Assembly (NCBI GenBank): GCA_949499105.1
Contig: CATEFX010000018.1
Span: 1 to 36,340, forward strand
Direction of reading: 5' to 3'
Source: Formosa sp. Hel1_33_131
GTDB lineage: Bacteria > Bacteroidota > Bacteroidia > Flavobacteriales > Flavobacteriaceae
Length of the DNA: 36,340 bases
Notes under the pieces: model-generated
Told to the model about the DNA's origin: nothing
Databases searched by the model: none
The model's input: only the letters and a program-made list of their open reading frames with translations
Made by a program: the position numbers and the translations under genes
Part shown: piece after piece, positions 1-36,340 of the stretch
Layout: every line of letters begins with the position of its first letter
How positions within the stretch are numbered: the stretch's first letter is position 1

Positions 1-39
1 AAAACCAAATTTCCACTTTTAAAATAATAAAAAAATAAC

Positions 40-1656
40 ATGAAAAAAATTACATTAATAGCACTTATGCTGTTCACAGCATTGGGTTACGCACAAGTAG
101 GTATCAACACAAATAACCCTGATGCCTCTTCGGCATTAGAGATTGAATCCACTACAGGTGGAATTTTAATACCAAGACTCACAGAGACGCAGCGTGATGC
201 GATATCTGCACCTGCTACAGGTTTAATGATTTATCAAACAAACGGTACATCAGGTTTTTATTTTTATGATGGAAATATTTGGACAAAAGTTGATGGAGTC
301 GCTGGTCCACAAGGAACTAATGGAAATGATGGTGCTGATGGTTCTGATGGTGTTGACGGAGCACAGGGTATTCAAGGAGAAACTGGTGCTACTGGCCCAA
401 CAGGTGCCGCTGGTATAAACGGAACAAATGGTAGTGACGGTCAAGACGGAGCACAGGGTATTGCTGGAACAGATGGAACTAACGGTACTGATGGAACAAA
501 CGGTACTAATGGAGTAGACGGTAATGACGGAGCACAGGGTATTCAAGGAGAAACTGGTGCTACTGGCCCAATAGGTGCCGCTGGTATAAACGGAACAAAT
601 GGTAGTGACGGTCAAGACGGAGCACAGGGTATTGCTGGAACTGACGGAACTGACGGAACTGATGGAGTAGATGGAACTAACGGAGTAGATGGTCTTCCTG
701 GAACTAATGGTACTGATGGAGCTGATGGAGCTGATGGTATTGGAATTGCACAAACGATCACTCGATCAGAAGATATTATAACCCTAAGTGATGGTGGTGG
801 AACTGTAAATGTTAATGATACTGATAGCGACCTAACGAACGAATTGCAAAACGTAGAGCAAGTATTAGTTGTTGGTAATGACGCAAATGGCAATGACATT
901 GTAAACATAGGAAAGATTGGAATAGGAATAGAAACACCACACGACTCAGCGGCATTAGACATTACTTCTACCACAGGGGGGTTATTAATTCCACGTATGA
1001 CAGAAACCCAGCGTGATGCGATTAGTCCAGCTGCCACTGGATTAATGATATACCAAACAGATGGTGCAACAGGCTTTTACTTTTACAATGGTAGTAGTTG
1101 GGAGGGGTATTATTCGAAAGTTGAGATAGATGCACTTATAGATAACTTGCAATCTATAACTGAGGCAAGAGTAGGCGATATTAGGGCGGGCGGAGTTGTG
1201 TTTTGGGTAGACCCTTCTGATAATCGTCACGGTTTGGTATGTGCGTTTTCAGATTATTCAACTTATGTAGAATGGGGTTGTTCTGGTACAGATTTATCAA
1301 GTGTTTCAAATGTCCCTTATAATGGAGGTAATCCTGTGGGCTCTGGTGCTGAAATAGGAGATGGTGTTAGTAATACGAATGCTATACTTCAAGATTGCTC
1401 TACGGCTCCCGCTGCATTAGCGGCAAGGTCTTATGGTCCAGACTGGTTTTTACCAAGTGCAAAGGAGCTAAACCAAATCTATATTAATAAAACAAGTTTA
1501 GAGGGGGTCTCTGGGTTTACTGGATTTAGTGATTACTACTGGAGTTCTACGGAGTTCGGTAACAGTGGCGCGTGGGAGCAGAGTTTCTACGATGGTGGTC
1601 AGGACGGCAGCAGTAAGCTCAACGCAGACGGTGTGCGTGCTGTTCGGGCTTTTTAG
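40..1656 (+). CDS. Secreted collagen-like surface protein with hypervariable lectin-like C-terminus
   Basis: The 538-residue product starts with a signal peptide (about residues 1-18, MKKITLIALMLFTALGYA). A tail-fibre/anchor-like domain (about 20-85, GINTNNPDASSALEI...LIPRLTETQRDAI) follows, then a collagen-like Gly-X-Y stretch (about 88-235) rich in Asn, Asp and Thr. A second copy of the anchor-like domain lies at about 292-362, and a DUF1566/Lcl-like C-terminal domain (about 380-538) ends in VRAVRAF. There is no T9SS sorting domain. The fold of the last domain is inferred as C-type-lectin-like from WSSTE and the conserved VRAVRAF end. The likely role is surface adhesion or ligand binding. 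The last codons look like a DGR variable region. The start is well placed after an A-rich leader containing AAACCAAATTT at the window edge; its promoter is outside the window. Confidence 0.85.
   Translation: MKKITLIALMLFTALGYAQVGINTNNPDASSALEIESTTGGILIPRLTETQRDAISAPATGLMIYQTNGTSGFYFYDGNIWTKVDGVAGPQGTNGNDGADGSDGVDGAQGIQGETGATGPTGAAGINGTNGSDGQDGAQGIAGTDGTNGTDGTNGTNGVDGNDGAQGIQGETGATGPIGAAGINGTNGSDGQDGAQGIAGTDGTDGTDGVDGTNGVDGLPGTNGTDGADGADGIGIAQTITRSEDIITLSDGGGTVNVNDTDSDLTNELQNVEQVLVVGNDANGNDIVNIGKIGIGIETPHDSAALDITSTTGGLLIPRMTETQRDAISPAATGLMIYQTDGATGFYFYNGSSWEGYYSKVEIDALIDNLQSITEARVGDIRAGGVVFWVDPSDNRHGLVCAFSDYSTYVEWGCSGTDLSSVSNVPYNGGNPVGSGAEIGDGVSNTNAILQDCSTAPAALAARSYGPDWFLPSAKELNQIYINKTSLEGVSGFTGFSDYYWSSTEFGNSGAWEQSFYDGGQDGSSKLNADGVRAVRAF
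1552..1656 (+). other. Candidate DGR variable region (VR) at the 3' end of the collagen-like gene
   Basis: The stretch encodes a WSSTE-type C-terminus with the fixed positions AW, Q, G, Q and K, followed by the invariant tail VRAVRAF and the stop. Of the 26 codons at 1555-1632, 19 end in C or T and only one ends in A, which is odd for this AT-rich genome. Those 19 (for example ttc, ggt, agt, ggc, tac, gac, ctc) can each be reached from AAC or AAT by changing adenines only. That is the pattern left by adenine-specific mutagenic retrohoming. No reverse transcriptase, accessory gene or template repeat is present in the window, so the assignment rests on pattern alone. Confidence 0.5.
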
Positions 1657-1684
1657 TTATTTAATTATTTATCAATTTAATATA

Positions 1685-1864
1685 TTACAAGCCCTTGCAT
1701 TTAGCAGGGGTTTTTATGTTTGGCATATCTTCCTCCTTCAATTCTGCTATTTCTAAACCTCTTAAATAGGTCAGAGATACATTTATAGACGAATGTCCCA
1801 TCGCTTTCTGTAGCTTGGTTATTGAGCCTGTACGTATATTATTCCAATACAACCACGTATTTTT
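1685..1864 (-). pseudogene. 3' relic of a tyrosine recombinase (integrase)
   Basis: Reading the minus strand gives an open frame with the typical tyrosine-recombinase end: TKLQKAMGHSSINVSLTYL, then RGLEIAELKEEDMPNIK and a stop at 1685-1687. GHSS and the Tyr of LTYLRGLE match the catalytic His/Trp and Tyr-nucleophile region of the family. Everything upstream (the catalytic Arg and HxxR motif, the core-binding domain) is missing. The frame stops at 1865, where the promoter of the next gene begins. It is therefore a truncated remnant, not a working recombinase. A more decayed homologue lies at 4093-4250. Confidence 0.65.
1689..1715 (+). terminator. Rho-independent terminator of the collagen-like gene
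   Basis: CCCTTGC and GCAGGGG flank the 5-nt loop ATTTA, with extra A-T pairs extending the stem, followed by TTTTT. The hairpin lies about 33 nt after the stop codon. It also overlaps the end of the antisense integrase relic. Confidence 0.7.
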
Positions 1865-1868
1865 TTAA

Positions 1869-1917
1869 TTGATTGTCATATAAAAGTCATTATATTTGTG
1901 CGATAAACCAATTTAAT
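1869..1917 (+). promoter_or_regulatory. Bacteroidota promoter with AAACCAATTTAAT transcript-start motif
   Basis: A -33 TTG (1869-1871) lies 19 nt before a perfect -7 box TATATTTG (1891-1898). AAACCAATTTAAT starts at 1905, 7 nt after the box, and runs into the ATG at 1916. The same layout recurs before the paralogue at 4301. Confidence 0.8.
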
Positions 1918-3394
1918 GATGAAAAAATTACTTTTAATTCTTATCCTTCCTTTCCTTAGTAATGGACAATCTTTAGAGCGCGGAAGCCTTTCGAACCGTT
2001 CAGAACGCCCTAGAACAGCAACCAATTTTAGCGATCATAATTCAAGGGATCAAGGACGTTTGTCAGCCATAGCCACGCCCGTTGCAGAGTTGCGATTCGA
2101 TCGACTCGTTGATATAAGCCATGATGAATATGAATTAAGCGAAAAAAATGATTACACACTCAATGAGAATGGGAATTTAATATCTCATGTAAACTATACG
2201 TGGGCTTCAACGATTAATTCTTTTATGTCTGATCAAAAAACGGCTACTTTTGAGCCTTATGAAAAAGTTTTATTGGCGTATAATGAGGATGAAACCCTGG
2301 ATATACTGTCGTTTTTCAACTGGGATATATTTGCTAATGATTTTGTGCTAAATGCACAAAAAGAGTATTCATACGATGAAAATGGAAATATGATTGCTTC
2401 TTTTTTAAACACCTGGGATTTAGATAATGAAGTTTTTGTGTCTTTTTCAAAAGAGTTGATAACAAACGACGACAGTGGAAATATAACGATTTCTGAAAAC
2501 TACAACTGGAGTACAGCAAACAACATTTATACACGCTTCTCTAAAGATGAATACACATACGATGTAAATGGGAATCAGATAGTTTATTTATATTCCACCT
2601 GGAATATAGAGAGTGGCGAATTTGAGCCTGTTTCTAAAGAGGCGTACACATCCGATGAAAATGGGAATCTGACGGTCTCTAAACACTACCGCTGGGATGC
2701 AGCAGCTGGCAATTTTACTCTCAACTTTAAAAATGAATACACATACGATGAAAATGGGAATCTGACGCTTTATTTATACTCTTACGTAGATACAGCGAGT
2801 AGCAATTTTGTGGAATCACATAAAGAAGAGTCCACACACGATGAAAATGGGAATCTAACACTTTTAATAATATATAATAGCGATGCAACAAGTGGAGCTT
2901 TGGTAACTACTTCAAAAAAGGAATACACATTTGATACGAATGGGCATATAGAGTCTTATCTCTATTCCAATTATGACACAGGCTTAGCTGATTTTGTACC
3001 CGCTTTTAAAATGGGCTATGAAACCGATGTAGATACCGATTCTAGCCTAAAGAGAATGGGAACAATTTCTAAATATAACACGATCTCTGAGCAATGGGAC
3101 GCGTTTGAGGGCGAAGCACTTCAATCATTTCTTTACTACACTAAATTATCTTCATTATCAACAGCGGGTATTGAGCAGGCGCATTTCTCAGTATATCCAA
3201 ACCCCGCAAAAGAGTCTTTATTTATCAATAGCACAACGATTGAAAGGGCCACCATTTATACTATTCTTGGAAAAAAAGTACTTGAAATTAGGGGTCAAAA
3301 TAAGCTAGACATCTCGCCGCTTTCAAAGGGTGTCTACTTTATTAACGTTTCAGATGGCAAAAAAGCATCCACTAAAAAATTCATAAAAAACTAA
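1916..3394 (+). CDS. T9SS-exported repeat protein (YDENGN repeats), paralogue A
   Basis: The 492-residue product has a signal peptide (MMKKLLLILILPFLSNGQS), an N-terminal segment of about 90 residues, and nine repeats of the type YTYDENGNLT. It ends in a T9SS type A sorting domain of about 70 residues (FSVYPNPAKESLFIN to KKFIKN). Eight of the repeats are spaced exactly 93 bp (31 residues) apart, with starts at 2282, 2375, 2468, 2561, 2654, 2747, 2840 and 2933. The units resemble RHS/YD repeats but are longer than the usual ~20 residues. The product should be exported across the outer membrane by the T9SS and anchored or released; its ligand is unknown. It is paralogous to 4301-5659: the signal peptide and the last ~110 residues are very similar, while the repeats have diverged. 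The first of two tandem ATGs was used; either is possible. Confidence 0.88.
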   Translation: MMKKLLLILILPFLSNGQSLERGSLSNRSERPRTATNFSDHNSRDQGRLSAIATPVAELRFDRLVDISHDEYELSEKNDYTLNENGNLISHVNYTWASTINSFMSDQKTATFEPYEKVLLAYNEDETLDILSFFNWDIFANDFVLNAQKEYSYDENGNMIASFLNTWDLDNEVFVSFSKELITNDDSGNITISENYNWSTANNIYTRFSKDEYTYDVNGNQIVYLYSTWNIESGEFEPVSKEAYTSDENGNLTVSKHYRWDAAAGNFTLNFKNEYTYDENGNLTLYLYSYVDTASSNFVESHKEESTHDENGNLTLLIIYNSDATSGALVTTSKKEYTFDTNGHIESYLYSNYDTGLADFVPAFKMGYETDVDTDSSLKRMGTISKYNTISEQWDAFEGEALQSFLYYTKLSSLSTAGIEQAHFSVYPNPAKESLFINSTTIERATIYTILGKKVLEIRGQNKLDISPLSKGVYFINVSDGKKASTKKFIKN

Positions 3395-3448
3395 CGCCTT
3401 AAAAGCATGCTGAATCCTTTCTAAGGAGTTCGTTCTTTTTATAAACTC

Positions 3449-3478
3449 AAAAAACCCTTCTTAACTGAGGGGTTTTTT
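3449..3478 (+). terminator. Rho-independent terminator
   Basis: The stem pairs AAAAAACCCTT with AGGGGTTTTTT around an 8-nt loop and carries a T-run. A smaller TCCTT/AAGGA hairpin precedes it. The sequence is closely matched at 5713-5740 behind the paralogue. Confidence 0.75.
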
Positions 3479-3587
3479 ATTGAAGCAACGTCCCTAAAAC
3501 ACTAAAAGCTAAAAGAAATAGGCCCCTTTTTGTTTTGAGTCGGTTTCTCAGTACGTTTGGCTCCAAAGCTACTGAACTATTTTTTTG

Positions 3588-3614
3588 TATGTTTGTTTTA
3601 TAAACCAATTTAAT
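3588..3614 (+). promoter_or_regulatory. -7 box TATGTTTG with AAACCAATTTAAT motif
   Basis: TATGTTTG (3588-3595) fits TAnnTTTG, and AAACCAATTTAAT begins at 3602, again 7 nt downstream. No well-spaced -33 TTG is visible. From AAACC through the first codons the sequence matches the 1916 and 4301 genes base for base, although the protein that follows is unrelated. Confidence 0.65.
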
Positions 3615-4080
3615 GATGAAAAAATTACTTTTATTTTTCAGTATTTCTGTTTTCTTTATAGGCCGCAGTACTGCACAAGAGTTAACTAAAGAGCGGTCTA
3701 AGGAGTCGTTTATAGAATGGAATTTTGGGATTGCTTTTTTAGAAGATGAAGATTTTGTCTTTCCTGGAACATCCGTTCTCTGGGGTAAAACGTACATAAA
3801 TGAAAATGACCTAATTTTTGAATATGAAGTTGGTTTTGCACTTCCAACTCTTGTAACAGGTAAAATTGGAATCGGCAAAAAATTTAATAACACAAAAGTT
3901 GTGGTCGGAATAAGACCCTTCCCATTTAACATCTATGGGCAATCTAGTTTTGCCAAAGGGGAAAAAGGCTATTGGATCACTTCCCTTGAATATAATCCGA
4001 GGAATCCAACCAATAGAGTTTCAAAAGGAATTTTAAATTTTGGATATCGATGGAATTTAGACAGCAAAGACAAAAAATAA
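3613..4080 (+). CDS. Small secreted protein of unknown function, possibly outer-membrane beta-barrel
   Basis: The 155-residue product has a signal peptide (MMKKLLLFFSISVFFIGRSTA, cleavage near AQE). Beta-strand-like segments rich in aromatic residues and glycine follow (LIFEYEVGFALP, VTGKIGIGKKF, KVVVGIRPFPFNIYG, GILNFGYRWNL), and the end is charged. The alternation suggests a small periplasmic or outer-membrane beta protein; I do not recognise the family. It has no T9SS sorting domain. It lies between the two T9SS paralogues and shares only their leader and first codons, which suggests that the promoter segment was copied or exchanged separately. Confidence 0.7.
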   Translation: MMKKLLLFFSISVFFIGRSTAQELTKERSKESFIEWNFGIAFLEDEDFVFPGTSVLWGKTYINENDLIFEYEVGFALPTLVTGKIGIGKKFNNTKVVVGIRPFPFNIYGQSSFAKGEKGYWITSLEYNPRNPTNRVSKGILNFGYRWNLDSKDKK

Positions 4081-4092
4081 AAGCGGAGCTAT

Positions 4093-4250
4093 TTATTTAA
4101 CGTTGAAGCAGTCAGAATGCTCTAATCCACTAGTGCTCCCTAAGCCACGTCTGTAAATTGAACGTGCTGTTTACATAATTACCCCATCGCTTACTGAAAC
4201 TTTCTAGAGAGGCTTTAGGTGTACTGTTCTAACACAAATACGCATTTTTT
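4093..4250 (-). pseudogene. Second, more decayed integrase 3' relic
   Basis: The minus strand aligns with the relic at 1685-1864. It has the block cagtaagcgatgggg (compare cagaaagcgatggga) with an in-frame stop, then a frame reading SIYRRGLGSTSGLEHSDC and ending NVK-stop at 4093-4095. This parallels LTYLRGLEIAELKEEDMPNIK of the first relic. From the shared CCCATCGCTT to the -33 TTG the two copies are nearly equal in length (72 and 71 nt). The copy carries stops and frameshifts and is dead. Confidence 0.5.
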
Positions 4251-4253
4251 AAA

Positions 4254-4302
4254 TTGATTGTGATATAAAAGTCATTATATTTGTGGGATAAACCAATTTA
4301 AT
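4254..4302 (+). promoter_or_regulatory. Promoter of paralogue B, same layout as at 1869
   Basis: TTG (4254-4256), 19 nt, TATATTTG (4276-4283), then AAACCAATTTAAT starting 7 nt later at 4290 and running into the ATG at 4301. The stretch is nearly identical to 1869-1917. Confidence 0.8.
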
Positions 4303-5659
4303 GATGAAAAAATTACTTTTAATACTTATACTTCCTTTGCTTAGTAATGGACAATCTTTTGAGCACGGAAGTTTTGCAAACCGTTCAGAACGTCACACAA
4401 ATACTGATTTTAGAAAATTCCAAACCAATTTTAGCCATGATAGTTCAAGGGATCAAGCACATTTGTCAGCCATAGCTACACCTGTTGTAGGGTTGCGGTT
4501 GGACCGTTTAGTTGAGGTGAATTTTTCTGGAGATCAATTATCTTACAAAAGAGATTTGACATATGATGTGAATGGCAATGAGGTGCTTAAGACAATTTAC
4601 CAGTGGGACACAGCGAGTGACTCTTTTGTGCCTAGTCAAAAATTGGAAAGCATTTTCAATGAGAACGGAGACCCGACGCTCTATACATATTACAATTGGG
4701 ATACAGATACTAACGGATATGTGAATTATATAAAAATAACTTTCACATACGTTGAGAATGGGAGGACAATTTTAGCTCAAATATGGGATGCAAATGCTAA
4801 CAGTTATGTGAATAATAACAAAGATGTCGTCACAGAGGACGGTTATGTGGAGACTACTATAACTCAAAGCTGGAATACAGACACTGAAGTTTATGTGGAT
4901 TCTTATAAAAAAGTAATAACATACGATGAGAACAATAGGATACTAGACACAGACTTTTACAGTTGGGATTCAGAGACTGTATCTTTTTTGCCTTATAGTA
5001 GAAATGTATACACATACGATGAGAATGAGATGACTTATTTAACTCAAACATTGAATGCAGACACTGGCGATTATATCAATATTTCTCAAGAGAACACAAC
5101 ATACGATCTGAATGGAAATATAACGCTTATTGAAACCACGGCGTTTGATAACGATGGCGTTATAGCTTATTATAACCAAAGTGGATATGCTTACGATGAG
5201 AATGGACATATGGCCTATTCTTTATTTCCGAACTATGATTCAGAATCAAGTAGTTTTATACCCAGTTTTAAAACGGAATATTCAACAGTTCTCGACAGCG
5301 ATACAAAGCTAAATAGAATGGGAATAAGTTACGAATATAACAACACGATCTCTGGACTATGGGATCCGTTTGAGGGCGAAGCAGTTCAATCCTTTTTTTA
5401 CTACACCAAACTGGACCCTCTGTCAGCGGAGGATCTGGTAGATCAGCATTTCTCGGTATATCCAAACCCAGCAAAAGACTTTTTGTTTATCGATAGTACA
5501 TCGATTGAAAGGGCCACCATTTATACTATTCTTGGAAAAGAAGTACTTGATGTTAGGGGTCAAAATAAGCTAGACATCGCGCCGCTTTCAAAAGGTGTTT
5601 ACTTTATTAACGTTTCAGATGGCAAAAAAGCATCCACAAAAAAATTCATAAAAAACTAA
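4301..5659 (+). CDS. T9SS-exported repeat protein (YDENGN repeats), paralogue B
   Basis: The 452-residue product has a signal peptide (MMKKLLLILILPLLSNGQS), an N-terminal segment with LSAIATPV as in paralogue A, and about eight YDENGN-type repeats. Unit starts are near 4565, 4658, 4751, 4835, 4925, 5018, 5105 and 5195, so the spacing is 87-93 bp and less regular than in paralogue A. The protein ends in a T9SS type A sorting domain (FSVYPNPAKDFLFIDS to KKFIKN) almost identical to that of paralogue A. It is expected to be outside the outer membrane. The gene, promoter, upstream integrase tail and terminator all match the 1685-3478 block, so this is a segmental duplication whose ends stayed conserved while the repeats diverged. 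Confidence 0.88.
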   Translation: MMKKLLLILILPLLSNGQSFEHGSFANRSERHTNTDFRKFQTNFSHDSSRDQAHLSAIATPVVGLRLDRLVEVNFSGDQLSYKRDLTYDVNGNEVLKTIYQWDTASDSFVPSQKLESIFNENGDPTLYTYYNWDTDTNGYVNYIKITFTYVENGRTILAQIWDANANSYVNNNKDVVTEDGYVETTITQSWNTDTEVYVDSYKKVITYDENNRILDTDFYSWDSETVSFLPYSRNVYTYDENEMTYLTQTLNADTGDYINISQENTTYDLNGNITLIETTAFDNDGVIAYYNQSGYAYDENGHMAYSLFPNYDSESSSFIPSFKTEYSTVLDSDTKLNRMGISYEYNNTISGLWDPFEGEAVQSFFYYTKLDPLSAEDLVDQHFSVYPNPAKDFLFIDSTSIERATIYTILGKEVLDVRGQNKLDIAPLSKGVYFINVSDGKKASTKKFIKN

Positions 5660-5712
5660 CGTCACAAAAATATACTGAATCCTTTTTTAGGAGTCCGTTT
5701 TTTTTATAAACT

Positions 5713-5740
5713 AAAAACCCATCTTAACTGAAGGGTTTTT
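5713..5740. terminator. Bidirectional terminator between convergent genes
   Basis: AAAAACCC pairs with GGGTTTTT around a short loop, with T-runs on both strands. It lies between the plus-strand T9SS gene ending at 5659 and the minus-strand HxlR gene ending at 5757. Confidence 0.7.
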
Positions 5741-5756
5741 TTGTATTATAAACGTC

Positions 5757-6065
5757 TTAAGGTTGGCGTACCCATTCTTCAATGGTCTTAAAAACACCGC
5801 AAAGGCGTTCCGATTTTTTGGTTAATGAGTATTCTACTTTTGGAGGGATTTCTGGGTATTGCTTTCTATTTATAAGCGAATCTTTTTCTAAACTCTTTAA
5901 TTGGTCTGTCAATACTTTTCTTGAAATAGTTGGGATCGCGGCGGCGAGTTGACCAAATCGAATTACCCCTCTTGTTCTAATAATATTGATAATTATAAGC
6001 TTCCATTTTCCTCCTAACATTTCTGTAAAAGAAGTGACTGGGCATATATCGTTCGTTACTTTCAT
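5757..6065 (-). CDS. HxlR-family winged-helix transcriptional regulator
   Basis: The 102-residue product matches HxlR family size and layout. An N-terminal Cys in the CPVT motif (Cys8) is followed by GGKWKLIIINIIRTRGVIRF, the helix-turn-helix core with SRKVLTDQLKSLEKDSLI, and the wing with PPKVEYSLT. In family members such as YodB and HypR this Cys senses quinones or other electrophiles and oxidants, so a thiol-sensing role is plausible here but inferred. The gene is divergent from yceI and the CDGSH gene; the 113-bp gap holds inverted repeats that could be its operator, allowing self-control and control of the neighbours. Confidence 0.92.
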   Translation of the reverse strand: MKVTNDICPVTSFTEMLGGKWKLIIINIIRTRGVIRFGQLAAAIPTISRKVLTDQLKSLEKDSLINRKQYPEIPPKVEYSLTKKSERLCGVFKTIEEWVRQP

Positions 6066-6077
6066 AAGACTGTTTTA

Positions 6078-6134
6078 GTTACCATAAAGTACCTAGAATA
6101 TTATAGTTACTTAAAGGTAACAAGTTACTTTATG
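6078..6134. promoter_or_regulatory. Candidate HxlR operator (nested inverted repeats)
   Basis: The palindrome-like GTTACTTAAAGGTAAC (6106-6121) is flanked by CATAAAGTA (6083-6091) and its inverse TACTTTATG (6126-6134); a further GTTACC half-site starts at 6078. The arrangement suits a dimeric winged-helix regulator binding between two divergent promoters. No clear TAnnTTTG box is visible here. Confidence 0.5.
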
Positions 6135-6178
6135 TTTCCAAATGTATTACTATTGCAGGAACAAAAAAAATAATAGCT

Positions 6179-6742
6179 ATGAAAACAAAAAATTTAGTAT
6201 CCATTTTATTAATTGCAGTCACAACAACTGCTTTTTCACAGATCAAATTTGATTTAAACAAGAGCAACATCAAATGGACTGGGGAAAAAATCACAAAGCA
6301 AGCCCACTCAGGTTCTTTAGCGTTTAATTCGGCAACAGTCTCATTAGACGACCCAAACAATCCATCTGGAGTCTTTGCGGTGGATATGACCTCATTAACG
6401 AATGATGATTTAACGGGTGAATGGAAACAAAAGCTTGAAGGACACTTAAAATCTGACGACTTTTTTTCAGTGGAAAAACACCCTGAAGCAACCTTGGTGA
6501 TCAAAAAAGTGATTTCTCAAAACAACAACTCTTATCAGCTCACAGGAGACTTAACAATTAAAAGCATTACCCATCCTGTCGATTTTAGTTTGAGTGTTTA
6601 CGAAGATAGAATTGAAAGTAAATTAACTTTTGATCGGTCAAAATTTGACATTCAATTTGCTTCAGGAAGCTTTTTTGAAAACTTGGGGGATACTCTAATC
6701 TTAGATGAAATTACGCTTGACATAACATTACTAAAAATATAA
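6179..6742 (+). CDS. YceI-family periplasmic lipid-binding-like protein
   Basis: The 187-residue product has a signal peptide (MKTKNLVSILLIAVTTTAFS, mature from QIKF) and a full YceI domain. Visible family landmarks are the SNIKWTGEK start, HSGSLAF, DMTSLTNDD, the LEGHLKSDDFF block and the TGDLTIKSITHPV block. YceI proteins form a lipocalin-like barrel that binds isoprenoid chains such as polyprenyl quinones; the ligand here is unknown. It probably lies in one operon with the CDGSH gene 5 nt downstream, divergent from HxlR. Confidence 0.93.
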   Translation: MKTKNLVSILLIAVTTTAFSQIKFDLNKSNIKWTGEKITKQAHSGSLAFNSATVSLDDPNNPSGVFAVDMTSLTNDDLTGEWKQKLEGHLKSDDFFSVEKHPEATLVIKKVISQNNNSYQLTGDLTIKSITHPVDFSLSVYEDRIESKLTFDRSKFDIQFASGSFFENLGDTLILDEITLDITLLKI

Positions 6743-6747
6743 AAATT

Positions 6748-6840
6748 ATGATTTACAAAAAACAAGACCGCCCCAAGTGTGGCTGTGGAAATACGCAAAA
6801 CCCAGATGGATATTGTGATGGCTCACACTCAAATAATTAA
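6748..6840 (+). CDS. Minimal CDGSH-type iron-sulfur protein (30 aa)
   Basis: A 30-residue ORF, MIYKKQDRPK followed by CGCGNTQNPDGYCDGSH and three more residues. The pattern CxCxxTxxPxxxCDGSH is the three-Cys/one-His 2Fe-2S ligand set of the CDGSH (mitoNEET-like) family. It starts 5 nt after the yceI stop and ends 4 nt before a terminator stem, so it is the last gene of that operon. Single-domain CDGSH proteins are usually longer; this one is nearly only the cluster-binding motif. An electron-transfer or redox-sensing role is inferred. Its operon with yceI beside a thiol-type regulator supports a redox-stress role. Confidence 0.8.
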   Translation: MIYKKQDRPKCGCGNTQNPDGYCDGSHSNN

Positions 6841-6844
6841 AATT

Positions 6845-6868
6845 AAGCCCTCTTTTCAGAGGGCTTTT
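6845..6868 (+). terminator. Rho-independent terminator of the yceI-CDGSH operon
   Basis: AAGCCCTCT and AGAGGGCTT form a perfect 9-bp stem with loop TTTC, followed by TT. Confidence 0.85.
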
Positions 6869-6872
6869 ATAG

Positions 6873-6951
6873 TACAGGCCTGTATCCTCTTTTCGCATTT
6901 AGCCGTTTTCTCTACGGCTGAGGCACCACCACTGCGCTTTTAAGCGGTCTA
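6873..6951. repeat. Cluster of three short inverted repeats
   Basis: The perfect palindrome TACAGGCCTGTA (6873-6884) is followed by AGCCGT/ACGGCT with a 7-nt loop (6901-6919) and CGCTT/AAGCG around position 6945. They sit between the operon terminator and the promoter of the 7025 gene. Their function is unknown; the cluster could be regulatory or a recombination scar. Confidence 0.35.
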
Positions 6952-6970
6952 AAATAGGTTTATCTGTTAA

Positions 6971-7015
6971 TTGTGATAGGAAAGTGATTATATTTGTACC
7001 ACAAACCAATTTAAT
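6971..7015 (+). promoter_or_regulatory. Promoter with AAACCAATTTAAT motif
   Basis: Perfect -7 box TATATTTG at 6989-6996 and AAACCAATTTAAT at 7003-7015, 7 nt after it. TTG at 6971-6973 is only 15 nt upstream of the box, aligning with the second TTG of the 1869 promoter. Confidence 0.7.
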
Positions 7016-7024
7016 AATTACAAA

Positions 7025-9130
7025 ATGACCGTACACCAATCCGTATACGCGCTTGCTAAACATATATTCACCTATAAAAAAACACTAATCCCTCTTTTTG
7101 TCAGTCTCTTTTGTCTCAACATCACTTACAGCCAATGCCTTGCTGGTGAAGTAAAAGTAACAATTGTCATCACTACAGATGGCTTTGCCAGCGATGGCTA
7201 TTGGGAGCTTGTTCCAGCGACAAACGCCTGCGGCGTGGGAACCATTGCTACTGGTGGAAATACAAACGTTGGATGCGCCGGCGGCGGCGCCGAATTAGGT
7301 CCTACAGGGGGCTATGCCAATGGTCAGGTTGTCACTGTAGGGCCCTGGTGTGTTACAGAAGGTGAAGATTATGCCATCCACTACATTGATGATTATGCCG
7401 ATGGCGGTTTTGAATTTGAAGTGCTTGTAAATGGGTATGAAATAGAACACTTTACTGGGGAAACTGGACTCAATGAAGTCTTTACGTTTTCGGCAAGCCA
7501 GCCAATGGCATACGACCTGTCTTTAGAATCCACAAACGTGGTGAATTATATGGTTCCAGGAACCTTTGATTTGTCTGCGGTGGTTTCCAATCAAGGAACC
7601 ACTGAAATAACAGCCTACACGCTTAGCTACTCAGTTGACAACGGACCAACACAAACACATGCGGTTACTGGCTCGTCTTTACACTACACCGAAATAGAAG
7701 AAATTGAGCATTCAATTCCTCTTAACTTTACAACCTACGGAAACCAAACGGTTATGGTTTGGATTAGTAATTTGAATGGCACGAACCCCGACGAAAACTC
7801 TGGAGACGATTTTTTAAATACGACCTTTCAAGTTGGACCAGCAACCCCAAACCTTATCGATCTGTACAACGGTGCGGAGGTTACTATAGAATCCATTGCA
7901 GGTGCAAGTGATGGCGTTAACCTCCCAACCGATCTTGATTTTCATCCAACTTTGACCAGTAGAGAGTTGTGGGTGATTAATAAGGATACTGAAGCCAGTG
8001 GTGGAAGCACCGTCACTATTTATGATGCTGGACTCCCAGAACAGACATCAGTTTACAAGTTTGATGTAAGTAATTGGCACTTTATGTCCCTTCCTACAGG
8101 AATTGCTTTTAGTGATAATGGAAACTGGGCAAGTTCCCCGGGAGTTTTGGACGCAAATCATAGTCCTAACATTGCTGCTCATTTCACAGGTCCTACGCTA
8201 TGGTCTAGCGATATGGCTATTTATGTAGAAGATCCAGGGCCTGAACTAAATGGAAGTCATTTAGACGCACTTCATTTGAGTCCTCAATGTCAAGGTGTTT
8301 GTGCGGAAAAAGACAATGTATTTTGGGTATTTGATGGCTATAATGGAGATCTTGTGCGTTACGATTTCGCTGAAGACCACGGCGCAGGTGCAAATTATCA
8401 TGGTGATGGAATTGTAAAAAGGTATTCCGATGACACGGTCGAAAAAGATCCAGATGATAACGTAGTAAGTCATTTGATTTTAGATGCAGACAAAAAATGG
8501 TTATACGTTGTGGACCACGGAAACCAACGTGTGATTCGTATTGATATTACTACGGGGTCCGATCAAGGAGATACGCCTCAGTTTGCAATGAATGAACCCA
8601 TTTCTGAATATTCTGTTTACACAGAATATACGCAAGAGACAGTTGTTACCGGGTTGGATAAGCCTGCTGGAATCGATGTGATTGGGAATCGAATGATTGT
8701 GAGTGAGCATGAATCGGGTCAAATTATTGTTTATAACATCTCTACAATCCCAGCCGTGGAATTGTACAGAATAGAAACCGGAAAAACTACAGTTCAAGGC
8801 GTTAAAATTGGTCCTGATGGAAGAATATGGTTCGTCGATCAAAGTACACATGGGGTTTTCAAAATTGAATCGGCAGCATTAGGGGTTTCAGAATTTTCTC
8901 TTGAAATGGCTGTCTATCCAAATCCATCTAAGGGAACCATCAATGTGGTGATTGACAACGCTGCAAAGGGGGTCATTGAAGTTCGCACTGTTTTGGGTCA
9001 ATTGATCAAGACAACCGCAATAACGGGTCCAACAACGCAAGTTGAACTTGAGGTGCAGGCGGGGATTTATTTTGTTCAAATTACACTTGAAGGCTCAAAG
9101 TCGGAAACAAAACGGGTCGTGATTCAATAA
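7025..9130 (+). CDS. T9SS-exported protein with CARDB-like and NHL/beta-propeller domains
   Basis: The 701-residue product has an unusually long signal region (residues 1-37, hydrophobic core LIPLFVSLFCLNITYS). An N-terminal beta domain (about 38-165) contains several Cys. A CARDB-like Ig-fold domain follows (about 166-275, YDLSLESTNV, FDLSAVVSNQGTTEI), then an NHL/SMP-30-like beta-propeller (about 285-625; VFWVFDGYNGDLVRYD, KKWLYVVDHGNQRVIRID, IGPDGRIWFVDQS). A T9SS type A sorting domain (MAVYPNPSKGTINV to the end) closes it. Such propellers bind ligands or act as lactonase-like enzymes; no catalytic residues are clear here. It should be at the cell surface or secreted. The ATG follows the AAACCAATTTAAT leader by 9 nt. 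Confidence 0.87.
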   Translation: MTVHQSVYALAKHIFTYKKTLIPLFVSLFCLNITYSQCLAGEVKVTIVITTDGFASDGYWELVPATNACGVGTIATGGNTNVGCAGGGAELGPTGGYANGQVVTVGPWCVTEGEDYAIHYIDDYADGGFEFEVLVNGYEIEHFTGETGLNEVFTFSASQPMAYDLSLESTNVVNYMVPGTFDLSAVVSNQGTTEITAYTLSYSVDNGPTQTHAVTGSSLHYTEIEEIEHSIPLNFTTYGNQTVMVWISNLNGTNPDENSGDDFLNTTFQVGPATPNLIDLYNGAEVTIESIAGASDGVNLPTDLDFHPTLTSRELWVINKDTEASGGSTVTIYDAGLPEQTSVYKFDVSNWHFMSLPTGIAFSDNGNWASSPGVLDANHSPNIAAHFTGPTLWSSDMAIYVEDPGPELNGSHLDALHLSPQCQGVCAEKDNVFWVFDGYNGDLVRYDFAEDHGAGANYHGDGIVKRYSDDTVEKDPDDNVVSHLILDADKKWLYVVDHGNQRVIRIDITTGSDQGDTPQFAMNEPISEYSVYTEYTQETVVTGLDKPAGIDVIGNRMIVSEHESGQIIVYNISTIPAVELYRIETGKTTVQGVKIGPDGRIWFVDQSTHGVFKIESAALGVSEFSLEMAVYPNPSKGTINVVIDNAAKGVIEVRTVLGQLIKTTAITGPTTQVELEVQAGIYFVQITLEGSKSETKRVVIQ

Positions 9131-9170
9131 TTTTTTAAAAAGAAAAAATGGATAAACGCGGACTCCAATT

Positions 9171-9416
9171 TTGCTTGTTATTAAACAAAAATTTGTTCTT
9201 GTAAAGTCTTTCGTGTTTGAGCTGCTAACCCATTTAATTATAAAAAACAAATTTCTGTTTCCTGCCACTGGAATTATCCTTGTCGCACTTGTGTTAATTA
9301 TAATAAATGAGTTTACTGAATTTATTATAAACACGCGTTACGCGTACATGCTTATAATCGCTGCAGTGCTTTTTGGTTTTTGGTTCTCAAAACGCGTGGC
9401 TTTAGATAAAAAATAA
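9171..9416 (+). CDS. Small two-helix membrane protein, start uncertain
   Basis: The 81-residue frame has two strong hydrophobic segments (FLFPATGIILVALVLIII and YAYMLIIAAVLFGFWF) and ends in SKRVALDKK. No in-frame ATG precedes the hydrophobic part; the frame is given from a TTG at 9171, and a GTG at 9210 is another option. I do not recognise the family. It lies 41 nt after the T9SS gene and 30 nt before the 9446 gene, on the same strand. The membrane character looks real; the N-terminal residues may not be. Confidence 0.45.
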   Translation: MLVIKQKFVLVKSFVFELLTHLIIKNKFLFPATGIILVALVLIIINEFTEFIINTRYAYMLIIAAVLFGFWFSKRVALDKK

Positions 9417-9433
9417 TTTTTTTTTAAATTCCT

Positions 9434-9441
9434 TATCTTTG
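9434..9441 (+). promoter_or_regulatory. -7 box TATCTTTG directly before a start codon
   Basis: A perfect TAnnTTTG box that ends only 4 nt before the ATG at 9446. If used, transcription would start at about the start codon, giving a leaderless mRNA. No TTG is found at the expected -33 spacing. Confidence 0.4.
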
Positions 9442-9445
9442 AGAC

Positions 9446-9952
9446 ATGACGATAGAAGTTTCAAACAATAAAAAGGATTTTAAGATTGTTGACCATGACA
9501 AAGTGGTCCTCAAAGGGAGTCGCACTAAATGGTATTCTTCAGGAATTAACTTTTTTCATAATAGCAAAACCTACGAGATCAAGAAAAAAGGGATTTGGTC
9601 CGCCTCTTTTACTATTTTGGAGAGTGGTCACCCCATTGGAGAGATTAATTGGAGCTTGAAAAAAGGAATAAAATTAATCCTTACTAACAAGCAGAAAGTT
9701 ACCAGTTCGTATTGGCTCAAAACAGAAAAAGTAGGGAAATGGTATGCCCCCGACCAGCAGTATATTCTTTGCGAAAATGGAGAAACCCCCATTTTAACCA
9801 TTCATTACTCCTTAAAAAAATGGAAAGAATCTTTGGAGGCTGAATTCAGTACTAATGACCACCCCAATTACCTGCTTTTGGCCTGTGCTCTGTTTTTAAT
9901 GAGGCAACAACAAAGTGCTCAAAGCAGCGCAGCTGCAGGGGGATTTGGGTAG
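9446..9952 (+). CDS. Conserved-looking cytosolic protein of unknown function
   Basis: The 168-residue product has no signal peptide. The first ~130 residues are strand-rich with many Lys and Trp (VVLKGSRTKWYSSGINF, SKTYEIKKKGIWSASFTIL, WSLKKGIKLILTNKQKV). Then comes a short hydrophobic helix (NYLLLACALFLMRQQQ) and a low-complexity Ser/Ala/Gly tail. The repeated strand pattern recalls the LURP-one/tubby-like fold, but this is only a resemblance. The stop codon overlaps the first unit of the heptanucleotide repeat that follows, so repeat growth may have altered the C-terminus. Confidence 0.7.
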   Translation: MTIEVSNNKKDFKIVDHDKVVLKGSRTKWYSSGINFFHNSKTYEIKKKGIWSASFTILESGHPIGEINWSLKKGIKLILTNKQKVTSSYWLKTEKVGKWYAPDQQYILCENGETPILTIHYSLKKWKESLEAEFSTNDHPNYLLLACALFLMRQQQSAQSSAAAGGFG

Positions 9953-10111
9953 TGGGAAGTGGGAAGTGAAAAGTGAAAAGTGAAAAGTGAAAAGTGGGAA
10001 GTGAAAAGTGAAAAGTGAAAAGTGGGAAGTGAAAAGTGAAAAGTGGGAAGTGAAAAGTGGGAAGTGAAAAGTGGGAAGTGAAAAGTGGAAAGTGGAAAGT
10101 GGAAAGTGGGA
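9951..10111 (+). repeat. Heptanucleotide tandem repeat, 23 units of AGTG(RRA)
   Basis: Exactly 23 head-to-tail 7-mers of three types: AGTGGGA, AGTGAAA and AGTGGAA. The order is GGG twice, then runs of AAA units of 4, 3, 2, 1, 1 and 1 separated by single GGG units, then three GGA units and a last GGG. The first unit overlaps the stop codon of the preceding gene. Confidence 0.95.
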
Positions 10112-10372
10112 AGAGGAAAGAAGAAAGAAGAAAGGGGAAAGAGAAAAGAAGAAATTGAAAAGTGGATAGTGAAATTAAGCTCTAAACCTTAGAGAATCAG
10201 ACGCCAATTTAGTCGTGACGCCATTTATATCAACACAGCTCATGCCGTTCTTCAGCACTAGAAAAGGTGCGAAACTTCCGAGCTCCAAACTATTAAAATG
10301 ACACCTTTTTCGTTGTATTTTTAACATAATGATTAAAATTTTATGAGTTTTGTAACACTTTAATGACTAATC
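10112..10372. other. Intergenic stretch: purine tract and possible 50-codon ORF
   Basis: Together with the repeat, the gene-free stretch is 9953-10372. Positions 10112-10154 are pure purine on the plus strand (aga/gaa-rich). A minus-strand ORF of 50 codons (10327 to 10175) starts MLKIQRKRCHFNSLELG and ends SDSLRFRA. It is free of low complexity but has no promoter or homologue I can name. The region 10328-10372 contains the promoter area of the next gene (TAATCTTG at 10369-10376, one mismatch to TAnnTTTG). Confidence 0.4.
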
Positions 10373-10384
10373 TTGTTTAACTTT

Positions 10385-10567
10385 ATGAAAAAAACAATGA
10401 AAGATTTTATTGAAGCTTACTATCCTATTATACTCGCATTCATCTCTTTTTTAATGTCTGTGACCTTGTGGTTTATGGGAAATAAACTAGAAGGAATTTT
10501 TGTAGGAATTTGGGTTCCGTCGATTTTATCGCTTTCCATTGCCATAAGACAAAGAAGAAAAAAATGA
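10385..10567 (+). CDS. Small membrane protein of unknown function
   Basis: About 60 residues: MKKTMKDFIEAYYP, two hydrophobic segments (IILAFISFLMSVTLWFM and IFVGIWVPSILSLSIAI) separated by GNKLEG, and a basic tail RQRRKK. The ATG at 10385 was chosen over an upstream TTG at 10373; the ATG at 10397 (MKDFIEAYY) would give a better distance from the -7-like box TAATCTTG. The stop overlaps the ATG of the next gene (ATGA at 10564-10567), so the two are translationally coupled and probably act together. The inner-membrane location is inferred; I do not recognise a named family. Confidence 0.65.
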   Translation: MKKTMKDFIEAYYPIILAFISFLMSVTLWFMGNKLEGIFVGIWVPSILSLSIAIRQRRKK

Positions 10568-10758
10568 ATTTACTTATATTTATTTTCGGGTTTATTATTT
10601 TTATAGTGTACGTCTATTTCTTGTTGACGATTGTTTCGAAACAACACCGAATCCAACGAAATGAACATCAACAGGCATACGATGAGCATGACATGGACGG
10701 CATTGGCAATCAAGGACGATTCCCTACCGCTAAAAATAAGAAAAAAAAGAAGGCTTAA
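10564..10758 (+). CDS. Small single-pass membrane protein coupled to its upstream neighbour
   Basis: The 64-residue product has an N-terminal membrane helix (LLIFIFGFIIFIVYVYFLL), then a basic and acidic soluble part with DEHDMDGIGNQGRFP and a Lys-rich end (KNKKKKKA). The start was placed at the ATG overlapping the upstream stop. The DxDGxGNxGRFP block looks like a conserved motif. Its function is unknown. Confidence 0.65.
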   Translation: MNLLIFIFGFIIFIVYVYFLLTIVSKQHRIQRNEHQQAYDEHDMDGIGNQGRFPTAKNKKKKKA

Positions 10759-10805
10759 ATTAAGGCGTTCGCCTTATTGAGCGCGACCGCTTTGTCTCTC
10801 AAAAG

Positions 10806-11144
10806 CTACGCGAGTGAGTTGTATAAAATTATAAAGTTTAAGACAGTATAAAAGATAGCGGGCGACATCTGAATGATGTTGTCTCTGATTTTAATTCTTA
10901 CGAAAACTGCCGTAATCATCATAAAGGTTAATAAAAACGAAGCGATAATTAATAGCGTCGAATTGATAATCCCAACGAGTAAGCCTACCCCTCCTAAAAG
11001 CTGTAAACACCCCAATAAAATCCGTTGATTTTTATAGCCCCAGCGGGCATATTCGGACAACATCCTTTTGGAAAAAAAAGAAGTTATGCCATAAAAAATA
11101 AACGAAATTGCCGAAAATAAGAGAATACTAAGGTTTAAATCCAT
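10806..11144 (-). CDS. DoxX-like small membrane protein
   Basis: The 112-residue product has four predicted membrane helices (ILLFSAISFIFYGITSFF, ILLGCLQLLGGVGLLVGI, LLIIASFLLTFMMITAVFV, IFYTVLNFIILYNSL) in the order of the DoxX-like (DoxX_2) family. The first loop carries the family-like region SEYARWGYKNQRILLGCLQLL. Its role is unknown; relatives are linked to redox and thiol metabolism. It starts 3 nt after the stop of the homologous gene at 11148-11501, so the two form an operon. Confidence 0.75.
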   Translation of the reverse strand: MDLNLSILLFSAISFIFYGITSFFSKRMLSEYARWGYKNQRILLGCLQLLGGVGLLVGIINSTLLIIASFLLTFMMITAVFVRIKIRDNIIQMSPAIFYTVLNFIILYNSLA

Positions 11145-11147
11145 TGT

Positions 11148-11501
11148 CTATATTAAGCCATAATTAAAGGCCGCAATAAAGAAGCATAGTAACAAGAGTA
11201 TAAAAGAAGGAACAAATTTGACTAAAGGGTTTTTTACCTTTACATGACAGTATTGAGCACCGATCATTAAAACAGCCATTAACAGAGAGGCTGGAATTAA
11301 AAATTCTGTATACCAAATTCCTAAAATCAAAACGGTCGCTAACGCTATTTTAGAAGCGCCAACAGCATTTCTTACTAAGCTAGAAAGACCATACTGTTTA
11401 AATTCTAAGACAATATTTTCATATCTAAAAACCCACACAATAATTACAGATATTGCAACAATAAGCTGCGCCAAGATTGAAATAGTTTCCATAACATTCA
11501 T
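11148..11501 (-). CDS. DoxX-like small membrane protein, second copy
   Basis: The 117-residue product has four hydrophobic segments. Its first loop FEFKQYGLSSLVRN-like region (observed: LEFKQYGLSSLVRNAVGASK) corresponds to the EYARWGYKNQR region of its neighbour, so the two look like diverged tandem copies. HVKVKNPLVKFVPSFILLLL follows the third helix. It is the first gene of a two-gene minus-strand operon. A heterodimer of the two proteins is possible but is only inferred. Confidence 0.7.
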   Translation of the reverse strand: MNVMETISILAQLIVAISVIIVWVFRYENIVLEFKQYGLSSLVRNAVGASKIALATVLILGIWYTEFLIPASLLMAVLMIGAQYCHVKVKNPLVKFVPSFILLLLCFFIAAFNYGLI

Positions 11502-11825
11502 TTTTTAATATTATGTTTAAATGTATGGATAAAATATCAAACAAGTGGTGCCAGAACGATTTCTCTTCAATTGGCACACAAATATGGGCTCGATTTTAAG
11601 CCTAAATTACTTTTAATATATTATATGTCAATTATTTAAACTTTTTTTATTCTTCTTCTTTTAAATTAAATAGTGAATCGTATACTATTTGGGTTTTTGT
11701 ACCTTTGAACTATAAACCAATTTATCATACTCCTAACATGTAAACCGTCTGATTCTTAAAGAAAATTATTCACAACAAAATTGCTTACGGCAGGCACCAT
11801 GTGACGTTTAAAAATAATAAAACAG
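11502..11825. other. Intergenic region between divergent genes
   Basis: 324 nt without a gene. It holds the promoter at 11700-11726 and a 118-nt distance from the -7 box to the next ATG, an unusually long leader compared with the other genes here. I see no RNA gene or strong hairpin. Confidence 0.5.
11700..11726 (+). promoter_or_regulatory. -7 box TACCTTTG with AAACCAATTTA motif
   Basis: TACCTTTG (11700-11707) fits TAnnTTTG. AAACCAATTTAtc begins at 11714, again exactly 7 nt after the box, as in four other secreted-protein promoters. No -33 TTG at the right spacing. Confidence 0.6.
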
Positions 11826-12149
11826 ATGAAAAAAACAATCCTTCTACACACTTTTGTGTTGTTAGCCATGTTTTCAAGTCAAGCAAATTTACAAGCGCAA
11901 AATCCGGCCGTACAGGATGTCTATGCCGCCACTTTGGTGAGTACAACCACAGCGCCTCAATCGGCAGTCGTGCATTTTGAAGGCACAGGCACAACTTTCA
12001 ATAGCCTTACCTACAACGTTGTTGATGGGCCAAATCATGGAACTCTAGGGGTCATTAATGGTAGTACGGTAAGCTATACGCCAACAGCTAACTTTGTTGG
12101 AATGGACACAAACTTACTCAGACCCCATATAACGCTCTATATAGGTTGA
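11826..12149 (+). pseudogene. Truncated secreted protein with cadherin/Ig-like domain
   Basis: The frame starts with a signal peptide (MKKTILLHTFVLLAMFSSQANLQAQ). It then enters a bacterial cadherin-like/Ig-like repeat: LTYNVVDGPNHGTLGVI, GSTVSYTPTANFVGMDT. Family members continue after NFVGxD with FTY and further repeats and often end in a T9SS domain. Here the homology breaks near 12110, and the last ~13 codons are the antisense of the 3' end of the esterase gene. The ORF overlaps that convergent gene by 36 nt. It is probably the 5' stump of a large adhesin-like gene cut by a deletion or rearrangement. Its promoter is intact, so a short product could still be made. Confidence 0.7.
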
Positions 12150-12977
12150 TATTTTTGAGGAAGTATCTAACAAATTTGCGCCTTCCCAACCATGACCTTC
12201 TTCGGGATAAAAGTGAAACTCATGGGTTACGCCTAAAGTTGTGAGTTTTTCATCCATATCCTCCCCTTGTGACGTTGGAACTAAGGGGTCCATGCCTCCG
12301 TAAAACAAAAGCGTTGGTGGTGACGTTGCCGTGGCTCTATGATAAGGGCTGACAGATTCTAAAAATTCTATAGAAGGACTTCCAAACAATTGATATAATG
12401 GCTGATAAGCTGGATGACCGTTATAGGCAGTATCTGTAAAATTAACAGGACCCACTATGCTACAGACCATATCAACTTGGTTGTTGGTGTCATAAGCGTA
12501 ACTCCATAACAACGATAAATGAGCGCCTGCACTTAGGCCTATAAAACCAATGTTGTCACTCATGATAAGCGTCGATTTCTCTGAGGAAATATATTCAACC
12601 ACGGCTGAAATATCATCTGTTTGCATCGGAATTGGAGGGTTTTCCGCATCCGCCAAGGTGTAGTTCATGTTAATAATTCCCACATCTGGGTGGGAGGCTA
12701 AGAGAAGCGTTTTAATGAGATCCATATCTGACTTATCGCCTAACACCCAACTACCGCCATGAATTAAAATAACCATTTTGGTACTCGTTGTGCGGTTTTC
12801 AGGAAGATAAATATCAAAAACTTGGTGGTCGTCGGCACCATAAGAAACATTGAAGGCTTCGTAAGCTTCGACCACTTCTGGCTCTACTACTGGAGTTTCA
12901 ACGTCGGAATCACTTGAACAGCCCACATAGAGCAGTGCAAAAAGTGATAAAAAAATAATTTTCTTGAAGGTGTTCAT
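12114..12977 (-). CDS. Alpha/beta-hydrolase lipoprotein (esterase)
   Basis: The 287-residue product has a lipoprotein signal with Cys20 (LLYVGCSSDSD); the acidic residues after the Cys resemble the Bacteroidota lipoprotein export signal, so surface display is possible. The hydrolase domain carries the oxyanion motif HGGSW (73-77), the nucleophile elbow GLSAG with Ser149, Asp230 in GGMDPLVPT and His262 in EEGHGW. This is a complete triad of the carboxylesterase/BD-FAE type. The substrate is unknown, probably an acyl or acetyl ester. Its 3' end overlaps the truncated gene at 11826. Confidence 0.9.
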   Translation of the reverse strand: MNTFKKIIFLSLFALLYVGCSSDSDVETPVVEPEVVEAYEAFNVSYGADDHQVFDIYLPENRTTSTKMVILIHGGSWVLGDKSDMDLIKTLLLASHPDVGIINMNYTLADAENPPIPMQTDDISAVVEYISSEKSTLIMSDNIGFIGLSAGAHLSLLWSYAYDTNNQVDMVCSIVGPVNFTDTAYNGHPAYQPLYQLFGSPSIEFLESVSPYHRATATSPPTLLFYGGMDPLVPTSQGEDMDEKLTTLGVTHEFHFYPEEGHGWEGANLLDTSSKISTYIERYMGSE

Positions 12978-13236
12978 AAAATAGAATTTAAAGAGGTTTT
13001 AGTAACTCTGGGGAATTAAACTCAATAGAGTTAAACCTACAAAAAAAATTGCGAAATGATTATCGTAGAAACCCGTTTTATTCGAAAAATCGAGGAAATG
13101 ATCCCAAATTACCAAAAATCGATAAAACCCTTAGAAACAACCACTAAACCCACAACTCTACTTGCAATTTGGAATTAAAAATATTATAATTGTATTATAG
13201 TTTAATTTAAAAGTGTGAGCTTTAAAAATAACAATA

Positions 13237-13683
13237 ATGAATCTGGTTAACTTCACTTTAGGTACCATCATCTCTTTGCTATTTGTGATGATAACGGCAT
13301 ATGGCGCATATAAAAAAGATAGAAACTTGTTTGCTCTAGGCCTATGTTTTTATCATACAATCCCAATAATTGGAGAGTCATTGCTTTATGCGGAAAATAA
13401 TGACTTAATGCATTTAACTATAATCATGTTGTTTTTGACACTCGTCATAATTACCCTGCCTATAGGCATAAAATATGGTGCAGATAATCCGGCAGCAATG
13501 GCCATGGGTCAAAAAAATGGTTTTGCTGTTATAGTCGCAAATTTGTGTCACGGATATCTGATTTTAAGTGAATTGATTCATCATATCCCTATCCATTTTG
13601 GCATTTTTCATTTGTGCATGGCCTCAATTGTGCTTTATGCGATTGTAAGATCCTACACAACGCCAAACAGTCGTTGGAGATAA
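13237..13683 (+). CDS. Multi-pass membrane protein of unknown function
   Basis: The 148-residue product has about five hydrophobic segments (TLGTIISLLFVMITAYGAY, LFALGLCFYHTIPII, LTIIMLFLTLVIITLPIGI, GFAVIVANLCHGYLIL, FGIFHLCMASIVLYAIV). His residues lie in or near the segments (FYHTIP, LCHGYL, ELIHHIPIHFG, FHLC), which could bind a metal or heme, but this is speculation. The ATG was chosen at the start of the first helix. It stands alone between an esterase gene and the 13868 gene. Confidence 0.65.
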   Translation: MNLVNFTLGTIISLLFVMITAYGAYKKDRNLFALGLCFYHTIPIIGESLLYAENNDLMHLTIIMLFLTLVIITLPIGIKYGADNPAAMAMGQKNGFAVIVANLCHGYLILSELIHHIPIHFGIFHLCMASIVLYAIVRSYTTPNSRWR

Positions 13684-13789
13684 CTCTTGTGATTTAACCA
13701 ACGGTGGTATCAATGCTAAAACAAACATAAAAAACCTGTATTTTGTCCGCTTTAAGGATTCTAATCCGACAGCTAACTTTAATTGCAAT

Positions 13790-13820
13790 TTGATATTAAA
13801 AATGCTTTTTTGTATCTTCG
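13790..13820 (+). promoter_or_regulatory. Candidate promoter TTG-N20-TATCTTCG
   Basis: TTG (13790-13792), 20 nt, TATCTTCG (13813-13820; one mismatch to TAnnTTTG). Further down the leader holds TAACCAATTTAAT (13846-13858), but 26 nt after the box and not at the 7-nt spacing seen elsewhere. Confidence 0.5.
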
Positions 13821-13867
13821 GAAAGAATATAGGTTTTATATTCATTAACCAATTTAATAAACTCAAA

Positions 13868-14638
13868 ATGAAAAAATTAATTTTTATTCTTGCTGTTTTT
13901 GGCAGCACATTTATCAATGCGCAATCTGTGATTGAAACTACTTTTGTAGAAGTTCCTCTAGCAGAAATAGACACCTTTATTGAACTCCACAAAAAAGTCA
14001 CAGACATGGCTCAAGGCGAAGGCAGAACCATTAAGGGGCACTGGGCTTACAGACACTGGTATGGATCCGGGGCTTCCATTGTTCTTTATGATCAATTCGA
14101 CTCTAAAGCGGATGCCATAAATGATGATTTTAGAGCGGTCTATGGTGCAAACTATGCCAAACTTTCAGAAGAAGCACAAAAAGAAATGGATGCCGTATTC
14201 ACGGAATGGTGGGCGTATTTTGATGGACATACCGACGAAATGAGAACCATTAATTATGAGAAGTATTATGTTTCAAAAGACGCTGTAGATTGGGATATCC
14301 CTTACGTATTTATTGTTGGGCATTACAATACTTCAGGAAGTATTGCTGATCTAGCAGACGCTTACATGGATTGGCAAGCACGCCCATTAGTAAAAGAGGG
14401 CTTACAGCTTGCTGGAGGGGCCTCTGCTCACTATAAAGGGGCGGGTTCTGATGCTCAATTTTTTAGCGCCTTCGAAAATCTTGTAGATTTTGCAACAACC
14501 GCAAGCGGTCAAGGAAGTGATAATACGGCAGCTAGAGATACCTTTTGGAGTTTAGTTGGCGAAGGACATGAAGATCAAATTTATATTCATGTTGGCCACT
14601 TGGTTGATGGGGTGTTTGATCTTGCAGGAAAAGAATAA
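13868..14638 (+). CDS. Secreted protein with two apparent ferredoxin-like halves, unknown function
   Basis: The 256-residue product has a signal peptide (MKKLIFILAVFGSTFINAQ). The ATG at 13868 was chosen because it starts the signal peptide and follows the AACCAATTTAAT leader. The mature part seems to contain two similar halves, one around GHWAYRHWYGSGASIVLYDQF and one around GGASAHYKGAGSDAQFFSAFEN. Each has a strand-helix-strand pattern like dimeric alpha/beta-barrel (ferredoxin-like) domains. The linker contains WWAYFDGHTDEMRTINYEKY. No catalytic motif is recognised and there is no T9SS domain. It probably acts in the periplasm. Confidence 0.75.
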   Translation: MKKLIFILAVFGSTFINAQSVIETTFVEVPLAEIDTFIELHKKVTDMAQGEGRTIKGHWAYRHWYGSGASIVLYDQFDSKADAINDDFRAVYGANYAKLSEEAQKEMDAVFTEWWAYFDGHTDEMRTINYEKYYVSKDAVDWDIPYVFIVGHYNTSGSIADLADAYMDWQARPLVKEGLQLAGGASAHYKGAGSDAQFFSAFENLVDFATTASGQGSDNTAARDTFWSLVGEGHEDQIYIHVGHLVDGVFDLAGKE

Positions 14639-14697
14639 TCCCTGTTCGATAAAACCCATAAGTCATTTCAGAGTTAGACGACTCTATTTAAAACAAC

Positions 14698-14728
14698 AAA
14701 AAGCCTTTTCTCGATGAAAAGGCTTTTT
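14698..14728. terminator. Bidirectional rho-independent terminator
   Basis: AAAAAGCCTTTTC and GAAAAGGCTTTTT form a perfect 13-bp stem with loop TCGAT and a T-run. It lies between the convergent genes ending at 14638 and 14779. Confidence 0.85.
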
Positions 14729-14778
14729 TAATTTTAAACCGTATAATAAGATGGTGTTGTAAAAACACCCTTATTGTA

Positions 14779-15336
14779 TTAGTTTGAACCCTTTAACACC
14801 TCTAAAATAGCGTTAAAATGGTTTTCAATTTTTTTATCTGTAATTCCAAACATCGTTTTTTTAGGCTTCCCATTTTTACGATGCAAGTAAAGTCCTTTCA
14901 AATCATCCCACTCTACATCCATATTTTGAGACATGTTTACTGTATTTCCAAGTTGCATGAAAACAACGATGCATTCTATACTGCCTTCGTTGGTCTTGAA
15001 AACCAGGTTGTAGCGCACTGCAAAACTATTGACAAATCCCATAGAAACCGTAGTATATAAGTCCGAAATTGTTTCCTGAATCACGAGTTCTTCTGCTGGC
15101 GTTGAGGACATCAAAACATCCTCTGGGTACGCATACTTAGAAGCGATGTAGTTGTACACAATTTCATAATTCTCGGCAGCAGACCGTTCATTAAACACAA
15201 ATGCAGAAGCGTTCATCACAGATTTGAGACCTGCAATAGCTTTTGTTTCATCCGTTTTTACATATTTAAATGTTGTGTCTTGGGCTTGTAGCTGACTACA
15301 AAAAATGAAGCTAATTAAAAATAAAATTGATTTCAT
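14779..15336 (-). CDS. Secreted protein, DUF4468-like
   Basis: The 185-residue product has a signal peptide (MKSILFLISFIFCSQLQAQ). The mature part has ENYEIVYNYIASKYAYPEDVL, then strands around FVNSFAVRYNLVFKTNEGSIE, and a helical end (NHFNAILEVLKGSN). The pattern resembles DUF4468 proteins (a TBP-like fold common in Bacteroidetes), but the match is from memory and moderate. It probably acts in the periplasm; its function is unknown. It lies upstream of no close neighbour (110 nt to the 15446 gene). Confidence 0.7.
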   Translation of the reverse strand: MKSILFLISFIFCSQLQAQDTTFKYVKTDETKAIAGLKSVMNASAFVFNERSAAENYEIVYNYIASKYAYPEDVLMSSTPAEELVIQETISDLYTTVSMGFVNSFAVRYNLVFKTNEGSIECIVVFMQLGNTVNMSQNMDVEWDDLKGLYLHRKNGKPKKTMFGITDKKIENHFNAILEVLKGSN

Positions 15337-15445
15337 ATATATATTATTTAGTGTCGGTCAGATGTGACCTCCATTTAACCTCTCAACGGAGTGTCAAGAT
15401 TTAAAGATGGATTTGAGATAGTATAGTGTGATTAAAGAAAACCGT

Positions 15446-16084
15446 TTACTTGTTTTTGGTTTGGTTATAGAAGTGAGTCACTTTATAAATATTATCATAT
15501 TTAAACCATTTTTTATCGGTGGTACGGCTCATGAATTTTTCGTTATCATAACAAAGTCTTCTCATTTGTTTTCTAAAGCTCAAGGCTGTAAGTTTAGAAA
15601 TTCGGCCATCTTTAAGCGCTAAGTAACTGAGCATTTGACCTTGATTAAATGTAATCGAACCCGGATTATTTTGTACAACATTCGCTTTTGGGTTTTGAAA
15701 AATAGTAAGATGTTCCCCATAATATAGAGTGACATAAAACAGACGTTTCCCATATATTTTTTTAAAGTTTTTAGGCAACGAAAGAATAATCAGTCCATCA
15801 TAAGAGATCAACTGGCAATCGGCCGCTTTAATGGTTCTTGCTTTATCGCCTTTTTTCACTCTATAACGGAATGAATTGATGTCATTCTCTTTATACGTAT
15901 AGCCTTTAACTTGACCCACAAGCTCACTGCCATCAGCTAATACAATGGTTCCAGGGAGCCATGATGAACCCACGAATTTCTTGGTCGTTGAAGTGTTTCC
16001 ACTATTGTAATATGATTTTGTAGTCTGTGCTACTGCAGTTGCGCCTAAGATTAGAAAGGCAAAAATAATAAGTTGTTTTCGCAT
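15446..16084 (-). CDS. Secreted or periplasmic protein of unknown function
   Basis: The 212-residue product has a signal peptide (MRKQLIIFAFLILGATAVAQ). A beta-rich domain begins GTIVLADGSELVGQVKGY, a phrase seen in Bacteroidetes proteins of unknown role, then GLIILSLPKNFKKIYGKRLF and LFYVTLYYGEHLTIFQNP. The C-terminal third is basic (KLTALSFRKQMRRLCYDNEKF). The leader just before the ATG reads TTAACCAATC on the minus strand, similar to the AACCAATTTAAT motif of other secreted genes here. Confidence 0.7.
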   Translation of the reverse strand: MRKQLIIFAFLILGATAVAQTTKSYYNSGNTSTTKKFVGSSWLPGTIVLADGSELVGQVKGYTYKENDINSFRYRVKKGDKARTIKAADCQLISYDGLIILSLPKNFKKIYGKRLFYVTLYYGEHLTIFQNPKANVVQNNPGSITFNQGQMLSYLALKDGRISKLTALSFRKQMRRLCYDNEKFMSRTTDKKWFKYDNIYKVTHFYNQTKNK

Positions 16085-16137
16085 GATTGGTTAATTTTTA
16101 TGTTGCAATTTAAGGTATTTATTATGGATATGAAACA

Positions 16138-16165
16138 AAAAAAGCCCACTCTAAGAGTGGGCTTT
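16138..16165 (-). terminator. Rho-independent terminator of the 16188-16385 gene
   Basis: AAAGCCCACTC and GAGTGGGCTTT form a perfect 11-bp stem with loop TAA. On the minus strand it is followed by a run of seven T. Confidence 0.85.
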
Positions 16166-16187
16166 AGATTGTTTAGATTGGAAAACT

Positions 16188-16385
16188 TTAAACGGCCTTC
16201 TTTACAAAAGGTAATCCAGTTTTTTCGTTTTCTACAATCATTTTTCCATCAGGAAGATCACATGTATTATCACGCTCATCTTTGGCGAAATAATAAATAG
16301 TTTGTTCTCTACCACCTTTAAGAATTACATCTTTCGTGTGTAAAAAATACGTCTTTCCTTTGCTATTTTTGAATGAATATCCCAT
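16188..16385 (-). CDS. Small conserved Bacteroidota protein
   Basis: The 65-residue product has the layout GYSFKNSKGKTYFLHTKDV, then LKGGREQTIYYFAKD and a C-terminal TGLPFVKKAV. I recall this pattern (F-NSKGKTYYLH, GG--QTIYYFA, TGLP-LKK) from small hypothetical proteins widespread in this phylum; no function is known. No signal peptide. It has its own terminator. Confidence 0.8.
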   Translation of the reverse strand: MGYSFKNSKGKTYFLHTKDVILKGGREQTIYYFAKDERDNTCDLPDGKMIVENEKTGLPFVKKAV

Positions 16386-16477
16386 AATATATATTTATTT
16401 TAGTCTAAATTACAAAAATTAGTTTGTTCTTTCCAAAAAAAATATCAGATAAATGCTGTTTTTTTTAAAAACTAATC

Positions 16478-17323
16478 CTAATTGTTAATAAAATGGGTGA
16501 TTTTGGAGTGAATTTGCTGTAAATACGGTGGTAATTCATCAAATAGCCAAGGATGCTGACTTCCAAACACATGATTTGCGCCTTCCAAAACAACCAAATG
16601 TCCCTTAGGACACCACTTAAGTAGCGTCAATGCCTCGTCTAAATGAACACTTGTGTCATAATCGCCATGAATGATAAGAAATGGCATCCTTAGTTTTTTA
16701 ACTGCATCCTGAATCGTAAGTCTGGATTCATTTGCTATAAAGTTTTCGTAGAATTGATAATAGTGAGGCATTTGTTGTTTTGTACGGCCATTCATTACAA
16801 AACGGACGCCTTCCGATTTCCAAGTTTTAAGATCGGCTCCTTTTGGAAACCTCGATTTAAAATCTGAAACACCCGCCAAACTCACTAGCTTTTTAACTCG
16901 GGAATCTTCGGCGGCTTTAAGAGTTACAATGCCGCCACCTCGACTGTGTCCAACTAAAATAATATTAGAGGTGTTAACATTCGGATGCTTTGCATAGGTC
17001 GTTTCTACCCAATTAAGCACATGGTTCAAATCGTCCAGTTCTTTTGTATAGTTATTTTGCCCAAAGGCTTCGAGGTCAGGGAAATCGATGGGTTGCTTAA
17101 CAGTCCCGCCATTGTGAGAAAAATTAAATTTTAAGACCGCTGTACCAGATGCGGCAAATGCTTCTGCAAGCAAATTCCAAGCGCCCCAGTCTTTAAAGCC
17201 TTTATACCCATGGCAAAAGATAATTAGTGGCGCGTATTCAATAGCGTTATTATAAAATACATCTAATAAGATCGGACGGCAATGCGGTCCTTTAATATCG
17301 ATATTTTTTTTAGTTATAACCAT
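16478..17323 (-). CDS. Alpha/beta hydrolase, dienelactone-hydrolase-like
   Basis: The 281-residue product has no signal peptide. It shows an oxyanion-type HGYKGFKDWGAW (38-49), the nucleophile elbow GHSRGG with Ser127, Asp in IIHGDYDTSV and His in LEGANHVFG near residue 250. The triad is complete; the substrate is unknown. The start codon overlaps the stop of the AddB-like gene by 1 nt (17323), so translation is coupled. A role next to DNA repair genes is not expected from the fold; it may only share the operon. Confidence 0.9.
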   Translation of the reverse strand: MVITKKNIDIKGPHCRPILLDVFYNNAIEYAPLIIFCHGYKGFKDWGAWNLLAEAFAASGTAVLKFNFSHNGGTVKQPIDFPDLEAFGQNNYTKELDDLNHVLNWVETTYAKHPNVNTSNIILVGHSRGGGIVTLKAAEDSRVKKLVSLAGVSDFKSRFPKGADLKTWKSEGVRFVMNGRTKQQMPHYYQFYENFIANESRLTIQDAVKKLRMPFLIIHGDYDTSVHLDEALTLLKWCPKGHLVVLEGANHVFGSQHPWLFDELPPYLQQIHSKITHFINN

Positions 17324-20079
17324 TAAACTTCTTTTTCGATAAAATCGATATCTTGATTAAAGAGCTCCAAAATTAGCTTTTTGAGCTCCAACTCGTAGTT
17401 TTCTAAGGTTTCAATAGAAAGGAGCGTCGTTTTTTGAGCATAAGCCCCTGGCTTATCTTTCTTTGCAAACTTAAGCAATCCTGATTTGAGGTTTTTAAAC
17501 GAAATGATTCCCGCTTCAACTGCTGTTGTAAAAGGGGCCTGGGTGTTTATCATATAGGCATACGTCAAGATTTGAAAACTTTTACTGTACGCTTTGTAGT
17601 CCGATGTCAAATCTTCCCAATTCACGAGTTCCAACTCGGATTGAGAAACTTGAGAGGTCTTATAGTCAATGATTCGTTGGGTGCCATTACAGGTGTCCAC
17701 CCTGTCAATCGTTCCAATTAATTGAACCGGCGTTTGGAGTTCGGGAATATCAATTGCCACTGCAATCTTTGATTCAATTGCGTCAATTTTAATTTGATCA
17801 CCATTATTGATACACGCTAATTCGTACGCCAAAAAATTAGAAATATAGCGTTTCGCGATTTCAAAACTAATAAGGTTCAACCCCTTAGTGATATCGCCTT
17901 CTTTAAAGAGCTCCTTAAAATAGCGAGTCACGGTGGGTTCGATTTTGGGTTTTAAAGCAGTGATCATTGCCGCATCCAACACACAGCCTACAAAAGGGGT
18001 GTAAAAAGCTTCTAACGTATTATGAATAACACTTCCAAAGGTGTTCGCAGCGATCGTTTCTTCCAAAAGGTTTTCTGCCTTGACACCCAAAATTTTCTGG
18101 TTATAAAAGTCGATGGGGTTTCGAATATACTGACTCAAAGAAGAGGGTGAAAATCCTTTTTCGGCCACACGTTTGAGTTGGGCTAAAATTTCAGGTGATT
18201 TTTTGACGGCCAATAGTTGAGGCGTGATTTGTGGCGTCTCTGGGATCACTATTTTATGATCTAATTCATGATGTGCTTCAGATTCTAGTTGGGTTATAAA
18301 TCGACTGCGTTCGCCACCACTCAATACATCGGGTTCTGTATTGTATATAATATGGACGTTCTTCGCGCGTTGTAGTAGGCGGTAAAAGTGATAGGTGTAA
18401 ACCGCGTCCTTTTCTTTGTAAGTTGGCAAGCCGTTTTCGACTTTAACATCAAACGGAATAAATGAATTGTTTGTTTTACCTGCTGGTAAGACGCCTTCAT
18501 TCACAGAAACAATGATGACGGTCTCAAAATCTAACACCCGCGATTCGAGCATTCCCATGATTTGCAGTCCTTTTAAAGGTTGGCCTTTAAAATCAAGCGT
18601 TTCCGAGCTTAATAATTCCTTATAGAGCGTTTGCAACACTTTAATACTTGTAAGATAGCGATATGATTTATTTAGGCGCTGTAAATGATTAAATATTTCA
18701 GAAAAACGATATAAATACTCTAAAGGTAAAAGATGGTTATTTTTAGAAACAGAATAATGGTCTTTAAGCTTAAAGATAAGAGTCAAAACACTTTCGATTG
18801 CGTTGTTTGGCTGGTCATTCCAAGTTCCAAACAAAAGCTCTAATATGGCTCCGTAATCGGGGGCGATTGCTATGATTTGATCTTTTGTAAGACTTACTAA
18901 GTTTTGAGTTTTGATGGTTGTCATGATCAATTGAGCGGCATCTTGATCTTGAGTTTGAAACAAGGGACGCACAAATTGATGGGATAAGACCCCAATAACG
19001 TCTTGATAGTAATAGTGAGACGACGCTTCTCTCTGAAGTTGAAACCATTGATCTATAAATGCCGCAAAAGGAATTTGTTTTAAAGGCAATCCCATCGTGA
19101 TATTAATATCTTCAATCGTGCTTGGGATCGAATTCAATATTGGAATCAATAAATCCTCATTTCCTAAAACCAAAGCCGTATTGTGAAGCTTATTTTCGGC
19201 TTGTAGCTGTTGTAACAAAGCGCCCACATACTTCACCTGACCTATGTTTTTTGGAGTTCCAACGACGGATATGTTTTTAGAGTTGGTATAGTAATTAGAA
19301 ACCCATTTCATCGGTTGAGATTTGAAATGTTTCCACGCTTTTTGATGGTGTCTTATAAAGTAGCCCGCATCGTGTTGGGGCGTTTCTAAAAACGTTTGGT
19401 CAATATCCCAATAGATCGTTGCTTTGTTTTGTTGTAATAATTCCTGAATGATGGTGGATTCCGAGGCATTTAAAGCATTAAACCCTAAAAACACATGTGA
19501 TGTATCGGGGTTATTCTGAACATACACTTCAAGGTTTTGGACCGCCTCTCGGTAAATCAATCCCTGATAGCCTGCTCCTTTTTGAAGGAGGTGCTTTGTA
19601 AACTTTTTGTAATAGATGTAAATCTGTTTCCAAAAAAACAGATAGCCTTTGATAAGCGGCGTCGAATTCGCTTCTAAGGACCAGTGATTTAATTCTTGAA
19701 TCGCTGAGAGATACTCAAAAATCTGATCTTGTGGTATTAAATAGCGGTCAATTTCATTAAAATCTTGAAGTACAATAGGGGCCCACTTTGAAAAACTATC
19801 AAAAGAATCTTGTTCTTTTTGAGGGGTTAGTTCTAAATAAACCTCGTAAAATTCGAAAAGAAGTTCGGTCTTACTTAGGAGCCTGAGTTGTGACAACTCT
19901 TCAATAAAGGTCTCAACTGCAATAATTTGAGGTAAAAAACCGGTGGATTTGTTTAATTTAGACCACTCCATTTTAAGAAACAACCCTGCCCGTTTATTTG
20001 GGAGAATAAGGCTTAGTTTAGAAATATCTTTCGAATGTGTTTCTAAGTCATTTAAAACGTCATAAATAAAACTTGTCAT
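17323..20079 (-). CDS. AddB-like PD-(D/E)XK nuclease of a helicase-nuclease pair
   Basis: The 918-residue product begins with a degenerate helicase N-terminus (SLILPNKRAGLFLKMEW). It has the inactive-helicase body typical of AddB/RexB-like proteins (TALVLGNEDLLIPILNSIP; VIIVSVNEGVLPAG; FSPSSLSQYIRNPIDFY). The C-terminal RecB-type nuclease carries GTIDRVDT and IIDYKTSQ (about 795-807) and a Q-motif region FQILTYAYM. It would work with the AddA-like protein at 21740-24871 in double-strand-break end processing. The Cys ligands of the AddB 4Fe-4S cluster are absent: IRNPIDFY has no Cys and there is no C-terminal Cys cluster. An OmpA gene separates the pair. Confidence 0.88.
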   Translation of the reverse strand: MTSFIYDVLNDLETHSKDISKLSLILPNKRAGLFLKMEWSKLNKSTGFLPQIIAVETFIEELSQLRLLSKTELLFEFYEVYLELTPQKEQDSFDSFSKWAPIVLQDFNEIDRYLIPQDQIFEYLSAIQELNHWSLEANSTPLIKGYLFFWKQIYIYYKKFTKHLLQKGAGYQGLIYREAVQNLEVYVQNNPDTSHVFLGFNALNASESTIIQELLQQNKATIYWDIDQTFLETPQHDAGYFIRHHQKAWKHFKSQPMKWVSNYYTNSKNISVVGTPKNIGQVKYVGALLQQLQAENKLHNTALVLGNEDLLIPILNSIPSTIEDINITMGLPLKQIPFAAFIDQWFQLQREASSHYYYQDVIGVLSHQFVRPLFQTQDQDAAQLIMTTIKTQNLVSLTKDQIIAIAPDYGAILELLFGTWNDQPNNAIESVLTLIFKLKDHYSVSKNNHLLPLEYLYRFSEIFNHLQRLNKSYRYLTSIKVLQTLYKELLSSETLDFKGQPLKGLQIMGMLESRVLDFETVIIVSVNEGVLPAGKTNNSFIPFDVKVENGLPTYKEKDAVYTYHFYRLLQRAKNVHIIYNTEPDVLSGGERSRFITQLESEAHHELDHKIVIPETPQITPQLLAVKKSPEILAQLKRVAEKGFSPSSLSQYIRNPIDFYNQKILGVKAENLLEETIAANTFGSVIHNTLEAFYTPFVGCVLDAAMITALKPKIEPTVTRYFKELFKEGDITKGLNLISFEIAKRYISNFLAYELACINNGDQIKIDAIESKIAVAIDIPELQTPVQLIGTIDRVDTCNGTQRIIDYKTSQVSQSELELVNWEDLTSDYKAYSKSFQILTYAYMINTQAPFTTAVEAGIISFKNLKSGLLKFAKKDKPGAYAQKTTLLSIETLENYELELKKLILELFNQDIDFIEKEV

Positions 20080-20093
20080 GTTATAAAAATAAA

Positions 20094-20121
20094 AAAACGC
20101 TTCGCAATAGCGAAGCGTTTT
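20094..20121 (-). terminator. Rho-independent terminator of the OmpA gene
   Basis: AAAACGCTTCGC and GCGAAGCGTTTT form a perfect 12-bp stem with loop AATA. On the minus strand a T-rich run follows. It lies between the OmpA gene and the AddB-like gene, so the latter probably has its own promoter. Confidence 0.85.
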
Positions 20122-20148
20122 AAGCTTTTTATTAAGTGGTAGTAAAAA

Positions 20149-21579
20149 CTACTCTGCCAATTTAACTTCTACACGTCTGTTCGCAGCTCTTCCTGCAGCA
20201 GTCATGTTCGATTCAATTGAGGAAGTTTCACCAAAACCAATCGCTGTTAATCTTTCAGCAGAAACACCATTCGATGTGAAGTAGTTCACAACAGCAGCTG
20301 CTCTAGATTCAGATAATCTTTGATTAAATGCTTTACTAGAAATACTATCTGTATGACCTTCAACGATAAAGTTTGCTTTTGGGTATTCGTTAAGAATTCC
20401 TGTGATCGCTTGTAACGTTGGGAATGCTGATTTCTGGAAATCTGATTTCCCTAAGCTAAAGTTTATTGTTCTTGCGTAGTTTGTAAGTTGGTTCTGTACA
20501 TCTTCCGTTGGAAGGACAACCTCAGGACACCCATTGTTTGCAACAGTTCCAGCTTCAGTAGGACAGTTATCGTCTTTGTCTAACACACCGTCACTATCAC
20601 CATCTTTCCAAGGACATCCATCATTTGCAACTGGACCTGCCTCGTTTGGACATGTATCTTGTGCATTGGCAACACCATCTGAATCTGAATCTGGACAACC
20701 AGCTAATGCTTTTAGCCCTGCTACGTTTGGACACGTATCATTATTATCAGATATACCATCGCCATCAGTATCAGGACAGCCTTCAAATTCTGCTAAACCA
20801 GCTTCATTTGGACACGTATCTTCTGAATCTTGAATACCATCTGCATCAGAATCTGGACAACCAGCAAATTGTGCTAAACCAGCAACTTCAGGACAGGTAT
20901 CGTCTTTATCATACACGCCATCGCCATCGGTATCAACACCACCAAACTTCACAGAAAATCCTAAAGCGTGTTGAAAGTGTGATGTTAATTGATCATCGAA
21001 TGAGTTCTTATAGGTCGATTGAGCCGTAAGACCAAAATTCTCCGTAATCCAATATGCAAGACCAAATGTCCCATTGAATGTCGCTGATCCTGCTAAATCA
21101 CTAGAAGAATCATTTGACGGATCTGTATTATATTTACCCTCTTCGATCCAAGTATAACCACCACCGATAGCTAAAAAAGGTTCAAGTCTTGAGGTGTTTA
21201 AAAGCGTCGATAAGCTGTACTTTACATTTGCGTCTAACCCGTAATACATGAGGTTATCTACTGCAACACTAGGCTCACCTTCTAAAGAACCCCATTTCTC
21301 AATTCTGTTCATTGATCCAGAAATACCGATTGAAAAATCGTTACGAAGATACCTTTGTAATGAAAGGGTTGAAAATGCAGGAAGTACATTCCAATGGTCA
21401 GAGACATTGAAGAACTCTCCAAAGAAATCTCCTTGTGGAGCGTCTTCTCCTACTGGATACACATCTACGGCATTAACGCCTATTGTAATTTGCCAAGGAT
21501 TGTTACTGTCCTGAGCATTCACTGAACCAATCACTACGATTAATAAAGTGGATAGAATTAATCTGTTAAGATTTTTCAT
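20149..21579 (-). CDS. OmpA-family outer-membrane protein with thrombospondin type 3 repeats
   Basis: The 476-residue product has a signal peptide (MKNLNRLILSTLLIVVIGSVNA) and an N-terminal beta-barrel of about 190 residues. Five calcium-binding thrombospondin type 3 repeats follow (about 212-345; DTDGDGVYDKDDTCP type, 27 residues each). The C-terminal OmpA peptidoglycan-binding domain (about 365-476) has FIVEGHTDSISS, LSESRAAAVVNYF and GRAANRRVEVKL. It links the outer membrane to peptidoglycan. It is a common type of major OmpA protein in Flavobacteriaceae. A good promoter and a terminator make it a single-gene unit between the two AddAB-like genes. Confidence 0.95.
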   Translation of the reverse strand: MKNLNRLILSTLLIVVIGSVNAQDSNNPWQITIGVNAVDVYPVGEDAPQGDFFGEFFNVSDHWNVLPAFSTLSLQRYLRNDFSIGISGSMNRIEKWGSLEGEPSVAVDNLMYYGLDANVKYSLSTLLNTSRLEPFLAIGGGYTWIEEGKYNTDPSNDSSSDLAGSATFNGTFGLAYWITENFGLTAQSTYKNSFDDQLTSHFQHALGFSVKFGGVDTDGDGVYDKDDTCPEVAGLAQFAGCPDSDADGIQDSEDTCPNEAGLAEFEGCPDTDGDGISDNNDTCPNVAGLKALAGCPDSDSDGVANAQDTCPNEAGPVANDGCPWKDGDSDGVLDKDDNCPTEAGTVANNGCPEVVLPTEDVQNQLTNYARTINFSLGKSDFQKSAFPTLQAITGILNEYPKANFIVEGHTDSISSKAFNQRLSESRAAAVVNYFTSNGVSAERLTAIGFGETSSIESNMTAAGRAANRRVEVKLAE

Positions 21580-21608
21580 ATTAGTTGAATTTAGTTTTTT
21601 AATATATG

Positions 21609-21638
21609 CAAAAGTATGATGTTAATCTAACAAAACAA
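21609..21638 (-). promoter_or_regulatory. Promoter of the OmpA gene
   Basis: On the minus strand TTG (21638-21636), 19 nt and TACTTTTG (21616-21609) match the Bacteroidota consensus. The leader then reads AAACTAAATTC before the ATG, a weak variant of the AAACCAATTT motif. Confidence 0.75.
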
Positions 21639-21739
21639 ATAATATATGTCAAAAAAACGCATTTTATTCAACAAAAAACATCAGGAACAGCTCATCAGGC
21701 AATACTTTCAATGAGCTAATTTGTTTAAAACATCTTAAA

Positions 21740-24700
21740 TTAACAAGCCTTAATTCTTAAACTTGAATTGATATACACCAGTATTTTTTTACTGACTTTA
21801 TATCCCATTTCTTGTACAATTTCGGAGTAGGTCGCTAATTGAGCCTCGTATTTGTCGTAATGATCCCCAGTTTTGTAGTCTATAATAACTGCTGTTAAGT
21901 CCTTAAAAAGAACCAATCGGTCTGGGATGATTATGGTTCCAGAGGCAGTCATAATTTCGCGTTCATTATAAACCTCAACATCAGAACAATAGTAAGGCGT
22001 TAATAATGGATGGCTCACAATTGCTTCCAAAGTACTCAAAAGTTCATCGCTTTGAATCGATGAAATCACACCCGCATTCACAAACGCCTGTAACGTGCCC
22101 TCAATATCAGCTTGGGTATAAATCTTAGACATCAGTAAATGAATTAAATTCCCTTTCTCCAGCGCTTCTTTTTGGGATGTATCCCACAAGTACCCTGCAT
22201 TCGTCGCCATAGACACATTGAGGTGCTCTTTAGGAGTCGATATAAATTCGCGTTGAATTACTGTTGGGTGTTTTGCTGATTTTGGTGACTCAATTTTTTC
22301 AAATACTCCAAATTCATAGTCTAGTTTTGTGCTTTCCCAATTTCCAATTGATTTTAGATAATTAATTAAAAGCCCTGAATATGTTTTAAGGTTTTCATCT
22401 CCTTTTTTGGAAACCGAGGCATTGCCTACAATATATAATTGTTCTACGGCTCTCGTAAGTGCAACATATAACAAGTTAATGTTGTCGAGTTCTAATTTTG
22501 ATTGGTGGTCTCTAAAAATGGATTCTCCTACCGAACCGTACGCTTCAAAGTCTTTATTATAATTTAATAAAAAATGCGAAAACGGTGCGTATGACGATTC
22601 CAACGGCATCCATTCTTTTGGCTCCAATTCTTTATAAATGTCTAACTCTGCAAAAGGAAAAATGACCACAGGAAATTCCAATCCCTTCGATTTATGAACA
22701 GTCATAATTTGAACGGCGTTAATGCCCTTTGGAGTCACCACACTTAAACTGTCTTTTTTTAGGGTATAATGGTCTATAAACTGTTGAATACTCGGGGTTG
22801 GCTTTTGAGTGAATTCAAGTACAAAATCTAAAAAAAACTGAATGTAGGCGTTTGATTTTTTTGACAACTGAAAACTACTAATTATATACTCAACAGATTC
22901 ATAAATTGAAAGTTGAAGCGCGGTTGTCGGAGAAAACTGAAGCCCTATAGGTTGTAATGATTTAAAAAAAGCGGTCCGGTTTAACGGAATGGAATTAGAT
23001 CGAAACAAATGAGGATCACCCACCTCATTATGGGCTGAAATATAATTGAGAACCTCCAGTTTTGCATCCGTGTTTGAAGGCTCGTGCAAATAGGTTAATA
23101 GACTAATAATGAATTTTACTTCTGGAGATTGCGCGACTAAAAGGGTCTCGCTCGAAACAATATCAATTCCGTTTTGACTTAATAAGTTTGCTACCGCAAT
23201 CCCTTCTTTACGTTTTCGGACGAGCACACAGATGTCTTTCCATTTAGCGTCTGGAATTGAATCTAAATAGGTGGTAATAATTTTTAGAACTTTTTCTGCA
23301 TATATAAGTTGTTTGTCAGACCCTTTTTCAAATTCTAAAAAAGAAATGTTGACATAGCCAGTTTTAGCATTAAACTCTAACTGAGGAGGTGATTGGTAGA
23401 GCGCTTTGTACGTCTCGTTTGAAAAAGTAACGTCCGATAGATGTCTAAAAAATTTATTATTGAAGTCCACGACTGACTTGCAACTTCTGTAATTTGTTGG
23501 AAGATGAGAAAGCGTGGCGTCAAAAGGAAATTCCGTCGCATTGTTATATAAATTAATAAACTGCTCTGCCTTCCCACCTCTCCAGCGATAAATTGCTTGT
23601 TTGGCATCGCCAACCAACATGGCGCTCCCATTTTCTTCTGCTAATGTATTGGTTAATAATGGCACTAAATTTTCCCATTGCAGTTCTGAAGTATCTTGAA
23701 ACTCATCAATAAAAAAATGATTAAACTTTTCGCCTATTCGCTCATAAATAAAAGGAGCTGGCTGATCTTTTATCTGTTGACTTATAATGGTGTTAAATTC
23801 GGAGATCATTAGAAGGTTTTCTTCGTCTTTGATTGTTTTTAGTTCTTGATGAATCAGGTTTAGGACAGAAAGCGGCGTGGTATTTTTTCGAATATTTTTT
23901 AAATAACGGTAGCGATACACTCCTTGCTTTGTTTTATGAAATGCATCGACAAGTTGAGGGCGAAGTGTATCAATTGCCCCAGCAATATGAGGAAGCGCTT
24001 TTTTGGGGTATAATGACGTCGATTCTATGGACTTTTGCCATACCGAATCAAACTTGATATCAAATTTTTTAGAAGCTAGAGCCTTAAAGTGTTTCGGAAG
24101 CGACCCTCTAGTAAAGTCTGAAAACTCAACACCACTCGCTGAAATCGATTCTAAAACTTGGATTGATTGTTCTACGATTTCTGTCTCAATCGCGTTAATA
24201 TCGTTTGTTAACTTTGTTTTTAGGTCTTGAAAGTCCTGCAACGACCGTTGCGAAAGCGCTTGTAAAAATGGTGCATCAGTTTCGCTGATTAGAAGCTTCG
24301 CAGTTTTGACTAGGTCTAAAGCAATGTTCCAGCTCTTATCATCATCTGCTTTTTCAATTGCAAAGGCAACCAATACTTTTGTGAGCGCCTTGTTTTTACC
24401 GGCTTTTGAGAGCAACCTACTAACTGCTTTTTGGAGTAAATGATCCGTGTCGAGTTCAACTTCAAAATTCATTGGGAGCTTTAAATCAAAAGCAAAGGTT
24501 CGAATCAGTTTTTGAGTAAACTTATCAATGGTTGAGATGTCAAAGGCTGCATAATTATGCAGAATTTTACTTAAGAGTTGTTTGGATTTGGTATGAATGA
24601 TCGTCGGAGAACTCTCCAGCTCGTCCACAACTTGTTCAAATAACGCGTCTGGCTGACTCAAAATTGTTGGCGAAGCAAACATCATCAGTGCTTCTACAAT

Positions 24701-24871
24701 CCGCGTTTTCATTTCATCGACAGCTTTGTTTGTGAAGGTGATTGCTAAAACGTGGCGGTGTGGCAAAAATTCTTTAGAGGTTAAAACTATTTTTAAATAG
24801 TCTTTTACCAAAGTAAATGTTTTACCACTCCCTGCCGAAGCATTATAGATATTGAATGTTGATGCGCTCAC
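21740..24871 (-). CDS. AddA/UvrD-like helicase-nuclease
   Basis: The 1043-residue product is a superfamily 1 helicase with Walker A ASAGSGKT (11-18), motif II IDEFQDTS (about 387-395), motif III GDAKQAIYRWRG (about 417-428), MTVHKSKGLEFPVV and YVALTRA (about 797-803). The C-terminal RecB-like nuclease shows KGNLIHLLMSKIY, IPDRLVLFKD, IIDYKTGD (about 994-1001) and QLATYSEIV. This is the AddA (RexA) layout: helicase plus nuclease in one chain. With the AddB-like protein it would unwind and resect broken DNA ends for RecA. It is divergent from sodA. Confidence 0.93.
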   Translation of the reverse strand: MSASTFNIYNASAGSGKTFTLVKDYLKIVLTSKEFLPHRHVLAITFTNKAVDEMKTRIVEALMMFASPTILSQPDALFEQVVDELESSPTIIHTKSKQLLSKILHNYAAFDISTIDKFTQKLIRTFAFDLKLPMNFEVELDTDHLLQKAVSRLLSKAGKNKALTKVLVAFAIEKADDDKSWNIALDLVKTAKLLISETDAPFLQALSQRSLQDFQDLKTKLTNDINAIETEIVEQSIQVLESISASGVEFSDFTRGSLPKHFKALASKKFDIKFDSVWQKSIESTSLYPKKALPHIAGAIDTLRPQLVDAFHKTKQGVYRYRYLKNIRKNTTPLSVLNLIHQELKTIKDEENLLMISEFNTIISQQIKDQPAPFIYERIGEKFNHFFIDEFQDTSELQWENLVPLLTNTLAEENGSAMLVGDAKQAIYRWRGGKAEQFINLYNNATEFPFDATLSHLPTNYRSCKSVVDFNNKFFRHLSDVTFSNETYKALYQSPPQLEFNAKTGYVNISFLEFEKGSDKQLIYAEKVLKIITTYLDSIPDAKWKDICVLVRKRKEGIAVANLLSQNGIDIVSSETLLVAQSPEVKFIISLLTYLHEPSNTDAKLEVLNYISAHNEVGDPHLFRSNSIPLNRTAFFKSLQPIGLQFSPTTALQLSIYESVEYIISSFQLSKKSNAYIQFFLDFVLEFTQKPTPSIQQFIDHYTLKKDSLSVVTPKGINAVQIMTVHKSKGLEFPVVIFPFAELDIYKELEPKEWMPLESSYAPFSHFLLNYNKDFEAYGSVGESIFRDHQSKLELDNINLLYVALTRAVEQLYIVGNASVSKKGDENLKTYSGLLINYLKSIGNWESTKLDYEFGVFEKIESPKSAKHPTVIQREFISTPKEHLNVSMATNAGYLWDTSQKEALEKGNLIHLLMSKIYTQADIEGTLQAFVNAGVISSIQSDELLSTLEAIVSHPLLTPYYCSDVEVYNEREIMTASGTIIIPDRLVLFKDLTAVIIDYKTGDHYDKYEAQLATYSEIVQEMGYKVSKKILVYINSSLRIKAC

Positions 24872-24938
24872 TAAATAAAATTTATACCAAAATAAACAAT
24901 CTTAATTATATAAGCTCGTAATTTTTATTTGATTATTG

Positions 24939-24946
24939 TAAATTTG
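24939..24946 (+). promoter_or_regulatory. -7 box TAAATTTG upstream of sodA
   Basis: Fits TAnnTTTG and lies 33 nt before the ATG. A clear -33 TTG is not visible. Confidence 0.6.
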
Positions 24947-24979
24947 AGCGAATCATTTAAACACTTAAAATAAATTCTT

Positions 24980-25588
24980 ATGGCTTTTGAATTACCAAAA
25001 TTAAATTATGCTTATGATGCACTAGAGCCTCATATTGATGCTCGAACAATGGAAATCCACCATTCTAAACATCATAACGGCTATACCAACAATCTAAATG
25101 CGGCCATTGCAGGCACCGATTTAGAAAACAACTCCATAGAAGCAATTCTTGGAAACTTAGACATGTCTAATAAAGCAGTACGAAACAACGGAGGTGGGTT
25201 TTATAACCACTCATTGTTTTGGAACGTCATGAATCCTGAAGGGAAGGAAGCACTTTCTGGGGAGTTGAAAGACGCAATTGTTGCGGCTTATGGATCTTTT
25301 GAAGATTTTAAAACTGCTTTTAGTAAGGCGGCTGCAACTCAGTTTGGGTCCGGATGGGCATGGTTATGTGTGCACAAAGGCGGAAAGGTCGAAGTTTGTT
25401 CTACACCAAACCAAGACAACCCATTAATGCCAGGTGTATCTTGTGACGGAACTCCAATCTTAGGATTAGATGTTTGGGAGCATGCTTATTACTTGAATTA
25501 CCAAAATCGTCGTCCTGATTATATTAATGCATTCTTTGAGGTCATTAATTGGAAAGAAGTTGAGGCTCGTTTTCAAGCTGCAAAATAA
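24980..25588 (+). CDS. sodA: Superoxide dismutase, Mn-type by residues
   Basis: The 202-residue protein has the full Fe/Mn-SOD fold without a signal peptide, so it is cytosolic. It converts superoxide to oxygen and hydrogen peroxide. The metal ligands are His27 (MEIHHSKHH), His77 ([11 protein letters not shown]), Asp164 and His168 (DVWEHAYY). GGG before FYNH instead of AAQ, and Gln145 in STPNQDNP, resemble the Mn-type signature rather than the Fe-type; cambialistic use cannot be excluded. It has its own promoter and terminator. Confidence 0.96.
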
Positions 25589-25610
25589 GCTTTAGGAAAC
25601 ACTAGAAAAT

Positions 25611-25640
25611 AAAAAAGGTGAACTTGCGTTCACCTTTTTT
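25611..25640 (+). terminator. Rho-independent terminator of sodA
   Basis: AAAAAAGGTGAAC and GTTCACCTTTTTT form a perfect 13-bp stem with loop TTGC. Confidence 0.88.
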
Positions 25641-25762
25641 GCCCCAAATCTACCATGAACTTAACCTACTTATGTTATGGTGAGTCAAATATAGAAGTTT
25701 AATACATAGTAGAAGCTTATTTTAGATGAACTGCAGTTTTATTAGATAAAGTGTATTTTCTA

Positions 25763-27661
25763 TCAGTAAGCTCTTTCGTTATTCCCTTCAAAAAAGTTGA
25801 TAAAGGCCCGATTGACAACGCGATTTCCACCTGGTGTTGGATAATTTCCTGTGAAATACCAGTCCCCTAAATTTTTTGGACAAGCAATGTGTAGGTTTTC
25901 TATGGGTTGAAAAATAATTTTGACCTCCGCTTTAATCCCGTCTTCACTTAACAGTTCTGCTATTTTATCAGAGAGCTGTTCGGGGGTGAAGGGTGCATAA
26001 ATTTCTTTCACGAAATTTTGAACCGCTGTATCTAATAAGTTTTCTTGTGCTTTACATCGCGTGTAGATCTCTTCAACCAAGTGGTACTTGTTTTGATCTT
26101 CTAATAATGATAGTGCTGCTCTAAACGCCACCAACCCTTCAAGGTTTGCCATGTCAATTCCATAACAATCTGGATACCGAATTTGCGGAGCTGAAGACAC
26201 CACAACGATTCGCTTGGGTGACAAACGGTCCATCATTTTTAGGATACTTTTCTTTAAAGTCGTGCCTCGAACGATGCTATCATCAATAATCACAAGGTTG
26301 TCCTCTGGCTTAATAACGCCATAAGTCACATCATACACATGTGCAACCAAATCATCGCGGCTGCTATCTTCTGTAATAAAAGTTCGAAGCTTAACGTCTT
26401 TGATGGCTATTTTTTCGATACGTGTACGTTCTGAAAGGATTTGAGTCACATTTTCAGCAGACAGTGAGCGCGTTCCTTTTAATATTTTTTCAGTTTTCTT
26501 TTTGTTTAAATACTCTTCTACTTCTTCAATCATTCCAAAGAATGAGGTTTCTGCCGTATTAGGAATGTAAGAGAATACCGTATTTTTTATATCATAATCG
26601 ACTTGCTTCAACACTTCGGGAACGATCAGCTTTCCAAGCAATTTTCGTTCTTGATAGATTTCAGCGTCACTCCCTCTCGAAAAATAAATTCGCTCAAACG
26701 AACATGCTTGGCGTTCTAAAGGCTTTAAAATTTGATCGATAGACGTTTCCCCAGATTTTTTGGTGATAATCGCCGTTCCTGGTGGTAATTCATGAACCTG
26801 ATCAAAGTCAACATTAAAAACCGTTTGAATCACAGGGCGCTCTGAAGCCACTACAACCACCTCATCGTCCATATAATAATACGCCGGGCGAATCCCCGAA
26901 GGGTCTCTTAAAACAAAAGAATCGCCATGACCTAGAAGTCCAGCCATTGCATACCCACCGTCCCAATTTTTGGCCGCTTTGGTTAATATTTTCTTGAGAT
27001 TGAGTCGTTCTGCAATCAATGGCGAACACTCCATTTTGTTATACCCTTCTTTTTTAAGCTTTTTGTATAATTTTGAAACCGCATCATCTAGAAAATGTCC
27101 TATTTTCTCCATGATGGTAATTGTATCCGTGTACTCTTTAGGGTGCTGTCCAATTTCAACAAGATTTTTAAACAAACTCTTAACATTGGTCATATTAAAG
27201 TTTCCTGCCAAAATTACATTTCGATGCATCCAGTTATTCTGTCTCAAAAAAGGATGAACACTTTCAACGCTGTTTTTTCCAAACGTCCCATATCGGACAT
27301 GCCCTAATAAAACTTCCCCTAAATAAGGTACTATCTTTTTTTGTGCCTCCGTATCATCAGCCACTTCAGGGTGGGCTTCTAACACATCATTGATACGCAA
27401 ATTGATTTGCGAAAAAATATCTTGAATGGGTTGTTGAGCGACTGAGCGTACACGGCTTATGTAGCGCTCTCCGGGCTGCATGTCTAGTTTTATACTGGCA
27501 AACCCTGCGCCATCTTGACCACGGTTGTGCTGCTTTTCCATAATAAGGTACATCTTATTAATGCCATAAAAAGCCGTTCCGTACTTCTTTTTGTAAAAAT
27601 CTAATGGTTTTAAAAGTCTGATGTGTGCAATTCCACATTCATGTTTTATAGCATCGCTCAT
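25763..27661 (-). CDS. purF: Amidophosphoribosyltransferase-like protein (long form)
   Basis: The 632-residue product has an N-terminal class II glutamine amidotransferase domain: Cys9 of ECGIAHIRLL as nucleophile after propeptide removal, HNRGQDGAGF, LGHVRYGTFG, LAGNFNMTNV. A phosphoribosyltransferase domain follows with the PRPP motif IIDDSIVRGTT (about 458-468) and YPDCYGIDM. The reaction is PRPP plus glutamine to 5-phosphoribosylamine, the first purine step. It is about 130 residues longer than typical PurF (~500), with extra sequence both before the PRPP motif and at the C-terminus. Long paralogues of this kind exist in Flavobacteria beside a standard PurF, so the exact role is less sure than the family. 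Confidence 0.88.
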   Translation of the reverse strand: MSDAIKHECGIAHIRLLKPLDFYKKKYGTAFYGINKMYLIMEKQHNRGQDGAGFASIKLDMQPGERYISRVRSVAQQPIQDIFSQINLRINDVLEAHPEVADDTEAQKKIVPYLGEVLLGHVRYGTFGKNSVESVHPFLRQNNWMHRNVILAGNFNMTNVKSLFKNLVEIGQHPKEYTDTITIMEKIGHFLDDAVSKLYKKLKKEGYNKMECSPLIAERLNLKKILTKAAKNWDGGYAMAGLLGHGDSFVLRDPSGIRPAYYYMDDEVVVVASERPVIQTVFNVDFDQVHELPPGTAIITKKSGETSIDQILKPLERQACSFERIYFSRGSDAEIYQERKLLGKLIVPEVLKQVDYDIKNTVFSYIPNTAETSFFGMIEEVEEYLNKKKTEKILKGTRSLSAENVTQILSERTRIEKIAIKDVKLRTFITEDSSRDDLVAHVYDVTYGVIKPEDNLVIIDDSIVRGTTLKKSILKMMDRLSPKRIVVVSSAPQIRYPDCYGIDMANLEGLVAFRAALSLLEDQNKYHLVEEIYTRCKAQENLLDTAVQNFVKEIYAPFTPEQLSDKIAELLSEDGIKAEVKIIFQPIENLHIACPKNLGDWYFTGNYPTPGGNRVVNRAFINFFEGNNERAY

Positions 27662-27700
27662 TGAAGTGTTTTATTAGATATTTAAATATTATTAAAAAAG

Positions 27701-27724
27701 AAACGCGCCAAATATGGCGCGTTT
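27701..27724 (-). terminator. Rho-independent terminator of the PfkB kinase gene
   Basis: AAACGCGCCA and TGGCGCGTTT form a perfect 10-bp stem with loop AATA. On the minus strand CTTTTTTAAT follows. Confidence 0.85.
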
Positions 27725-27726
27725 TA

Positions 27727-28656
27727 TTAGTTTGTTAATTCAATTTCAAATTGCGTTAATTCTTTAAACGCTTTGAGGCGGTCGCTTATTTCTTCAGGCC
27801 TCAGTGATTCAAGGCGCTCCGTTCCAAATTTTTCGACACAAAATGAGGCAAGCGTGGATCCGTAGATAACCGCTTTTTTCATGTTTTCAAATGATATGTT
27901 TTCTGATTGTGCTAAAAACCCTGCAAAGCCTCCTGCAAAAGTATCTCCTGCGCCTGTAGGATCAAAAACAGACTCTAATGGCAATGCCGGCGCACAAAAC
28001 ACATTGGAATGGTTAAATAGCAATGCACCGTGTTCTCCTTTTTTGATTACTACATATTCTGGGCCCATGGCGTGAATTTTTTGAGCAGCCTTTACTAATG
28101 AGTGTTCTCCTGTAAGTTGACGCGCTTCTTCGTCGTTAATGGTAATAACATCGACGCGTTTGATTACTTCAATCAGCGGTTCGAGTGCATTGTCCATCCA
28201 AAAATTCATGGTGTCCAAAATAACTAATGTCGAAGCATTTGTCATTTGATCTAAAACACTCGATTGAACAAACGGATGTAAATTTCCTAACACCAAAATA
28301 CTTGCATCTTGGTATGTTTCGGGAACTATGGGTTGAAAATTTTCTAATACGTTGAGCTCTGTTGCTAATGTATCTCTAGAGTTCATGTCATTGTGATAGC
28401 GTCCACTCCAAAAAAATGTTTTGCCTTCTTTGATCATTTCAATGCTAGAAATATCAATGTCTCTATCTGAAAAAAGATCTAAATAAGTTTGAGGGAAATC
28501 GCCACCAACAACAGAAACAATGGCGCTGTCAATATCAAATTGCGAGGCTGAAAGCCCTATGTATGAGGCAGATCCACCAAGAATTTTATCGGTTTTTCCA
28601 AAAGGGGTTTCAACGGCATCAAATGCTACAGTGCCTACAATTACTAGTTTACTCAT
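27727..28656 (-). CDS. PfkB-family sugar/nucleoside kinase
   Basis: The 309-residue ribokinase-like protein has the N-terminal GGSASYIGLSASQF region and the PfkB signature 2 DPTGAGDTFAGGF starting at residue 232 (catalytic Asp238 with the GAGD anion hole). It phosphorylates a sugar or nucleoside with ATP; the substrate cannot be read from the sequence. Its position between PurF-like and RNase H genes is part of a conserved-looking flavobacterial block and does not show its substrate. TAACTTTG precedes the start. Confidence 0.92.
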   Translation of the reverse strand: MSKLVIVGTVAFDAVETPFGKTDKILGGSASYIGLSASQFDIDSAIVSVVGGDFPQTYLDLFSDRDIDISSIEMIKEGKTFFWSGRYHNDMNSRDTLATELNVLENFQPIVPETYQDASILVLGNLHPFVQSSVLDQMTNASTLVILDTMNFWMDNALEPLIEVIKRVDVITINDEEARQLTGEHSLVKAAQKIHAMGPEYVVIKKGEHGALLFNHSNVFCAPALPLESVFDPTGAGDTFAGGFAGFLAQSENISFENMKKAVIYGSTLASFCVEKFGTERLESLRPEEISDRLKAFKELTQFEIELTN

Positions 28657-28679
28657 AAAATACTATAAAAATTAAAGCG

Positions 28680-28687
28680 CAAAGTTA
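28680..28687 (-). promoter_or_regulatory. -7 box TAACTTTG upstream of the PfkB kinase gene
   Basis: The minus strand reads TAACTTTG, a perfect TAnnTTTG match, 23 nt before the start codon. No -33 TTG at the right spacing. Confidence 0.6.
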
Positions 28688-28737
28688 CGCATTTTTTAGT
28701 CTTAATAAAAGTATATTACTTAGAGGAATGACATAAC

Positions 28738-29379
28738 TTATTTGCGTCCAAAATCTGCCGGGATTTCACCCCATGCTTTGGTTTCCCATTTCACGATAGT
28801 CGTTGTATACGTATTACTTTTGAGCCACTTCACAGCGCGATCTACAAGATCAAACAACAGTGCGTTTTTAGGGGATCTCGGTAATTTTGTGTTACACTGT
28901 TTTTTTTTGACCCAACTCATTGCCGTTCTTGAGTCTGTATACAGAATTCGTTGACTGTCTTTTTGTTTTAAAAGTGCCAATCCATGTACCAGTGCCAAAA
29001 ACTCACCAATATTATTAGTTCCCTGGTCAAATGGGCCTTTATGAAATAGCTGTTTTTTAGACTGAGTGTCCACACCTCGATACTCCATTATTCCTGGGTT
29101 TCCACTCGATGCAGCATCGACAGCTATCGAGTTGTAGTTAGGCTGACCTATCAGTTTCAAGCGCGCCTCGGAGAGACCGGTGGTGAACTTTTTAGACTTA
29201 CCTATGTAGTCCCTGTAATTTCCTTGGAGTGCCGTTTTTGCAGATTCAGCAGTTAAAAAAGACTTGTATTGAGCTCCTTCAAAATTAGAGATTTGTGATT
29301 TACATTCGTTCCACGTTTCAAAAACACCTGTATGGTGTCCTTTCCAAACGGTATAATATTTCTTTTTGGATTTAGACAT
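28738..29379 (-). CDS. Ribonuclease H1-type protein with viroplasmin (caulimovirus-like) N-terminus
   Basis: The 213-residue product has a basic N-terminal hybrid-binding/viroplasmin domain (KKYYTVWKGHHTGVFETW, then AQYKSFLTAESAKTAL). An RNase H domain follows with IAVDAASSGNPG (first catalytic Asp), NIGEFLALVHGL (Glu) and LYTDSRTAMSWV (Asp). It degrades RNA in RNA:DNA hybrids. The final catalytic Asp is probably that in EIPADFGRK. The start codon overlaps the end of purN by 8 nt, so the two are translationally coupled. Confidence 0.93.
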   Translation of the reverse strand: MSKSKKKYYTVWKGHHTGVFETWNECKSQISNFEGAQYKSFLTAESAKTALQGNYRDYIGKSKKFTTGLSEARLKLIGQPNYNSIAVDAASSGNPGIMEYRGVDTQSKKQLFHKGPFDQGTNNIGEFLALVHGLALLKQKDSQRILYTDSRTAMSWVKKKQCNTKLPRSPKNALLFDLVDRAVKWLKSNTYTTTIVKWETKAWGEIPADFGRK

Positions 29380-29938
29380 CAGACAAAAGAATATTTTGAA
29401 TGACTTTTGGAAAATGTTCCATTTCTAATTGATGGATTTTAGCGGCTACCTCAGTCGATGAGTCTGTTTTGTGAACGGCGCATTTGGCCTGAAAAACAAT
29501 GGCGCCTTCGTCATAGTGTTCATTGACGTAATGAATCGTAACCCCGGTTTCTGATTCGTTGTTTTTAACGACCGCATCGTGCACATGCATGCCATACATC
29601 CCTTTTCCACCATATTTTGGCAATAACGCAGGATGAATATTCACCACTTTATTTTTATAAGTTCCCAGTAAATGCTCTGGAAATTTCCATAAAAACCCCG
29701 CTAAAACGATTAAGTCAATATCTGCTAAATTATCAATCCCCCATTTAGCGTCATTAAGTTGCGTTTTATTAAAAACAACCGTTTTAACCTCCAATGCAGC
29801 CGCACGCTCTAAAACCAGCGCTTTTGGGTTGTTTGTAAGCACCAAAACAACCGATGCCGTTTTGGTGTTTTTAAAATACTTAATGATGTTTTCTGCATTG
29901 GTTCCAGATCCAGAAGCAAAAACTGCAATGTGTTTCAT
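29372..29938 (-). CDS. purN: Phosphoribosylglycinamide formyltransferase PurN
   Basis: The 188-residue enzyme transfers a formyl group from 10-formyl-THF to GAR in purine synthesis. It shows the N-terminal GSGTNAENI phosphate loop, the catalytic Asn100 and His102 in VVNIHPALLP, and Asp143 in NEHYDEGAIVFQ, matching Asn106/His108/Asp144 of the E. coli enzyme. Cytosolic. First gene of a minus-strand operon with the RNase H gene; divergent from acpP. Confidence 0.95.
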   Translation of the reverse strand: MKHIAVFASGSGTNAENIIKYFKNTKTASVVLVLTNNPKALVLERAAALEVKTVVFNKTQLNDAKWGIDNLADIDLIVLAGFLWKFPEHLLGTYKNKVVNIHPALLPKYGGKGMYGMHVHDAVVKNNESETGVTIHYVNEHYDEGAIVFQAKCAVHKTDSSTEVAAKIHQLEMEHFPKVIQNILLSDV

Positions 29939-30080
29939 TAAAAAATTTTAGGATTGAAATTCTTTAACAAAAAAAAGAAAAAGAATCCACAATAAGAAGC
30001 AAAAACACAATAGTTAACTTAATAAGACACAAATAAGTGCACATTTTTGAAGTAATGATGCGTTTTAATGTAAAGTTTTT

Positions 30081-30088
30081 TATTTTTG
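30081..30088 (+). promoter_or_regulatory. -7 box TATTTTTG upstream of acpP
   Basis: Fits TAnnTTTG, 30 nt before the ATG. It would drive acpP-fabF-rnc. Confidence 0.65.
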
Positions 30089-30118
30089 CAATCTAATTAA
30101 AACTTAAAATTAAATATT

Positions 30119-30352
30119 ATGTCAGACATTGCATCAAGAGTAAAAGCGATTATCGTGGACAAATTGGGCGTTGATGAAAACGAAGTAGTAACAGAAGCTA
30201 GCTTCACAAACGACCTTGGCGCAGATTCGTTAGATACTGTAGAGCTCATAATGGAATTTGAAAAAGAATTCGACATTCAAATCCCAGACGACCAAGCAGA
30301 AAACATTGCGACTGTAGGTCAAGCTGTTTCATATATTGAAGCTGCAAAATAA
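30119..30352 (+). CDS. acpP: Acyl carrier protein
   Basis: The 77-residue acidic protein carries the 4'-phosphopantetheine site Ser37 in [10 protein letters not shown]. It holds growing acyl chains for fatty-acid synthesis. It lies 16 nt upstream of fabF, the usual order, so the two are cotranscribed. Confidence 0.98.
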
Positions 30353-30368
30353 TACCTTTTAATTTTTT

Positions 30369-31619
30369 ATGGAACTAAAGCGAGTTGTAGTAACAGGTCT
30401 TGGGGCATTGACTCCTATTGGCAATACGAAAGACGCTTATTGGGACGCCCTAATAAGTGGAAAAAGCGGTTGTGCGCCTGTGACGTATTTTGATACCGAA
30501 CATTTCAAAACAAAATTTGCTTGTGAACTAAAAAATTTCGATGTATCGGACTTCTTTGATCGTAAAGAAGCCCGTAAAATGGATCGGTTTGCGCAATATG
30601 CTATGGTGGCTTCTGACGAAGCCATCATAGATGCCAAACTAGATTTAGACGCTATCAATAAACTTAGAGTTGGTGTGATTTGGGGTGCTGGAATTGGTGG
30701 AATCGAAACCTTCCAAAACGAAGTGATGAACTTTGCCAATGGCAATGGAACCCCAAGATTCAATCCCTTTTTTATCCCTAAAATGATTGCAGATATCGCC
30801 CCAGGTAATATCTCTATCAAACATGGATTTATGGGGCCAAACTATACGACCGTATCGGCATGTGCCTCTTCGGCCAATGCTATTTTTGACGCTTTAAATT
30901 TAATTCGTCTTGGGCATTGTGATGTCATTGTTAGTGGTGGTAGCGAGGCTACGATCAACCAATCAGGTATGGGTGGATTCAATGCCATGCATGCACTCTC
31001 AACAAGAAATGAAAGCCCAGAAACTGCTTCAAGACCTTTTGACGGAACCCGAGATGGGTTTGTTTTAGGAGAAGGTGCAGGAGCGCTTATCTTAGAAGAA
31101 TACGAACACGCCAAAGCTAGAGGCGCTAAAATCTATGCAGAACTTATTGGTGGTGGGCTCTCTTCAGATGCTTATCATATGACCGCTCCGCACCCCGATG
31201 GCGTTGGTGTTATTGCAGTCATGAAAAATTGTCTTGAGAATGCAGGGTTAAATCCTGAAGATGTAGACGCTATTAACACCCATGGAACTTCGACTCCACT
31301 AGGGGACGTCGCAGAACTGAAAGCCATTAAAGAAGTTTTTGGATCTCATGCCAAAAACATAAATATTAATTCTACCAAATCCATGACTGGTCACTTACTT
31401 GGTGCCGCTGGAGCGATTGAAGCCATTGCAGCTATTTTATCAATAGAGCATGGCATTATTCCTCCAACGATCAATCATACCACTCCAGACGAAAACATTG
31501 ATCCTGAATTAAATCTTACCTTAAATAAAGCTCAAAAGCGAGACGTTAACGTTGTGATGAGCAATACGTTTGGTTTTGGTGGTCACAATGCGTGTGTTGT
31601 TTTCAAAAAACTTGATTAA
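30369..31619 (+). CDS. fabF: Beta-ketoacyl-ACP synthase II FabF
   Basis: The 416-residue thiolase-fold condensing enzyme elongates acyl-ACP with malonyl-ACP. The catalytic triad is visible: Cys165 (SACASSANA), His305 (NTHGTSTPLGD) and His342 (MTGHLLGAAGA). It is full length with the VVVTGLGALTPIG start, lies directly behind acpP, and is followed 6 nt later by rnc. Confidence 0.98.
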   Translation: MELKRVVVTGLGALTPIGNTKDAYWDALISGKSGCAPVTYFDTEHFKTKFACELKNFDVSDFFDRKEARKMDRFAQYAMVASDEAIIDAKLDLDAINKLRVGVIWGAGIGGIETFQNEVMNFANGNGTPRFNPFFIPKMIADIAPGNISIKHGFMGPNYTTVSACASSANAIFDALNLIRLGHCDVIVSGGSEATINQSGMGGFNAMHALSTRNESPETASRPFDGTRDGFVLGEGAGALILEEYEHAKARGAKIYAELIGGGLSSDAYHMTAPHPDGVGVIAVMKNCLENAGLNPEDVDAINTHGTSTPLGDVAELKAIKEVFGSHAKNININSTKSMTGHLLGAAGAIEAIAAILSIEHGIIPPTINHTTPDENIDPELNLTLNKAQKRDVNVVMSNTFGFGGHNACVVFKKLD

Positions 31620-31625
31620 AATTAT

Positions 31626-32366
31626 TTGAATTCTATTCGAAATATCTTTAAGCAACGCTCTCCTAAGAGCCGAGAGCTTATAGCATCTGTTAAAAAAATT
31701 GTGGGATTTACTCCCTCAAAACTCATCTATTACGAAAAAGCGTTTACACACAGCTCTACGAATCGTAAAGATTCATTTGGAAACCCCATAAGCTATGAAC
31801 GTCTAGAATTTGTAGGAGATGCGATATTAAGTGCTGTAATAGCACACTATTTGTTTGATAAAGCACCAAAAGGCGACGAAGGCTATTTAACCAAAATGCG
31901 CTCTAAGGTCGTCAGTCGAGATCACCTAAATGAAATCGGGAAAGAACTAGGGCTTTCACAATTAATGCACACAAGAATTTCGGTAAGTAAATTTGGTGAT
32001 AATATTCATGGCAATCTCTTTGAAGCCTTAATTGGAGCTGTTTATTTAGACAAGGGTTATCGTGTTTGTGAAAAATTTATTTACAAGACCGTCATTAATC
32101 CGCACGTAAATATTGATACTTTAGAGGGTAAAATCATAAGCTATAAAGGGCTTATCATTGAATGGTGTCAAAAAGAAAAAAAACACTTCGACTTTGAAGG
32201 CCAAAGTGATACGGGAATGGATGCGTTAAAGCATTTTTCTGTCAAACTCATTATTAATGGGAAAACAATTGCAAAAGCGCGGGCAACGTCTAAAAAGAAG
32301 GCAGAAGAAAAGGTTTCCAAGCGTGCTTATTTTGTGCTACAAGACAAAATAAATAAACGATCTTAA
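31626..32366 (+). CDS. rnc: Ribonuclease III
   Basis: The 246-residue double-strand RNA endonuclease processes rRNA precursors and other structured RNAs. The signature ERLEFVGDAILSAVIAHYLF holds the catalytic Glu and Asp. A second acidic cluster is in NLFEALIGAVYLDKG, and the C-terminal double-strand RNA-binding domain ends ARATSKKKAEEKVSKRAYF. The start is TTG at 31626: no ATG exists near the N-terminus, and the MNSIRNIF start agrees with relatives. The fabF stop is 6 nt upstream. Confidence 0.95.
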   Translation: MNSIRNIFKQRSPKSRELIASVKKIVGFTPSKLIYYEKAFTHSSTNRKDSFGNPISYERLEFVGDAILSAVIAHYLFDKAPKGDEGYLTKMRSKVVSRDHLNEIGKELGLSQLMHTRISVSKFGDNIHGNLFEALIGAVYLDKGYRVCEKFIYKTVINPHVNIDTLEGKIISYKGLIIEWCQKEKKHFDFEGQSDTGMDALKHFSVKLIINGKTIAKARATSKKKAEEKVSKRAYFVLQDKINKRS

Positions 32367-32482
32367 TAAAATAGCGCCTTCAAGACTACAACGTTTTCGT
32401 AATAATTTAGCTTTAAGAAGCCCTAATACGAAGTCAAATATTGTCTTAATATCTTATATTTACAGAATGAATAGTAAAGAAT

Positions 32483-32965
32483 ATGGCCGTACATAAACTT
32501 CTTGTTGATGATTTTGAAGATGAAAGTTACGCGCTTCTAGCCATCCATTGCGACGTTGAAGATTATCGATTGGCTTATTTTTTAAATCAAACTTTAGCAA
32601 CAAAATTGGCACGGACTGAAGAAGATTTGGACTTTATAATGTCTAAAGCCTCCTTTCCTGTTTTTGAGTGGAATAACCCTCATTTACAAACCGATTGGCA
32701 CCTTGTTAAAAATCATTGCCTCGTTGAAGAAAAAAGGACAATTTCTCAAGGTTTATTTGCCGGAAGCAATGATAAAACTTGGAGTGTTCATTGCTTTTTG
32801 CCCGAACATCAATCCGTTGATTATTTTTTAAAAATAAATAATGGCGGTGGAATTATTAATGAAAAAGGAATCCTAAATACGATTCAAAAAATATCAAAAA
32901 TATCGACAGCTTACAGCTTAGATATTACAAAACTTAAATCAAAAGAACATTTAATATTTAATTAA
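32483..32965 (+). CDS. IPExxxVDY-family protein
   Basis: The 160-residue product begins MAVHKLLVDDFEDESYALLAIHC and carries LPEHQSVDYFLKI, a variant of the IPExxxVDY motif that names this Bacteroidota family. Its function is unknown. The stop overlaps the pyruvate kinase start (TAATG at 32963-32967), so translation is coupled, a link often seen in this phylum. No signal peptide. Confidence 0.9.
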   Translation: MAVHKLLVDDFEDESYALLAIHCDVEDYRLAYFLNQTLATKLARTEEDLDFIMSKASFPVFEWNNPHLQTDWHLVKNHCLVEEKRTISQGLFAGSNDKTWSVHCFLPEHQSVDYFLKINNGGGIINEKGILNTIQKISKISTAYSLDITKLKSKEHLIFN

Positions 32966-34413
32966 TGTCACACACAAGAAAGAAAACAAAAATTGTCGCT
33001 ACACTAGGTCCTGCAATAAACTCAAAGGAAATGCTCCTTAAAATGGTTGCAGCCGGTGTCAATGTATTTAGAATTAACTTTTCACATGCAGACTATGAAG
33101 ATGTAAAATTACGAATCAAACACATTCGAGAAATCAACGACGAGCATGGTTATAACGCCTCAATTCTAGCTGATTTACAAGGCCCTAAATTACGGGTCGG
33201 TGTGATGAAGGATGACGTAGTTGTTAATCCTGGGGACGAAATAATTTTTGCCACAGGCGAACGTTTTGAAGGCACAAAAGAGCGCGTTTATATGACGTAC
33301 GATCGGTTCCCTTTAGACACAAATCCTGGTGAACGTATTTTACTGGATGATGGAAAGCTTCTTTTTGAAGTGATTTCTAGCAACCAAAAAGATGAGGTGA
33401 AAGCCAAAGTAATTCAGGGGGGGCCACTGAAATCTAAAAAAGGAGTTAACCTTCCGAATACCAATATTTCACAGCCAGCGCTCACTGAAAAGGATAAAGA
33501 AGATGCTGTATTTGCGATCCAACAAGAAGTGGATTGGATGGCCCTTTCATTTGTAAGACATCCAGAAGATTTAATGGAATTACAAAATTTAATATCAGAA
33601 CATAGTTCTTATAAAATTCCAATTATCGCAAAAATTGAAAAACCAGAAGCGATCGAAAATATTGACAAAATTGTAGCGTATTGCGATGGATTAATGGTTG
33701 CCAGAGGCGATTTGGGGGTTGAAATTCCTGCACATCAAGTGCCTTTAATTCAGAAAGAATTAGTCCTTAAGGCAAAGAATGCTCGAATTCCTGTGATTAT
33801 TGCGACTCAAATGATGGAGTCGATGATTGATAGCCTCACACCATCGCGTGCAGAGGTTAATGACGTTGCTAACTCTGTGATGGACGGTGCCGATGCTGTC
33901 ATGCTATCTGGTGAAACATCTGTTGGTCAATATCCTGTTCAAGTGATTGAAAAAATGTCGGATATTATTAAAGCGGTCGAAAATTCAGAGTTAATTCATG
34001 TCCCACAAAAACCACCACACGTTCGAACAAAGCGTTATATCACAAAATCTATTTGCTATCATGCAGCAAATATGGCAAACGAAATTAATGCTCGTGCAAT
34101 TTCAACACTCACAAATAGTGGTTATACCGCCTTTCAAATTTCGGCGTGGCGTCCTGACGCTCATATCCTTGTGTTTTCATCAAACAAACGGATTATCTCT
34201 CAATTGAATTTACTGTGGGGCGTTCGTGCGTTTCATTATGACAAGTTTGCGTCAACGGATGAGACAATTAACGATGTCAATAAGATTGCTTATGATAAAG
34301 GCTATGTTGAAGCGGATGACATGGTTATCAGCTTGGCAGCAATGCCAATGAAAGACAAGGGAATGGTTAACACCTTAAGAGTGAGTGAGGTAAAAGACTA
34401 CTCTAAGCTCTAA
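32965..34413 (+). CDS. pyk: Pyruvate kinase
   Basis: The 482-residue enzyme makes pyruvate and ATP from PEP and ADP, the last glycolytic step. Landmarks are KIVATLGPAINS, NFSHADYED, the catalytic Lys in IAKIEKPEAIENID, LMVARGDLGVEIPAHQVP (metal and substrate site) and DAVMLSGETSVGQYP. It has the usual A/B/C domains and no C-terminal PEP-utiliser extension. It is coupled to the IPExxxVDY gene by a 1-nt overlap and is convergent with ilvA, with only 23 nt between the stop codons. Confidence 0.97.
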   Translation: MSHTRKKTKIVATLGPAINSKEMLLKMVAAGVNVFRINFSHADYEDVKLRIKHIREINDEHGYNASILADLQGPKLRVGVMKDDVVVNPGDEIIFATGERFEGTKERVYMTYDRFPLDTNPGERILLDDGKLLFEVISSNQKDEVKAKVIQGGPLKSKKGVNLPNTNISQPALTEKDKEDAVFAIQQEVDWMALSFVRHPEDLMELQNLISEHSSYKIPIIAKIEKPEAIENIDKIVAYCDGLMVARGDLGVEIPAHQVPLIQKELVLKAKNARIPVIIATQMMESMIDSLTPSRAEVNDVANSVMDGADAVMLSGETSVGQYPVQVIEKMSDIIKAVENSELIHVPQKPPHVRTKRYITKSICYHAANMANEINARAISTLTNSGYTAFQISAWRPDAHILVFSSNKRIISQLNLLWGVRAFHYDKFASTDETINDVNKIAYDKGYVEADDMVISLAAMPMKDKGMVNTLRVSEVKDYSKL

Positions 34414-34436
34414 ATCTTAATTACAGATGGGGTTAT

Positions 34437-35699
34437 CTAAACTAAAAACTGAAATAGATCTGGTTTTTCGTTTAGATAATTTCCATAAAAATTATGGCGT
34501 TTCATTCGTGCGATTAAGGGTTCAAAATCACTTGGAGATTTAATCTCAATTCCAACCACTGCTACATCATTTTCTCTGTTCACCTTTTTGGTATATTCAA
34601 AGTGAGTGATGTCATCATTCGGGCCTAATATATCGACCACAAACTCACGCAAAGCTCCCGCACGTTGTGGAAAGGTAATAATGAAATAATGTTTTAAGTT
34701 CGAATAGAGTAAAGCGCGTTCTTTGATCTCTGCGGTTCTTGTGATATCGTTGTTGCCTCCGCTGATAATACACACGACGTTTTTACCTTTTATCTCTTCC
34801 TTATACGTCTCTAAAGCTGCCACACTCAATGCGCCAGCAGGTTCTGCGATAATAGCCTCCTTATTATACAAATCTAAAATGGCTTGACACGCACTCCCTT
34901 CATGAATCGTAATCATGTCGTGGAGGTTTTCCTGGCAAATTGCGAAGTTGAGGTCTCCAACTCGCTTCACCGCTGCGCCATCGACAAAATTGTCAATTTT
35001 ATCCAGTTGAATAACCCCGTCATTTTGGAAAGCGGCCTTCATTGATGGCGCTCCTTCGGGTTCAATACCAATAATTTTGGTCGTTGGGGATAGATGTTTA
35101 AAAACGGTAGACATTCCTGAGGCTAATCCACCGCCGCCTACCGCCACAAAAATATAATCAATTGGAGCTGGGGTTTGATGGACCAGCTCCAATCCTAATG
35201 TTGCCTGCCCTTCAATTACTTTTTTGTCATTAAAGGGGTGTATAAACGTTTTTTGGCGTTCCGTACAATCTTTTACAGCTGCACTGTAGGCATCGTCAAA
35301 ACTGTCCCCTACAAGGATAATTTTGATGTAATGCTCGCCAAACATCTTGGCGCGTTCAATTTTTTGTTTAGGAGTGGTCGTTGGCATAAAAATAGTGCCT
35401 TGTATTTTTAATAATTTACAAGACAAGGCAACCCCTTGAGAGTGATTTCCTGCACTGGCACAAACCACGCCATTTGCTGCTTCCTCAGACGTTAAAGAGG
35501 ACATTTTATTATACGCACCACGTATTTTATAGGATCGAACCACCTGTAAATCTTCCCGCTTAAAACTTATATTACACTCAAACTTTGAGGAATACTGCAA
35601 GTTAGGAACCAAAGGCGTAATGTTTGCGACGCCTTCAAGGTTTTTTGCAGCTGCTTCTACAGCTTCAATCGTTGGAAAATAAGTGGTCGTTTCTGACAT
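34437..35699 (-). CDS. ilvA: Threonine ammonia-lyase (threonine deaminase)
   Basis: The 420-residue PLP enzyme converts threonine to 2-oxobutyrate for isoleucine synthesis. PLP Lys58 lies in SYKIRGAYNKM, the phosphate-binding loop is GGGGLASG, and SGGNND follows. A single C-terminal ACT-like regulatory domain (about 335-420; HYFIITFPQRAGALREF) fits the short form. It lies 5 nt after the ilvC stop, in one operon. Confidence 0.96.
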   Translation of the reverse strand: MSETTTYFPTIEAVEAAAKNLEGVANITPLVPNLQYSSKFECNISFKREDLQVVRSYKIRGAYNKMSSLTSEEAANGVVCASAGNHSQGVALSCKLLKIQGTIFMPTTTPKQKIERAKMFGEHYIKIILVGDSFDDAYSAAVKDCTERQKTFIHPFNDKKVIEGQATLGLELVHQTPAPIDYIFVAVGGGGLASGMSTVFKHLSPTTKIIGIEPEGAPSMKAAFQNDGVIQLDKIDNFVDGAAVKRVGDLNFAICQENLHDMITIHEGSACQAILDLYNKEAIIAEPAGALSVAALETYKEEIKGKNVVCIISGGNNDITRTAEIKERALLYSNLKHYFIITFPQRAGALREFVVDILGPNDDITHFEYTKKVNRENDVAVVGIEIKSPSDFEPLIARMKRHNFYGNYLNEKPDLFQFLV

Positions 35700-35704
35700 T
35701 CGCT

Positions 35705-36340
35705 TTAGGCGTCGGTTTTTATAACTTTCATTGCGGTCATAGAAGCTCTTAATTTTGCTCCTACTATTTCTACTGGGTGATTTCTTATAATCGCATTAAT
35801 TCTAATTAATTCTAGATTATCAATGGCGTTCTCTGAGCTATACGCTTTACCAATAATATCAGTTTTTACAGTCTTCATAAAGTCTGTTAACAACGGTTTA
35901 CAAGCATGGTCAAATAAATAACAACCATATTCTGCCGTATCAGAAATTACACGATTCATTTCAGCTAATTTCATTCTTGCAATTGTATTTGCAATTAATG
36001 GTGTTTCGTGTAAAGATTCGTAGTATGCAGAAGCGTCAATAATACCAGAATCTGTCATTGCTTCAAAAGCTAATTCAACACCAGATCTAACAAACGCAAC
36101 TAATAACGTTCCGTGGTCAAAGTATTCTTGTTCTGGAATTTCTTGATCAGTAATTGTTTGCTTTTCAAAAGCAGTTTCACCTGTAGCCGCTCTCCAAGTT
36201 AACAAGTTCTTATCATCATTTGCCCAGTCTTCCATCATTGTTTTAGAAAAATGACCAGTCATAATATCATCCATATGTTTTTGGAACAATGGACGCATAA
36301 TATCTTTTAATTCTTCAGAAAGTCTAAACGCTTCTACTTT
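35705..36340 (-). CDS. ilvC: Ketol-acid reductoisomerase, C-terminal part (start outside window)
   Basis: 212 codons of an open frame run to the window edge; the 5' end is missing. The sequence contains [39 protein letters not shown] and [20 protein letters not shown], matching the duplicated helical domains of class II (E. coli-like, long) KARI. This enzyme uses NADPH and Mg to make dihydroxy acids for valine and isoleucine. The [10 protein letters not shown] stretch before the first internal Met belongs to the same protein. ilvA follows 5 nt downstream. Confidence 0.95.

Follow-up and report, generated by a model that had tools for sequence, protein, structure and literature searches.

A collagen-like Lcl_C gene of Formosa sp. 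Hel1_33_131 that ends in a probable variable repeat of a diversity-generating retroelement and adjoins a recombinase-gene repeat

The DNA analysed here, referred to as the window, is a stretch of 36,340 nucleotides from Formosa sp. Hel1_33_131. It is the entire contig C18 of an assembly of 2,105,223 bp in 66 contigs, which is 86.6%-complete (it lacks about 13% of the genome), and it begins 39 nt 5' of an ORF on the forward strand (positions 40 to 1656) that encodes a protein of 538 aa. By eye, its first residues, MKKITLIALMLFTALGYAQ, resemble a signal peptide. Aa 86-233 are collagen repeats (Collagen model, 82.9 bits), and the C-terminus is matched by the Lcl_C (DUF1566) model at 28.3 bits, under the cut-off of 34.9 for that model. 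The end of the ORF reads ...YYWSSTE-FGNSGAWEQSFYDGGQDGSSKLNADG-VRAVRAF.

The last 172 residues were modelled with AlphaFold2 using a 50-sequence alignment (pLDDT 91, pTM 0.88). The C-terminal domain of Legionella Lcl (8q4e) was the top PDB match both by sequence (phmmer, 4.8e-7) and by fold (Foldseek 1.8e-9, TM 0.57/0.74, rmsd 6.4, 25% identity), and the second Foldseek match was a Bacteroides fimbrial protein (9.2e-5). The initial annotation, made from the sequence alone, had called this terminus lectin-like; the term is borne out in part, the Lcl domain being the best Foldseek match and C-type lectins coming after it as weak matches, with E of 0.05 or worse. Lcl, like the window protein, combines collagen repeats with a DUF1566 C-terminal domain, and is described in a passage of PMC11162425 as a trimeric 'lollipop' adhesin. 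Read from Lcl, the protein encoded in the window may likewise be a trimeric, stalked adhesin. Strains of L. pneumophila are reported to share more than 97% identity in the C-terminal domain of Lcl (PMC11162425), a high conservation that is the opposite of the variable tail found here.

Past the collagen-like gene, the forward strand carries an AT-rich linker (1657 to 1682), an imperfect hairpin followed by a T-run (1689 to 1713) and a copy of a 64-bp repeat, here called REP (1722 to 1785), that bounds genes in relatives and is a proposed attachment site. REP corresponds to the 3' end part of a tyrosine-recombinase gene, a remnant of which lies on the reverse strand at 1715 to 1834, convergent to the collagen-like gene; it comprises the last 40 codons (tblastn, 100% over 40 aa). 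The next gene, at 1916 to 3394 on the forward strand, encodes 492 aa with a secretion-tail domain and DUF3836. It forms a related pair with the gene at 4301-5659, with near-identical stretches upstream (1824-2007/4209-4392, 88%) and at the ends (3181-3452/5446-5717, 90%). Elsewhere in the window, positions 9909-10188 hold a tandem repeat of about a dozen copies with a step of mostly 14-nt.

Gap-free alignment to template repeats of diversity-generating retroelements (DGRs) delimits a variable repeat (VR) of 110 bp at 1540 to 1649 on the forward strand, within the domain of Lcl_C fold and stopping 7 bp short of the end of the gene. Every difference from the template of locus L047, a Polaribacter MAG, falls in a variable core of 26 codons (1555 to 1632). 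The core is followed by an adenine-free, IMH-like 3' flank (1633 to 1653) that reads GTGCGTGCTGTTCGGGCTTTT and is identical across three VRs of the source genome. A hypervariable tail had been placed at 1552..1656 in the initial annotation; the tail is real, but the match to the template spans 1540-1649. The count of codon endings that accompanied it proved exact: between WSSTE and VRAVRAF, 19 of the 26 codons end in C or T, six in G and one (GCA) in A. The claim that each of the 19 could derive from AAC or AAT by adenine changes holds for 16 of them against real templates, but not for codons 2, 11 and 14: TTC (codon 11) and GGT (codon 14) already stand in the template and stay constant, and GGT at codon 2 goes back to GAT.

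The comparison drew on three adenine-rich template copies, all from other genera than the window: L047, L054 (Aequorivita MAG) and L024 (Urechidicola MAG). Against the L047 template, the window VR is changed at 24 of 45 adenines but at just one of the 65 bases that are not adenine (Fisher 6.8e-11). The corresponding figures are 23/44 adenines and 1/66 other bases for L054, and 21/42 and 4/68 for L024. As the repeat keeps 64 of the 65 non-adenine bases of the L047 template with 24 of the 45 adenines changed, it is read as a DGR VR. The wider comparison with the L047 template took in 40 of the 53 VR and template copies, the 13 that are not exactly 110 bp (including one VR of the source genome, on contig C59) being excluded and L029 and L038 being skipped as repeats of L018 and L019. 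P<0.05 (unadjusted) was reached by 35 of the 37 non-template copies, the exceptions being L023 (0.16) and L043 (0.06).

L047 holds a full DGR cassette, namely an Lcl_C gene with VR, an Avd gene (bAvd, 60 bits; PHROG 'Avd protein of DGR'), the template and a reverse transcriptase (RT) of 419 aa. The other two template loci are less regular. At L024 5685-6161 the VR gene, Avd and template are intact and the RT is cut to 158 aa. At L054 1971-2345 a template-like repeat is fused in frame to a target ORF and continues into sequence of template type; the locus has no RT, and the arrangement looks as if template and VR had recombined.

An adenine-rich comparand biases the adenine count, and VRs were therefore compared with VRs as a control. 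Six of the 36 other VRs (L063, L024, L065, L047, L051 and L036) differ from the window VR at none of the 65 non-adenine sites and at 18-30 of the 45 adenine sites, and the 120 nt upstream of these six align with the window at just 63-71% (over 61 columns only in L036). The means over all 36 VRs are 25.6 of 45 adenine sites and 6.5 of 65 other sites, which suggests that many VRs have drifted or belong to other templates. A tail made variable by ordinary selection for diversity, or by paralogous Lcl_C genes recombining with one another, would call for no retroelement; the Lcl_C genes are numerous and the recombinase repeats could move them. Neither process explains why differences are concentrated at the adenines of the template while the remaining 65 bases, even at synonymous positions, are left untouched across dissimilar genes, or why the L047 locus combines a matching Avd, template and RT. 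The template comparison and the VR-VR control refute such processes as the main cause, and we regard this explanation as highly improbable.

The protein homologues point the same way. For the Lcl_C region, 304 homologues were found, and 77 of the 120 among the matches listed have the 26-aa core and were used. In two of them, P0040 and P0011, the 45 residues that precede WSSTE show a single difference from the window protein, whereas the core shows 15/26 and 18/26. Variation restricted to adenine-templated positions had been suggested as a check on reads or related strains; the differences in these two proteins are indeed confined mostly to the tail, though they are homologues on other contigs and not alleles of one strain. 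Seven positions of the core are near-fixed, in 69-76 of the 77 homologues: A at position 6, W at 7, Q at 9, F at 11, G at 14, Q at 16 and K at 21. Template codons at five of these seven positions are GCG, TGG, TTC, GGT or AAG, and the fixed template codons that bear adenine (CAG, CAG and AAG) are probably held constant by selection. The tail of another homologue, P0004, NDNNNAWKQNFNNGNQNNNNKNNTNR, is nearly the translation of an unmutated template. The footprint of DGR adenine mutagenesis described in the initial annotation is thus borne out by actual template repeats, by the VR-VR control and by the crowding of differences in the tails of homologues, and the gene is almost certainly a DGR target.

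The region 3' of the VR was compared in the same set of copies. The AT-rich linker is common to many VRs of other genera (blastn): at least 22 of its 26 bases are found after 16 of 50 VRs, with 26/26 in the window and 11-12/26 after the three templates. Many VRs then have a hairpin CCGC(N3-4)GCGG. Among the 49 VRs (templates excluded) with 60 nt or more of sequence on their 3' side, 26 are followed by a strict GC hairpin, against 2.0 expected from single-base shuffles. The window VR is without one, and the imperfect hairpin occupies its place. This hairpin folds at -14.7 kcal/mol on the forward strand and -8.4 on the other. It looks like a terminator, which it fits better than the DGR cruciform considered as the other reading. 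The target site of the BPP-1 DGR, with IMH plus hairpin or cruciform as given in a passage of PMC3240598, is similar in that an adenine-free 3' flank is followed by a short inverted repeat; unlike BPP-1, the window has an AT linker between the two and a hairpin that is imperfect and terminator-like.

A blastn search of the source genome with positions 1480-1660 returned two more VRs, at C10:52318-52436 and C59:1913-2040, both in Lcl_C genes; the search also gave two weaker matches, of 21-25 bp, to sequence other than VRs. All three VRs share the left flank TGGAGTTCTACGGAG and the right flank GTGCGTGCTGTTCGGGCTTTTTA. The two additional VRs fit the L047 template less well, with 10 of 65 non-adenine bases changed in the C10 VR and a length 6 bp greater in the C59 VR, which indicates that the VRs of this genome are not all fresh or of one template. 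Both are also without the AT linker (10/26 bases), and together with the 10 non-adenine changes in C10 this suggests that they are older or derive from another template.

No RT was found in the 86.6%-complete source assembly with either the RVT_1 model or the L047 RT as query, and no Avd was found in it. A search of the assembly for the right flank, allowing up to 3 mismatches, returned just the three VRs and no template; since templates end in the same right flank, a template of that type is absent from the assembly. The initial annotation had warned that the retroelement might be remote or lost, and this caution holds: RT, Avd and template were not found in the assembly, but it has two further VRs, and a close relative has a DGR-type RT. 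It had also named what would speak against a DGR altogether, namely a genome lacking both RT and template, together with a lack of site-restricted variation among close strains. The former agrees with what the 87%-complete assembly shows, but site-restricted variation is present, among homologues from other contigs rather than alleles of one strain.

Among 18 congeneric genomes, an RT was found in one (G006), VR flanks in five and Avd pieces in three. G006 is a close relative of the source genome, its contig C29 matching window positions 3588-6471 at 98.2% (2.9 kb). Its DGR-type RT is 85% identical to the L047 RT and comprises 323 aa, cut by the contig start, and the template side lies beyond the contig end. 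The RT ends about 75 bp from tRNA-Leu(CAA), past which lies a gene that we take to be prs (ribose-phosphate pyrophosphokinase). The same tRNA and following gene are assembled in the source genome, but what runs up to the tRNA there, in place of the RT, is a gene for a serine recombinase (84 bits with Resolvase, 43 bits with Recombinase). An RT at the place used in G006 is therefore ruled out, and the RT is either elsewhere in the missing part or absent. The serine-recombinase gene runs into the 3' end of the tRNA with three ORFs beside it (G000:C26:118917-124437; L106 3917-9437), and the place looks like an insertion hotspot. In G013 the contig ends at that tRNA and is uninformative on an RT there.

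These results have to be weighed against the possibility that the VR is a fossil, diversified by a DGR in the past and now fixed in its tail after loss of the retroelement from the lineage. The absence of RT, Avd and template from the assembly and the serine-recombinase gene at the tRNA-Leu(CAA) site that holds the RT in G006 both agree with such a loss. The RT in 1/18 congeners against VR flanks in 5/18 counts against the main reading, as do the imperfect hairpin in place of the GC hairpin, the poorer fit of the C10 and C59 VRs to the L047 template and a pseudogene in G006 as its VR at the place equivalent to the window. VRs persist in G009 (a single contig, 99% complete) and in G012, where they precede an Avd gene that breaks off after 62 aa in both, and neither genome has an RT; these loci (L082 3480-5209 in G009 and L083 3759-4126 in G012) are read as DGR remains. 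Their flanks, however, have 2 mismatches in 19 bp, unlike the intact flank and AT linker of the window, and the window VR has 1 non-adenine change against the L047 template and none against six other VRs. About 13% of the source genome is missing as well. We consider the fossil a substantial possibility, somewhat short of an even one; the undecayed VR leans toward a writer that acts in trans or is unassembled rather than lost. Judged from sequence comparison, this 110-bp end of the collagen-like Lcl_C gene is very probably a DGR VR, likely written by a DGR RT acting from elsewhere.

The REP copy beside the target gene starts 73 bp past the VR. REP matches were found in 13 of the 18 congeneric genomes, source included, with up to 16 matches per genome, and in 26 of 397 genomes and 18 of 237 genera of the family; the family survey scored two candidates per genome, and its copies per genome are lower bounds. 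Altogether, 72 matches were collected in 23 sequences (one place in L085 matched on both strands). Taking matches of at least 25 bits and intervals of up to 2.5 kb, 36 REP-REP intervals were obtained, of which 25 contain exactly one ORF of at least 60 aa, seven none and four two, and 27 of the 33 ORFs share the orientation of REP (P 3.2e-4). A REP follows the VR at 60-76 nt in 6 of the 53 VR and template copies scanned (the window, L155, two in L019, L033 and L049), and in L022 it lies 248 nt away from the VR in opposite orientation. L019 has tandem VR genes, each bounded by REPs. G001 has two tandem VR genes in the order REP-gene-REP-gene-REP with a recombinase behind, and a third REP-bounded VR gene; the VR of the first tandem gene is frameshifted, as are both recombinase genes. 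In G006, the VR at the place equivalent to the window is a pseudogene followed by REP, and a cupin-like gene occupies the slot of window gene 1916-3394. Such dissimilar genes in the same slot of the source genome and G006 are suggestive of cassette insertion and excision.

An open recombinase gene in L148 encodes 358 aa (Phage_integrase, 46 bits). An IntI integron was considered and rejected, as the L148 recombinase, the sole one tested, scored 23.4 bits with TIGR02249 against a cut-off of 265; its best model in this test was NF040815 (48.3 of 220). The REP consensus folds weakly (-3.0 and -4.0 kcal/mol on the two strands), with no strong attC-like fold. Inside REP, TCTAAACCT-CTTAAAT-AGGTTA resembles, by eye, inverted arms round a 7-bp centre, and a loose pattern of this kind fits 33 of 53 copies; REP may be the crossover site. 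The arrays resemble integron arrays in having mostly one gene between direct repeats, a prevailing orientation and an adjoining tyrosine recombinase, and differ from them in a recombinase that is not IntI, in a repeat taken from the 3' end of its gene and in the direction of the genes, which is toward that end.

The REP arrays could also be something other than a cassette system, namely elements with their own recombinase that were inserted serially at the 3' end of the same gene and decayed to debris beside VR genes. In favour of this, each REP copy is a fragment from the 3' end of the recombinase gene, only a remnant is left in the window, the recombinase genes of G001 are frameshifted and REP folds weakly on both strands. 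Debris would not be expected to give REPs of the same size bounding single genes in one orientation (25/36 intervals; 27/33 ORFs), up to 16 matches in a genome or tandem VR genes each bounded by REPs as in L019, nor does it sit well with the open 358-aa recombinase of L148 and with dissimilar genes beside REP in two close genomes. We give this explanation appreciable weight without thinking it probable. As the REPs bound mostly single genes, tandem VR genes among them, DGR targets are likely to be mobile as cassettes, in an array that is integron-like but non-IntI; the mobility of these cassettes is inferred.

In the mechanism that we propose, template RNA would be copied with errors at adenines, priming would take place near the 3' flank at 1633-1653, and the cDNA would replace about 1540-1632, altering the outer face of the stalked adhesin. 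The target genes would spread as single-gene cassettes by means of the tyrosine recombinase, the 3' end of whose gene would double as attachment site. A target spread in this way could part from its retroelement and then be rewritten in trans, or become fixed once the retroelement disappears. We tentatively suggest, as an idea with somewhat less than half our confidence, that two diversifiers act on one set of surface genes in Flavobacteriaceae: a non-IntI tyrosine recombinase that collects and swaps single-gene cassettes, with its own gene end as attachment site, and DGRs, for which some of the cassettes would be adhesin genes with a standard retroelement landing site whose tails could be rewritten in trans by any DGR of the right type in the cell. 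Targets would thus spread as retroelement-free receivers, independently of the writer.

The kind of retroelement and the DUF1566 target are already known, DUF1566 being named in a passage of PMC6642488 as the most common Pfam domain among DGR targets. With DGRs that have DUF1566/Lcl_C targets, the present case shares a C-terminal VR, adenine-only change and, in its kin, the set of Avd, RT and template. It differs in that neither RT nor Avd nor template was found in the assembly that contains the window target, and in the recombinase repeat beside the gene, which in relatives forms the boundaries of cassettes. Among the matches listed in a search of open-licence PMC, no paper was found that treats DGR targets as members of recombinase cassette arrays, an orphan target next to an integron-like, non-IntI array, or arrays in which the end of the recombinase gene serves as the repeat, a slight indication of novelty. 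If targets do move as cassettes, hypermutation and cassette exchange would act on the same adhesins, and, with targets moving apart from the writer, DGR diversity would be a shared, trans-acting resource. Close genomes with and without RT, plus a common VR type, make this a testable case.

According to a passage of PMC8144416, RT-first surveys on short contigs miss remote targets. Orphan targets such as the window gene escape surveys of this kind. The shared landing site makes such targets findable by DNA pattern alone. Among 60 genomes the flank pattern occurs in two, the source genome and its congener G001, with three copies each. One scan of GTDB genomes gave 45 stretches, and one viral contig also has the pattern. 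By record title, 26 of the 45 belong to Flavobacteriaceae or Flavobacteriales, 15 to other Bacteroidota and four to others, these last being Methylobacter, Nitrosomonas, Chloroherpetonaceae and Clostridiales MAGs whose assignment rests on MAG binning as deposited. A distant blastn search of phage records gave no near-copies of the Lcl_C region, and pattern searches of viral contigs matched one stretch for RT and six for recombinase, none of them confirmed. The viral contig, IMGVR_UViG_3300023108_002893 (L021), has no RVT_1 match in its record; at 914-1240 it encodes an Lcl_C protein of 108 aa, whose gene has these VR flanks and adjoins a UvrD-like helicase gene.
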